The notes below the pieces were generated by a model. The model saw only the letters and a list, made by a program, of their open reading frames with translations, did no database searches and was not told the origin of the DNA. Positions 1-50,954 of a stretch of DNA of 50,954 nt are shown here, one piece after another. The stretch is from Clostridiales bacterium. GTDB lineage: Bacteria > Bacillota > Clostridia > Christensenellales > Borkfalkiaceae. The stretch spans positions 1 through 50,954 of the forward strand of contig SVII01000009.1 of NCBI GenBank assembly GCA_015069605.1. Reading direction: 5' to 3'. Numbering within the stretch: the first letter of the stretch is position 1; every line of letters begins with the position of its first letter. The position numbers were made by a program, and so were the translations under genes.

Positions 1-7
1 GGAAGAT

Positions 8-1840
8 ATGAAAAAGAAAATCATACGTATCTTAACAGTAGCTCTTTTTACACTGTGCATAGCAGGATTTGCGGCATGTCGCGATGGCGGCAATTCAAAA
101 ATTTCTACGCTTGCAACTCCCGAAAACGTGTATCTTTGTCACAATCAAACGACAGAGGACACCACTGAATATATTTTAACTTGGGATAAAGTAGAAAATG
201 CAGACGAATATGAAATTACGGCATTTGGAAAAACGTTTACGACGAATAAAAATACATATGATTTTACGTCGTTTTGCGAAGTAGGAAAAAGTGAAAAATA
301 CAGCGTAAAAGCAATTAGCAACGAAAAAGAATATGCGGATTCCAAAACAAGGTCTGTAAGTGAAAAGGCAGAAAAAGTTACAGGCAATCTTATATATACC
401 GTGAGAGGGGTGACGCAATATACAGCGTCTCATGAAAACGTGAACGTAGACGGGAGATTGGTTTTTCCTGATACGTATAATGGAAAACTTATCACAAGAA
501 TTGTGCACGAAACTTTTAAAGACCAATTAAGGCTCACATCAGTCCGCTTTCCCCAACATTTAACGGTTATTGGGGAAGGTGTTTTTTCTTTATCAGGCAT
601 TAAAAGTGTTATTATTCCCGAAGGGGTAACGACGATTGAAACGAGCGCTTTTGATGTATCAGAAAATCTTAAAAATGTTGTTTTCCCTACAACGTTGGTT
701 GTGATAGACGAAAGTGCATTTGGGCATTGTGCAATGGAAAACCTTCTTATCCCTAAGAACGTGAAAACAATAGGGAGGTATGCAATCTTTGCTTGTAACA
801 ATTTGAAAAGTGTCACATTTGAAGAGGGAAGTAATCTAACGGAATTGGGAGAAAGTGCTTTTGGCAGTTGCGATAATTTGGAAAAATTGTCGCTTCCCGA
901 CAGCTTACAATCAATAGGACTTCGGGCTTTTGAGATGTGCGGTAAATTAAAGACGTTGCATATCCCCAAAGGGGTGACGGATTTAAAGAGCGGCGCATTG
1001 TCTAGTAATATCGGCATTGAATATACCGTGGCGGAAGACAATCCTGCCTACAAAGCGATAGACGGCAGCGTTTACAGCAAAGATGGAACGGTGCTGGTGC
1101 AGTATGCCGATGGCGAAGAAAAAACGCAATTTGTTATACCCGACGGCGTAAAGAAAATAGGAGATTACGCCTTTTATAAGGTGAAAAATCTATTGAGCGT
1201 TTCTCTGCCCCAAACTTTGACGGCGATAGGAGATTTTGCCTTTGCTTATTGTGGAATTGCAGAGATTGAGTTTCCTTATGGCTTGGAAACAATTGGCGAA
1301 CAGACGTTTTTGAAGGCGTCAAATTTGAAGAGTATCGTATTGCCCGACAGCGTAACTTCGTTTGGAGTTGAGGCTTTTGGGAGCATACAATTGGAGGAGC
1401 TGATTCTCCCCAAAAATATAAAAGAGATTAAAGAGCTCTCGCTCTGTAGGCTTAACGTTCCGCTTTTGGAATTTCCCGAAGGTGTTAAGTTGGAGGGGGG
1501 TGTTCTTTTCTCTTCACTTGTTCCGCAGTTGATTATGCCAAACAAATTTGCGTGCGACGACTACCCTATTGTTATATGTTTATTTGAAATGGTTGTCAGT
1601 GACGTCTTTTATAAAGGTACAAGGGCGGAATGGGAAGCGCTGAAAGAAGCAGGCGCGTTTACGGATACTACGTTTTCCTGTGGTGCAATAGGTCAAGGCG
1701 GAAGTAGTTTGCAGGAGTTCTTTCCTATCTATTATTACAGTGAAGAAGAACCGCCTTTAAATGAAGAGGGAACGGCGTATGACGATAATTATTGGCATTA
1801 TGCGGAAGACGGCGTCACCCCCGTCATTTGGGAAAAGTAA
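8..1840 (+). CDS. BspA-like leucine-rich-repeat surface lipoprotein
   Basis: Predicted lipoprotein of 610 residues. The N-terminus is a signal peptide with lipobox FAAC (Cys24), followed by a short polar tether. Residues about 35-115 look like one fibronectin-III-type domain (TW.KVENADEYEI pattern). From about 125 to 545 run BspA-type (LRR_5) repeats of roughly 23 residues with the recurrent pattern I.E.AF..C..L..V.LP..V..I. The C-terminus ends in a Trp-rich YWHYAEDG..P.IW motif that reappears as FWHYVNGEIVQW at the end of the lipoprotein at 31571-34663. BspA repeats in other bacteria bind host proteins or other cells, so an adhesin role is inferred. A GGAAG ribosome binding site lies at the very start of the window, so the promoter is outside it. 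A terminator follows directly. Confidence 0.85.
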   Translation: MKKKIIRILTVALFTLCIAGFAACRDGGNSKISTLATPENVYLCHNQTTEDTTEYILTWDKVENADEYEITAFGKTFTTNKNTYDFTSFCEVGKSEKYSVKAISNEKEYADSKTRSVSEKAEKVTGNLIYTVRGVTQYTASHENVNVDGRLVFPDTYNGKLITRIVHETFKDQLRLTSVRFPQHLTVIGEGVFSLSGIKSVIIPEGVTTIETSAFDVSENLKNVVFPTTLVVIDESAFGHCAMENLLIPKNVKTIGRYAIFACNNLKSVTFEEGSNLTELGESAFGSCDNLEKLSLPDSLQSIGLRAFEMCGKLKTLHIPKGVTDLKSGALSSNIGIEYTVAEDNPAYKAIDGSVYSKDGTVLVQYADGEEKTQFVIPDGVKKIGDYAFYKVKNLLSVSLPQTLTAIGDFAFAYCGIAEIEFPYGLETIGEQTFLKASNLKSIVLPDSVTSFGVEAFGSIQLEELILPKNIKEIKELSLCRLNVPLLEFPEGVKLEGGVLFSSLVPQLIMPNKFACDDYPIVICLFEMVVSDVFYKGTRAEWEALKEAGAFTDTTFSCGAIGQGGSSLQEFFPIYYYSEEEPPLNEEGTAYDDNYWHYAEDGVTPVIWEK

Positions 1841-1846
1841 ATAAGA

Positions 1847-1879
1847 AATACGCAACGAAAAGACCGTTGCGTATTTTTT
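1847..1879 (+). terminator. Rho-independent terminator after the BspA lipoprotein
   Basis: Perfect 11 bp stem (1847-1857 with 1865-1875), 7-base loop, then a T run. Confidence 0.9.
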
Positions 1880-2184
1880 GTATAGAAAAACCACTCCATA
1901 GTGGCGTGGTTGGGTAGAGGTTTGCTGAATTTGTCCTAACTACGTACATTTATTACTGCGTATACCGTCCAAGTATAGTATATCGTCGTTTGCGGATATT
2001 TATTTATGCAAAAATGGAATATTTAAGTCAATTCACAAAACTTTCACGGCTTTTTTTGCGGGTATTTACCGTATAGAGAAAAAAAGCCTTGACAAAACTT
2101 GCAAATAAGTATAAAATAGATATTGTGAAAAAATGGGCTTAATATACGAAAAAACGGAAGAAACCGACTTTTTCGGGAGGATTT
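1880..2184 (+). other. Intergenic region upstream of the protease operon
   Basis: There is no gene here. It holds a small hairpin (CCACT/AGTGG, 1891-1904), an AT-rich stretch, the promoter at 2089-2117 and the GGGAGG ribosome binding site (2175-2180) of the large protease. The 1904-2088 part shows nothing else I can name. Confidence 0.6.
2089..2117 (+). promoter_or_regulatory. Sigma-A promoter of the protease operon
   Basis: TTGACA (2089-2094), 17 bp spacer, TAAAAT (2112-2117). The predicted transcript start is near 2124, giving a leader of about 60 bases before the 2185 start. Confidence 0.8.
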
Positions 2185-5100
2185 ATGAAGAAATCAATGA
2201 AAGGTATTTTATGCGGAGCGCTGTCGATTTTGATGGCGTCGTCGCTGTTGGCGGAACACGTGCTGAGAACCAGCGCGAGTATCGTTGCGCCTTCTACGAC
2301 CGTCACCGCAAACGCTTCCATTGAAAACGTAACGGGTCAATTTGATACGACGCAGTTGACGACGAGTAATTTTAATACCAAAGTGCAGGAAACTGCTCCT
2401 AAATACGAAAACCGCACGGTGATGATTACGCTTTCGGGCGCGCCTGCGGCAGACCTTGCCGACGGCAACGACGTCAGTCAATTCGTGCAATCTTGGTCGG
2501 GGCAAAGAGAACTCAAAGAAATCGCCGCCGAGCAGGACGCGTTTTTACGCAAATTGAAGAAAACAGGCATTTCCTACACCTTAAAAAGACAGTATTCGAC
2601 GGTGCTGAATGCGGTGGCGATCGAGGTGAACACCAAGCACGTGAAGGCACTCAAACAAATAGACGGTGTGGAAAGCGTTGTTATCACGACGGCGTATGCA
2701 GAACCCAAAACGGTAGAAAGGGCGTCGAACGGCGGACTTGCTACCAACGAAACCAACGTGTACGATACGGGGATTTATGATTCGTCCGATTACGCGCATT
2801 ACGGCGAAGGCATGGTCGTAGCGGTGTTGGATACGGGTTTGGATTACACGCACGCGGCGTTCCAGGGCTTTGAAAGCGCGGACGTGGAAACGGCTTGGGA
2901 TGAAGAATACGTAAAAAGCGTTTTAGATAATTACACGCTGACGGCGGAAACCAAATCGGGTACGCTGAAAGCGTCCGAAGTGTACGTGAGCGAGAAAGTA
3001 CCTTTTGCGTACGATTACGCGGACGACGATCCTGACGTATATCCTTCTTATTCCAACCACGGTACGCACGTAGCCGGTATTATCGGCGGTTACGACGAAA
3101 ACGGGTACACGGACAAAGACGGCGTACTCATCAACGAAACGTTCAAAGGGGTTGCGCCCGATGCGCAGCTTGCAATTTTTAAAGTATTCACGGACGATCT
3201 TGACGATCCCGATCTTGGCGGCGCGGTAGCGGATGATATTATCGCTGCGTTGGAAGATTGCGTGACGTTGGGTGTGGACGTTATCAATATGTCTTTGGGT
3301 ACGTCTTGCGGCTTTACTACTACTGACGATGGGGATTCCGAAGGGGAAATGCTCAACGCGGTGTATCAGCGTATCAAGGACGCGGGCATCAGCCTCGTCT
3401 GCGCGGCAAGTAACGATTACAGTTCGGGTTACGGCGGTGTGTTCGGTACGAACCTTGCTTCTAACCCCGATTCGAGCACGGTAGGTTCGCCTTCGACGTT
3501 TGCGGCGGCGTTGTCCGTTGCCAGCGTCAACGGTCAGAAAGCGCGCTATATGGTAGCGAACGAGACTGCGGCAAGCGAAGAAAATACCTACGTGTTCTAT
3601 GAAGAATCCCGTGATATTGACGGCAATCCTTTCGATTTCATGGAATCCATGATGGAAATTTTCCCTGACGGAAAATTTGAATACGTCGTAGTCCCTGGTA
3701 TCGGGCAAACGGCGGATTATATGGCGTCGGTGAGAAGATTATTCAAAGACAACAACGGCAACAGCTTGAACAGAGTCGCTTTGGTCAAGCGTGGCGACAC
3801 GACCTTTGAAGACAAAGTGAAAGTGGCGATGCAGATGGGTGCGGTAGGCGTCATCGTTTACAATAACGTAGCAGGCGTCATCCGAATGAACCTCGGTGAA
3901 ATCGACAACCCTGTGCCTGCCATCTCCATCAATATGAACGCAGGGCAAGCGCTTACGGAAGGCGCGACGGGCCGTATCGGTACGTTGCGTTTAGACCCTT
4001 CGTACGAGGCAGGCCCGTTTATGAGTGAATTCTCCTCTTGGGGGCCTACGCACGATTTGACGTTGAAGCCTGAAATCACGGCGCACGGCGGAGAAATCAC
4101 GTCCACCGTTCCCGGCGGTTACGGCGAACAAAGCGGTACGAGTATGGCGTCGCCCAACATGGCAGGTTTCGTAGCTTTGGCAAGAAGTTATATTGAAAAA
4201 GAACTTACGCATCTTGTGACGAAAGACGGCAAAGTGGATCAAACGCTTGTCAACAGTCTTGCGTACCAGTTGATTATGAGTACGGCATCCACAGCGTACG
4301 ATCCCGATAATTTGCCCTATTCACCTAGAAAGCAGGGTGCGGGGATCGCGAGAATGGAACGCGTGATCGGCGGTACGACGGCGTATCTTTCCACGGACGT
4401 GGAAACAAACGATTACCGTCCCAAGATTGAAGTAGGTGAAGATGAAGAAAAAACGGGCGTATATACGTTGAAATTCAGCGTGACGAACTTCGGAACGGAA
4501 GATCTCATTTTTACACCTTCGCATATCGCAATGACGGAAACGCTGTCTTTGGACGGCTTGACGGTGAATGAACAAGCGCATTTGCTCAACGAAGCAACGG
4601 CGGAATGGAAAGTGGACGGCAAGGCGCACGTGGGCGACATCACCGTAAAAGCAGGTGAAACCAACGAAATCGTCGTAACGCTGAGCCTTTCGGACGGCGA
4701 AAAGGCGTATATTGACGAAAGTTTTAAAAACGGTATGTACGTGGAAGGGTTCTTGCAACTCAAATCCACAGCGAACGGACAATGCGATTTGAGTATTCCT
4801 TTCCTTGCGTTCTACGGCGATTGGGAAGCGGCGCCCATGCTCGATTATACGGCGTTTGAAGTGGCGGCATCCGAACAAGACGGTTCGGTAAAGGAAGAGG
4901 ATAAGCTTAAAGCCAGCGTTTGGGAAACGCAGCCTTTCTCCAGCTACTACAATGAAAAATACATTTTGCCGATGGGTGGATACGTATATCTTTTGCCTGA
5001 CGGCGCAGACCCCATGTACGTGAATGAAGAATATTGCTCGGTGTCCCGTTATAACGAATATTACGGGGAAGGCAACGCGGAAAACTACATGACGTCTACG

Positions 5101-8100
5101 GGTATCAAAGCGGTGTATGCAGGGCTTTTGCGTAACGCGCGTATCGTAAAATATACTATGTATAACGAAGATACGGGCGAAGTGATTATCGAAAACGGCG
5201 AGATCAACCGTGTTGGAAAAGCTTATTCGGGCGGCGGCAGCGGCACGCCTGCCAACGTGGAATTGGAACTTGATCCCGAAGAATACGGATTGGTGGCAAA
5301 CGGCAGGTATAGAATGGAATTTGAGTTCTATATGAACGAGCCGAAAGACGGCGAAGTTTGTCCCGAAGAAAACACGTACGCGTTCTCGTTTACGGTGGAT
5401 TACGAAGCTCCCGTATTGGAAGACGCGCGTGTAAGATATTATAATTATAAAGACGGAAACAAGGAAAAACAGCGTATTTATTTAGACGTGGACGTGTATG
5501 ACAATCATTATGCGCAGGCGTTGATGCTCTGTTATCCCAAACTCAATTCCGACGGGGAAACGGTGTTGCAGCTTGCAACCGAATACCCCACGCCTATTCG
5601 TGATGCGAACAAGAACGGAAGAACGACGGTTTCCATTGATATTACCGATATTTACGATTATATTTGCAAGGAATACGGCAATCAAATTTATATCCAAATT
5701 GACGACTACGCGATCAACACTTGTTTGTACCGCGTACAGCTTGGCGATGCGAACAGCGCGGAAATGCCCAAGGGCACGGAATTCCGCCTTGCAGACGGCG
5801 AAAATGCGTTGACGTTGGATCAGTACGCTACGCATAAAGTAGCGCTTGTGTACGGCGACGAATACAAAGGCGGCGCGGATCTTTCTAACTTCCTTTGGAC
5901 GAGCGCGGACGAAAAGATTGCGGCAGTGAAAAATGGCGAGATCGTGGGGATTTCGGCAGGAAATACGACGGTGACGGTTAGCAACCGTAAGGGCGCGTCC
6001 TACACCATCGACGTCACGGTAAGTGATAAGATTGCAGTGACGTTACCCCAAGCGCCTTCTATTTCTTTCGGCGTAATTAAAAATTACGTAGATGCGTTGG
6101 TGAAAGCTTCGGGTACGGTGGAAGTGTTTGCTGGCAAGGATATTGCGTTGCAAGTCGTGACGGAACCTTGGTATCACCCCATGACGAATTTAAAACTCGT
6201 TTGGGAAACGAGCGACGCAAGCGTGGCTACGGTGGACCAAAACGGGAACGTGAAAACGTTGAAGAAAGGTGTGGCAATCGTTACGGCTACCGTTTATCAA
6301 AACGTAAACGGCGAATGGGAAAAGACGTTGTACACCACGACGGTATTCTTGCGCGTGCGTAATGAATTTACCGTCAGCAACTATACGCTGACCGATTATA
6401 ACGGCGTGGGCGGTGACGTAGTCATTCCCACGGATATGAATATTTGGTATATCGGGGAAGAAGCGTTTAAAGACAACGACAATATCCGTTCGATTGTGAT
6501 TCCTGCGTCGGTGACGCAAATCAACGAACGCGCGTTTGCAAACTGTTCGGCGTTGGAAGAAGTATATTTCGTATCCAAAACCGCGCGCGTAAAGACGGAC
6601 GGTACGGAAGATTTCAGTATTGACTGGGCGGATCTTTCGATGGTATATCAGCAGGCTTTCTTGAACTGTAAGAAGTTGAAAAAAGTCGATCTTAGCAATG
6701 TGAAAACGATTACAATCTCCGACGAATGTTTCGCAGGTTGCAGCTCGCTTTCCGAAGTGGTGGATATGCCCAGTATCGGCACGATGCACCACCGCGCGTT
6801 TGCAAACTGTACGTCGTTGACGAAAGTGGACTTGACGGGATTGCATATGAGCGGCGAATACGTGTTTGTCGGCTGTACCAACTTGGCAACGATCAAGACG
6901 GGTAAATTTACGGCGATCGGCAAGTATATGTTCAGCAGTTGCACAGGCTTGCGTACGAGAGTGACTTTGCAAACGCCTAAAATCGGCGACGGTGCATTCT
7001 CGGGGTGCGTGAACTTGAGCGGCGTGAAATTCACTTCGCCCGAGGGTGAAAAACTTAGTTTTGACATTGGTGCAAGAGCGTTTGAAGATTGCGGCAAGAA
7101 TTTGAACGGCAATTTCCAAATCGTTTGGGAAGGTGAAATCATTCGCTCCATCGGTGAAAGAGCGTTTGCGGGTTCGTCCTTGAAAGAATTTGGCGCAATT
7201 ACGGGTTTGACGAGCCTTGGCGCAGACGCATTCGCAAACACCAAAATTTCGACAATCTACGTAAACGATACGTTGGATATTGACAATTTACAAATTTTAG
7301 GCGTACCTTTCAACGGATTGACGTTGATGGTGGTAGGCGGAACGAAATATAAAGAAGCAAACGGCGTAATTTATAACGCAGAGATGACGAAAGTGCTGTT
7401 TGTCAATCCGTCGGTTGTTGGCGAGTTCGTTCTTCCCAGCAACGTGCAGGAGATTGGCAAATACGCATTCTCGGCAAGCAAAGTGACGAAAGTTACTCTT
7501 TCTCCGTCGGTGACGAAAATCGGAGAAAGTGCGTTTGAAAATTCCGCAATCCGTTCGATTGATTTTAACGGCGCGGCGATTACGGAAATTCCTTACAAAG
7601 CGTTCTTCGGCTCTAAATTGACGGCGGCGGCATTGCCCGTAAGCGTTACGAAGATTGGGGAAAGCGCGTTTGAGGGTTCGGCTTTGGCGGCGTTCAGCGG
7701 CGAGAGCGTGACGGAAATATCCAACCGCGCGTTTGCAAACTGTATCGTATTGCAGACGATTGTTCTTCCTGACGGTGTTAAGACGATGGGAGATCGCGTG
7801 TTCGCAGGTTGTACCGATTTGACGGAAGCTACGCTTTCCTCTTTGGAAACGCTCGGCTCGTGGACGTTCTACGGCGCGACGAAGTTAAATAAAGTGGTCT
7901 TTGGCGCGGATGCTACGACGACGGGTGAATACACGTTTGCGAGGACGCCCGTGACGGAAGTGACGTTGGGCGAAAACGTAGAAAGGATAGAAACAGGCTT
8001 GTTCTACGGCTGTCAGAGATTGACGGCGATTACGTTGCCGACGTCGGTGACGGAAATCGCGGCGGAAGCGTTCAACAGCTGTGGCGCTTTGGCGCAGGTT

Positions 8101-9750
8101 GTTGGTTTGGAAAACGTGAAAACGATTGGGGATCGCGCGTTCTATAACACGGCGTTGACGGAACTTCGTTTGACGAATGCAACGAAGATCGGTTTGGGCG
8201 CGTTTGCCTCGGAAGGCAGAAATGGTGCTATCAAACCTGCAAGCTATACCAAGATCACGATGCCTGTAGTGGAAACGATTGGCGAATTTGCTTTCCTTTC
8301 AGGAAATCAAACGAGTGTGGAACTTCCTGCAAGCGTGCGCGCGATCGGTTACGGCGCATTTGCGGCGTCTAAAAACTTGACGACGATTACAGTAGCGGCC
8401 GACAACGCAATGTTCTTTGCGGAGAACAACGTTTTGTATCGTTATATCAACAAAGCGGAAAACACGCTGGAAATCGTTTGTTACCCTGCGGCATTGACGG
8501 CGGCGGAAACGGACGGCGTGAAAGCGTATGCAATCAAGGACGGTACGGTGCTTGTCAAAGCGTACGCATTCTTCGGTGTAAACGGTTCGGCGCTTAACAA
8601 AGTAACGTTGCCGTACAGTGTCAATGCGATCGGGGACAGCGCGTTCTTGGACAGCGGCGTGAAAGAATACGTCTTTGAAAGTATTCAAGCTCCCGTATTA
8701 GAAGCGGTGTACCGCCAAGAAATCGTGGACCGCATTGAAGCGATGGCGACGGATATGACCGTGTCCTACTATAAAGGGTATTTCTATACCAACTTCGCAA
8801 AAGGTATTTTTGATTACACGTCGTACGGCAATACGGCAAGTGATCTTGTGATGCAGTATCCGTCCAACGGTACGGGATATGACAATTATATCTACAACAC
8901 CTATTTTGGTGAAAAGGTGAAGACGTCGGCGTTGCTGGAAGACAGTACGCGCGAATGTATCAGCATGATTGAAGAAATGGCAACGTGGAACGTTCTTTCT
9001 TGGATGCAAGCGGGATCGGGAATGACGGTGGAAGAGCTCACAGCGAAATCCGATTACGTAAAGACGGCGCGTTTGTATTATAATAATGCTTTGAAGAATG
9101 CGGAGCAAGCTGCATATATCACCGAGGAACTGGAAAACACGTTGCTTGCGGTGGAAAAGGATATGCGTGTTGTGAAACAGCATTTCAATATCCCCATTCG
9201 CATCAGCTCGTTGGAAGTGGACGTATCTAGTACGCATAAATCGCAATATCTCGTTGGCGAAACGTTCGATATGACAGGTTTGGTAGTGTTGATCGTGTAC
9301 GACGATTACTCGACCGAGTTTGCGGATATATCCAAGGTTACGTTAGAATTGACACGCGGTTTGTCGAAATATGACAGATACGTTACCGTAAGGTACGAAG
9401 GCACGGAGGAAGAACTCCGTGTGGCAGTAACGGTTATGGAAGAAGAGGAAGAAGAACCTATTCTTCCACCCGAAGATTCGTCTTTTGAAACGTCGGAAGA
9501 TACGGACAGTGACGTGATCTCGTCCGAAAACAGCGCAAATACGAGCGGCGACAAGAAAGGCGGCTTTGGTGTTGGTATTGTGATTGGTATAGTGGCAGTA
9601 ATTGCGGCAGTAGCCGTTGTTATCATAGTATTAAAGAAAAAAGGCGTAATAGGGGCGTCTGCCGTAGCGGTGGAAAGTTCTGAAAAATCCAAAACGGATA
9701 CAGAGCAGGAAGAAGAAATGGTGGATGAAAATACAACGTCGGAGGAGTAA
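2185..9750 (+). CDS. Giant membrane-anchored subtilisin-like (S8) protease with BspA repeats
   Basis: 2521-residue secreted protease. Signal peptide about 1-31. The S8 domain has the full triad: Asp216 (VLDTG), His292 (NHGTHVAG) and Ser653 (GTSMASP), with Asn410 (AASND) as oxyanion residue. A protease-associated (PA) domain is inserted at about 500-600, as in lactocepin and C5a-peptidase relatives. It is followed by Fn3-like beta domains (about 740-1200), two Big_2-type Ig domains (about 1203-1285 and 1290-1390), about 770 residues of BspA LRR_5 repeats (1396-2168), a helical stretch and another Ig-like domain (2341-2418). An acidic stalk leads to one transmembrane helix (about 2461-2484) and a short acidic cytoplasmic tail. 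There is no LPXTG, so anchoring is by the helix. Role inferred: degrading host or dietary protein at the cell surface, with the LRR part for binding. First gene of a three-gene unit. Confidence 0.93.
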   Translation: MKKSMKGILCGALSILMASSLLAEHVLRTSASIVAPSTTVTANASIENVTGQFDTTQLTTSNFNTKVQETAPKYENRTVMITLSGAPAADLADGNDVSQFVQSWSGQRELKEIAAEQDAFLRKLKKTGISYTLKRQYSTVLNAVAIEVNTKHVKALKQIDGVESVVITTAYAEPKTVERASNGGLATNETNVYDTGIYDSSDYAHYGEGMVVAVLDTGLDYTHAAFQGFESADVETAWDEEYVKSVLDNYTLTAETKSGTLKASEVYVSEKVPFAYDYADDDPDVYPSYSNHGTHVAGIIGGYDENGYTDKDGVLINETFKGVAPDAQLAIFKVFTDDLDDPDLGGAVADDIIAALEDCVTLGVDVINMSLGTSCGFTTTDDGDSEGEMLNAVYQRIKDAGISLVCAASNDYSSGYGGVFGTNLASNPDSSTVGSPSTFAAALSVASVNGQKARYMVANETAASEENTYVFYEESRDIDGNPFDFMESMMEIFPDGKFEYVVVPGIGQTADYMASVRRLFKDNNGNSLNRVALVKRGDTTFEDKVKVAMQMGAVGVIVYNNVAGVIRMNLGEIDNPVPAISINMNAGQALTEGATGRIGTLRLDPSYEAGPFMSEFSSWGPTHDLTLKPEITAHGGEITSTVPGGYGEQSGTSMASPNMAGFVALARSYIEKELTHLVTKDGKVDQTLVNSLAYQLIMSTASTAYDPDNLPYSPRKQGAGIARMERVIGGTTAYLSTDVETNDYRPKIEVGEDEEKTGVYTLKFSVTNFGTEDLIFTPSHIAMTETLSLDGLTVNEQAHLLNEATAEWKVDGKAHVGDITVKAGETNEIVVTLSLSDGEKAYIDESFKNGMYVEGFLQLKSTANGQCDLSIPFLAFYGDWEAAPMLDYTAFEVAASEQDGSVKEEDKLKASVWETQPFSSYYNEKYILPMGGYVYLLPDGADPMYVNEEYCSVSRYNEYYGEGNAENYMTSTGIKAVYAGLLRNARIVKYTMYNEDTGEVIIENGEINRVGKAYSGGGSGTPANVELELDPEEYGLVANGRYRMEFEFYMNEPKDGEVCPEENTYAFSFTVDYEAPVLEDARVRYYNYKDGNKEKQRIYLDVDVYDNHYAQALMLCYPKLNSDGETVLQLATEYPTPIRDANKNGRTTVSIDITDIYDYICKEYGNQIYIQIDDYAINTCLYRVQLGDANSAEMPKGTEFRLADGENALTLDQYATHKVALVYGDEYKGGADLSNFLWTSADEKIAAVKNGEIVGISAGNTTVTVSNRKGASYTIDVTVSDKIAVTLPQAPSISFGVIKNYVDALVKASGTVEVFAGKDIALQVVTEPWYHPMTNLKLVWETSDASVATVDQNGNVKTLKKGVAIVTATVYQNVNGEWEKTLYTTTVFLRVRNEFTVSNYTLTDYNGVGGDVVIPTDMNIWYIGEEAFKDNDNIRSIVIPASVTQINERAFANCSALEEVYFVSKTARVKTDGTEDFSIDWADLSMVYQQAFLNCKKLKKVDLSNVKTITISDECFAGCSSLSEVVDMPSIGTMHHRAFANCTSLTKVDLTGLHMSGEYVFVGCTNLATIKTGKFTAIGKYMFSSCTGLRTRVTLQTPKIGDGAFSGCVNLSGVKFTSPEGEKLSFDIGARAFEDCGKNLNGNFQIVWEGEIIRSIGERAFAGSSLKEFGAITGLTSLGADAFANTKISTIYVNDTLDIDNLQILGVPFNGLTLMVVGGTKYKEANGVIYNAEMTKVLFVNPSVVGEFVLPSNVQEIGKYAFSASKVTKVTLSPSVTKIGESAFENSAIRSIDFNGAAITEIPYKAFFGSKLTAAALPVSVTKIGESAFEGSALAAFSGESVTEISNRAFANCIVLQTIVLPDGVKTMGDRVFAGCTDLTEATLSSLETLGSWTFYGATKLNKVVFGADATTTGEYTFARTPVTEVTLGENVERIETGLFYGCQRLTAITLPTSVTEIAAEAFNSCGALAQVVGLENVKTIGDRAFYNTALTELRLTNATKIGLGAFASEGRNGAIKPASYTKITMPVVETIGEFAFLSGNQTSVELPASVRAIGYGAFAASKNLTTITVAADNAMFFAENNVLYRYINKAENTLEIVCYPAALTAAETDGVKAYAIKDGTVLVKAYAFFGVNGSALNKVTLPYSVNAIGDSAFLDSGVKEYVFESIQAPVLEAVYRQEIVDRIEAMATDMTVSYYKGYFYTNFAKGIFDYTSYGNTASDLVMQYPSNGTGYDNYIYNTYFGEKVKTSALLEDSTRECISMIEEMATWNVLSWMQAGSGMTVEELTAKSDYVKTARLYYNNALKNAEQAAYITEELENTLLAVEKDMRVVKQHFNIPIRISSLEVDVSSTHKSQYLVGETFDMTGLVVLIVYDDYSTEFADISKVTLELTRGLSKYDRYVTVRYEGTEEELRVAVTVMEEEEEEPILPPEDSSFETSEDTDSDVISSENSANTSGDKKGGFGVGIVIGIVAVIAAVAVVIIVLKKKGVIGASAVAVESSEKSKTDTEQEEEMVDENTTSEE

Positions 9751-9753
9751 AAT

Positions 9754-10410
9754 ATGGCGGAATTGAACAAGGAAAACGTAGAAGAAAAAGAACAAATCGC
9801 AGAAGAAACTCCCGTAGAAGCAACTGAAAACGCAGAACCCGCAACGGAAGAACCCGTTGCGGCGGATGCGCCCGTGGAAGAACCCAAAGCGGAAGAAACG
9901 GTAGAGGAAGCACCTGCGAAAGAAGAACCTAAGGCGGAAGAAAAACCTGCGGATGAGGAAGTGCAGTTAAGCTTGGACGAAGAGGCTATCCAGGAAGAAC
10001 CCAAAGCCGAAGAACCCAAGGCTGAGGAAACGGTAAAGGAAGAACCTGTTGTTGAGGAAGATCCTGCCGTAGAAGAACCTGCGCCCAAGAAAGCAAAGAC
10101 TGAACCCTTGGAAAAGAATAATATTTGGCACAATGCAAATTTGTGGTTGCATATGCTTGGTATCGGTGAAAAGCCAGCAACGACCAAAGCGGAAAAGAAA
10201 GCGAAAAAAGCTGCTGAAAAAGCAAAAAAGAAAGAACAGAAAAATAAAAAGACAGTGCGCATGGAAATCGTTATCAACGAAAACCAGAGCTGCGGTTCGA
10301 CGTACAGCAACGGCGTACACGTTGACCTTGTGGTAAACAACCACAGCGGCAAAGAACTCGAATTAACGGAAAAAGATGTTGAATTTGAGATTGTTAAACT
10401 CTGCAAATAA
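9754..10410 (+). CDS. Hypothetical acidic/Lys-rich protein, second gene of protease operon
   Basis: I do not recognise this 218-residue protein. It has no signal peptide or membrane helix and should be cytoplasmic. Residues 1-115 are low-complexity Glu/Pro/Ala repeats (EEPKAEE-like), probably disordered. A short hydrophobic patch (IWHNANLWLHMLGIG) and a Lys/Ala-rich stretch (about 148-168) follow. The last 50 residues look folded (VHVDLVVNNHSGKELEL), possibly a small beta domain. The ATG is 3 bases after the protease stop and its ribosome binding site (GGAGGAG, 9740-9746) lies inside the protease gene, so the two are translationally linked. The protease ends in an acidic cytoplasmic tail, so contact between them is possible, but this is speculative. 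The repetitive DNA may vary in length between strains. Confidence 0.75.
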   Translation: MAELNKENVEEKEQIAEETPVEATENAEPATEEPVAADAPVEEPKAEETVEEAPAKEEPKAEEKPADEEVQLSLDEEAIQEEPKAEEPKAEETVKEEPVVEEDPAVEEPAPKKAKTEPLEKNNIWHNANLWLHMLGIGEKPATTKAEKKAKKAAEKAKKKEQKNKKTVRMEIVINENQSCGSTYSNGVHVDLVVNNHSGKELELTEKDVEFEIVKLCK

Positions 10411-10442
10411 AATTAAAAAATAATAAAGGAAGGTATTTTATA

Positions 10443-10673
10443 ATGGAAGAGAGAAACGAAGTTATGAATGAAGAAGTAGTAGCAACGGAAGAAACGAAAG
10501 TTGTTGTAAACTGCCCTAAATGCAGCGCGGCTTTGAAAGTTAGCCAAGGTTCGTATGCATATATGTGTCCCGTTTGCAGCGGTCTTTTCCGTGTTCGTAA
10601 ATGCGAAAGAATCGTGAAAGACGTCAGCCGTGAAACGATGATGGAAGCGTTTGTAAACGTAAACCAAGACTAA
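10443..10673 (+). CDS. Small zinc-ribbon protein
   Basis: 76 residues, with an AAAGGAAGG ribosome binding site 9 bases upstream. The acidic N-terminus (1-18) is followed by a four-Cys zinc ribbon: Cys24/Cys27 (CPKC) and Cys42/Cys45 (CPVC), with 14 residues between the pairs, then a basic FRVRKCE segment. Both the spacing and the L.V..G.....CP.C...F.VRK pattern match the last 40 residues of the membrane protein at 29358-31046 (CPTC...CPGC..VFEVRK). It is the third gene of the protease unit. Zinc ribbons of this size bind nucleic acid or protein; nothing here says which. Function unknown. Confidence 0.8.
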   Translation: MEERNEVMNEEVVATEETKVVVNCPKCSAALKVSQGSYAYMCPVCSGLFRVRKCERIVKDVSRETMMEAFVNVNQD

Positions 10674-10701
10674 TTTCTTCTACGGTATCCACTAAATCAA
10701 T

Positions 10702-10765
10702 AAAAAAGAAAAAGCAAGCGCGCGGAGGGCATTTTTCCTGCGTGCTGGCTTTTCTTTTGCTTTTT
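10702..10765 (+). terminator. Imperfect long hairpin terminator of the protease operon
   Basis: The AAAAGAAAAAGC...GGAGG arm pairs imperfectly with CCTGCGTGCTGGCTTTTCTTTT around an ATTTTT-containing loop and is followed by T-rich sequence. The A-rich left arm could also serve the minus strand. Confidence 0.6.
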
Positions 10766-10854
10766 AGGGGTAAAAAACGCCAAATTTGAGAAGATTTGGT
10801 AAAGATAGAACTTGTATCCTGCGGACGTTTTTTTGGATAAAATAAGATAAAAAT

Positions 10855-10889
10855 AAAAGCCGAAACGAAGAGGTTTCGTTTCGGCTTTT
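10855..10889 (-). terminator. Bidirectional terminator between convergent genes
   Basis: 15 bp perfect stem (10855-10869 with 10875-10889) and 5-base loop, with A-rich sequence on the left and T run on the right. It follows the stop of the minus-strand lipoprotein at once and could also stop transcripts coming from the left. Confidence 0.85.
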
Positions 10890-10906
10890 TATGTTTAAAG
10901 AGGGAA

Positions 10907-13900
10907 TTACGCTGCGGGTTGTTCGATAATCAATTTCATATTTGCGCTGTCGGTGTAATCAAGGATAGCATTGTACGTCGTACCCGTTTCCTTGTCGGTG
11001 AGGAGAAGGGTAGCGGTAGCGTTGGTGTTATACGCGGTCACTTTATACGTGTACGTTTTGCCGTTGCTTGCGGTCATTACGCCAACGTTGTCACCAACGT
11101 TGCCGCCGTCAAATGTGTACGTTACGCCGTTTGTATCGGTGGCATACGTCAAATACAACGCGTCCACTTCGACAAGACGGAAAGCTTTTTCGCTGTTGGA
11201 ATACGCGTTTCTTGCCGCGATATCGTCCACAAATTCCACTTTATAATACAACGTATTGCCTGCAAGAAGGTTTTGCGACCACAACACGATACCGCCGTCA
11301 CGCATTGCGTAGTAGTAATTGGTAGAGGTCGAACCCATCGTAATCTTAGCTTGACCGTTTTGGAAATCGCTACTTACGCCGTCAAAATAGATAATTTTTT
11401 GATAGGACGAAGTAGTGTTTTGCTTCCAAACACCGAACATTGTGTTGGCTTTGGAACAAATTTGATAATCGCCGCTATACAAATTCGCGTATTGAGAAAC
11501 TGCGATAGTTTCGTCGTCAATGAGGAATACGTAGTAGGACATGGGCATATTGCCTTCAAAATAACGGAAATGCATCAACGTGGAATCGATATAGGACATT
11601 TCCACTTCATAGCCCTTAAACGTGGCGTTAACCGTGCCTGTGATATTCGTGGCTTTGATAGTGAACAACGCGTATTCGCCACTAATCGCCCAATTGCCCA
11701 TCCATTTGTTTTGGATATAGAGCTTATGTGTAGCCTCTTCAATCGTCAATTCATAATATTTTTCCGTTTGGGTCAGCGCGCCGACAGCCGTTTCACCATC
11801 ATACACGATGTATTCGCCGTCGAGCTGTTTATAACCATACGTTTTGCCGCCAAACGTGAACGTGCCGCCAACCAAAAGATTGCTCTTGCCATCGAAACGA
11901 ACGACATTGCCTGTTTCGTCAACAAATACAATGCCAGCAAATTTGTCTTTGCGTTCGAGAGAAATTTGGGCGTCGCCCGTGATGATAACGGTGTTGGTGT
12001 CCTCGTCGAAAGAGAGTGTGTATAACGTTCTATTATAAGCGAACTGACCGTTTAAAGTCGAGTTTTGCAAGGTGTAAGTCACGGTAACTTCGCTACCGTT
12101 GATGGTGAGTTTGCCCTGCATATTGCTATTGATAAAAGAAAATCCTTCACCGTTGAAACGCACTGTTTCAAACGTGGGATCATTGCTGATCCAATCACCG
12201 TTGTAGTTATCTTGCAAATATAACGTGTGCGCTGTGTAGGTCGTTTCTGCATTTTGGAAATCGTACAGCGTTGCCGAGAGGATATTGTATCCGTAATAGG
12301 TACAGCAACCAAACAAAATATCGCCTTGATACAAAACAAGATATCCGTCCGTTTCACTGCGTTCGTAGGTGAGCGCATATTCAAAACCATCCGTATGGAG
12401 CAAGGTTGCTTCGCCGAGGCTATTATATCCAACGCCGTGGAGGGTGAGCTGAATACCCGTCGTTTTATCTATCCACGTACCGTTGAAGCTGTCGTTTGCG
12501 TAATAGGTTTGCGTTTTGCCGCCGCCCACAAGGACAAGGAACCCGTTTTCATCCACGGATACGACGTAGTTGTTATCCAAGGTTGCCGTGCCGTCGTCAT
12601 TGAGGACGTATTTGCCGCTTGCGCTTTCTAAAATTTGTTCGTCCGTTTGCATACCGTTTGCGATATACGCTTTGTATGCGTACGACCAGTTGCCTTTGCC
12701 GTCAAACTCATAGAACTTGCTAACGGTCGCGGATTTTTTCCAAACACCTTTAAATGCGTCGTAGGATTTCAATGCGGAAACGTTGACGGTTTCTATCGTA
12801 TCATCTTCGTACACGAGGGTCAGAACTCCGTTATTTACGGCGTAGGTAAAGGTTGCCCAACCCAGCTCGCCGCCTTCCAGCGTACCCGTAGAGCCGTACA
12901 GCGTATAATAACAATCGTCTTCGGTGTAGAACTCGCCGCGAAGAAGCTCGCCGCCCTTGATGGCAATGAGGGGGTTTTCGTTCGTGAAATAGTTCGTGTC
13001 GGTGATTTTTAAAAGATTGCCGTCCAATACGCCTTTGAAGTCGTAATATGCATAGCGATTGAGATCAAAATTGGGATCGGCGTTTTCGTCTTCCGTCACG
13101 ACTTCGCCAAAATAATATCTAGCAAGTTTCGCACTTTCGATAATCAGCGTGTCCCCGTCGAAAAGATAATTCGTCGTTTGCGTCGTCGCGCCGTCCGTGT
13201 ACGTAGCTTTGCCTTTGTCGTTTAAGGTAAGGGTGACGGGTTTCGTCGAGCCGTCAAGCACGATTGTGTATTCGCCTACAACGAGGGTGGGATCGGCAAA
13301 CCCGACGTAAAAGGTTGCGTTTCTTGTCGTTAAATAGGAGAACGGCAATTTTTGCGTGAGATTTTCATCAAGATACAAACCGAAGGACAAATAACCGTTG
13401 TCCGCTTCGTAATAATAATCCAAACTGCCGTTTGCAAAGGCTTCTCCGATAGCAACGTAAGGATCGTCTGAGGAATCAAGGTAATCAAGAGTCAATTCCG
13501 TTGCCCCGTTGACTTTGGTAGGCGTCAGGGTGACGTTGCCTTGCGCGTCGATTGTTTTTGCAATATATTTTCTTGTAATCGTCGTGGTAGTAGCCGTTTC
13601 CGCTTCGGAGGGCTCGTAATTGATGGTAGGCAATTCGCCGTCCGCCATAATCCAGTTGTATTCCTTCCAACCTAATGTATTTTTTAACGTTTTGGTGATC
13701 GAAGAAAGGGGAACGTTGTCCGCGCAGTTAAAGATTACAAATTTTGCCGCGCCTGCGGAGGAAGTACCTTGCTCATAACCGCCGCCAACGAACGCCGCTG
13801 TGTTTTCATATGCCGCGCCTGCTGCCGCTGTTGCTGAAAGACTGCCTTTGAAGAATGCGTCGTTTACGATCGTGTCATTTTCCGCAAAACCAACAAGCCC

Positions 13901-15187
13901 GCCTGCGTTTGCATAGCAATATTCCATTGCCGCCATGGTAGCGGAGGAAAGGGTTTGGGTGGCTTTCGCCGCGATTTTACCCGTTGCGTAGCAGTTGCTG
14001 ACTGAAGTATGTTGTCCAAGTCCGCCTGCGATACCGCCTGCGCGGATTGCACCGTTGACGTTGCCCGTTGCGTAGGAGTTATGGATATACGCCGCCGCGA
14101 AAGGATAGTTGGTGGTTAAATACCCTGAAATGCCGCCTGCGTACAACGCCGCGCCTTTGAGAATATTCACGTCTACGTCCACGTTCGCATAAGCGACTTC
14201 GGAAGGGTAATAACTGTCATATTCTTGGATATATACGCCTTGTTGATAACCGATTAAACCACCGACGAAAGAGAAATACGCGTCGTCGGAATAGACGTTC
14301 AGCGTGCCATTGGTGGAGTCGCAAAGATACGTTCTCGCGCCGATACCGTAACCAATCAACGATCCGCACGTGATTGTGAGGTTTCCGCTGTCCACAGGAT
14401 CGTCGATGCTTGCCGTAATCGTGAAGTTGTCAAGGTTGATGCCGTAGAACAGACCGCTGCTGGTGACGGACAAATCGACCATAACCGCACCGAACAAGCC
14501 CACGTAGTTAGAATTGGTGGAATTGATCGTGAAGTTGGAGATGGTATAACGAGTGCTTTCACCCGTATTTCCGTCGTTATAGCAGGAAAAACAGCCCGCA
14601 AAATACGCATTTTCGTTGCGAAGATCCCCAATGACTTTCAATTCTTCGCCTTTACAATCAATGTCGTTGGCAAGCATATACGTACCCGTTACGTACGCGT
14701 AATCACCTGCATTGACTTTGTCCGCAATAAATAAAAGATCGACGGGACGGGTGACCATAAAGGGAGATTCAAATGAACCGTCACCATTCATGGACGAAAC
14801 GTCCTTTTGAACGCCTGCCACCGTGAAGGTCATGTTTTGCGTCGCCGTCACCGAATACACGCCGAGATCGTCGGGGGCGATGGCTTGACCGTTCAAAGAC
14901 ACGATAGGCGTGCCTGCATAAAACGCTCCGACGTCAATACTAAACATCACTATGTCGCCGTGGCTGACTGTTGTGTTGTTTGCCGTTGCGGAAACGAATT
15001 TATAACCTTCCCCATTCGTGAAATGGACGGTGTATTCGCCCTGAGGGGGGTCCACGATTTCGGAAGAGGAGGACGATTGCGAGCTCCCGCCAACGGAAGC
15101 AACTTCGTCGTCATCGTCGCAACCCACCGCAGCGATTGTGAACGCGCAGGAAAGGGAAAGTAAAAAGGCAATGAGATATTTTTTCAT
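10907..15187 (-). CDS. Large surface lipoprotein with GLUG-like and F.G.W repeat modules
   Basis: 1426 residues. Signal peptide with lipobox AAVGC (Cys23), then Asp/Ser-rich tether. Residues about 50-130 form a beta domain like those of bacterial adhesins (YTVHFTNGEGYKF). About 140-510 hold GLUG-type repeats typical of a beta-helix surface stalk (NSYATGNVNGAIRAGGIAG; NCYATGKI). From about 520 on there are at least six modules of some 75-100 residues with pattern F.G.W......F.FDG.G (FKGVW, FNGTW, YNGDW, FAGIV, WMGNW, FGVWK); I do not know a name for this module. No enzyme motif is visible. Inferred to be a cell-surface adhesion or substrate-binding stalk. A single-gene transcript: promoter 15243-15271 on the minus strand, terminator at 10855-10889. 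The next gene is divergent. Confidence 0.85.
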   Translation of the reverse strand: MKKYLIAFLLSLSCAFTIAAVGCDDDDEVASVGGSSQSSSSSEIVDPPQGEYTVHFTNGEGYKFVSATANNTTVSHGDIVMFSIDVGAFYAGTPIVSLNGQAIAPDDLGVYSVTATQNMTFTVAGVQKDVSSMNGDGSFESPFMVTRPVDLLFIADKVNAGDYAYVTGTYMLANDIDCKGEELKVIGDLRNENAYFAGCFSCYNDGNTGESTRYTISNFTINSTNSNYVGLFGAVMVDLSVTSSGLFYGINLDNFTITASIDDPVDSGNLTITCGSLIGYGIGARTYLCDSTNGTLNVYSDDAYFSFVGGLIGYQQGVYIQEYDSYYPSEVAYANVDVDVNILKGAALYAGGISGYLTTNYPFAAAYIHNSYATGNVNGAIRAGGIAGGLGQHTSVSNCYATGKIAAKATQTLSSATMAAMEYCYANAGGLVGFAENDTIVNDAFFKGSLSATAAAGAAYENTAAFVGGGYEQGTSSAGAAKFVIFNCADNVPLSSITKTLKNTLGWKEYNWIMADGELPTINYEPSEAETATTTTITRKYIAKTIDAQGNVTLTPTKVNGATELTLDYLDSSDDPYVAIGEAFANGSLDYYYEADNGYLSFGLYLDENLTQKLPFSYLTTRNATFYVGFADPTLVVGEYTIVLDGSTKPVTLTLNDKGKATYTDGATTQTTNYLFDGDTLIIESAKLARYYFGEVVTEDENADPNFDLNRYAYYDFKGVLDGNLLKITDTNYFTNENPLIAIKGGELLRGEFYTEDDCYYTLYGSTGTLEGGELGWATFTYAVNNGVLTLVYEDDTIETVNVSALKSYDAFKGVWKKSATVSKFYEFDGKGNWSYAYKAYIANGMQTDEQILESASGKYVLNDDGTATLDNNYVVSVDENGFLVLVGGGKTQTYYANDSFNGTWIDKTTGIQLTLHGVGYNSLGEATLLHTDGFEYALTYERSETDGYLVLYQGDILFGCCTYYGYNILSATLYDFQNAETTYTAHTLYLQDNYNGDWISNDPTFETVRFNGEGFSFINSNMQGKLTINGSEVTVTYTLQNSTLNGQFAYNRTLYTLSFDEDTNTVIITGDAQISLERKDKFAGIVFVDETGNVVRFDGKSNLLVGGTFTFGGKTYGYKQLDGEYIVYDGETAVGALTQTEKYYELTIEEATHKLYIQNKWMGNWAISGEYALFTIKATNITGTVNATFKGYEVEMSYIDSTLMHFRYFEGNMPMSYYVFLIDDETIAVSQYANLYSGDYQICSKANTMFGVWKQNTTSSYQKIIYFDGVSSDFQNGQAKITMGSTSTNYYYAMRDGGIVLWSQNLLAGNTLYYKVEFVDDIAARNAYSNSEKAFRLVEVDALYLTYATDTNGVTYTFDGGNVGDNVGVMTASNGKTYTYKVTAYNTNATATLLLTDKETGTTYNAILDYTDSANMKLIIEQPAA

Positions 15188-15242
15188 AATAACTCCGTAA
15201 AAGTAAGAATTCTAAACTCTAAAATATGATATTTACTTCCTT

Positions 15243-15271
15243 ATTATACAATATATAAGGGGAAATGACAA
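15243..15271 (-). promoter_or_regulatory. Promoter of the 1426-residue lipoprotein gene
   Basis: Read on the minus strand: TTGTCA (15271-15266), 17 bp spacer, TATAAT (15248-15243). The start codon is about 55 bases downstream, behind a GGAG ribosome binding site. Confidence 0.75.
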
Positions 15272-15354
15272 GAAAAAACGGGTTGCATTGAAGAATTTTA
15301 CTTGTTTTTCACAAAAGGAAGTGTCGCGTAAGGGGTGGGCGGCGGTTGAAATAC

Positions 15355-15383
15355 TTGACAAGTTTCCCATCGTATTGTATAAT
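15355..15383 (+). promoter_or_regulatory. Consensus sigma-A promoter of the redox operon
   Basis: TTGACA (15355-15360), exactly 17 bp, TATAAT (15378-15383). It shows that translation cannot begin at the upstream in-frame ATG at 15346, which lies before the promoter. Confidence 0.92.
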
Positions 15384-15405
15384 AGAAGAAAAAGGAGTTG
15401 ACCAA

Positions 15406-16221
15406 ATGACGAAAAAAACGATAGAAAAAATTCGCCGTATTTATGGGATATGTCTCGCCGCAATGTCGATTGTCGTGGGAATATTGTTGATCGTGCAAGC
15501 ATGGTCGATCTTTTTAAGCGGTGAAAAGAATCCGTACACGGTCGCTTCCGTCACCATTCATTTTAAGAAAATTTCTCCGTTTGTGTGGGGATGGGTCGCG
15601 ATGAGTTTAATTTCAGTTGTGTTATCCATAGCCTTTCCTGATAAAAAAGAAAAGGTGGCGGCATACGTGGACGTGAAGTTGACGTTCAAGCGTTTACAAG
15701 CGCGTTTGCCCAAAACGCAAGACGGAATGCAGGAAGTAGAAAAACAAAACTTTTTCCAAATCGTGGCTTGGTCGGTTTGCGCGGTGCTGTGTGTTGTGGC
15801 AGCGGTTTCGATTGGCTGGACGTTGTTGGAAACAAGTTATACGCCTCGTTTTGAAACAGAATTTTTCGCAGGACACGGCGCGGTAGCTGATCGTTTGGTG
15901 CGTATCTTGCCTTGGATATTTGCCGCTCTTGCGGTGTACGCGTGCGCGCTGTATTTTGAAGAACGTAGTGTGAAAAAACAAACGGAACTTGTTAAAGCGA
16001 AATTTGTAGAAAACGCAAAACAAGGTGTTCAAGCGATTAAAAAAGAAGAAAAATCCGCCAAAACGTATTTTTGGCAGACAAAAAAGTTTGTATTTTGGGT
16101 AAGGATTGGGATTTGCGTCGTAGGCGTGGCGTTGTTCGTTGTGGGGATTTTTAACTGCGGTATGGCGGACGTGTACGAAAAAGCGAAAAATATCTGTACA
16201 CAATGCATCGGGTTGGGTTGA
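15406..16221 (+). CDS. Membrane protein with C-terminal CD1871A-like CXXC tail
   Basis: 271 residues, starting at ATG 15406 behind AAAGGAG; the earlier ATG at 15346 is upstream of the promoter. About four transmembrane helices (near 12-32, 57-75, 120-140, 168-186) come before a Lys-rich cytoplasmic segment (about 190-225). The C-terminal 40 residues are one more helix ending in GMADVYEKAKNICTQCIGLG. This end matches my memory of the small clostridial CD1871A family of CXXC proteins (one helix, then KA..IC.ECIGIG), normally about 45 residues alone. Here it appears fused to a larger membrane domain I cannot name. The two cysteines (CTQC) probably shuttle electrons or bind a metal or cluster at the membrane surface. 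First gene of a three-gene operon with an iron-sulfur membrane protein and a TlpA protein. Confidence 0.8.
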   Translation: MTKKTIEKIRRIYGICLAAMSIVVGILLIVQAWSIFLSGEKNPYTVASVTIHFKKISPFVWGWVAMSLISVVLSIAFPDKKEKVAAYVDVKLTFKRLQARLPKTQDGMQEVEKQNFFQIVAWSVCAVLCVVAAVSIGWTLLETSYTPRFETEFFAGHGAVADRLVRILPWIFAALAVYACALYFEERSVKKQTELVKAKFVENAKQGVQAIKKEEKSAKTYFWQTKKFVFWVRIGICVVGVALFVVGIFNCGMADVYEKAKNICTQCIGLG

Positions 16222-16222
16222 T

Positions 16223-17215
16223 ATGAAGAAATTTTTCACAAAAATTAAAAATTGGTTTGTCGATCATAAACCGTCTAAACGCAGGATTATTCAACTGTAC
16301 ACGGCGCTTTTGTACAATGCGAATATCAAAGGCTTTTTCAATGGTCAAATCTATAAAGGCCCGACGAAAAATCTCTGCGTACCTGGTATAAACTGCTATT
16401 CCTGTCCAGGAGCAGTAGGGTCTTGTCCGCTTGGCGCACTGCAAAACGCGTTGTCGGCGTCCGACACTCGTTTGCCTGCATACATATTTGGCATTGTTAT
16501 TTTGTTTGGCTTGTTGCTTGGTAGAACGATTTGCGGCTTTTTATGCCCGATTGGGTTGGGACAGGATCTCTTATATAAGATCAAAACGCCTAAACTTAAG
16601 AAAAATAAAGTGACGTACGCGCTGTCCTATTTAAAATACGTACTTCTAATAGCGCTTGTCGTAATCGTGCCTTTGGTGTTTGCGGTTCCCGGATTTTGTG
16701 AATTTATCTGCCCTGCGGGTACGTTTGAGGGTGGTTTTGGTTTACTTTCCAACCAAGCGAACGAAGGATTGTTGGCGATTTTGGGCCCGTTATTCACTTG
16801 GAAATTCACCGTTTTGGTGCTTGTGGCCGTCGGGGGTATTTTTATCTTCCGTATATTTTGTCGTTTTTTGTGTCCGCTTGGTGCGTTGTACGGATTTTTC
16901 TGCCGTATCGCAATGTTGGGTGTAAAACTCGATAAAAATAAATGCACCGATTGCGGACTTTGTATCTCCGTTTGCAAAATGGATATCAAACGAGTGGGTG
17001 ACCACGAATGTATCCATTGTGGCGCGTGTATTTCCGTTTGTCCCACCAAGGCGATTACTTGGAAAGGCTCCCAGTTATTTGTGCGTGAAAACAACGTGGA
17101 TATGCCTGCGGATACGGAAATCAAGCCGATTGCTTCCATGTTAAAACCGAAGACGGAAACATCCGCAAAAGTAGAAAAAATGGCAACTGCGGAGGTCGAA
17201 AATGAAAACGAATAA
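16223..17215 (+). CDS. NapH/CcoG-like 4Fe-4S membrane protein
   Basis: 330 residues, starting at ATG 16223, one base after the previous stop's last base; translation is probably coupled because no strong ribosome binding site is visible. A polytopic membrane protein with several cysteine clusters: CYSCPG..GSCPLGA near the N-terminus, RTICGFLCPIG, FCEFICPAG and FCRFLCPLGA in the membrane part, and a C-terminal double-cluster ferredoxin (CTDCGLCISVCKMDI and CIHCGACISVCPTKAI). This layout is that of the NapH/NosR/CcoG group, which pass electrons through the membrane. Quinol oxidase partners are absent, and the neighbours are CXXC and TlpA proteins. Inferred role: taking electrons from cytosolic ferredoxin and reducing extracytoplasmic thiol-disulfide partners. 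The last 30 residues are a polar tail; the gene overlaps the next by 14 bases. Confidence 0.88.
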   Translation: MKKFFTKIKNWFVDHKPSKRRIIQLYTALLYNANIKGFFNGQIYKGPTKNLCVPGINCYSCPGAVGSCPLGALQNALSASDTRLPAYIFGIVILFGLLLGRTICGFLCPIGLGQDLLYKIKTPKLKKNKVTYALSYLKYVLLIALVVIVPLVFAVPGFCEFICPAGTFEGGFGLLSNQANEGLLAILGPLFTWKFTVLVLVAVGGIFIFRIFCRFLCPLGALYGFFCRIAMLGVKLDKNKCTDCGLCISVCKMDIKRVGDHECIHCGACISVCPTKAITWKGSQLFVRENNVDMPADTEIKPIASMLKPKTETSAKVEKMATAEVENENE

Positions 17216-17798
17216 AAAGTTGGAAATTACGGCTTGGGTGGCGGCAGGTACGCTTCTAATGGGGGCTTTGGCGTATTATAACTTCGTGGATAAGCCTATT
17301 CAAAGAGGTGTGGAAGTAGGGGATTTTTGCCCCGATTTTACGATTGCTACTTATCAAGTGCAAGACGGAGAATTTAAAACGGGCGGGGATTTCTTCACGC
17401 TTTCTGACCAGTTGGACAAAGTAGTGATTATCAATTTTTGGGCGACCTATTGCGCGCCTTGCAAAGCGGAATTGCCTGAATTTAATCAAATCCAAGAAAC
17501 GTATAGCGAGGACGTCGTTGTCATCACGTTGGATGGAGAAACGTCTTTGACGGACGAACAACTGCTTGCTTGGATGAATACCAACGAGGAAAGCGCGGCT
17601 TGGGACAGCTTTTCTATTCTATTTGCGAAATATGACGGCAGTGAAGGCTCGGCGGCGAACGTGTACAATCGATTAGGGTTTGTCAGCGGCGCGTTGCCGG
17701 CAACGGTGGTCGTTGATCGCGAGGGAAAAATTGCCTTTAAAAAGGAAGGCTCAATGCATTACGAGGATTTGGAAAAGGTGATTACGCCTTTGTTATAA
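17202..17798 (+). CDS. TlpA-like membrane-anchored thioredoxin
   Basis: 198 residues. One N-terminal helix (about 8-26) serves as an uncleaved anchor, since there is no lipobox Cys. A TlpA/ResA-type thioredoxin fold follows, with active site WATYCAPCK (Cys84, Cys87) and the cis-proline region GALPATVVVD. Family members reduce disulfides outside the cytoplasm, classically for cytochrome c maturation, but no cytochrome genes are present here. Start ATG 17202 has GGAGG upstream, within the preceding gene. With its operon partners it forms a plausible chain: ferredoxin, NapH-like protein, CXXC membrane protein, TlpA. Likely clients are the surface proteins encoded on the facing strand, one of which has its own TlpA domain. 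Confidence 0.9.
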   Translation: MKTNKKLEITAWVAAGTLLMGALAYYNFVDKPIQRGVEVGDFCPDFTIATYQVQDGEFKTGGDFFTLSDQLDKVVIINFWATYCAPCKAELPEFNQIQETYSEDVVVITLDGETSLTDEQLLAWMNTNEESAAWDSFSILFAKYDGSEGSAANVYNRLGFVSGALPATVVVDREGKIAFKKEGSMHYEDLEKVITPLL

Positions 17799-17817
17799 AA
17801 AGTTATTTCAATATAAA

Positions 17818-17850
17818 AACAAAGCGGAGCTTTTGAAAGCTCCGCTTTTC
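17818..17850 (+). terminator. Bidirectional terminator between redox operon and lipoprotein operon
   Basis: 12 bp stem AAAGCGGAGCTT/AAGCTCCGCTTT (17821-17832 with 17837-17848), flanked by A's on the left and T's on the right, so it can act on both converging transcripts. Confidence 0.88.
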
Positions 17851-17868
17851 TTATGGGATGGGGTGGAT

Positions 17869-19125
17869 TTACGCCGCTGTATTAATCAAATCAACGGTTA
17901 CAGTTACCGTTTCTGCGTTTTCCGCATGGATGATGATATAATATGTTTCACCTGCTTGTGCTTCCAATATTCCGTCAGTCATTTCAATGAATTCCAAGTC
18001 GATCATTACGAAAATCGTACCTTCGTTACATTCAAACTTGTACGTATCCGTTTCTTCGGGGATAAAGGGAAGGCTGATTCTGCCGTTTGTCAACGTCAAA
18101 ACGTTTTCACCAACCGCCAACAACTGCGTAATATGAATGGATTTATACACTTTTTCTTCCAAATCGTCCTCGGCTTTTGTGAAAGTGAAGGTTACGCTTT
18201 CGTTTTCTGCTAAAATGATTTGGGTATAAGTTGGTGTTACGGTTTGTGTTTCTCCATTTTTATCCGTGTACGTTACGCCCGTGTGATCGGTGTAAAAACC
18301 ATATGCGCCTGCTGTCGTTGCGGTAAAAACACGGGTAATGGGTTGAGATGAATCGGTTACAAGCACAGGTTTTTCCGATTGTAATGCGCCGCTAATTTCT
18401 CCCGTTTTTGTGATTGCAAACGTCACGTTTCCAGCTTTTTCGTTTTGCGTGGTAATGGTGATATAACAATCGGTGTCCGCTGTCCAATCAAACGTAGCGG
18501 AATTCGTTGACGTCGCATCTTCGCTGTAATTTGCGATAGTGTACGTGATCTTCGCGTTCGTATCCGTCGTCGCGATTGTGTACGCGCCTGCCTCGTCTGC
18601 TGTGAAAATATATTCCGCGGGCGTGTTTGTTTTTACGCTTGCCGTGTGTTCACCCACCGTGATAGAGGGAATCACCTTTTGCACATCGCCTACATTCAGC
18701 GTAATGGTTGCGGTTTCGCCGGTTTTCGTCGAAATGGTTAGTGCCGTCGTGTAGGTGTACATAATTTCCACGTTCTTTTCCGCCGCACTTCCCGAAATAA
18801 TGGTAGCGTTTTGCAATACGACGTTTGCGTTGTCATCCGTCCAAGACAATACGTAATTGTTGCCTGTGACAAAGACTCTGCCAAAGGATACGTTTACCGT
18901 TTTTCCTGCGGGAATTTCAATGTCGTTTGCGCCTTTCATTAAGTACACAACTTCTTCTTCCTCTTGTGTAAAAGAGGAGCTTTCACTCTCAATATTTTCG
19001 CTTGAACTCGTACCTGCCCCCGTCGAAGCGGAGTTTTCACTGTCTTTACACGCCGCAAACGCCGCGGTGGAAAGTGCGAGGATAAGTGCCGCGTAAAGAA
19101 CGGCAGATTTTTTAAAAGTGTTCAT
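17869..19125 (-). CDS. Surface lipoprotein with repeated beta domains
   Basis: 418 residues, last gene of the minus-strand lipoprotein operon. Signal peptide with lipobox AFAAC (Cys26), Ser/Glu-rich tether to about 60. The rest is beta-rich with three to four similar segments carrying the pattern A.Y.F.A..AG.Y.I/F (EYIFTADEAGAYTI; TRVFTATTAGAYGF; PEETDTYKFEC), which resembles the prepeptidase C-terminal (PPC)-type or a related carbohydrate-binding fold. No catalytic motif is visible. RBS AGAGGT sits 8 bases upstream, overlapping the end of the preceding gene (14-base gap). Function unknown; a binding or scaffold role is inferred. Confidence 0.8.
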   Translation of the reverse strand: MNTFKKSAVLYAALILALSTAAFAACKDSENSASTGAGTSSSENIESESSSFTQEEEEVVYLMKGANDIEIPAGKTVNVSFGRVFVTGNNYVLSWTDDNANVVLQNATIISGSAAEKNVEIMYTYTTALTISTKTGETATITLNVGDVQKVIPSITVGEHTASVKTNTPAEYIFTADEAGAYTIATTDTNAKITYTIANYSEDATSTNSATFDWTADTDCYITITTQNEKAGNVTFAITKTGEISGALQSEKPVLVTDSSQPITRVFTATTAGAYGFYTDHTGVTYTDKNGETQTVTPTYTQIILAENESVTFTFTKAEDDLEEKVYKSIHITQLLAVGENVLTLTNGRISLPFIPEETDTYKFECNEGTIFVMIDLEFIEMTDGILEAQAGETYYIIIHAENAETVTVTVDLINTAA

Positions 19126-19139
19126 ATTAATACCTCTAA

Positions 19140-20714
19140 TTAGTTTGCTGTTACTTCGGACAACGTAAGTTTGTAGGTCGTTGCTGAACCGTCCGCACTT
19201 GTGGCGGAAATGATAATTCCCGTGTTTGCCGCTACTTCCAACGTCACGCTGAACACACCTTTGTAGGTGATGCCATTGATGATGACATTCGCTTTTTCGT
19301 CCGTGGACGTCAAGGTAAGCGTGGTTGCGGTAGGATATACGATTTTATAATATACGTAACTATACTCCTGCGTGGTAACGGTGAACGCGCCAAGCTGATT
19401 GATTTCGTAAGGATATTCCTCCGTGCCAGGCGTAAGTTCGGTGTAATAGAAACAAGCCGACAGCCATAAATATTCCGCTTTGTTTTGCCAATCTTCCGCG
19501 GAGATTTCCTCGTCGGAAGGTTTGTTCTTTGCAAGGAACAAATCGAGGAATTCTTTTAATTCCTGATTGACGGGATACAGACCGTCGCTATTCAGCCAAA
19601 CGTATTCCACGCCTTCGTTCGTTGTTTGCGTCGCCGCGTATTCGTTGACGATAAAATTATGGTAAGCGTGCACGATATTGTCGCCTTCAACCGTCTTGCC
19701 GTAGGGCAAAGTGAGGTTGTCGAACTCCGCTTGAATACCGACAAACGATTCACCTTGAAATAAACGATCAATCGCGTAATCAATGGCAACGTAAATAATC
19801 TCGCCAGGGTTGTCTTTCGTGCCTATGCGGTAATATCCTGCGCTTTCGTCGAAGAAATATTCCGTATCGTAAGGCACTTCCGCAAGTTCTTGTGAATCTA
19901 AACCTTCGGGTGCTTTTGCCGTTAACTGGGTGGCATGTACCTCTTCACGCACGGTCGAAGCAACCCATGCAGGGTCTGCCATCTTCATAAAACGCACGCG
20001 GATTGTCGAGCCGATTTCACCTTTAAAGCGGAACGTCGCGCGCCAAACTTCGCTCCAATACTGTTCGGGACAGCTGACGGTGGAAAGGCTGTTGCCGTCT
20101 GACAACACGCGCGCGGCAAAGCCGATATATTCGCCGCTATCGTCGCTGGGGATGTATTGCGAGCTTGCGTCGTGACGAGTGATTTGGATTTTGTCAGGAT
20201 TGGAAACGGTGTATAAAGCGTATTGTCCAACGCCTGCCGTGGCGAAAGACAGCCAAGCTTCTCCCGATTGCCCGATCGTGACTTCATAGTAACCTTCCTG
20301 CATTTCATAACGATCAAAAGGATCGCCCGTGCCCATAATATCCGAGCTATCGTCATCAGGATTTTCATACGTCGCGTTCTTATCGGGCGCAGGGGGAGTC
20401 CATTCCGTTCCGCAAGTTTCACATACGCCCGTATTGGCGTAATTGTGACCGCGTTTTGCAATCTTTGCCGTTTCTACGTGTGTGGTATCCAGAGAGCAAA
20501 TTCGTTTCTTTTCACCGTCTGTATCACAGTTTGGAGAGCGTACTAAAGTCCATTCGTTCCAGACATGGGTGCAGGTAACGCTTGAATTAGCGGAATCGCC
20601 CGTGTTGGGAGAAGAATCGGAATTTTCCTTATCTTTACAGCCTGCAAGGGCGCAAACGGAAGAGAATGCGAGAAACAATGCGCATAACGACGCCCATTTT
20701 TTTAAGTTTGCCAT
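19140..20714 (-). CDS. Surface lipoprotein with Cys/His-rich N-terminal repeat
   Basis: 524 residues from ATG 20714. A second in-frame ATG two codons upstream (20720) is only 2 bases from the AGGAG and is less likely. Signal peptide and lipobox ALAGC lead into a polar tether. Residues about 45-100 form a Cys/His module (CTHVWNEW ... CSLDTTHVE ... GHNY ... CETCG) like the repeats in the lipoprotein at 31571-34663. Around 290-430 lies a module (GYYRIGTKDNPG ... YHNF ... WLSACFYYTEL) that recurs twice in the neighbouring TlpA lipoprotein. The C-terminal 90 residues are another beta domain. No enzyme signature is visible. Third gene of the operon; 75 bases separate it from the gene before. Confidence 0.82.
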   Translation of the reverse strand: MANLKKWASLCALFLAFSSVCALAGCKDKENSDSSPNTGDSANSSVTCTHVWNEWTLVRSPNCDTDGEKKRICSLDTTHVETAKIAKRGHNYANTGVCETCGTEWTPPAPDKNATYENPDDDSSDIMGTGDPFDRYEMQEGYYEVTIGQSGEAWLSFATAGVGQYALYTVSNPDKIQITRHDASSQYIPSDDSGEYIGFAARVLSDGNSLSTVSCPEQYWSEVWRATFRFKGEIGSTIRVRFMKMADPAWVASTVREEVHATQLTAKAPEGLDSQELAEVPYDTEYFFDESAGYYRIGTKDNPGEIIYVAIDYAIDRLFQGESFVGIQAEFDNLTLPYGKTVEGDNIVHAYHNFIVNEYAATQTTNEGVEYVWLNSDGLYPVNQELKEFLDLFLAKNKPSDEEISAEDWQNKAEYLWLSACFYYTELTPGTEEYPYEINQLGAFTVTTQEYSYVYYKIVYPTATTLTLTSTDEKANVIINGITYKGVFSVTLEVAANTGIIISATSADGSATTYKLTLSEVTAN

Positions 20715-20741
20715 AATCATTTCTCCTATAATAAATAGGTT

Positions 20742-20768
20742 GTAAGGGCCATACGAGATAGCCCTTAC
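20742..20768 (-). other. Intercistronic hairpin in the lipoprotein operon
   Basis: GTAAGGGC/GCCCTTAC, 8 bp perfect stem with an 11-base loop, 28 bases before the 20714 start. No T run follows on the minus strand, so this is more likely an mRNA processing or stability element than a terminator. Confidence 0.5.
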
Positions 20769-20789
20769 TGTTGTGTTGTTGCATCTAAT

Positions 20790-23558
20790 TTATTTTATGG
20801 GATTTTCCGCGTCAATGGTCGTGTAATAATAGCACAACAACTGCCACGAATCTTCTACGCTGCCGTATTTAATCATAAGGATTTGAAGCAGTGCAAACAC
20901 TTCCTTATCCACGGCGATAAAGCCTTGCAAATCGCCCGTGTTTTGTTTGGAAAGCCAGCAATATTTTTGGAAATCTGCTGTGTAGTCCTTGCCGTTGATG
21001 TAAAACGCGCGTTTTTCCGTTGCGTACTTATTTGCGTTGTCGCAAATGGATTGCAAGGAATCGCTGTTGAAAAGAGCGGTGGGACGTTGGGTATCGAGAT
21101 AAATCACCGAACCGAGCGTTCCGTCTTCGTTGACGTAATGATAATATCCGTCTTCTTCCGAATATTGCGTCTTAATTGCATCGGGAAGGAAGTTTTCCTG
21201 CGTTACTTCGTTAAAGCTCATGGGGCCTGTTGCGCAGTTATCTAAGAAGGTGTACGAGGCACCCGTGTACGAGATTACTACGTCATAGGTCGCTACTGCG
21301 TCGAGAAAAGTGGTGAACAAAAGATAATACGTTTCGCCTGCGTTGAGATAGACGTGGAAGTTGAAATTTCCATCTGCGATTTCCACGCCATTCTCGTCTT
21401 GTTTAATCGTAGCGGCTACGATGTCGTCCCATTCTCCAAGCATAGTCGTTCTATCGCTTGCTATCAGGAAACAAACGGTATCCGAATTGCCTACGGAATA
21501 GACATTATACACGCCCGATTGTGTGGGAATAAATTTGTATTTAAATCCACGAGGTGTCATGGCAAAGGGGACTTCTACAGTATTTGTGCCTTCCGTGATT
21601 TCGGTTGCCGCGTGGAAAGTGATGTTTTTTAACGGGTCAGCCATTTGCGGGGAGTTGCCGTAATGTTCGTAATACACGCAAAGCTCTAACCATTCATTTT
21701 CGTGCCATTCACCGTTCCAAAGCTGACCGTAAGAAATCTTTTCCGTTGCTGTTTCCAGCCAATATCTCAAATCTTCTGTGACGGGCGTGTAGCCGTTATT
21801 GACAAAGTTGTGGCTAGCTTCCCAAGCGTACTGTTCGATAATACCGACTTCTTGCACATCGTCGCTGACGCCGAAATTAATGCCGTCCGCGATACAGTAG
21901 TTGTTGTAAGCAAGCACCCAAAGGCTGGTTGCGTTCCATTGCGTCGCGTACATAATGTTTGCAAACAGCAAGGGACCGTCTTTCGCGCCCACGTGATAAT
22001 ATCCGTCCGTTTCATTGAATACGGGGGTGATATAATGCTTAAACTGCGTTGTTGCGTTTTCGTCCGTGTTATAAACGGTCGCCGCGTAGCGGAAGATGTT
22101 CGTGTCAAGGTTGCTGTCTTCCGTAGTGGTGAAACGAAGACTTTTAATTTTTGCCATATCTTCGCCAGCCGAACCGCTGCTGTCTTTCAAATAGACCAAG
22201 GCAAGTTCGTGTTCGCCTGCTTCATATTCTTTAAATACGTACGCGTAGCAGGTCTTCCATTGCGTGCCGACTTGGTAGCCGCTGAGCTCGTGAATAATTA
22301 CTCCATCGATCATGACGTAGAGATAATCGCCGTCGCTTTCCGATTCCAAATAGTAGTCAAAACAAAGTACGTCGTTGGCTTTTGCCGTAAAATCCGCGTA
22401 CAAGATTGCGTAGGAAGAGTGGAGATTGGACGTAGGCGTTTTCAAGCTGTTGTCCGTCGTATCTACAATCCAAGGCCAAGAATATTCGTCGTATTTCGTA
22501 GGATCTTCGTCCTGCCAACGATAGGTCGCGTTTGTACCTAAAATAGCGTTCACCTCGGACATGGTAGGGGCATTTACGTTGGGAAGCACTCGGATATCCT
22601 CGTCTTCTTCCTCTTCCGTATCCTCATGATTGATACCCAAAATGGTAGGCACGTATTCATCCCCGACGAATTTATCGAAGGTGACGGTGAAACCGCTTTT
22701 CGAGGTGATCGACCCCGTGTGTTTATAAGCGACTACGCCGTAGCGATCGATAAGGACGGTAGTGGGGATACCCATGGAAAGGTCGAAAAGGTTGGCAAGG
22801 TTTGCGCCGCCTTGGTTGTTGCTTGCCATATCAAAGGTCAAACCGCTGCTTTGCTTAAACGCCGCAACGGAGTTTTTATCATCCGTCGTGCTGACTGCAA
22901 GCACGGAAACTTGATCAATGTATTCTGCATAAGCGTTTTGCATAGCAGGGAATTCCATTTTACAGGGCGCGCACCACGTTGCCCAGAAATTGAGCAACAG
23001 CATATCCTTTTCTTTTAAGATCTCCGACAACGTCACTGTCGAATTATCCGACGTCGTTACGGTGAAATCGTACATCACGTCGCCCAACTGATAATAACCC
23101 TTATTTTCGGGTCGAGTGCCTTGTATTACACCCGTGGGATTGATTTTTGCAATCACTTGCGTGCCTGCGTTGGGAGAAGTGATAAGGTTTGCCGATTCCT
23201 CTACTACGTAACCGTCGGGAAGGTCGGAGAGGGCTACCATGTACGCGTTGAGCGTGGAAATATCCTCATTTTTGAAGTTTGCATTCCCTGCGGCGTTGGT
23301 CTTTTTGCTGGCGATTTCTTTGTCGCCGTCCATCAATGTTACGGTAACGCCAGGAAACCCGAACCCGGTTGCATTTTGCACGCTGACGCGATAAACGTAC
23401 GAAGCGTTGTCGTCGTTTTCTACGCTGCTGTCCACCGAGCTGTTGGGATTGCTTGCGCCCGTGTCGTCATTGTCTTTGCAAGCCGCGATCGCAAACGTTG
23501 CGGAAAAGCAAGTCAGCAAGGACAAGCACAGCAACGCCGCTTTTTTAAATAATTTCAT
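20790..23558 (-). CDS. Multidomain lipoprotein with embedded TlpA-like thioredoxin domain
   Basis: 922 residues. Signal peptide with lipobox AIAAC (Cys27). Residues about 50-140 form a carboxypeptidase-regulatory/SpaA-like beta domain (GVTVTLMDGDKEIASKKTN). Residues about 155-315 are a TlpA/ResA-like thioredoxin with WATWCAPCK (Cys196, Cys199) and cis-proline motif GIPTTVLIDRYG. The remaining 600 residues hold a beta-sandwich resembling a carbohydrate-binding module (about 370-490), then a module with GYYHVGAKDG ... WLELCVYY (about 510-640), a PPC-like domain (FKYKFIPTQSGVYNVY), and a second copy of the module (GYYHYVNEDG ... WQLLCYYY, about 800-920). A redox-active thioredoxin inside a large surface binding protein is unusual. 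Probable partner of the facing NapH-like/TlpA operon. Second gene of the operon. Confidence 0.88.
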   Translation of the reverse strand: MKLFKKAALLCLSLLTCFSATFAIAACKDNDDTGASNPNSSVDSSVENDDNASYVYRVSVQNATGFGFPGVTVTLMDGDKEIASKKTNAAGNANFKNEDISTLNAYMVALSDLPDGYVVEESANLITSPNAGTQVIAKINPTGVIQGTRPENKGYYQLGDVMYDFTVTTSDNSTVTLSEILKEKDMLLLNFWATWCAPCKMEFPAMQNAYAEYIDQVSVLAVSTTDDKNSVAAFKQSSGLTFDMASNNQGGANLANLFDLSMGIPTTVLIDRYGVVAYKHTGSITSKSGFTVTFDKFVGDEYVPTILGINHEDTEEEEDEDIRVLPNVNAPTMSEVNAILGTNATYRWQDEDPTKYDEYSWPWIVDTTDNSLKTPTSNLHSSYAILYADFTAKANDVLCFDYYLESESDGDYLYVMIDGVIIHELSGYQVGTQWKTCYAYVFKEYEAGEHELALVYLKDSSGSAGEDMAKIKSLRFTTTEDSNLDTNIFRYAATVYNTDENATTQFKHYITPVFNETDGYYHVGAKDGPLLFANIMYATQWNATSLWVLAYNNYCIADGINFGVSDDVQEVGIIEQYAWEASHNFVNNGYTPVTEDLRYWLETATEKISYGQLWNGEWHENEWLELCVYYEHYGNSPQMADPLKNITFHAATEITEGTNTVEVPFAMTPRGFKYKFIPTQSGVYNVYSVGNSDTVCFLIASDRTTMLGEWDDIVAATIKQDENGVEIADGNFNFHVYLNAGETYYLLFTTFLDAVATYDVVISYTGASYTFLDNCATGPMSFNEVTQENFLPDAIKTQYSEEDGYYHYVNEDGTLGSVIYLDTQRPTALFNSDSLQSICDNANKYATEKRAFYINGKDYTADFQKYCWLSKQNTGDLQGFIAVDKEVFALLQILMIKYGSVEDSWQLLCYYYTTIDAENPIK

Positions 23559-23580
23559 AATATAGTTCTCCTAAAAGAGA

Positions 23581-23970
23581 TTACGCTGCTTTTAAAGTGA
23601 TTTTCACTTCACCGTACGTTGCAGGTGTTTTTTCTGGATTAAAGGTGTAACCTGTAGGGAGATTTAAAATATGAATATCGTATGCAAATTCCCCAAAGGT
23701 AGTTTTTACAACGGAAACGCCCTGCGCATTGGTGGCAACGGGCGCGAGACAAACCTCTGTACCCTTGCAAATTTGTACCTGCATACCCACTGCAGGCGTG
23801 CCGTCTTCATAAACAACGACAAATTTATATGCGTCGGTAACTTCCGTTTGTTCAGAGTTTGTAGGCGTGGACGATACTTCGTCGTCGTTGCAAGCGGTGG
23901 CGAACATGCCTACTGCGCATCCCATCAAAAGAGCCAAACAAAGGGTCGCTACTTTTTTAAATTTAGCCAT
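23581..23970 (-). CDS. Small lipoprotein with carboxypeptidase-regulatory-like domain
   Basis: 129 residues, first gene of the minus-strand operon, strong AGGAGG 8 bases upstream. Signal peptide with lipobox ATAC (Cys27), a short polar tether, then one beta domain of about 80 residues (FVVVYEDGTPAVGMQVQICKG ... TTFGEFAYDIHILNLPTGY) of the SpaA/CarboxypepD_reg type. It closely resembles residues 50-140 of the next gene's product, so it may have arisen by duplication of that domain. The domain carries two Cys (CKGTEVC) that could form a disulfide and be a target of the TlpA proteins; this is inference. No enzymatic function is visible. Confidence 0.8.
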   Translation of the reverse strand: MAKFKKVATLCLALLMGCAVGMFATACNDDEVSSTPTNSEQTEVTDAYKFVVVYEDGTPAVGMQVQICKGTEVCLAPVATNAQGVSVVKTTFGEFAYDIHILNLPTGYTFNPEKTPATYGEVKITLKAA

Positions 23971-24029
23971 AATATATCCTCCTTACTGTAACTTGGCCGT
24001 AACCGTTACTTTTTATAATACTGTTTTCA

Positions 24030-24056
24030 GGATGTAAAGCGTATGATACGCCATCC
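24030..24056 (-). promoter_or_regulatory. Palindrome/hairpin in the 5' leader of the lipoprotein operon
   Basis: Nested inverted repeat: GGATG (24030-24034) with CATCC (24052-24056), enclosing GCGTAT-g-ATACGC (24039-24051). It lies just after the predicted transcript start, so it could be an operator or an RNA hairpin at the mRNA 5' end. Confidence 0.5.
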
Positions 24057-24068
24057 TATCGTATATTT

Positions 24069-24097
24069 ATTTTATCATACTAAAGCGGAAAAATCAA
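24069..24097 (-). promoter_or_regulatory. Promoter of the four-lipoprotein operon
   Basis: Minus strand: TTGATT (24097-24092), 17 bp spacer, TAAAAT (24074-24069). The -35 box is weak. The leader is about 90 bases long. Confidence 0.6.
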
Positions 24098-24162
24098 GTT
24101 ATTTTATCAGCGGAAGAAATGATATTTACGCGCTGTATTTGTTTTCATGTGAAATATTTGTG

Positions 24163-24193
24163 AAAAAGCCGTATCGAGAAAATCGACACGGCT
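24163..24193 (-). terminator. Terminator of nagB
   Basis: On the minus strand AGCCGTGTCGA pairs with TCGATACGGCT (one mismatch) around a 5-base loop and is followed by TTTTT. Confidence 0.85.
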
Positions 24194-24226
24194 GACATTG
24201 CATAATATATAAATATGGAAGGGGGA

Positions 24227-24949
24227 TTAAAGCAAACTTGCTGCATCCTTATCGCAAATGATGGTAACGAAGGGGTGAAGTTGCAAAACAGATGCGGGAA
24301 GCGCGGGGGTAACTTCGCCTTTTACCATACCTTTTACGGCTTCGGCTTTGTTTTTACCCGAAACGACCATCAAAATGGATTTTGCCTGCATGATATTTTT
24401 GATGCCCATGGAAAGTGCCTGACGAGGAACTTCGTCAATGGAGTTAAACAAACGAGAATTATCCTTGATAGTGTTTTCCGTCAAATCAACGAGATGAGTT
24501 ACGGAATCGAAGGGGGTGTTGGGTTCGTTGAAGCCGATATGACCATTTGAACCAAGGCCTAATACCTGCACGTCTTGCTTCATTGTTTCCAAAAGCGCGT
24601 TATATCTGTCGCATTCTTTCTGCGCGTCGGGCGCACTGCCGCAAGGCAAGTTGGTGTTCTTCTGATCGATGTCGATATGATCGAAGAGGTTTGTACGCAT
24701 AAAGTACGCATAGCTTTGATCATGGTCTGCCGTCAAACCAACGTATTCGTCAAGGTTAACGGTGTGAACGTTTTTATAGGATGCGCCACCGTTTTGGCAG
24801 TCTTTTGCCATGTATTGATACATACCGATAGGGCTAGAACCAGTTGCGAGGCCGAGAACTGCATTTGGGTTGTTTTTTACAAGATCAATCATGATCTCAG
24901 CGGCTTTTTTGCTCATTTCATCGTAATTTTCAGTGATAATAACTTTCAT
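24227..24949 (-). CDS. nagB: Glucosamine-6-phosphate deaminase
   Basis: 240 residues, the usual length of the short Firmicutes NagB. It converts glucosamine-6-phosphate to fructose-6-phosphate and ammonia in the cytoplasm, feeding amino sugars from mucin, chitin or the cell wall into glycolysis. Sequence marks: LGLATGSSP (phosphate-binding loop, 32-40), NLDEYVGL with catalytic Asp67, and GSNGHIGFNEP with His137 and the following Glu. RBS AGAGGTG lies upstream. Single-gene transcript with its own strong promoter and terminator. No nagA or GntR-type regulator is adjacent in the window, so control by amino sugars cannot be judged here. Confidence 0.96.
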   Translation of the reverse strand: MKVIITENYDEMSKKAAEIMIDLVKNNPNAVLGLATGSSPIGMYQYMAKDCQNGGASYKNVHTVNLDEYVGLTADHDQSYAYFMRTNLFDHIDIDQKNTNLPCGSAPDAQKECDRYNALLETMKQDVQVLGLGSNGHIGFNEPNTPFDSVTHLVDLTENTIKDNSRLFNSIDEVPRQALSMGIKNIMQAKSILMVVSGKNKAEAVKGMVKGEVTPALPASVLQLHPFVTIICDKDAASLL

Positions 24950-24984
24950 TGTACACCTCTGTGTATTTATTTTTGACCGTATTT

Positions 24985-25013
24985 ATTATAAACGATAATT
25001 TCACACAGGTCAA
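24985..25013 (-). promoter_or_regulatory. Promoter of nagB
   Basis: Minus strand: TTGACC (25013-25008), 17 bp spacer, TATAAT (24990-24985). Confidence 0.85.
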
Positions 25014-25129
25014 GCGTTTGGAAGAAAAAAATGGATTATTATATATATTATAATTAAGGAAGTAAAATTGGAGAGAGGTGTGATGAGTGATTTTACGTTG
25101 ATTTCCGTGAAATTTATAAAGATTTTTCG

Positions 25130-25145
25130 TTTTTGACGTCAAAAA
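25130..25145. other. Perfect 16 bp palindrome upstream of tRNA-Ser
   Basis: TTTTTGACGTCAAAAA. It sits three bases before the -35 box of the tRNA promoter, between divergent nagB and tRNA-Ser. It may be an operator or a chance AT-rich palindrome. Confidence 0.4.
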
Positions 25146-25148
25146 TCT

Positions 25149-25177
25149 TTGACAATGCGGTCAAAATATGGTATAGT
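25149..25177 (+). promoter_or_regulatory. Promoter of tRNA-Ser
   Basis: TTGACA (25149-25154), 17 bp, TATAGT (25172-25177). The tRNA 5' end is about 32 bases past the predicted transcript start. Confidence 0.85.
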
Positions 25178-25215
25178 AATATAGCTTTTGAATAAAACAA
25201 AAGAAATTGAGTCGT

Positions 25216-25307
25216 GCAGAAGTACCCAAGAGGCTCAAGGGGCTCCCCTGCTAAGGGAGTAGTATGGGAAGACCGTAGCGAGGGTTCGAATCCCTCCTTC
25301 TGCGCCA
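25216..25307 (+). tRNA. tRNA-Ser (anticodon GCU)
   Basis: The acceptor stem GCAGAAG (25216-25222) pairs with CTTCTGC (25297-25303), discriminator G, encoded CCA (25305-25307). The anticodon loop CTGCTAA lies between CTCCC and GGGAG, giving GCU, which reads AGC/AGU serine codons. The long variable arm (TAGTATGGGAAGACCGTA region) is typical of class II tRNA-Ser. The T arm is AGGG-TTCGAAT-CCCT. Own promoter upstream, strong terminator four bases after the CCA. Confidence 0.97.
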
Positions 25308-25310
25308 AAA

Positions 25311-25348
25311 ATATGGGAATGAGATGACTCGTTCCCATATTTTTTTTG
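25311..25348 (+). terminator. Terminator of tRNA-Ser
   Basis: 13 bp stem (ATATGGGAATGAG with CTCGTTCCCATAT, one G-U pair), 4-base loop, then eight T's. Confidence 0.93.
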
Positions 25349-25359
25349 TTTACGAAATC

Positions 25360-25512
25360 AAGGAGGGATTCGAGGGTAGGAGCCGTTTTGCGAGAGCAAA
25401 ACGCTTTGCCTAATAAAGATTGAGATACAGATATGCTTGACGGCAAAGGCTGCAATTGATAATTGCCGAGCGGGGCGCGCCGCTAAAGGCGCGAATCCCT
25501 CCTTCTGCGCCA
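25360..25512 (+). repeat. Structured element whose ends copy the tRNA-Ser 3' end
   Basis: AAGGAGGGATTCG (25360-25372) is an exact inverted match of CGAATCCCTCCTT (25492-25504), giving 13 bp terminal inverted repeats around about 145 bp. The right end continues as a 21-base exact direct copy of the tRNA 3' end including CCA (25492-25512 equals 25287-25307). Inside are a hairpin CGTTTTGC-gaga-GCAAAACG (25384-25403), an arm pair CGGCAA/TTGCCG, and GC-rich repeats (GGCGCGCC, GGCGCG). No ORF. It could be a MITE- or REP-like element, or what remains of integration at the tRNA gene. Confidence 0.7.
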
Positions 25513-25513
25513 T

Positions 25514-25544
25514 AAAAAGGACGTCCAATAGGGCATCTTTTTTT
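25514..25544 (+). terminator. Second terminator-like hairpin after the tRNA copy
   Basis: AAAAGGACGTCC with GGGCATC plus a seven-T run; the stem has one C-A mismatch and a G-U pair. It stands behind the tRNA-end copy much as the first terminator stands behind the tRNA. Confidence 0.6.
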
Positions 25545-25709
25545 GGTGTATAACGGAGAGTAGAAGAAAGCTCGAATTATCAAGGGTTCGCGCGTTCAGC
25601 TTGCGATTTGGCAAAGCCAAGGAGTGAGAAATTAAAATGTGAAAGTTTCGTTTTTTTCTCAAGCCGACAAAATTTCCATTAAAAAGAAAAAATATTCGCA
25701 TTTTATCTA
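25545..25709 (+). other. Non-coding stretch before ppa
   Basis: No gene is seen here. It holds a small hairpin TTGGC-aaa-GCCAA and a fragment AGGGTTCG resembling a tRNA T arm, possibly more debris of the tRNA-linked element, then AT-rich sequence leading to the ppa promoter. Confidence 0.4.
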
Positions 25710-25738
25710 TTGCAATTCACGAAAAAGTGTGATAGAAT
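25710..25738 (+). promoter_or_regulatory. Promoter of ppa
   Basis: TTGCAA (25710-25715), 17 bp, TAGAAT (25733-25738). Confidence 0.7.
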
Positions 25739-25777
25739 AATACAAAATAAGGGAAAAGCCCGTGAAGAGGTGTGATT

Positions 25778-26317
25778 ATGAATGTTTGGCATGATATCTC
25801 CGACGAACGTATTACTACTAGAAAGTTTGAGGCCTTTATTGAAATTCCCAAAGGATGCAAGGCAAAATACGAGCTGGATAAGGAAACGGGATTGTTGAAG
25901 CTCGACCGTGTACTGTATACGTCCACCGTGTATCCCGCAAATTATGGCTTTATTCCCAAGACACTGGCGGAGGACGGAGATCCTTTGGACGTATTGGTGT
26001 TGTGTGGGGAGACCATTTATCCCAGGACGTTGGTGCAATGTTATCCAATTGGCGTAATCACCATGATCGACAATGGTTCGTTGGACGAAAAGATTATTGC
26101 CATTCCCTTCGGAGATCCTACATATAATAATTATTACGATATTCACGAGCTTCCCAAGCACGTGTTTGACGAAATGATGCATTTCTTCGAGGTGTATAAG
26201 TCTTTGGAACATAAACAAACGACGGTGAAGGAGATTTGTCATCGCGATGAAGCTATGGATATTATCGCGAAATGTATCAGCGCTTATAAAGAAGAATTTC
26301 AGGGCAAGAAAAAATAA
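25778..26317 (+). CDS. ppa: Inorganic pyrophosphatase, family I
   Basis: 179 residues, starting at ATG 25778 with AAGAGG 7 bases upstream; the GTG two codons earlier (25772) lies too close to the ribosome binding site. It hydrolyses pyrophosphate to two phosphates in the cytoplasm and pulls nucleic acid and lipid precursor synthesis forward. Family I marks: EIPKGCKAKYE, the conserved RVLYTSTVYPANYGFIP, and the metal-binding signature DGDPLDVLV (Asp66, Asp68, Asp71). The C-terminal segment (FEVYKSLEH) is also typical. Clostridial Firmicutes often use family II enzymes or membrane pyrophosphatases, so a family I enzyme is a small point of interest. Single-gene transcript. Confidence 0.96.
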   Translation: MNVWHDISDERITTRKFEAFIEIPKGCKAKYELDKETGLLKLDRVLYTSTVYPANYGFIPKTLAEDGDPLDVLVLCGETIYPRTLVQCYPIGVITMIDNGSLDEKIIAIPFGDPTYNNYYDIHELPKHVFDEMMHFFEVYKSLEHKQTTVKEICHRDEAMDIIAKCISAYKEEFQGKKK

Positions 26318-26642
26318 TCTTTTTTGAGGGATTTTTTTCAAAAATTTAAAAAAATTTCTGCCCTATGGATTGTCACAAAAAAAATATTAATTTTTTAAGA
26401 AATTTATGAAAAAATTGAAGAAATGGTGTTGACAATTCAAATAAAAAGAGTTATAATAGATGTAAAATTAGGGATAAGATAGAATTTTGCGTTTTCATGC
26501 GGTGAAATTTGTGTGAAAAAATGCGTTTTATCACTGTTTTTTAAAAATCGAAGAGAGGATTGGCCTCGATTCGTCGTTTTTTGCGTTAAAGAATAACGTT
26601 AAAAACGCTGAAATTGTCTAATTAAAACCTTGGAGGTTATAT
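26318..26642 (+). other. AT-rich intergenic region and long leader before the membrane-protein cluster
   Basis: Contains a strong promoter (26429-26457) and then a leader of about 180 bases. The leader has weak foldable pieces: AATC..GAGG with CCTCGATT (about 26546-26571) and GCGTT/AACGC arms (about 26583-26610). I recognise no known riboswitch. The first 100 bases are A/T tracts without a clear terminator for ppa. Confidence 0.55.
26429..26457 (+). promoter_or_regulatory. Perfect-consensus sigma-A promoter of the membrane-protein cluster
   Basis: TTGACA (26429-26434), 17 bp, TATAAT (26452-26457): both boxes match consensus exactly, which implies strong expression. Confidence 0.92.
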
Positions 26643-27869
26643 ATGAGAAGGCAAAAGATTTCACAAAACAAGCATCGCGTTTATATGAAAAAACGCATTG
26701 CGAAGACCCGCTCCAGAGCGCAAAATGCAGGTTTCTTCTACTTGCTCGGGACACTCGCTGTTACGGCATTGGCTTGCCTGCCTTTGCTTGCATCTGAAGT
26801 AGCAGTTCTTGGCGCTATGAACTTCTGGACGATTTTGAACGTAGAAGGTGGGCTTTTCACGCTTCCTTTCCGTCAGGTCGTAATTGCTGCTTTGTACGCG
26901 ATTATGCTTGTTGTTCTTCTTATCAACGTAATCAGAATTTTCACGAAACTTGGTTGGTTGTACAAGAAGAAGGCTAGTAAAATGTACGGTTTTAACCGTA
27001 ACGTTTACGCAATGGACGACATGGGCAAGATTTTTGCATGCTCGTTCTCGACTGTAGTTGTTATGCACTTTGCAATTTACATTGCTTGTGGCGAATACGC
27101 TGTAACGATCAGCCCCCTTGCATATGCTGTAATCGGCGCTGGCTTGTTCTTCCACTTCGTTGCTTGTCTTATCGGCAGCAAAGTTAGTCTTTTTGACATT
27201 GAAGAAGGTTTCGGTGTAAGCGAACAAAGAAGAATGGTTCCCGTATTCCCTGCATTCATCCGCAATGTACTTCAAGTAGCAGTTATTGCTGTTATCGTTT
27301 ATATGTTCGCATCTGCTTCCAACATGATGGAAACGTTTGCTGCAATTACTCCTATCGTAGACAATGCATTTAGCATGACGAACCTTACGAACTATATCAA
27401 CGGTCTTGCTGCTAATCCTTTGTCGGTTGTTGAATTTGCTACGCAAGCATTGACGTTCGTATGGATTGTTGTTCTCGTTAAGCATGCTGTTGCTGCTACC
27501 GAATACAACATGGAAGGCGCAGATGGCGCTGGTATGAAGACCTCCAGAGTGTTCTTCTTCCTTACGTTCTTGACTGCTGCTGGTACGTTCGTATATAGAT
27601 ATGTTCTTGCTGCAGAACCTGCAATGGACATGAACAGCCTTATCGTTGCTGTTGCTGCACTTGTTATGTTCATTATCGAAGTTATCATGCGTAATGCTCC
27701 TGGCATCCCCGTTGAAATCAGCGAAGAAGATATCCTTGCAGCTGAAATGGCGAGAGAAGCAGCTAGCGACGACGTAGATATGGACTACTACTTCCAAGGC
27801 GCATACGTTCCCGTATACAATCACTCCGTTCAAACGAGACCTTGTTACGAAGAACTTATGGATGACTAA
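26643..27869 (+). CDS. Polytopic membrane protein, first of three tandem paralogues
   Basis: 408 residues, GGAGG six bases before the ATG. I do not recognise the family. A basic N-terminus (KKRIAKTRSRAQ) precedes about eight transmembrane helices (near 31-50, 77-100, 132-150, 158-178, 205-224, 262-282, 302-322, 331-349). The loop after helix 2 carries a Lys-rich patch and the motif GFNRN..AMD.MGK (116-129). Later conserved pieces are HF..CLIGS.VSLF (171-184), RNVLQV (207-212) and VVLVKHAVAATEYN (276-289). All recur in the next two genes. The C-terminal 55 residues are acidic and cytosol-type. Codons favour GCT, GTT and CTT as in the ribosomal gene rpsP, unlike the flanking genes, which fits high expression. 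Transport, envelope structure or sensing are all possible. Confidence 0.85.
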   Translation: MRRQKISQNKHRVYMKKRIAKTRSRAQNAGFFYLLGTLAVTALACLPLLASEVAVLGAMNFWTILNVEGGLFTLPFRQVVIAALYAIMLVVLLINVIRIFTKLGWLYKKKASKMYGFNRNVYAMDDMGKIFACSFSTVVVMHFAIYIACGEYAVTISPLAYAVIGAGLFFHFVACLIGSKVSLFDIEEGFGVSEQRRMVPVFPAFIRNVLQVAVIAVIVYMFASASNMMETFAAITPIVDNAFSMTNLTNYINGLAANPLSVVEFATQALTFVWIVVLVKHAVAATEYNMEGADGAGMKTSRVFFFLTFLTAAGTFVYRYVLAAEPAMDMNSLIVAVAALVMFIIEVIMRNAPGIPVEISEEDILAAEMAREAASDDVDMDYYFQGAYVPVYNHSVQTRPCYEELMDD

Positions 27870-27899
27870 TTAATCCTTATTATTTAAGCGTTGGCAAAA

Positions 27900-27936
27900 T
27901 GCTTCCGACCAGAATAAGATAAATACATAGGAAGCA
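27900..27936 (+). other. Hairpin between the first and second membrane paralogues
   Basis: TGCTTCC (27900-27906) pairs with GGAAGCA (27930-27936), loop of 23 bases, no T run. It may tune mRNA stability between cistrons. Confidence 0.4.
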
Positions 27937-27957
27937 CAAAAATTCTAGGAGAAGAGT

Positions 27958-29172
27958 ATGAAAGAATCTGGCTCCAAGGCAACGCGTCTGTTAAAGAAAC
28001 GGATTAGAAGTATACACCGCAGGGCAAAGTTTGTCGGCATACTTTATTTGCTGGCAACAATTGCCCTTGCGGCGTTAGCTTGCTTGCCTTTAATTAAAAT
28101 TGAAAACAGCGATTATTTGTGGTTGATTAATCTCGATACGGGTGCTTTCGCAGGGTTTGTTGAACCGTTCACTGCTTTAACGAGCGGTGCGGAGATGGAC
28201 GCGAAATTGCTTTTAGACGTTGTTTCGGCAGTATTGTACGTTCTCGTACTGTTGATTGCTGTCATTAACGTAATTAGATGCTTTACGAAGTTGAACTTCT
28301 TGTTCAAGAAGAAAGCAAGCCGTTCGTTAGGTTTCAATCGTAATATGTTCGCAATGGATCAAATGGGAAAAGCATATTCGGCTTCTTTCATTTGGATGGT
28401 GGTGTTGTATTTCTTCATCATTATGATCCGTACATACGTATTTACTACGACGTTTACGCTGATCGCGTTGGCAGTAGGAGTTGCATTCCACTTCATTTGC
28501 GGTCTTATCGGAAGCTCGGTTACCCTCTTTGTAGAGGTGGAAAACGACGAACAGAGATTCCGCTTTACGTATGGTGAAAATGGTGGTACGGGTTGGTCTT
28601 CCAACACGTTAAGAGTGGAAGAGCAGAAGAGAGAACAGCCCGTTAGAACGTTCTTCTTGCGTAACGTTATTCAAGTTGTCTTGTCTTGCGTTATGATGTA
28701 TTTCTTCTTATCGTTCTCGACTGTCGGTTACGCAGTAACGGATATTGTAGGCGGTAATATGGATGCATTGATGAACGATATGATGGGATACCTTATTCCC
28801 GTAGCGGTACAGCTTTTGACGGCTATAATGACTTGCGTGGTGTTTAGCTATGCTTTATCTACCAATGAATACGATCGTGATTGTATGGGCGATAAAGTGC
28901 GTGTAAAACGTAGATGGAATCGCGCGAACATTTGCCTCGTTATGATTTTGGCTGTTGTATCGTTAGTATTACCTTTGATCGCAGGCGGCGAAATCGTTAC
29001 CAATCAAATCCTTTTTGTAATCTTGGCATTGTCGATGTTCGTTTTGGACGTTGCGATTTTCCCTAGAGATAAGAAAAAATGGATTGGCGGCGTTATTTGG
29101 GATGGTTGTGAACCTTATGCAACCTATTCGCCTCGTCATTCGGATTGCGAACTGTATAGACCTACGTTCTAA
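27958..29172 (+). CDS. Polytopic membrane protein, second tandem paralogue
   Basis: 404 residues, AGGAGAAG just upstream, 88 bases after the first paralogue. Same plan: basic start (KKRIRSIHRRAKFVGILYLL), helix, extracytoplasmic loop of about 35 residues, helix, KKKAS.SLGFNRNMFAMDQMGK (about 117-138), a helix pair ending HFICGLIGSSVTLF, RNVIQVV, and a C-terminal helix. The late motif that reads VLVKHA.AATE in the other two is changed to FSYALSTNEYD here. It has an extra hydrophilic insert of about 35 residues (VENDEQRFRFTYGENGG..) before RNVIQVV. The tail is short and rich in Tyr/Cys. Function unknown. Probably co-transcribed with its neighbours. Confidence 0.83.
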   Translation: MKESGSKATRLLKKRIRSIHRRAKFVGILYLLATIALAALACLPLIKIENSDYLWLINLDTGAFAGFVEPFTALTSGAEMDAKLLLDVVSAVLYVLVLLIAVINVIRCFTKLNFLFKKKASRSLGFNRNMFAMDQMGKAYSASFIWMVVLYFFIIMIRTYVFTTTFTLIALAVGVAFHFICGLIGSSVTLFVEVENDEQRFRFTYGENGGTGWSSNTLRVEEQKREQPVRTFFLRNVIQVVLSCVMMYFFLSFSTVGYAVTDIVGGNMDALMNDMMGYLIPVAVQLLTAIMTCVVFSYALSTNEYDRDCMGDKVRVKRRWNRANICLVMILAVVSLVLPLIAGGEIVTNQILFVILALSMFVLDVAIFPRDKKKWIGGVIWDGCEPYATYSPRHSDCELYRPTF

Positions 29173-29205
29173 TAACTTTGCGGTTATAGGATAAAGGAAT
29201 TAACT

Positions 29206-29328
29206 TTGAAAAAAACGGTGTATGAAAAGTCGATTTACGGCAAAGTAAAAAACCGAATAGCAGCCGCCCGAAAGGGAGTTGTAAGATTTTCTCGAAATCT
29301 TACGGAATACATAAACTGCGAAAAATAG
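29206..29328 (+). CDS. Possible 40-residue basic peptide
   Basis: Small ORF starting with TTG, with AGGA seven bases upstream, lying between the second and third membrane paralogues. The product is basic and could form an amphipathic helix (KSIYGKVKNRIAAARKGVV), ending YINCEK. A perfect 9 bp hairpin (29281-29303) lies inside the ORF. I have no family match. It may be a real small protein, a decayed start of another paralogue (K-rich start), or leader RNA only. Confidence 0.35.
   Translation: MKKTVYEKSIYGKVKNRIAAARKGVVRFSRNLTEYINCEK
29281..29303 (+). other. Perfect hairpin ahead of the third membrane paralogue
   Basis: GTAAGATTT-tctcg-AAATCTTAC, 9 bp stem and 5-base loop, no T run. 54 bases before the next start; a candidate processing or stability element. 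Confidence 0.5.
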
Positions 29329-29357
29329 AGAGAAAGTTTTAGCTAAGGAGATATACG

Positions 29358-31046
29358 ATGAAAGCGTACGAACCCAATGCGATTGCATCGAGAAAGCGAA
29401 TAAAGAAAGTTCATTCGAAAGCAAAATTTGCCGGTCTGCTTTATTTGTTCGGTACGATTATTTTGGCTGTATTGGCAATTTTGCCTATGCCTGCACCTTT
29501 TGCTCCGGTATTGAGCATCAAGTTTGCAGGTGAAAACAATATTTCGGTAATGAACGTCTGGAATGCTTTCGCTTCCGGGCTTAGCGTTGATTTGGTCATT
29601 GCTATTTTGTATTTGTGCATTGTCCTTACCGGTGTTGTTAACATCATTAGAAGTTTGGCGAAACTCGGTCGTTTGATGAAGAAGACGTCGAGATATGCAA
29701 ACGGTTGCAATAGAAATATGCGTGCTATGGATGATTTGGCTGCAATTTTCTCTGGCACGTTTGCAGCGATCATCAACTTCAACTTCTTGATTTACGTAAT
29801 GGGAGAAGAACCTTCGTTCTCAATCCTTGCGTACGCAATCATTGCAGTTGGCTTGTTGATTCACTTCCTTGCAGGTGTTATTGGCGGTAACGTCAGCTTG
29901 TTTATCGTAGGTGCTACGGTAGAAGAACAAAAGAGAGAGAATGGTGTTGGCATATTCTTCGTACGCAACCTTCTTCAGGTTATTGCTACGGCGGCAATCG
30001 TATACATTTTCGGTGTAGCTTGTACGTTGTATCAGTTGATGCCTGACATTATGGCGTTCAACTTTGCAGGTATTATGGCTGGCGGCATCATGAATATTCT
30101 CAAACTTGCTCTTATGGTACTTGCAATTGTTTGGATTATGGTTCTTGTGAAGCATGCAACGGCAGCGACGGAATTCAACCGTTGGGGTATGGATGGCCCT
30201 GGTATGAAGAATTATAGAATTTTCAGTTTCTTCACTTTCATCACCTGCGGTGCATCTTTCCCTGTAATTTTGTTGTACAATGGCAACATGATCTATAACT
30301 ACTTGATCGTAGCGATTATTGCGTTTGTATTCTTCCTTTTGGATTGCATTATCAAACCTGGTGATCCTAGAGCAATGTGTAAGGGTAGAGAGGATATCTG
30401 CGAATTGCCTGATATGCCCCCCGTACCTCAAAGACCTATGATGCCTACGTGTGCGCCTATGACGATGTGCGCTCCTAGACCTATGTGTGCTCCGATGCCT
30501 TCGTGCAGCAACTATTGCACGGGTTGCGGCCCTCAGGGTATCTCCGCTTGTGCATCTCCCGCAATGGCTCCTATGCAGGCGCCCGATATGTACAGAGTTA
30601 ACTCTCCCGCATGTCTTACGAGAACAGGTATGGACAGCCGCCGTTTGAGAGAACAGGGCTACACCTTGAGAGATCGTGATGACGATTTGAGACAGGCAAG
30701 AGCTCTTGCAAAAGTAAACACGAAGCAAGAAAAGAAAAATAGAAAGAAAGCAAAAAAATTGAATGGTAAAGAAAAAGATTTTGTAAAAAATCTTGAATCT
30801 GCGGAAATGACGCCTGTTGCGCCTCCTGCAGCACCTGATACGTTTGATGTAAGACTTTCTTTGCCTGCTTCGCTTTTCCCTGGCAATATGCCTATGCCTG
30901 TACCCAGTGCAGACAAGAAATGGGAAGTAAAATGTCCTACTTGCGGTAAAACGTTGGAAGTAATGGACGGTGCTCCTTATAATCGTTGCCCTGGTTGCGG
31001 AAAGGTATTTGAAGTTCGCAAAGGCGAAAAATCTGTTCAAAAATAA
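29358..31046 (+). CDS. Polytopic membrane protein with zinc-ribbon tail, third tandem paralogue
   Basis: 562 residues, AAGGAG seven bases upstream. Residues 1-330 repeat the family plan: basic start (RKRIKKVHSKAKFAGLLYLF), about eight helices, NGCNRNMRAMDDL (115-127), HFLAGVIGGNVSLF (169-182), RNLLQV (203-208), VLVKHATAATEFN (262-274). The extra C-terminal 230 residues are soluble. They comprise a Pro/Met/Cys-rich stretch (354-420) with repeated MCAP-type units, a charged Lys-rich segment (445-480), and a terminal zinc ribbon with Cys526/529 and Cys544/547 (CPTC...CPGC) ending FEVRKGEK. The ribbon matches that of the small protein at 10443-10673. It may link a membrane complex to a cytosolic partner; function unknown. 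A terminator follows. Confidence 0.85.
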   Translation: MKAYEPNAIASRKRIKKVHSKAKFAGLLYLFGTIILAVLAILPMPAPFAPVLSIKFAGENNISVMNVWNAFASGLSVDLVIAILYLCIVLTGVVNIIRSLAKLGRLMKKTSRYANGCNRNMRAMDDLAAIFSGTFAAIINFNFLIYVMGEEPSFSILAYAIIAVGLLIHFLAGVIGGNVSLFIVGATVEEQKRENGVGIFFVRNLLQVIATAAIVYIFGVACTLYQLMPDIMAFNFAGIMAGGIMNILKLALMVLAIVWIMVLVKHATAATEFNRWGMDGPGMKNYRIFSFFTFITCGASFPVILLYNGNMIYNYLIVAIIAFVFFLLDCIIKPGDPRAMCKGREDICELPDMPPVPQRPMMPTCAPMTMCAPRPMCAPMPSCSNYCTGCGPQGISACASPAMAPMQAPDMYRVNSPACLTRTGMDSRRLREQGYTLRDRDDDLRQARALAKVNTKQEKKNRKKAKKLNGKEKDFVKNLESAEMTPVAPPAAPDTFDVRLSLPASLFPGNMPMPVPSADKKWEVKCPTCGKTLEVMDGAPYNRCPGCGKVFEVRKGEKSVQK

Positions 31047-31068
31047 TTGAATGATATAAAAATGAAAC

Positions 31069-31105
31069 AAACACTCTTGAAGATATTTCTTCTAGAGTGT
31101 TTTTC
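31069..31105 (+). terminator. Terminator of the membrane-protein cluster
   Basis: AACACTCT (31070-31077) pairs with AGAGTGTT (31094-31101), inner AAGA/TCTT stem, then T's. Confidence 0.85.
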
Positions 31106-31170
31106 ATATAGTAGCATCGCGTGACAACGGCATACTTGATGTGAATTTAGTGACAATAAGAGTCGAACCG

Positions 31171-31340
31171 ATCGAGTAAAAGTGCTTGAATAAAGGTATT
31201 ATATTAATCGAGTAAAAGTGGTTGGATAAAGGTATTATATTAATCGAGCAAAAGTGGTTGGATAAAAGTCTTATATTAATCGAGTAAAAGTGGTTGGATA
31301 AAGGGATTGTATTGATCAAGCAAAAAGGGTTGTGAAAATA
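31171..31340 (+). repeat. 36 bp direct tandem repeat, four full copies and one partial
   Basis: Units start at 31171, 31207, 31243, 31279 and 31315 (partial), exactly 36 bases apart, core ATCGAGTAAAAGTGGTTGG. Copies differ at a few positions. There are no spacers between units, so this is a minisatellite and not a CRISPR. On the minus strand the unit has no stop and would read as a 12-residue repeat, but no ribosome binding site or proper start is present. Confidence 0.9.
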
Positions 31341-31524
31341 TTATACCAACCTAGAGAATGGAGAAGTATATCTTAAAAAGTAAAATAATAAAAAAGTGAC
31401 GACAGTAATCGATGGAATTCAAACAATTGTGAGCAAATACCTTTGTAGTAAGGCTATAAAAAAAGGAAAATTCAACAGTCAAACAATGAGAGTAGGACAT
31501 ACTCAAATATGATAGGGGCGTCTA

Positions 31525-31553
31525 TTGACAAAATAAGAATAATATGTTACACT
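31525..31553 (+). promoter_or_regulatory. Probable promoter of the Cys-rich BspA lipoprotein
   Basis: TTGACA (31525-31530), 17 bp, TACACT (31548-31553). The -10 is weak, and the leader would be only about 11 bases long, barely holding the GGGAG ribosome binding site. Confidence 0.6.
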
Positions 31554-31570
31554 ATGAGTGGGAGTAAGTT

Positions 31571-34500
31571 ATGAAAAAGAAAATGATTTATTGGATAACG
31601 TCTATATTTTTAGCTTTGACTGCGATAGGATTTGCCGCTTGTAAAGATGACGATAAAAATACCGAGTCGAATAACGTCGAACAAAGTCAAGAAATAGAGA
31701 GCAGTTCAGGAGAACATACTCACGTATGGGAAGAAAGTTTTTCCGAGGCTTTGACGTGCGGTAAAAGTATTGAAAAAATCTATTCTTGTGAATGCGGCGA
31801 AACGAAGAAAGAAGACGTACAACTTCCTGAACATTCTTTTATCCATTACGAATTTGACAACAATCCTTGGTGTGATGAAAACGCTACAGAAACGGCGGTT
31901 TGCGACAACGAATGGTGTGAAGTGACGGATACGCGCGAGGTTCCTAATACCATGACGGGACACCATGGCGGCGCGCGTTCTTGCAAAAGCCAAGCGGTTT
32001 GTGTACAATGCCAAAAACCGTATGGAGAGATCGGGACGCACCGATTTACCGATTACGTGTACAACAATGACGCTACGTGCGAGGAAGATGGAACAGAAAC
32101 GGCGGTTTGTGTTTATCACAGCGACGTCGGTTGCAATGAAACGGACACACGACGTGCATTTGGTACAGCTCTTGGACACTCTGGTCTTAAAGGCACGTGT
32201 ACGGAACGTTCCCTTTGTGAGCGTTGCGGTATAGAATTTGGTGGATATTTCCATTTTTTCCAAAATTACGTGTACAATAACGATGCGAAATGTGAAGTGG
32301 ACGGCACGAAAACAGCGATTTGTGAATACGGTTGCGGCACCCAAAACACGGTAGAACAAAAAGGCTCGGCATTAGAACATATTTTTGAAAACTATGTATC
32401 TGATAACAATGCGACGTGTGAAACGGACGCAACGCAAACAGCGATTTGTGAGCGCGAAGGCTGCGAAAGCACGCACACGGTATCGATTGAAGGCACTGCG
32501 CTTGGTCATACATACGGCGCTTACGTATCCGACGAAAGCGGCAAGTGTGAAGAGAATGGTACGGAATCGGCGCTGTGCGTCAACGGTTGCGGAGAGAAAT
32601 TGACTAGGGAAGAGCGTTGGTCGCATCTTGGACACAATTTTGTGGACGGCATTTGTACTGCTTGCGAGGCAAAGGAATCCATTGGGCTCGAATACGTTTT
32701 CAATGAAATAGGGCAATATTACAGTGTGGCGGGGATCGGCACGTGCACGGATTCTACCCTTTTGATCCCTGCGACGTACAATGGTTATCCCGTGAAAGAA
32801 ATTGCGGATGATTCGTTCAATCGTGGTAATTTAAAACAAATCGTAAAGGTAGTGCTGCCAAATACGGTAACGTACGTCGGTACGAATGCGTTCGGTGTTA
32901 ATGACGCTTTGACGAATGTGTTGCTGTCCAAAAATCTCACCGAACTCGGCGCGTATGCGTTTTGGAATTGTCCCGCTTTGGAAAAATGTCCTTTGCCTGA
33001 CAGTTTGACGATACTTCACCCAGATACGTTCTCGTTTTGCAAAAAGCTGACGGCAATCGAATGGAGCCAAAATTTAACGGAAATCGGGGATAACGCATAT
33101 TCTTGGTCGGGTGTACAAAACCTAGTCATTCCAGACACGGTTACGTCTATCGGTGTGTTTGCTTTTACGCATTGTGAAGAGCTGATTTCCGTAGAACTCC
33201 CCGATACAATCACGCGTATCGAGCAATCCACTTTCGAAGAATGTTTCAATTTACAAAGCGTAAAATTGCCGAGCGACTTAATCGCAATCGGCAGTTGGGC
33301 ATTTAGCAAGTGTGTTTCTTTGCAAACAATATCTTTCCCTGAAAGTCTTTTATGGATTGGGGATAAGGCGTTTATGGGCTGCGAATCCTTGCAAACGTTG
33401 ACCTTTCCCGCTAAATTACAAACAATTTCTGGCGAGGCATTTCGGGAATGTTTGTCGATTGAAAGGGTTGTGATTCCCGAAGGAATGGCGAAGTTAGGGC
33501 AGGCGGCGTTCTATGGCTGTGAAAATTTAAAAAAAGTGGTATTGCCTGAAAATTTTGTTATGCTGAACCAGGCGTTTATTTATTGTAGCAACTTAGAAGA
33601 AATCAATTTTCCCAGAATGATGAAGGAAATCAGTTCGGGGGATTTCTTGGGGTGCGAGAAAATAAAAGACGTTCAATTACCTGATAGTGTGACGTCGGTT
33701 TCGGCGGCTACTTTTTCGGAAACGGCATGGTTTAACGACAAAAATAATTGGACAAACGGTATGCTGTTTAGCGGAAAGCATTTGATTGCGATTGATGAAA
33801 CAGTTAGTGGAACGTTCCATATTCCCGACGGAGTGTTGACGGTTGCGGATCAACTGTTTACATCCTCTCAGGTGACGGAAGTGTATATTCCTGCCAGCGT
33901 TTCCAACATAACGTCGTCTGCGTTTTGGAATTGTACAAAGGTGGAAAAGATTACGGTAGCGGACGAAAACGTTAAATATTTTTCCGTGGACGGAAACTTG
34001 TACGAAAGACTTCTGTTGAACGATGGCACTCCGATTGGGACGTGTACGTTGGTTAAATTTGCGCCGTCCAACCCGATGAAGACGTATATGGGGATAGAAG
34101 GTTTGACGAATATTCAATCGCGCGCGTTTTCATGGTCGCAATACGTTGAAGAAGTAATTTTTCCCGACAGTGTTACTAGAGTACAGTATTATAACTTTGA
34201 AGAGTGTGCGGCGTTGAGAAAAGTGGAGTTTTCTCCTAACATTACAAGTTTAGAACAAATGTTCTACAAATGTCCGAACTTGGAAGAAATCATATTGCCT
34301 AAAAAATTGACGCAACTTTTCTATCATTTCGTCGCGTACTGTCCCAAGCTGACGACGTTGATTCTTCCCGACAGCGTGATGTATATCGGGGAAAATCTTG
34401 CGAATCATTGCGATGCGTTAACCACCGTAGTGATTGGGGTAAACGTAAAAACGGTTTATACAAATATGATTTCTTCTTGTCCGAACGTGAACGTATATTA

Positions 34501-34663
34501 TAAAGGCTCGGTGGAAGATAAGGCGTTGATACAGTATCAGGGCGACGAAACGTTCCTTGGCGCGTGGTATTGTTACAGCGAAACGCCGCCGACGGAAGAG
34601 GGGGATTTTTGGCATTACGTAAACGGTGAGATTGTGCAGTGGGAGTTCGTTCCCATATCATAA
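31571..34663 (+). CDS. BspA-like lipoprotein with Cys-rich N-terminal repeats
   Basis: 1030 residues. The signal peptide and lipobox (GFAAC, Cys24) closely resemble those of the lipoprotein at 8-1840. Residues about 50-375 are six or so Cys/His-rich repeats of about 45 residues with pattern YV.NNDATCE.DGT.TA.C....C...GTALGH, each with paired cysteines that may bind metal or form disulfides. A single related unit occurs in the lipoprotein at 19140-20714. From about 380 to 1000 there are some 25 BspA LRR_5 repeats (L..I..SAF..C..L..V.LP..V..I). The end has the FWHYVNGEIVQW motif shared with the 8-1840 product. Inferred to be a surface adhesin or binding protein. Its nearest upstream DNA is the 36 bp repeat, so the gene sits in a variable region. 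Confidence 0.88.
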   Translation: MKKKMIYWITSIFLALTAIGFAACKDDDKNTESNNVEQSQEIESSSGEHTHVWEESFSEALTCGKSIEKIYSCECGETKKEDVQLPEHSFIHYEFDNNPWCDENATETAVCDNEWCEVTDTREVPNTMTGHHGGARSCKSQAVCVQCQKPYGEIGTHRFTDYVYNNDATCEEDGTETAVCVYHSDVGCNETDTRRAFGTALGHSGLKGTCTERSLCERCGIEFGGYFHFFQNYVYNNDAKCEVDGTKTAICEYGCGTQNTVEQKGSALEHIFENYVSDNNATCETDATQTAICEREGCESTHTVSIEGTALGHTYGAYVSDESGKCEENGTESALCVNGCGEKLTREERWSHLGHNFVDGICTACEAKESIGLEYVFNEIGQYYSVAGIGTCTDSTLLIPATYNGYPVKEIADDSFNRGNLKQIVKVVLPNTVTYVGTNAFGVNDALTNVLLSKNLTELGAYAFWNCPALEKCPLPDSLTILHPDTFSFCKKLTAIEWSQNLTEIGDNAYSWSGVQNLVIPDTVTSIGVFAFTHCEELISVELPDTITRIEQSTFEECFNLQSVKLPSDLIAIGSWAFSKCVSLQTISFPESLLWIGDKAFMGCESLQTLTFPAKLQTISGEAFRECLSIERVVIPEGMAKLGQAAFYGCENLKKVVLPENFVMLNQAFIYCSNLEEINFPRMMKEISSGDFLGCEKIKDVQLPDSVTSVSAATFSETAWFNDKNNWTNGMLFSGKHLIAIDETVSGTFHIPDGVLTVADQLFTSSQVTEVYIPASVSNITSSAFWNCTKVEKITVADENVKYFSVDGNLYERLLLNDGTPIGTCTLVKFAPSNPMKTYMGIEGLTNIQSRAFSWSQYVEEVIFPDSVTRVQYYNFEECAALRKVEFSPNITSLEQMFYKCPNLEEIILPKKLTQLFYHFVAYCPKLTTLILPDSVMYIGENLANHCDALTTVVIGVNVKTVYTNMISSCPNVNVYYKGSVEDKALIQYQGDETFLGAWYCYSETPPTEEGDFWHYVNGEIVQWEFVPIS

Positions 34664-34716
34664 GCAAACGCAACGTAATTTGCTGTATGCAAAGTGGAAA
34701 ATGAAGTGTAAAATGC

Positions 34717-34745
34717 TTGAAAAATACGGCGGTTTGCGGTATAAT
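34717..34745 (+). promoter_or_regulatory. Promoter of proS
   Basis: TTGAAA (34717-34722), 17 bp, TATAAT (34740-34745). The leader is short, leaving no room for a T-box. Confidence 0.85.
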
Positions 34746-34783
34746 GTATAGGAATAGGCAGTTTTGCAAGGAGTAAAAAAGTT

Positions 34784-36214
34784 ATGGCTAAAGAAAATCA
34801 ATTTGTAGAACAAATCGCGGATATTAACATTGATTTCCCGCAGTGGTACACCGACGTCGTGTTGAAGACGAAACTCGTCGATTACGGCCCTGTTAAGGGT
34901 ACGATGGTAATTCGTCCATACGGCTACTCGATTTGGGAAAATATTCAAAACGAACTCAATGCGCGTTTTAAGACCCGTCAGGTAGAAAATGCGTATTTCC
35001 CTTTGCTTATTCCCATGAGCTATTTCACCAAGGAAGCGGAGCACGTGGAAGGGTTTGCGCCCGAAGTGGCGGTGGTTACGCACGCAGGCGGTGAAGAACT
35101 TGCTGAACCTTTGGCAATACGTCCTACGTCGGAAACGATTATCGGCACAATGATGTCGAAATGGGTGCAATCTTACCGTGATTTGCCGTTGAAGGTTAAT
35201 CAATGGTGCAACGTAATGCGTTGGGAAAAGACGACTCGTCCTTTCCTTCGTACCAGCGAATTTTTGTGGCATGAAGGACACACGGCGCACACGTCCGCAG
35301 AGGAAGCGAACACGTTTGCGTTGGATATGTTGGCGCTCTATAAAGAATTTATGGAAAGCTGTCTTGCGATCCCCGTATTGACGGGTAGAAAGACGGAAAA
35401 AGAACGTTTTGCAGGCGCGGTGGCTACGTACACGATGGAAGCAATGATGCGCGACGGTAAGAGCTTACAATCGGGTACTTCGCATTATATGGGGCAAAAT
35501 TTCGCGACGGCGTTCGACATCAAATATTTGGGTACGGAAGGTGTATTGCAGACGGCGTACACGACGTCGTTCGGGGTATCCACTCGTTTGATCGGCGCGA
35601 TCATCATGACGCACGGCGACGAACGTGGTTTGGTATTGCCGCCCGTTGTTGCACCGATTCAATGCGTAATCGTACCGATCGCGGCGCGTAAAGGCGGCGT
35701 AATTGAGGCTTGCGAAGCGTTAAAAGCTGAACTGGAAGCGGCAGGTGTGCGCGTAACGTTGGATGCTACGGACAACAGCCCTGGTTGGAAATTCAACGAA
35801 TGGGAAATGAAGGGTGTGCCTGTACGTATCGAGCTTGGGCCTCGTGACATTGAAGCAGGGAAAATGCTTTGCGCGCGTAGAGACACGTTGGAGAAGGTGG
35901 AAATGCCTTTGGAAAACGCGGCGGACGGCGTGAAAGCGTTGTTGGCGCAGGTGCAGGCGAATATGTTAGAAGCGGCAAGAAAGCGTCGTGACGAACGTAT
36001 TGTGTATGCAGACGATATGGCTGGAATCTTGGCAGGCGTGGAAGCAGGCAATTTCGTGAAAGCGGGTTGGTGCGGTTGTCGCGAATGCGAAGACAAAATC
36101 AAAGAACAAACGGCGGCTACGGCGCGTGTATTTGCGGAAGGCGAAAGCAAAGAAACTTGCGCGGTATGTGGCAAGAAAGCGGAACACGTTATCATCTACG
36201 CAAGAGCGTATTAA
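34784..36214 (+). CDS. proS: Prolyl-tRNA synthetase, type 3 (archaeal/eukaryal-like)
   Basis: 476 residues. Charges tRNA-Pro with proline in the cytoplasm. Class II aminoacyl-tRNA synthetase motifs are clear: motif 2 RWEKTTRPFLRTSEFLWHEGHTAH region (starting near residue 146) and motif 3 HGDERGLVLPP. It lacks the long editing insertion of the usual bacterial ProS and instead has the C-terminal zinc-type extension of the type 3 form (GWCGCRECEDKIKEQTAATARV and CAVCGKKAEHV), ending in the characteristic Tyr. AAGGAG lies 10 bases before the ATG. Own promoter and terminator. Type 3 enzymes occur in many clostridia and Bacteroidetes, so the finding is consistent with the rest of the window. Confidence 0.96.
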   Translation: MAKENQFVEQIADINIDFPQWYTDVVLKTKLVDYGPVKGTMVIRPYGYSIWENIQNELNARFKTRQVENAYFPLLIPMSYFTKEAEHVEGFAPEVAVVTHAGGEELAEPLAIRPTSETIIGTMMSKWVQSYRDLPLKVNQWCNVMRWEKTTRPFLRTSEFLWHEGHTAHTSAEEANTFALDMLALYKEFMESCLAIPVLTGRKTEKERFAGAVATYTMEAMMRDGKSLQSGTSHYMGQNFATAFDIKYLGTEGVLQTAYTTSFGVSTRLIGAIIMTHGDERGLVLPPVVAPIQCVIVPIAARKGGVIEACEALKAELEAAGVRVTLDATDNSPGWKFNEWEMKGVPVRIELGPRDIEAGKMLCARRDTLEKVEMPLENAADGVKALLAQVQANMLEAARKRRDERIVYADDMAGILAGVEAGNFVKAGWCGCRECEDKIKEQTAATARVFAEGESKETCAVCGKKAEHVIIYARAY

Positions 36215-36222
36215 AAATCCAA

Positions 36223-36250
36223 CGGCGGAGAAAATTTTCTCCGCCGCTTT
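36223..36250 (+). terminator. Terminator of proS
   Basis: CGGCGGAG (36223-36230) pairs with CTCCGCCG (36239-36246) around an AAAATTTT loop; short T run. Confidence 0.8.
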
Positions 36251-36267
36251 TAACGGGAGTTTTCAAT

Positions 36268-36894
36268 ATGAATATTATTACGATCAGTAGAGAATTTGGC
36301 AGCGGCGGTAGAGAGCTTGGCAAACGCGTTGCGGAAATTTTGGGTATGGAGTATTACGATAAAGAGATTATTTCCGCGATTGCAAACAAGCAGGGAATGG
36401 ATGAAAAGTACGTGGAAAGCGCCAGCAACGGTCAGGGTTGGCGGGGCATGGCATTAACAACCAGGCGTTCGTTTGCGTATTTGAATGCAGGAAATACGGC
36501 TACAATCCATATTTTATTGGAAGAAAAGCGCGCATTGGAAGCGATTGCGGCTTTAAAAAAGGACTGTGTAATCGTGGGTAGAAACGCGGATGTAATTTTG
36601 GCGAAAGAACAGCCGTTCAACGTTTTTGTTTGCGCGGATATGCAGACGAAGATTCGTCGCTGTGAAGAGGGCTCGGAAGGGAATGAACAGCTCTCTAAAA
36701 AAGAGATAGAAAGAAATATTAAAACTATTGATAAAAATCGAGCAAAAAACCGTGAATTGATTGGCGGAAACGTGTGGGGCGCGCGCGAAAATTATCATCT
36801 TGTTGTCAATACAAGCGATTGGGATATGGAAGATTTGGCGGTGGCTGTGGCGGATTTTGCAAAGAAATGGTTTGCAAGAACGGAGAAAAACTGA
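36268..36894 (+). CDS. Cytidylate kinase-like protein
   Basis: 208 residues from ATG 36268, behind GGGAG with 8 bases spacing; in-frame codons upstream of it run through the proS terminator and are not part of the gene. The N-terminus MNIITISREFGSGGRELG is the P-loop of the cytidylate-kinase-like group (Gly-rich, without the usual GKS/T). An Arg-rich lid (KTIDKNRAKNRELIGG) and a VGRNADVIL strand are also present. Members of this group are common in Firmicutes beside transporters, and their real substrate is mostly untested; true CMP kinase (Cmk) is normally a different, longer-conserved protein. It lies 9 bases upstream of the MATE gene and is probably co-transcribed with it. Confidence 0.85.
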   Translation: MNIITISREFGSGGRELGKRVAEILGMEYYDKEIISAIANKQGMDEKYVESASNGQGWRGMALTTRRSFAYLNAGNTATIHILLEEKRALEAIAALKKDCVIVGRNADVILAKEQPFNVFVCADMQTKIRRCEEGSEGNEQLSKKEIERNIKTIDKNRAKNRELIGGNVWGARENYHLVVNTSDWDMEDLAVAVADFAKKWFARTEKN

Positions 36895-36903
36895 GGCAAG
36901 GAA

Positions 36904-38235
36904 ATGAAAATTCAATTATCCGATCATTTTAATTACAAGACGCTCTTTCGCTTTACTCTGCCGTCAATCGTCATGATGATTTTTACGTCCATTTATGTCG
37001 TAGTGGATGGGCTATTTGTATCGAATTTTGTTGGAAAAACGCAGTTTGCGGCTCTCAATTTTATCTATCCTGTCATTATGATTTTGGGTGCGATTGGGTT
37101 TATGTTCGGCGCAGGTGGCAGCGCGTTGGTAGCGAAAACTATGGGCGAAGGGAATAAAGAAAAAGCGCAAAAGCTGTTCTCGTTGTTTATTTATGCTACC
37201 ATAGTTTGCGGGGCAGTGCTGGCGTTGTTGGCGTATCTTTTTATGCCGCAACTCGCGCGCTTGCTTGGCGCAGAAGGGCAAATGTTGCAAGATTGCATTA
37301 CGTATGGTCGAGTTTTGGCGCTCGCTTTGCCGTTTTATATGTTACAGTTTGAGTTTCAAAGCTTTTTCGTTGCAGCGGAAAAACCTAGTTTGGGATTGAT
37401 TGTCACTGTTGCGGCAGGGTTGACGAATATTGTAATGGATGCATTGCTTACGGCAGTATTTCCTCTTGGTTTGGTGGGTGCGGCTACGGCAACGGCGCTC
37501 AGTCAAATGGTGGGCGGTGTCTTGCCTATTATCTATTTCCTTTGTCGAAATTCCAGCCTTTTGCGGTTGACAAAAACAACGATGGATTGGCGCGCGATCG
37601 GGAGGGCGTGTGCGAACGGCTCGTCCGAGCTGATGAGCAATATCGCTATGTCTGTGGTTGCCGTTTTATATAACGCGCAGTTGTATGCGTTGGCAGGCGA
37701 AAACGGGATCGCGGCGTACGGGGTGCTGATGTACGTCAACATGGTATTCTTGGCAATCTTTATCGGGTATGCCGTGGGGATTGCGCCCGTAGTGGGGTAT
37801 CATTACGGCGCGGAAAACTTTGCCGAGCTCAAAAGTTTGTTAAAGAAAAGTGTAGTGATTATAGGGGTTTCGGCTGTGGCGATGTTTGGGTTATCAGAAG
37901 CGCTTGGCGGCGTATTTGCGCGGATTTTCGTTGGGTATGACCCTGAATTGATGGAAATAACCAAAGTAGCTTTTGTGATTTTCTCTTTTTCTTTTCTGTT
38001 TGCAGGGTTTGCGATTTTTGGCTCGTCCTTTTTTACGGCGCTCAACAACGGATTGGTTTCCGCAATCATTTCCTTTTTACGAACGTTAGTGTTCCAAGTT
38101 GGCGCGGTGTTGCTCTTCCCTTTGCTTTGGGGATTGGAAGGGATATGGTGGTCGGTTGTTGCCGCGGAAGTGATGGCGGTAGTGGTGACTACGGTATTTA
38201 TTTTTGTTTTAAGAAAGAAGTATCAATATATGTAA
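36904..38235 (+). CDS. MATE-family efflux transporter
   Basis: 443 residues, twelve predicted membrane helices in two halves. Typical MATE features: the N-terminal segment TLPSIVMMIFTSIYVVVDGL with the conserved pattern P..........D, and a matching second half from about 230. Family members export cationic drugs or metabolites by sodium or proton antiport across the cell membrane. The substrate cannot be read from the sequence. GAGG 7 bases before the ATG. Probably co-transcribed with the kinase-like gene; strong terminator behind. Confidence 0.92.
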   Translation: MKIQLSDHFNYKTLFRFTLPSIVMMIFTSIYVVVDGLFVSNFVGKTQFAALNFIYPVIMILGAIGFMFGAGGSALVAKTMGEGNKEKAQKLFSLFIYATIVCGAVLALLAYLFMPQLARLLGAEGQMLQDCITYGRVLALALPFYMLQFEFQSFFVAAEKPSLGLIVTVAAGLTNIVMDALLTAVFPLGLVGAATATALSQMVGGVLPIIYFLCRNSSLLRLTKTTMDWRAIGRACANGSSELMSNIAMSVVAVLYNAQLYALAGENGIAAYGVLMYVNMVFLAIFIGYAVGIAPVVGYHYGAENFAELKSLLKKSVVIIGVSAVAMFGLSEALGGVFARIFVGYDPELMEITKVAFVIFSFSFLFAGFAIFGSSFFTALNNGLVSAIISFLRTLVFQVGAVLLFPLLWGLEGIWWSVVAAEVMAVVVTTVFIFVLRKKYQYM

Positions 38236-38274
38236 AAAGTGCATTCATCGCGTACATGGGTGGCAGGAACAATA

Positions 38275-38317
38275 AAACCGAGCGGTTATATTTCCGCTCG
38301 GTTTAGTCGTTTTTTTA
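38275..38317 (+). terminator. Terminator of the MATE gene
   Basis: AAACCGAGCGG with CCGCTCGGTTT, 11 bp stem, 8-base loop; a T run begins a few bases later (38311). Confidence 0.85.
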
Positions 38318-38525
38318 AAAATGAACCTATAATACAAACGTTCAAGTTAACGATTTTGCTCGCATTTTTTGAGAATTTTAAACTATTATAGCGCAATTTT
38401 TGTCGCAGTTCAATGAGAAATAAATGAAATAGCATATCGAAGATATGTAAAACGAAAAATACAAAAAAAATTCTTAATTTTCACCCATTTTTTTTGTAAA
38501 TAGTATAGATTTCTTGAAAGAAATA

Positions 38526-38534
38526 TGGTATAAT
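38526..38534 (+). promoter_or_regulatory. Extended -10 promoter of the pyrH operon
   Basis: TGG-TATAAT (TGn plus perfect -10). The -35 region (TAGATT) is poor, as expected for an extended -10 promoter. Confidence 0.65.
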
Positions 38535-38572
38535 AGGTAAAATGAACCATTATGGTCTGACGGAGGATGAAT

Positions 38573-39280
38573 ATGGAGCCTAAATATAAGAGGGTGCTTT
38601 TAAAACTTTCCGGCGAAGCGCTTGCCGGCGATCAGCATTTCGGGTTGAATCACGAGGTGATCGAACCCGTCGTGGATCAAATTGTGAAGATTCATAATAT
38701 GGGCGTGCAGGTCGGGCTCGTGATCGGCGGCGGTAATTTTTGGCGCGGGCGTCAGGGCACGAAAATGGATCGCTCTACTGCTGACCAAATGGGTATGTTG
38801 GCGACGGTAATGAACTCTCTTGCCATGATGGACGCGATTGAACAGCGCGGTGTGCCTGTTCGCGTGCAAACGGCTTTGAATATGGTTTCCTTGGCAGAAC
38901 CTTTGATTATGCGTAAGGCGCTTCGTCATTTTGAAATGGGCAGAGTTGTCATTTTTGCCTGCGGTACGGGGCATCCTTATTGTTCGACGGATACGGCGGC
39001 GGCGCTCCGTGCTTGCGAAATCGGCGCGGATATTTTGTTGATGGCAAAGAACGTGGACGGTATTTATGATTCCGATCCCAAGACTAATCCTTACGCGAAG
39101 AAATATGAATCGTTAAAGTATGCCGATATCATCAATCAGGGCTTAAAAGTGATTGATTTTACGGCGGCGACGATGTGTATGGAAAACAACGTTCCGACGT
39201 TGGCGTTTGGGTTGAACGAAGATAATTCGCTTGTACGTGCGGTATGCGGCGAAAAATTAGGTACGATTATCACCGTTTAA
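38573..39280 (+). CDS. pyrH: Uridylate (UMP) kinase
   Basis: 235 residues from ATG 38573, which has GGAGG six bases upstream; the ATG at 38567 touches the ribosome binding site directly. Phosphorylates UMP to UDP with ATP; a hexameric cytoplasmic enzyme of the amino acid kinase fold. Motifs: KRVLLKLSGEAL at the start, GGGNFWRG (phosphate binding), DQMGMLATVMNSLAM, GTGHPYCSTDTAAALRA and AKNVDGIYDSDP. First gene of the pyrH-frr-uppS-cdsA-dxr-rseP series. In most Firmicutes rpsB and tsf precede pyrH; here they do not. Confidence 0.97.
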   Translation: MEPKYKRVLLKLSGEALAGDQHFGLNHEVIEPVVDQIVKIHNMGVQVGLVIGGGNFWRGRQGTKMDRSTADQMGMLATVMNSLAMMDAIEQRGVPVRVQTALNMVSLAEPLIMRKALRHFEMGRVVIFACGTGHPYCSTDTAAALRACEIGADILLMAKNVDGIYDSDPKTNPYAKKYESLKYADIINQGLKVIDFTAATMCMENNVPTLAFGLNEDNSLVRAVCGEKLGTIITV

Positions 39281-39364
39281 TTGTTTTTTGGCAATAGGAA
39301 AGTGTGCGCAGTACAACGCGCTGACAGATAAAGACAGATAAAAAATTTTAAGGAGAATAGAAAG

Positions 39365-39937
39365 ATGATTGAAAACGAAAAAGTAGAAGAAATGATGATG
39401 GAATTGGAAGAAAAAGCAAGCAACACCATCGATGCTTTGGAAAATGAATACGGCGCGTTGCGTACGGGTAGAGCAAATCCTCGTATCCTTGACCGTATTG
39501 AAGTGGAAGCATACGGCGGTATGAGCAAACTGATCGAACTTGGGAACGTTTCGGCGTTGGACGCTCGTTGTTTGCAAATCAATCTTTGGGATAAATCCCT
39601 TTTGAAAGCGGTGGAAAAGGCGATTTTGCAATCGAACATCGGTTTAACGCCTACGAACGACGGTCAGGTGATTCGTCTTGTTTTCCCCGTCATGACGGAA
39701 GAACGCAGAAAGGAACTTGTAAAACAAGCGAAGAAGATGGGCGAAGATTCCAAGGTAGCGATGCGTAATCACCGTCGTGAAGCGATGGAAATTATCAAGA
39801 AAATGAAGACGGCGAAAGAACTTTCGGAAGACGAAGCATCGGGTTGCGAAGCAGATATCGAAAAGACTGTTTCGGGCTATATGACGAAGTTGGAAGCGGT
39901 AATTGCGGCGAAAGAAAAGGAATTGATGTCTATTTAA
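39365..39937 (+). CDS. frr: Ribosome recycling factor
   Basis: 190 residues, standard length 185. Splits post-termination ribosomes together with EF-G. Typical sequence: ALRTGRANPRILDRIEVEAYG near residues 31-51, the domain II region, and the conserved helix TEERRKELVKQAKKMGEDSKVAMRNHRR. AAGGAG upstream; 84 bases after pyrH without a terminator, so it is in the same operon. Confidence 0.97.
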   Translation: MIENEKVEEMMMELEEKASNTIDALENEYGALRTGRANPRILDRIEVEAYGGMSKLIELGNVSALDARCLQINLWDKSLLKAVEKAILQSNIGLTPTNDGQVIRLVFPVMTEERRKELVKQAKKMGEDSKVAMRNHRREAMEIIKKMKTAKELSEDEASGCEADIEKTVSGYMTKLEAVIAAKEKELMSI

Positions 39938-39940
39938 GCC

Positions 39941-40657
39941 ATGCGAGAGAATACTATAAAGGGGGAGTTGAAAATTCCTCAACATATCGCGATTATTATG
40001 GACGGGAATGGGCGTTGGGCTAAAAAACGTTTAATGCCTCGTTCTTTTGGACATAAAAACGGTATGGAACGAATGATCGGATTGATGGAACACGCGTTTG
40101 AGTTGGGTGTTAATTACATCACCGTGTACGCATTGTCCACGGAAAATCTTAAACGCCCCAAAGAGGAATTGGATGGATTGTTTGATCTTATTCGTAATCA
40201 TTTCAAGCAATATTTCGGACGAGTTTGTGAACGCGGCGTACAACTTCGGGCTATCGGGGACGTTTCTTTGTTGCCTGAGGATTGTTTGCAGATTTTAAAA
40301 GAAGCGGAAGCAGAAACGGCGCAATATAAAGGCAAGGCGATTAACGTAGCTGTTTGTTACGGAGCGCGTGCGGAAATTGTGCGCGCGGCGAATAGAGCGA
40401 TGGAAAAAGGTGAAACATTGACTGAGGAGAGTTTTTCTCGTCTTTTATACACCGAGGATCAACCCGACCCCGATTTGATTATTCGTACGGGAAAAGAAGT
40501 GCGTTTGTCGAATTTCCTGCTTTGGCAGGCGGCGTATGCGGAATTGTATTTTTCCGATAAGATGTTCCCCGAATTTTCCGATAAGGATTTGGATAAGGCG
40601 ATTGAGGAATATTCTCGCCGTACCCGTCGGTTTGGTAAGACGGACGAACAGCTGTAA
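39941..40657 (+). CDS. uppS: Isoprenyl transferase (undecaprenyl diphosphate synthase)
   Basis: 238 residues. Condenses isopentenyl diphosphate onto farnesyl diphosphate to make the C55 lipid carrier for peptidoglycan. Motif IAIIMDGNGRWAKKR with catalytic Asp21, and VYALSTENLKRP. The late diphosphate-binding motif reads RTGKEVRLSNFLLWQ where most homologues have RTSGEQRLSNF; the Arg and Ser contacts remain. The ATG is 3 bases after the frr stop with no clear ribosome binding site, so translation is probably coupled; GGGGGAG lies inside the gene just before an in-frame TTG (codon 10) but too close to it to serve. Confidence 0.95.
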   Translation: MRENTIKGELKIPQHIAIIMDGNGRWAKKRLMPRSFGHKNGMERMIGLMEHAFELGVNYITVYALSTENLKRPKEELDGLFDLIRNHFKQYFGRVCERGVQLRAIGDVSLLPEDCLQILKEAEAETAQYKGKAINVAVCYGARAEIVRAANRAMEKGETLTEESFSRLLYTEDQPDPDLIIRTGKEVRLSNFLLWQAAYAELYFSDKMFPEFSDKDLDKAIEEYSRRTRRFGKTDEQL

Positions 40658-40670
40658 AAAAATAAAAAAC

Positions 40671-40720
40671 AAAGGGGCATGTACGCGACGACGAAAGAAA
40701 ACGACGCCGACAGCCCCTTT
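40671..40720 (+). other. Inverted repeat between uppS and cdsA
   Basis: AAAGGGGC (40671-40678) and GCCCCTTT (40713-40720), perfect arms with a 34-base loop. No T run. It lies just before the preferred cdsA start (40739) and encloses an alternative ATG (40679), so it may influence start choice or mRNA processing. Confidence 0.5.
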
Positions 40721-40738
40721 AAAACAGGTGATAGGACT

Positions 40739-41629
40739 ATGAAAAATAGATTGATTTCAGCAACGCTGTACGTAGTGATTTTACTAGCGTTCTATTTTTT
40801 GAAATTATTTGTGCATGATTTCTTATTCGACGTATTGATTTATGCGTTTGCGTTGATTGGTACGTTTGAAATTTTGCGCGCTACACATGACAAAACAACG
40901 AAACCTCAGCGCGTGCTCGTGTGGATATTTTCCATTATTTGCATCCCTATGGTCGCGGTAAGTGAGTATTTCTTCCGCTATGGGTTGCACGTCATGAGCG
41001 TGTGTTTCTTCTTTTTGGTGTTTGCGTTGTTCTCGTTGCTTGTCGTGCGACATGAGGAAACGACGGCGGAAAATATTGGCGTATCCTTGTTTTCCGCAGT
41101 GTACCCCACAGTGATGTTGACGCTGTTGGTGCTTGCCAATCATATTGGCGCGGGATCTGAAACGGCGAAAGCTCTTGCGCTGGATTCAAGATTGGCTATA
41201 TTGTTGATTTTTGTTATCTCGCCTTGTTCGGATGCCGTTGCGTTTGTATTTGGTATGCTCTTAAAAAAATATTTGCCGAGAAAAATGGCGCCTACGATCA
41301 GTCCCAACAAAACGGTGATTGGCGCGGTCGGTGGTTTGGTTGGCGGTATGCTCGGTGCATTGGCAGTGTATTTTGTGTACAATTCGTTGCTTGGCTCGTT
41401 TGCAAATATGCAAATTTGGTTGCCTATCTATTTGGCTGCGGGATTGTTGGCGGCGGCTGCAACGGAGTTTGGCGATCTTGTCGAAAGCTGTATCAAACGT
41501 AAAGCAGGCATCAAGGATATGGGCAAAATTATGCCAGGTCACGGTGGCGTATTAGACCGTATCGACGGCACGTTGTTTGCGACGGCGGCGGTGTATTTGG
41601 TGTTTGTCGTCATTCATTTGGCATTATAA
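40739..41629 (+). CDS. cdsA: Phosphatidate cytidylyltransferase (CDP-diglyceride synthase)
   Basis: 296 residues from ATG 40739, with AGGTGA six bases upstream. An earlier in-frame ATG (40679) is only one base from its GGGG, and its extra 20 residues are polar. Makes CDP-diacylglycerol from phosphatidate and CTP in the membrane, the precursor of anionic phospholipids. About eight helices. The family signature is intact near the C-terminus: SCIKRKAGIKDMGKIMPGHG followed by GVLDRIDG; also SPNKTVIGAVGG. Conserved position after uppS. Confidence 0.94.
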   Translation: MKNRLISATLYVVILLAFYFLKLFVHDFLFDVLIYAFALIGTFEILRATHDKTTKPQRVLVWIFSIICIPMVAVSEYFFRYGLHVMSVCFFFLVFALFSLLVVRHEETTAENIGVSLFSAVYPTVMLTLLVLANHIGAGSETAKALALDSRLAILLIFVISPCSDAVAFVFGMLLKKYLPRKMAPTISPNKTVIGAVGGLVGGMLGALAVYFVYNSLLGSFANMQIWLPIYLAAGLLAAAATEFGDLVESCIKRKAGIKDMGKIMPGHGGVLDRIDGTLFATAAVYLVFVVIHLAL

Positions 41630-41699
41630 GTTGGTTTTTACAAACGGCGATTGTGTGCCGAAAATATCCTTAATCGCGTACACGGGTAGGGGGAAAGGT

Positions 41700-42845
41700 A
41701 TGAAAACGATAGCGTTAATCGGTTCGACGGGCTCGATCGGGCGGCAAGTTTGTTCAGTGGTGCGTCGGCATCATGATAAATTCCGTATAGAAAGTATGGT
41801 GGCGAATTCTTCCGCGGAAGAATTTTTACAGCAAGTGTTGGAATTCCGTCCAAAGTTTGCGGCATTGGCAAACTTGGAGGCAGGTAAACGTATCGCGCAT
41901 TTGATCCCTGACGGAGTGAAATTCGTTTACGGTGAAGACGCGACGGACGAGGCTATATCTTACGGCGACGTAGCATTTGTAGCGGCGACGGGCTTTGCGG
42001 GCTTGAAATATTCCTTAAAAGCCATAGAATTGAAGAAAGATATTGCACTTGCGAACAAGGAAACGCTTGTTTGCGGTGGTGAACTTGTGATGAAAAAAGT
42101 CCAAGAGGCAGGTATCGATTTAATGCCCGTGGACAGTGAACATTCGGCGCTTTGGCAGGCTTTGGGATATCGTTTGGACGCTCCGTTTCGTCGTTTGATT
42201 ATTACGGCAAGCGGTGGGCCGTTCTATCATTATACGCCCGAAGATTTGGAAAATGTGACACCCATGTCCGCGTTGAAACATCCTACATGGCAAATGGGCG
42301 CGAAGATTACGATCGACAGTGCGACGCTTTTGAATAAAGGGTTTGAAGTGATCGAGGCGAAGTGGCTGTACAACACGACGCTAGACAAAATCCATACGAT
42401 TGTGCAGCCCGAAAGCATCATTCATTCGATGGTGGAGTTTGACGATTGCGGCATTTTGGCACAGATGAGTTACCCGACGATGGAATTGCCTATTCAGTTG
42501 GCGTTGTCGTATCCTGATAGAATGGATTGTGGATTGAAACCTATGGATTTTGAAACGTTGGGTTCAATTCGGTTTTTGCCCTTGGAAAGAAAAAGATTTC
42601 CCTGTTACGATCTCGCGCTGACGAGCGCGGAACTTGGCGACAATTATTCCTGCGCGTTAAATGGCGCGGGGGAAGTTGCGGTGCATGCCTTTTTGGATGG
42701 AAAAATTTCCTTCCCTGCTATTGCGAAAACGATTGAAGACGCTTTGTATAAAACGGAGCGAGTGCAACCGACTTCATATGATGTGTTGAAAGAAACGGAC
42801 GCGCGGGCGCGCGCGTTAGCGAAAGAATATATTTCTAAATTGTAA
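41700..42845 (+). CDS. dxr: 1-deoxy-D-xylulose 5-phosphate reductoisomerase
   Basis: 381 residues from ATG 41700, preceded by GGGGGAAAGG; upstream in-frame codons overlap cdsA and are not used. Second step of the MEP isoprenoid pathway: converts DXP to MEP with NADPH and a divalent metal. NADPH loop GSTGSIGRQ (8-16), IALANKETLVCGG, metal site PVDSEHSALWQ (Asp145, Glu147), the flexible loop TASGGPF, and HPTWQMGAKITIDSATL.NK. Supplies isoprenoid units for the UppS product encoded two genes upstream. Confidence 0.97.
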   Translation: MKTIALIGSTGSIGRQVCSVVRRHHDKFRIESMVANSSAEEFLQQVLEFRPKFAALANLEAGKRIAHLIPDGVKFVYGEDATDEAISYGDVAFVAATGFAGLKYSLKAIELKKDIALANKETLVCGGELVMKKVQEAGIDLMPVDSEHSALWQALGYRLDAPFRRLIITASGGPFYHYTPEDLENVTPMSALKHPTWQMGAKITIDSATLLNKGFEVIEAKWLYNTTLDKIHTIVQPESIIHSMVEFDDCGILAQMSYPTMELPIQLALSYPDRMDCGLKPMDFETLGSIRFLPLERKRFPCYDLALTSAELGDNYSCALNGAGEVAVHAFLDGKISFPAIAKTIEDALYKTERVQPTSYDVLKETDARARALAKEYISKL

Positions 42846-42855
42846 ATGAGAGGGT

Positions 42856-44133
42856 ATGGTATTGAATTTTACAGCTAATTTATTGGCATTTACGGACGTA
42901 TTGAAAAGCATCGGCGGCATTGTGCTTGCGGTCGTAATCCTGCTTGTCATGGTGACGGTGCATGAATTTGGACATTACGTAGCAGGACGGATTTTAGGAT
43001 TTAAAATCAACGAATTTTCCGTGGGTTTCGGCCCTGCTATTTTCAAAAAACGCAGTAAAAAGACGGGAGAATTGTTTGCGTTGCGCATAATTCCGCTCGG
43101 TGGATATTGTGCGTTTGACGGAGAGGACGAAATAGACGAATCGTCGGAAGAAACGAAACAAGCGAAAGAAACACAAGAAACGCCCTTTGAGGAAATGCAA
43201 GAAAACGACGGGGGCGCGTCCGCGATGAACGTGGAAACAAACGAAAACGCAACGGTGGAAGAAAAAGAGGAATATCCAGAACCCGTGGGCGAACGTTTCA
43301 ACGATCAAGCGCCTTGGAAGCGTATTATTGTTCTTGTTGCAGGTGCGACGATGAACTATTTATTGGCACTCCTTTTGATTATTACGATGTTTGCGTTCGT
43401 GGGAAGACCTGTGTATCAAGTTTTGGAAAAACCTGCGCAAACCCCTTCCGAGGGGGCAACGGCAACGGTAGTGTTGACGGAGCAGGAAGAGCAACAAAGC
43501 GGTTTATTACCTGGCGACGTCATTTTAAAAATCGACGGCAAAAACGTGTATATGATCACCGATTATATGGATATTTTGGACGGCAAAAAAGCAGGTGAAA
43601 CGGTTGACGTGACGGTGCTTCGCGGTGAGGAAGAAATTGTCGTGCAAATGCAACTTGCTGTGGATGCAAATATCGTCAATATGTCGGATGTGAATACGTT
43701 GTTACATGCGATGGGCGTGTATGGGTTGACAACAGTGACGGAAAAGAGTGGATTTTTCCCGACGATCGGACATTCGTTTGCGTATTCGTGGAAGATTGCA
43801 GGCACGGTGTTACGTTCGCTTGGGGAGTTGTTGACGGGGAAGCTTGGCTTGGAGGCTATGGGCGGCCCGATTACGACGATACAGGTCACGTCGCAAGCGG
43901 CAACCAGCAGTTTGCTTTCCTGCTTGAATATCGCGTCTTTTATCGGCGTGAATTTGGCGGTGTTCAATCTCTTGCCTGTTCCTGCGTTGGATGGCTGTAA
44001 AGTGATTTTCTGCTTGATTGAATGGATTCGCAAAAAGCCCGTCAATCGCAAAGTGGAAGCAATGATCCACTTCATTGGCATTATCTTTTTGTTTGGGTTT
44101 GCAATTCTTGTGGATTTATTACAACTTTTTTAA
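42856..44133 (+). CDS. rseP: RIP site-2 zinc metalloprotease (M50)
   Basis: 425 residues. Intramembrane protease that cuts membrane-bound regulators such as anti-sigma factors. Active site HEFGH (His36, Glu37, His40) in the first helix and the metal ligand Asp379 in PVPALDGCK. One PDZ domain about 200-280 (SGLLPGDVILKIDG). About four helices. Odd: residues about 95-150 are an acidic, low-complexity insertion (Glu/Gln/Thr-rich) between the first conserved block (PLGGYCAFDGEDE) and APWKRI; most Firmicutes RseP have a much shorter link there. It ends the pyrH operon, 10 bases after dxr, in its usual place. Confidence 0.95.
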   Translation: MVLNFTANLLAFTDVLKSIGGIVLAVVILLVMVTVHEFGHYVAGRILGFKINEFSVGFGPAIFKKRSKKTGELFALRIIPLGGYCAFDGEDEIDESSEETKQAKETQETPFEEMQENDGGASAMNVETNENATVEEKEEYPEPVGERFNDQAPWKRIIVLVAGATMNYLLALLLIITMFAFVGRPVYQVLEKPAQTPSEGATATVVLTEQEEQQSGLLPGDVILKIDGKNVYMITDYMDILDGKKAGETVDVTVLRGEEEIVVQMQLAVDANIVNMSDVNTLLHAMGVYGLTTVTEKSGFFPTIGHSFAYSWKIAGTVLRSLGELLTGKLGLEAMGGPITTIQVTSQAATSSLLSCLNIASFIGVNLAVFNLLPVPALDGCKVIFCLIEWIRKKPVNRKVEAMIHFIGIIFLFGFAILVDLLQLF

Positions 44134-44142
44134 AAAAATCTC

Positions 44143-44178
44143 AACTGTCAAGTAAAAATGCTTGACAGTTTGTTTTTT
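44143..44178 (+). terminator. Terminator of the pyrH-rseP operon
   Basis: AACTGTCAAG (44143-44152) with CTTGACAGTT (44161-44170), 10 bp perfect stem, T run. Its right arm contains the -35 box of the next promoter. Confidence 0.9.
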
Positions 44179-44190
44179 ATGTTGTATAAT
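44162..44190 (+). promoter_or_regulatory. Consensus promoter of ylxM-ffh, overlapping the previous terminator
   Basis: TTGACA (44162-44167) lies within the terminator stem; 17 bp spacer containing its T run; TATAAT (44185-44190). Confidence 0.9.
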
Positions 44191-44221
44191 ACGTGAGGAA
44201 AATGGGTAGGAGGAAGAGAAA

Positions 44222-44647
44222 ATGAAAGATGATTTACATTTTCTTCGGCTCTGGGATCTGTATTCGCCGCTACTCACGGTGACGCAGCGAGAGATTACCG
44301 ACCTGTATTTCAATTACGACCTTTCGTTAGGTGAGATTGCCGAACAAAAAGGCGTGTCCCGTCAAAGCGTTTCCGATTGTTTGGGAAAATGCCGAAAACA
44401 GTTAGAAACGTATGAGGAAAAGCTGAAATTTGCCAAGGCTTTGGAGGAATTGTCTTTGGAATATTCGGCATATATGACGGAAACGGGGCGTTGGATTGCA
44501 AAGATGCGTGACAAATCCCCGCAAGTGCGTACAGACCTTGATGAATTGGAAGAGAGGTTGAACGGCGTACATAAAGAATTCGACGCGGAAACGATGGACG
44601 TGGACGACGGTAAGATTGTCGGCAAGGTGTTCCGCGGAGAAGAATAA
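44222..44647 (+). CDS. ylxM: YlxM-family helix-turn-helix protein
   Basis: 141 residues, AGGAGG upstream. The N-terminal half is a sigma-70 region 4-like helix-turn-helix: LTVTQREITDLYFNYDLSLG and EIAEQKGVSRQSVSDCL. The family always sits before ffh and is thought to modulate the signal recognition particle, although its exact job is unsettled. The C-terminal 60 residues are charged and helical and go beyond the usual length of about 110 residues. Stop overlaps the ribosome binding site of ffh. Confidence 0.92.
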   Translation: MKDDLHFLRLWDLYSPLLTVTQREITDLYFNYDLSLGEIAEQKGVSRQSVSDCLGKCRKQLETYEEKLKFAKALEELSLEYSAYMTETGRWIAKMRDKSPQVRTDLDELEERLNGVHKEFDAETMDVDDGKIVGKVFRGEE

Positions 44648-44657
44648 GGAGAAAGCA

Positions 44658-45977
44658 ATGGCTTTATTCGGTTCATTATCGGAAAGATTAAATCATATAT
44701 TTTCCAAACTGACAAAACGCGGCAAGTTGACGGAAATGGAAATCCGCACGGCAATGCGCGAGGTGCGTGTAGCACTGTTGGAAGCGGACGTAAACCTGAA
44801 GGTTGCCAAGCAATTCATTGCGGACGTTTCGGAAAAAGCGGTAGGACAGGAAATTTTGTCTTCGCTCAACCCCGCGCAGCAGGTAATCAAGATTGTCAAC
44901 GAAGAATTGATTGCGCTGATGGGGGAAAAGAACTCGAAATTGGAAGTATCTTCTAAGCTTCCCACGGTCATTATGATGTGCGGTTTGCAAGGCGCAGGTA
45001 AAACGACGCTTTGCGGAAAACTTGCTATGTTGTTGAAAAAGCAGGGCAAGAAACCGTTGTTGGTGGCTGGCGATATTTATCGTCCTGCCGCAATCACGCA
45101 GTTGCAAGTTGTGGGCAAAAGCGTGCAGGTGGAAGTATTTGAAAAAGGTACGCAAAGCCCTGTAAAAACGGCGAAACAAGCGATTGAATACGCGCGTTCT
45201 ATGAATTACGATACGGTAATCCTCGACACGGCAGGTCGTTTGCAAATCGACGAAGCGTTGATGCAGGAACTTGAAAATATCAAAAAAGAAGTGGAAGTAA
45301 CGGAAACGTTGTTGATTGTGGACGCTATGACGGGTCAAGAAGCGGTCAACGTTGCGGAAACGTTCAATGCAAGATTGGCGGTTACGGGCGTGATTTTGAC
45401 GAAGCTTGACGGCGATACGCGCGGCGGCGCGTGCTTGTCCATCAAAGCGGTGACCGGCAAGCCCATTAAATTCATCGGTGTTGGGGAAAAGATGGGGGAT
45501 CTTGAACCTTTCTATCCCGACCGTATGGCATCGCGAATTTTGGGTATGGGCGACGTGCTTTCCCTGATTGAAAAGGCGCAGCAAGCCATCACCGAAGAAG
45601 ACGCCAAGAAAATGCAACAAAAGATGATGGCGAACACCTTTACGCTCAACGATTATCTGGAACAGTTTTCTATGATGAAAAAGATGGGCGGCGCACAGGC
45701 GATGCTTTCCATGTTGCCGGGCGCAGGGAAATTGAAGGTGAACGAAGGGGACATCGACGAAAAGAAAATCGAGAGAACGAAAGCGATTATTCTTTCCATG
45801 ACGATGGCGGAACGCAACAACCCTTCCATCATCGACAGCCGTAGAAAACGCCGTATTGCAGCAGGTTCGGGTACAAGCGTACAGGAAGTCAATCAGTTGT
45901 TGAAACAGTTTGATCAAACGCGACTTTTGATGAAGCAGTTGCGTGGTAATAAAGGCAAACTTCGCTTGCCTTTCTAA
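44658..45977 (+). CDS. ffh: Signal recognition particle protein Ffh
   Basis: 439 residues from ATG 44658 with AAGGAGA upstream; in-frame codons before it lie inside ylxM. SRP54 GTPase that binds signal sequences and 4.5S RNA and delivers nascent membrane and secreted proteins to FtsY. N domain 1-90; G domain with P-loop GLQGAGKTT (109-117), DTAGRLQ, TKLDGDTRGG; Met-rich M domain from about 300 with the RNA-binding segment RRKRRIAAGSGTSVQEVNQL. The many lipoproteins and membrane proteins in this window would depend on it. Confidence 0.97.
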   Translation: MALFGSLSERLNHIFSKLTKRGKLTEMEIRTAMREVRVALLEADVNLKVAKQFIADVSEKAVGQEILSSLNPAQQVIKIVNEELIALMGEKNSKLEVSSKLPTVIMMCGLQGAGKTTLCGKLAMLLKKQGKKPLLVAGDIYRPAAITQLQVVGKSVQVEVFEKGTQSPVKTAKQAIEYARSMNYDTVILDTAGRLQIDEALMQELENIKKEVEVTETLLIVDAMTGQEAVNVAETFNARLAVTGVILTKLDGDTRGGACLSIKAVTGKPIKFIGVGEKMGDLEPFYPDRMASRILGMGDVLSLIEKAQQAITEEDAKKMQQKMMANTFTLNDYLEQFSMMKKMGGAQAMLSMLPGAGKLKVNEGDIDEKKIERTKAIILSMTMAERNNPSIIDSRRKRRIAAGSGTSVQEVNQLLKQFDQTRLLMKQLRGNKGKLRLPF

Positions 45978-46061
45978 CAAATTTACAAAAGTGAAAAAGC
46001 GGCGCAAGCCGTAAAAATAAACAAGAAAAAAATATTTTAAGATACTTTGGAGGTATTTATT

Positions 46062-46352
46062 ATGGTTAAAATGAGACTTTTCAGAATGGGCGACAAGAAG
46101 AACCCTATCTACCGTGTAGTTGTTGTTGACAGCAGAAAGGCTGCAACGGGCGAATACATCGATTGCGTTGGTCATTACAGACCTACCTGCGATCCCATCG
46201 AATTGACGATCGACAACGAAAAAGCAAAAGAATGGATTGCAAAAGGCGTTCAGCCCACCGAAACGGTTAAGAACTTGCTTGTAAAAGCAGGCGCTATCGA
46301 AAAGAGCGCAAAACTTAGCCCTTCTAAGACGAAAACGAAGAAGTCGAAATAA
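46062..46352 (+). CDS. rpsP: 30S ribosomal protein S16
   Basis: 96 residues from ATG 46062 with GGAGG nine bases upstream. Typical S16 start VKMRLFRMGDKKNPIYRVVVVDSRKAATG, then the GHY.P motif (VGHYRPTCDP) and a Lys-rich tail. Codon use is strongly biased to GTT and GCT types, as expected for a ribosomal protein; it serves as the reference for high expression in this window. Confidence 0.97.
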   Translation: MVKMRLFRMGDKKNPIYRVVVVDSRKAATGEYIDCVGHYRPTCDPIELTIDNEKAKEWIAKGVQPTETVKNLLVKAGAIEKSAKLSPSKTKTKKSK

Positions 46353-46394
46353 GACTTTGTCACAGTAAGGGGTATCCTATCTCTTAAACTACTG

Positions 46395-46430
46395 CGTTGC
46401 GCCGTATGCGTGCAAACGAGCGGCGCAGCG
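46395..46430 (+). other. GC-rich hairpin between rpsP and khpA
   Basis: CGTTGCGCCG (46395-46404) pairs with CGGCGCAGCG (46421-46430), one G-U pair, 16-base loop, no T run. Possible partial terminator or mRNA end-protecting element that lets rpsP outlast the downstream message. Confidence 0.55.
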
Positions 46431-46458
46431 AAAATTCATTTGTAAGGAGACATTGTAT

Positions 46459-46722
46459 ATGTTGGATCTTATTAAGTACATTGTCGGTCAGTTTGCAGAG
46501 GACAAAGAAAACGTAGAATACGTGGTCAATGAAAAGGATCGCGTGATTGAAGTGACGGTTGTGCTTTCCCCCTCGGATATGGGAAAGGTAATTGGCAAGC
46601 AGGGTAAGATTGCGAAAGCTATGCGTACGATTGTGCGCGCGGCTACGCCTGCAAGCAGTAAAAAATACGTCATTGAAATTCGTGAACGCGGCGGCGACGC
46701 TGTGGACACCGACGAAGAGTAA
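46459..46722 (+). CDS. khpA: KH-domain RNA-binding protein KhpA
   Basis: 87 residues from ATG 46459, AAGGAGA eight bases upstream (a TTG two codons earlier is less likely). Nearly the whole protein is one KH domain with the GxxG loop in GKVIGKQGKIAKAMRTIVRAA. KhpA pairs with KhpB/Jag in Firmicutes and affects cell division and RNA metabolism. Normal position between rpsP and rimM. Confidence 0.95.
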   Translation: MLDLIKYIVGQFAEDKENVEYVVNEKDRVIEVTVVLSPSDMGKVIGKQGKIAKAMRTIVRAATPASSKKYVIEIRERGGDAVDTDEE

Positions 46723-46748
46723 TCTTCGGGATTACAAAGAAGAACAAC

Positions 46749-46778
46749 AAAAAGGCTTTCTCACAAAAGCCTTTTTTT
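46749..46778 (+). terminator. Terminator after khpA
   Basis: AAAAAGGCTTT with AAAGCCTTTTT, short loop, seven T's. It separates rimM from the ffh-rpsP-khpA transcript, at least in part. Confidence 0.85.
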
Positions 46779-46841
46779 GGCATTCAAGGCAGGCAGGTAC
46801 GCGTTGAACCGGCTTTGCCTATAAAACGTTAGGAGAAATTT

Positions 46842-47342
46842 ATGGAACGTTTGGTGATTGGCGAAGTGTTAAAACCCCAAGGCATTCGCGGGGAATTAAA
46901 AATCAAAACGTTTACCGATTTTCCCGAAGACGTCAAGGCGTTCGGGACGGTGTATATCGACGATATAGCGTATAAAATTCTTTCTTTCCGCGTCGGTAAC
47001 GACGGCGCGGCGTATCTTGGTTTGCGCGGTATTCCCGACCGCAACGCAGCGGAATTATTCCGCGGTAAAAAAGTGGAAGGGAATAGAGAAGACGCTCCTG
47101 CATTAGAAGAAGGGCAATATTATATCGTGGATATTATCGGTCTTTCCTGCGAAACGGAAGAAGGGGAAGTGTTGGGTACGGTCAAGGATATCACCAACCT
47201 TGCCAGCGACGTATATACTATAGAAAAAGCAGGAAAGAATATTCTCTTCCCTGCTGTTAAAGGCGTCGTTGTCAAAGTGGACGTTGCAAACGGTAAACTG
47301 ATTGTAAACAAAACCCGTTTTGACGAAGTCGCGGTGATTTAA
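46842..47342 (+). CDS. rimM: Ribosome maturation factor RimM
   Basis: 166 residues, AGGAGA upstream. Helps assemble the 30S head near S19. N-terminal RimM domain (VIGEVLKPQGIRGELKIKTF) and a C-terminal PRC-barrel (YYIVDIIGLSCETEEGEVLG and NILFPAV). No clear promoter is seen between the khpA terminator and this gene, so it may rely on read-through. In most Firmicutes trmD and rplS follow; here the gene ends convergently with thiT, and the two stop codons overlap by 4 bases. Confidence 0.95.
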   Translation: MERLVIGEVLKPQGIRGELKIKTFTDFPEDVKAFGTVYIDDIAYKILSFRVGNDGAAYLGLRGIPDRNAAELFRGKKVEGNREDAPALEEGQYYIVDIIGLSCETEEGEVLGTVKDITNLASDVYTIEKAGKNILFPAVKGVVVKVDVANGKLIVNKTRFDEVAVI

Positions 47343-48055
47343 TTTTCAAGTTTTCGTTTGCCTTGCATGATTTGTACGAGGGTGTCTAATACTCCCGATT
47401 TGCAAAAAGCAACCAGCACAAGCGTGGCTAAAACGGCGTCCGCGGGTACGTAGATACATTGATAAATAAACGAATAGATAAACGCGTTATTCATCGCCCA
47501 AGCAGGAAAACTCACCCACACGGAATCTTGCATAAAGAAGATCATGCCAGACAAAAGGTGGGAGATAAACCGCAAGGAAAACACGCAAATTGCGCCAAGA
47601 ACAAGAGGCAAACAGCCTTTTTCTTTGCGTTGCATATTACGGAATAAGCCCATGATGCCAACGCTCATAAACGCCAGCAGGTAATCGAATAAAAAGGTTG
47701 CGGGCGTCAAGATATACGGATCTTCGATAAAATTTAACAATCCGTGGATTAGCCCGACTAACAGTCCGTCTGCCAAGCCGTACACGTACGCGTAAAGCAG
47801 GATGGGCACGAAGGACGCCAAGGTGATCGAGCCTCCGTATTGCACGGGGCTGATTTTGATAACGGCAAGCGTGAAGGACATGGAAACGCAAATGCCTGCA
47901 AAGGCGATGCGTTTGGTATCCAAACGTTTCCCGTTTTTCAAAAAGCCGATCAGGGCTATGGCAAGGAGTAGGACGACGACTCCGACAATGGAAATCCATT
48001 TGACGAGGTCGGTGGTTTGCTCGCTTACGGCAAGCAAAGAGTGAAATTGAAACAT
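47339..48055 (-). CDS. thiT: Thiamine ECF transporter S component
   Basis: 238 residues, AGGAGG five bases upstream. Six-helix S component that binds thiamine and works with the shared ECF module (EcfA/A'/T, not in this window). Family marks: YGGSITLASFVPILLYAYVYG and GLLVGLIHGLLNFIEDPYIL. It has an extra N-terminal helix (about 17-38) before the core domain, which adds some 40 residues to the usual length. A TPP-riboswitch-like leader and intrinsic terminator precede it, supporting thiamine as the substrate. Stop overlaps that of rimM on the other strand. Confidence 0.9.
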   Translation of the reverse strand: MFQFHSLLAVSEQTTDLVKWISIVGVVVLLLAIALIGFLKNGKRLDTKRIAFAGICVSMSFTLAVIKISPVQYGGSITLASFVPILLYAYVYGLADGLLVGLIHGLLNFIEDPYILTPATFLFDYLLAFMSVGIMGLFRNMQRKEKGCLPLVLGAICVFSLRFISHLLSGMIFFMQDSVWVSFPAWAMNNAFIYSFIYQCIYVPADAVLATLVLVAFCKSGVLDTLVQIMQGKRKLEN

Positions 48056-48090
48056 AAAAGCCTCCTTTTCCGTCGTTTGCGTTTACAAAT

Positions 48091-48122
48091 GAAAAACGCC
48101 ACAACCGATACGGTGTGGGCGC
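48091..48122 (-). terminator. Intrinsic terminator between the riboswitch-like element and thiT
   Basis: On the minus strand CGCC-CACA-CCG pairs with CGG-TGTG-GGCG (one single-base bulge on each side), then TTTTT. The position before the thiT ribosome binding site fits transcriptional attenuation. Confidence 0.75.
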
Positions 48123-48204
48123 TTGCATTTTTCGGACGTAGGAGTATAAAGATATGCGAAAATATCCCAAAATAGTACAGGGAAAACGCATATAGATATA
48201 CAAA

Positions 48205-48300
48205 AACGACGAAAACGGTTATCAATCTCTCGCTCAGGTATTACCCTGCCGATTTAAATGGTATAATCTCAGCCTGTTACGGCACCCACGACGGATTCGT
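48205..48300 (-). promoter_or_regulatory. TPP riboswitch-like element (thi box)
   Basis: Read on the minus strand it has GTGGGTGCC, then after a short loop GGCTGAGATTATACC (the hallmark THI-box segment), and later ATACCTGA. The order GGGTGCC, GCUGAGA, ACCUGA is that of a TPP aptamer, and the gene behind is thiT. The 3' part is atypical: the usual CUGGAUAAU.CCAG and CGNAGGGA segments are not clearly present. Right boundary of the aptamer uncertain. Confidence 0.65.
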
Positions 48301-48317
48301 TAAATTTTTGTACTTAT

Positions 48318-48346
48318 ATTGTAAATAATAATTTTCCGTTTGTCAA
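48318..48346 (-). promoter_or_regulatory. Promoter of thiT
   Basis: Minus strand: TTGACA (48346-48341), 17 bp, TACAAT (48323-48318). The predicted transcript starts about 10 bases before the riboswitch-like element. Confidence 0.85.
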
Positions 48347-48390
48347 GCGAATGAAAGAAAAAAGCGGAAAATTTCAAAGGATAGAAAACT

Positions 48391-48975
48391 ATGCGTTACG
48401 ATTTTTACGCCTATATGGAAAGAATGAAATATATCAAACGTTGGCAACTGATGCGTTCGGTGCGAGAAGAAAATATTATGGAACATTCTCAAAGCGTTGC
48501 GCTTTTTTCCCACGCGCTCGTCACCATTCACAATGAAGTGTTCGGTGGCAAAGCGGACGTTTTAAAAACGGTGCTGTATGCGATGTATCACGAAACGGCG
48601 GAAGTTATGACGGGGGATTTGCCCACGCCGATTAAATATTACAACCGCAGTATCCAAGGCGCGTATAAGGAGTTAGAAAGAAACGCGGCGGAAAAGATAG
48701 TCAACACGCTGCCCGAAGCAATCCGCGGGGAGATCGCGCCCTTTGTTTTGGCGGACGAGGACAGCGCGGAATACCGCTTGGTGAAAGCGGCTGACCGTTT
48801 GGCGGCATACGTGAAATGTTTGGAAGAATTGCGTTCGGGGAATGGGGAATTTGCAAAGGCGAAAAAATCCATCGAAGAAGATTTGCATTCGCGCAATATG
48901 CCTGAAATCGAATATTTCTTCCAGCATTTTATTTCATCGTTAAAACTGACGTTGGATGATCTTGAAAGCCTTTGA
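48391..48975 (+). CDS. yfbR: YfbR-like HD-domain 5'-deoxynucleotidase
   Basis: 194 residues, AAAGGA about 11 bases upstream. YfbR removes the phosphate from deoxynucleoside 5'-monophosphates. The family start is clear: YMERMKYIKRWQLMRSVREE and NIMEHS (His32), followed by AMYHETAEVMTGDLPTPIKY and KAADRLAAYVKC (Asp135). Odd: the metal-binding His-Asp pair of the HD motif reads His67-Glu68 here, where E. coli YfbR has His-Asp. Glu can still bind metal, so activity is likely but not certain. Monocistronic as far as can be seen. Confidence 0.92.
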   Translation: MRYDFYAYMERMKYIKRWQLMRSVREENIMEHSQSVALFSHALVTIHNEVFGGKADVLKTVLYAMYHETAEVMTGDLPTPIKYYNRSIQGAYKELERNAAEKIVNTLPEAIRGEIAPFVLADEDSAEYRLVKAADRLAAYVKCLEELRSGNGEFAKAKKSIEEDLHSRNMPEIEYFFQHFISSLKLTLDDLESL

Positions 48976-49104
48976 TTTTTCATCATTGTTAAGCAGGCTG
49001 AAGAATATCACACAATTTTCAAAAAATTTTAAAATAATCAACGAAAAAAAGAAGTATAATAGACAACGTAAAAGAGAAAAATATTATCAACAAGGAAGAA
49101 CTGC

Positions 49105-50532
49105 ATGAAATTTATTTTTAAAGGAATGCTTGCGGCAGTCTGCGCGGCAACGGCGTTTACCAGCGTAATCGGGTTTACGGGCTGTGAACAGGAAGAAAAA
49201 GAAATTGTCAATGCTTATGATATAGCCGTGAAAAACGGTTTTACAGGTACGGAAGAAGAATGGTTGCTTAGTTTAAAGGGCAAAGACGGTTCGGATGCGC
49301 CTGAACTTACCATTGACGATATTTACGCGGTGGCGAAAAAGAATGGGTATGAAGGCACGTATCTCGAATTTTTAAAAGAGTATCTTTCTTTGAATGTTCA
49401 GGAAGACAATGACACGGAAATCATTGCGAAAAATATTCAATCGATCGTCAGCGTGAAATGCGGATTCTCGCATACGGTTACGGTGGGTAACAACTGGTGG
49501 GGCGGCCCTTCCAGAAACGAAACGGAATATTACAGCGCGGCTGGTAGCGGCGTTATTATTGATCTCAATGAAACCACGGGTGAAGCGTATTTTGTCACAA
49601 ACTATCACGTGATATATGATTCCGATGCGGACACCGCGACGCATATTTCCGACTCCATTTATCTCTATCCCTACGGCGCATTTGATATGTTCTCTGCGAC
49701 CACGGGTAAAGACGAGGGCGGCGATGGGTTGAAAGCAACCTACGTTGGCGGCGCAATGGATTACGATATTGCGGTTTTGAAAGTGGGAGCCAACGATCTG
49801 TTAAACGGCGGTAAAGCGGTGGCGGCAACGATCGGAAATTCTGAAAACGTGCGCGTGGGCGAGAAAGTGTTTGCAGTCGGCAATCCTGAAAATGCTGGTA
49901 TTGCGGTGACTAGCGGGGTGATTTCCGTGGAATCGGAATATATCACGATGAGATCGACGGATGGGTTGAATAGACAAGTTTCCTATCGAGTTATGCGTAC
50001 GGATACGACGATTAACCCTGGTAATTCGGGCGGCGGTTTGTTTAACTCGAAGGGTGAGCTGATCGGGATTACCAACGCAAAGACGGTAGAGGATAGCGTG
50101 GATAATATGAATTACGCTTTGCCGATTACGCAAATGCATCATCTTTGGGAAAATATTTTGGATAACGAAGGCGTGGTAAAACGCGCAATGCTCGGGGTAG
50201 TGGTGCAAACAACGGGTTCGGGAACCTACTACGACGAGGCGGGAAAACTTTGTATCCGTGAAGAGTTCATCGTAGACGCGACGACGATCGAACCAACGGC
50301 GGCAGCGTATGAAAAATTGAAATTTGGGGACGTTTTCCAAAGCATTTGCATTATTCCCGCAGGGGAAACGGAAGGGAAAACGTATGAGTTGACTCGTCGT
50401 TATCAATTAAACGATTTTTTAATGACGGTGCGTTTAGGGGATACCGTTGTGTTGAAAGTGTTGCGTGATAATGTGGAAACGGAAGTAACGTTGGTTTATG
50501 ATCAGGAGACGTATTTTAAGCAATATGCGTAA
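49105..50532 (+). CDS. HtrA/DegP-type S1C serine protease lipoprotein
   Basis: 475 residues. Lipobox GFTGC (Cys27) indicates a lipid-anchored extracellular protease; Firmicutes HtrA usually has an N-terminal transmembrane helix instead. Residues about 36-62 and 70-92 contain the short repeat AYDIAVKNGFTGTEEEWL..LKG and YAVAKKNGYEGTYLEFLK, found in surface and tail proteins. The trypsin-like domain has His168 (VTNYHV), Asp221 (DYDIAVLKV) and Ser308 (NPGNSGGGLF). A degenerate PDZ domain covers about 370-470. It should cleave misfolded or target proteins outside the membrane. A TATAAT at 49055-49060 could be its -10 but no -35 is visible. Confidence 0.92.
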   Translation: MKFIFKGMLAAVCAATAFTSVIGFTGCEQEEKEIVNAYDIAVKNGFTGTEEEWLLSLKGKDGSDAPELTIDDIYAVAKKNGYEGTYLEFLKEYLSLNVQEDNDTEIIAKNIQSIVSVKCGFSHTVTVGNNWWGGPSRNETEYYSAAGSGVIIDLNETTGEAYFVTNYHVIYDSDADTATHISDSIYLYPYGAFDMFSATTGKDEGGDGLKATYVGGAMDYDIAVLKVGANDLLNGGKAVAATIGNSENVRVGEKVFAVGNPENAGIAVTSGVISVESEYITMRSTDGLNRQVSYRVMRTDTTINPGNSGGGLFNSKGELIGITNAKTVEDSVDNMNYALPITQMHHLWENILDNEGVVKRAMLGVVVQTTGSGTYYDEAGKLCIREEFIVDATTIEPTAAAYEKLKFGDVFQSICIIPAGETEGKTYELTRRYQLNDFLMTVRLGDTVVLKVLRDNVETEVTLVYDQETYFKQYA

Positions 50533-50600
50533 CAATGCATCTCAAAAAGAGGATAATTGAATATAATTACACTAAACTTCTCTTTTATGTTTTTTTGTGG

Positions 50601-50634
50601 AAAGACGCGTTTCGTTTTGAAATGCGTCTTTTCG
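50601..50634 (+). terminator. Terminator of the HtrA gene
   Basis: AAAGACGCGTTTC with GAAATGCGTCTTT (one G-U pair), 5-base loop, T's. A weaker AAAGAG/CTCTTTT pair with T run (50538-50597) lies before it. Confidence 0.75.
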
Positions 50635-50676
50635 GTATTTTTCAAGCTGTGTTGTGGGATTTAAACAATTTGACAC

Positions 50677-50705
50677 TTGACAATTCGCCTGATTTATAGT
50701 ATACT
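50677..50705 (+). promoter_or_regulatory. Promoter of the gene at the window end
   Basis: TTGACA (50677-50682), 17 bp, TATACT (50700-50705). Confidence 0.88.
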
Positions 50706-50750
50706 GATAGAAAAAGTTTTTTTGTGTGCACAAAAGAGAGGAGGCAAGGG

Positions 50751-50954
50751 ATGCGTTCTGAGGAATTTATTGCAACGATTTCACAAATGGCGGAGGATAC
50801 CGAGAAATTTGAAGAGGTTCGCAAGGGGATTCCTTTGGGTATGGACGTCGTGGGGAACGTGATGTTGGCGCAAAAACGCGCTACGCCGTTGACGACTCGT
50901 CATACCTGCGTAACAGGAATAAAACGTGTGAGTTTTATTCGCCGTTTGGTGATT
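50751..50954 (+). CDS. Start of a gene cut by the window edge, possibly FtsK/SpoIIIE-like
   Basis: 68 codons open to the window end. AGAGGAGG lies six bases before the ATG. The segment GIPLGMDVVGNVM followed by RHTCVTGIKRVSFIRRLVI recalls the strand before and the start of the nucleotide-binding core of FtsK/SpoIIIE-type ATPases (PLG.DV.G, then H.L..G), but the Walker A itself would be at or beyond the edge, or is altered. The assignment is weak; only the presence of a real gene start is well supported. Confidence 0.6.
   Translation, partial: MRSEEFIATISQMAEDTEKFEEVRKGIPLGMDVVGNVMLAQKRATPLTTRHTCVTGIKRVSFIRRLVI

Follow-up and report, generated by a model that had tools for sequence, protein, structure and literature searches.

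A genus-restricted family of predicted eight-helix membrane proteins, with a zinc-ribbon-like tail on the last tandem copy, at the ppa–proS locus of a clostridial genus

In this work we analysed a contig of 50,954 nucleotides from a Clostridiales bacterium (the window) and found that three tandem genes, A, B and C, encode paralogous membrane proteins of a family that is restricted to one genus and has no recognised relatives, and that the last protein carries a long tail ending in a zinc-ribbon-like module. The reading that we put forward, tentatively and with somewhat less than even confidence, is that A, B and C form a heteromeric, genus-specific membrane complex, made from a strong promoter, in which the ribbon-bearing protein would be the docking subunit. 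The features on which the analysis rests are the following.

26429..26457, + strand: sigma-70-type promoter of perfect consensus, TTGACA-17-TATAAT (12/12 match, 17-base spacer)
26464..26642, + strand: leader, about 178 nt from the presumed start site, hairpins predicted
26643..27869, + strand: gene A, predicted eight-helix membrane protein of 408 aa, short tail without ribbon
26991..27017, + strand: FNRNVYAMD of A, predicted cytoplasmic loop 2
27219..27278, + strand: SEQRR to RNVLQV of A, predicted cytoplasmic loop 4 into the beginning of TM5
27471..27503, + strand: VLVKHAVAATE of A, end of TM6 and predicted cytoplasmic loop 6
27958..29172, + strand: gene B, membrane paralogue of 404 aa, without ribbon
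28333..28359, + strand: FNRNMFAMD of B, pattern match
29358..31046, + strand: gene C, 562 aa, predicted eight-helix core (about residues 1–345) and tail of about 215 residues
29706..29732, + strand: CNRNMRAMD of C, pattern match
30933..31007, + strand: C-terminal zinc-ribbon-like segment of C, CPTC...CPGC, pattern at residues 526–550

A sequence-only reading of this DNA had proposed that the three genes are related, and BLASTP bears this out: A and C are 39% identical across 355 aligned columns (E 6e-63), A and B 35% across 295 (E 1e-35), and B and C 28% across 407 (E 2e-41). Each gene is preceded by a Shine-Dalgarno-like sequence. The motifs named in that reading are all present where it had placed them, [FC]NRN..AMD, HF....IG..V[ST]LF and RN[VL][LI]QV being common to A, B and C in a pattern check, and VLVKHA.AATE being found in A and C only. 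The AlphaFold model of the A core (356 aa, mean pLDDT 90.1, pTM 0.89) has eight membrane-spanning helices of 21–37 residues each, and the eight helices claimed earlier are seen in the model of C as well; there the core blocks lie mostly above pLDDT 85 and much of the tail lies below 50, except for a helix at 437–480 and a small four-stranded ribbon at 521–552. Across 76 family proteins, K/R counts average 6.1, 6.4, 4.0 and 2.6 in the N-terminus and inner loops, and 2.5, 0.4, 1.7 and 0.8 in the outer loops, which places both termini in the cytoplasm in the predicted topology. The outer loops are the most variable parts of these proteins (mean entropy 2.9–3.4 bits), and inner loops 2 and 6 rank with the best-conserved parts (1.8–1.9 bits). 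In A numbering, N208 and E287 are invariant (76/76), R197, Q211 and Y33 are found in 75/76, E194 and R207 in 74/76, G297 and A282 in 72/76, G30 and H171 in 71/76, and N118 and N120 in 70/76. The near-invariant polar columns lie mostly within loops put inside by the model and the K/R bias, and at the predicted cytoplasmic face, where the most conserved polar and charged residues are found, loop 2 has NRN, loop 4 has E..R, TM5 begins with RN..Q and loop 6 has TE; in addition, a conserved histidine lies within TM4 and a conserved tyrosine in each of TM1 and TM2. The strong conservation of polar motifs, first suggested from the three window copies, is supported by these column counts and by purifying selection on the family genes: dN/dS is 0.09–0.23 in eight family gene pairs from three genome pairs, rough values because dS exceeds 1 for all family pairs, compared with 0.03–0.06 for proS, and no positive selection was detected at the whole-gene level in these eight pairs.

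In Pfam, NCBIfam, PADLOC, PDB-profile and PHROG searches the membrane core could be assigned to no recognised family. In Pfam, A and B have no match at E ≤ 1 and C matches ribbon-type families only; in NCBIfam, A has one weak match (YonT, E 0.2) and C ribbon-type matches; PADLOC, with its models of known anti-phage defence systems, gave no family for A, B or C at E ≤ 0.1; no PDB profile match had an E-value under 0.05, and a BFVD fold search gave no match at E ≤ 0.001. The PHROG matches of C, among those listed, all fall within its last 45 residues. When 43 members were searched, most of the shared family matches were of the ribbon type among those listed (25 of the 47 Pfam families and 25 of the 35 PHROG families). 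The isolated matches were weak, the best being MS_channel_TM1 (E 6.4e-4) among the Pfam matches listed and an oligosaccharide repeat polymerase (E 2.8e-4) in NCBIfam. Fold matches to GPCRs, ABC transporters and glutamate transporters were rejected, with Foldseek TM-scores of about 0.07–0.26. Among the matches listed, these searches yielded no confident one to a characterised membrane family, and a literature search under general terms listed no paper on the family. The novelty is that of a protein family, and its activity may prove to be of a known kind.

The full-length profile matches 53 of 57 genomes of the genus, some by the tail alone, and the family core is present in 45. In two genomes (G011, G067) all that is seen is a ribbon tail that adjoins proS at the edge of a contig, and in three others (G012, G016, G023) ppa and proS are adjacent with no family gene between them; these three genomes, which lack the family at an intact locus, count against the explanation we prefer. 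No core was found in G001, G002, G004, G020, G025, G064 and G066, where ppa and proS are on separate contigs or one or both of them are missing or partial; as G001 is 96% complete, the family is possibly absent from it. Outside the genus, profile searches, which scored a subset of first-pass candidates per genome in overlapping samples, found no full-length core. The core profile gave six matches in 396 genomes of the order (three of the genus and three short and weak), the window's own genome alone in 391 of the class, and the window's own genome plus one short match in 299 of the phylum. The full profile matches 9/247 order genomes outside the genus, always from profile position 262 on, that is in the C-terminal part and tail. 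Two core-profile matches were set aside: the one in G374 reads as an ABC permease for amino acids, the one in G048 as an unrelated protein. A mobile or viral origin was also rejected: viral contigs hold no family relative (46 stretches fit the pattern, none confirmed), plasmids no relative of protein A, and phages no relative of the C core.

Protein C ends in a CxxC-CxxC ribbon that the sequence-only reading had missed. Its strands in the AlphaFold model are residues 521–525, 532–536, 541–543 and 550–552, and it resembles zinc-ribbon domains (LysW-like, Zn_ribbon_4 and others) in its CxxC-x14-CxxC spacing and in having two CxxC knuckles in a small, predicted four-stranded beta fold, although all Pfam matches of C stay under the curated cut-off (best 17.4 bits vs 27); the tail is probably zinc-binding. 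Among the 45 genomes with a family core, 12 have three copies, seven have two and 26 have one. The ribbon is on the last copy in 19/19 multi-copy loci and on 0/31 of the other copies. It is present in 18/26 single copies, three more running off their contig (G065, G078, G019), and because it is missing from the other five, which are complete genes (G062, G068, G072, G069, G027), the rule is strict only for multi-copy loci. The presence of a ribbon on the last or only copy in most relatives hints that the proteins work as one machine. Small separate ribbon proteins occur too: the window encodes a 76-aa protein (10443–10673, +) whose ribbon resembles that of the C tail, adjoining a gene for a 218-aa Glu/Pro-rich protein (9754–10410) with a sub-threshold BsuPI match, and other genomes of the genus have such small ribbon proteins, which lie roughly 4 kb away from the family locus in G018, G079 and G013. 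In L103, L108, L111 and L127 the tails consist of short Val/Asn/Pro-rich repeats in long arrays, which extend to the ends of the contigs and probably cause the breaks in these assemblies.

In a tree of 76 family cores, read without weighing support values, one side (A) holds the first copies of 12/12 three-copy loci and a single group (C) holds the last copies of 12/12, so the 'local triplication' proposed earlier finds no support as a recent event. Second copies are less clean: most lie near the B group, and those of the window, G021, G024, G029, G077, G018 and G079 shift between the full and half trees. In five two-copy loci (G003, G030, G036, G033, G074) the ribbon is on a B-group core; of the other two, G013 has B and C, and the last copy of G073 is C-like. 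Two single copies are C-like (G008, G032), with the ribbon on a C-type core, ten are A-like (four with ribbon, three without, three at contig edges), and 14 form a divergent group whose position differs between the half-trees. The occurrence of the ribbon on B-type cores in five two-copy loci and on C-type cores in two singles suggests that it was kept or re-made during copy loss, and the simplest reading of these sequences is that cores came and went while one ribbon per locus was usually retained.

These data bear on whether A, B and C act together. In the complex that we tentatively propose, they would be subunits of one cytoplasmic-membrane assembly carrying a single flexible tail with a zinc-ribbon-like module, on the product of the last gene; this tail would dock a cytoplasmic partner, and the role of the complex would be scaffold-like rather than transport. 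The working complex suggested by the sequence-only reading shows two signs, the ribbon on the last copy alone and the co-divergence of B and C. In 11 of the 12 three-copy loci, B–C distances are correlated with r 0.88, and 0.86 given proS (0/5000 permutations), compared with a partial value of 0.56 for A–B (2/5000) and 0.36 for A–C (78/5000), values to which linkage, long branches, shared lineage rates or gene conversion can contribute. Core identity in three-copy loci averages 38, 34 and 40% by position, and that of the neighbours is 86% for proS, 80% for ppa, 49% for mcsA, and 34 and 46% for two lipoprotein-like clusters, so fast divergence is not unique to the family. Alternatively, the three proteins could be independent paralogues, each homomeric, which merely stay linked. 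That a single copy is enough in 26/45 genomes and that the groups formed by first and by last copies are distinct and old agree with this view, which we nevertheless regard as unlikely since it leaves aside the exactly one ribbon, always on the last gene, of 19/19 multi-copy loci, and a B–C co-divergence beyond that explained by proS. With one copy in 26/45 genomes, a need for three finds no support; five complete single copies lack the ribbon, and only four of ten A-like singles have it, so that heteromerisation and the ribbon can each be dispensed with in some genomes.

The conserved cytoplasmic polar cluster could instead be the gate or binding site of a channel or secondary transporter that handles a small solute, and the proteins are indeed polytopic, TM4 having a conserved H, TM1 and TM2 a conserved Y each, and TM5 conserved R/N/Q. 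We find this improbable: A, B and C match no transporter family, the 43 members gave isolated weak matches only (for example a cation/H+ antiporter subunit, E 5.8e-4), and the constant neighbours ppa and proS point to no substrate. No better supported, in our estimate, is a lipid scramblase or lipid-handling protein of XK-related build, in which polar residues would ease head groups across the bilayer. Like the XK-related animal scramblases (XKR4/8/9), the modelled family has eight helices, four in each of two successive halves, and keeps its longer loops and C-terminus in the cytoplasm, and the A model and the K/R bias likewise put the N-terminus in the cytoplasm. Structural alignments to XK-related proteins cover 235–253 residues, with a fold score below significance, and there is no significant sequence match to them in Pfam, where we assume an XK-related model to be present. 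In contrast with XKR9, which is reported to have the half-membrane helices IH1 and IH2 (PMC8298096; see also PMC8500837), the predicted A model has no such helices in the TM2–3 and TM6–7 loops, only H103–106 and H285–288. The XK-related C-terminus is caspase-cleaved and inhibitory, whereas the family tail bears a ribbon. Matches to the four-helix bundles of claudin, TARP, synaptogyrin and TTYH span only half of the protein, and this arrangement is common. If the XKR resemblance were true, a eukaryotic scramblase architecture would enter bacteria.

A related lead concerns the origin of the core. The best weak match of the core profile outside the genus (E 2.7e-4) is a small protein of G193 (L157), with four helices by reading (five by a crude count) and a Pro/Gln-rich arm, which has relatives in five more genomes of the same other family of the order (E ≤ 1.2e-7). 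In hhalign both halves of the family core map onto the same G193 stretch (probability 36% and 18%); there is no internal repeat in the core by sequence, the two halves aligning to each other with a probability of 0.7%. The small proteins of G193, G252, G230, G128, G059 and G147 share a QP-rich arm with the family, but theirs is N-terminal and, unlike the family, they show no ribbon. The eight-helix core may thus derive from a doubled four-helix ancestor. The boldest combination, an XKR-like bacterial lipid-moving complex of up to three paralogues with one ribbon tail to a cytoplasmic partner and a fold perhaps doubled from a four-helix protein of the order, seems to us quite improbable. In L157 (1556–4450, −) the small Pro/Gln-rich-arm membrane proteins of G193 form a tandem; proteins of this kind also occur in L163–L167.

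Transcription from a strong promoter is a further part of the heteromeric complex that we favour. The perfect promoter and 180-base leader claimed earlier are both present in the window, the former matching at 12/12 positions; the leader, about 178 nt here, is not conserved in length, since it ranges from 35 to 178 nt among relatives with an 11/12 or 12/12 promoter. The folding z-score of the window's leader is −2.9, and Rfam gave a single match in the window, a tRNA; a conserved leader RNA was set aside. In 15/18 loci (the window and L024–L040) the 260 bases before the first family gene contain a 12/12 promoter, and in two an 11/12 promoter; L026, where ppa abuts the family gene, reaches only 9/12. 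For comparison, 93 control genes were taken from the same loci, each preceded by 120 bases or more and with its start a first-Met guess; 12/12 is found in three of them and 11/12 in 18, and single-base shuffles reach 11 of 12 in 0/93. High expression of the locus is suggested by the promoter; codon bias gives no consistent sign, A ranking high within the window, B and C not, and relatives being mixed, and the reference gene EF-Tu was not found in the window's incomplete genome. The confident unmatched predicted structure, the full-consensus promoter and the one-ribbon rule of multi-copy loci mark the family as a promising candidate for an envelope complex, so far undescribed, of uncultured gut Clostridia, and the one-ribbon rule lets the role of the ribbon in an A–B–C complex be probed directly.

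The usual gene order is ppa, family genes, proS. In three-copy loci ppa is within the stretch in 12/12 and proS in 11/12, and proS directly follows the last copy in 16/17 public loci (the exception is L027); beyond it, eight or nine of the 17 have an HTH gene, mcsA, mcsB and clpC, as named by reading the sequence. The proposed neighbourhood survey gives ppa and proS as constant neighbours and indicates no role, as they name no pathway. In the window, what reads as a BspA-like repeat lipoprotein gene (31571–34663) parts C from proS, which is next in 16/17 public relatives. Several imperfect repeat units of about 45 bases (ttaatcgagtaaaagtggttggataaaggtattata...), seen by eye, lie at 31160–31330 between C and this next gene, and further upstream the window encodes a 2521-aa protein (2185–9750) that reads as a subtilase with leucine-rich-like repeats and a C-terminal anchor.
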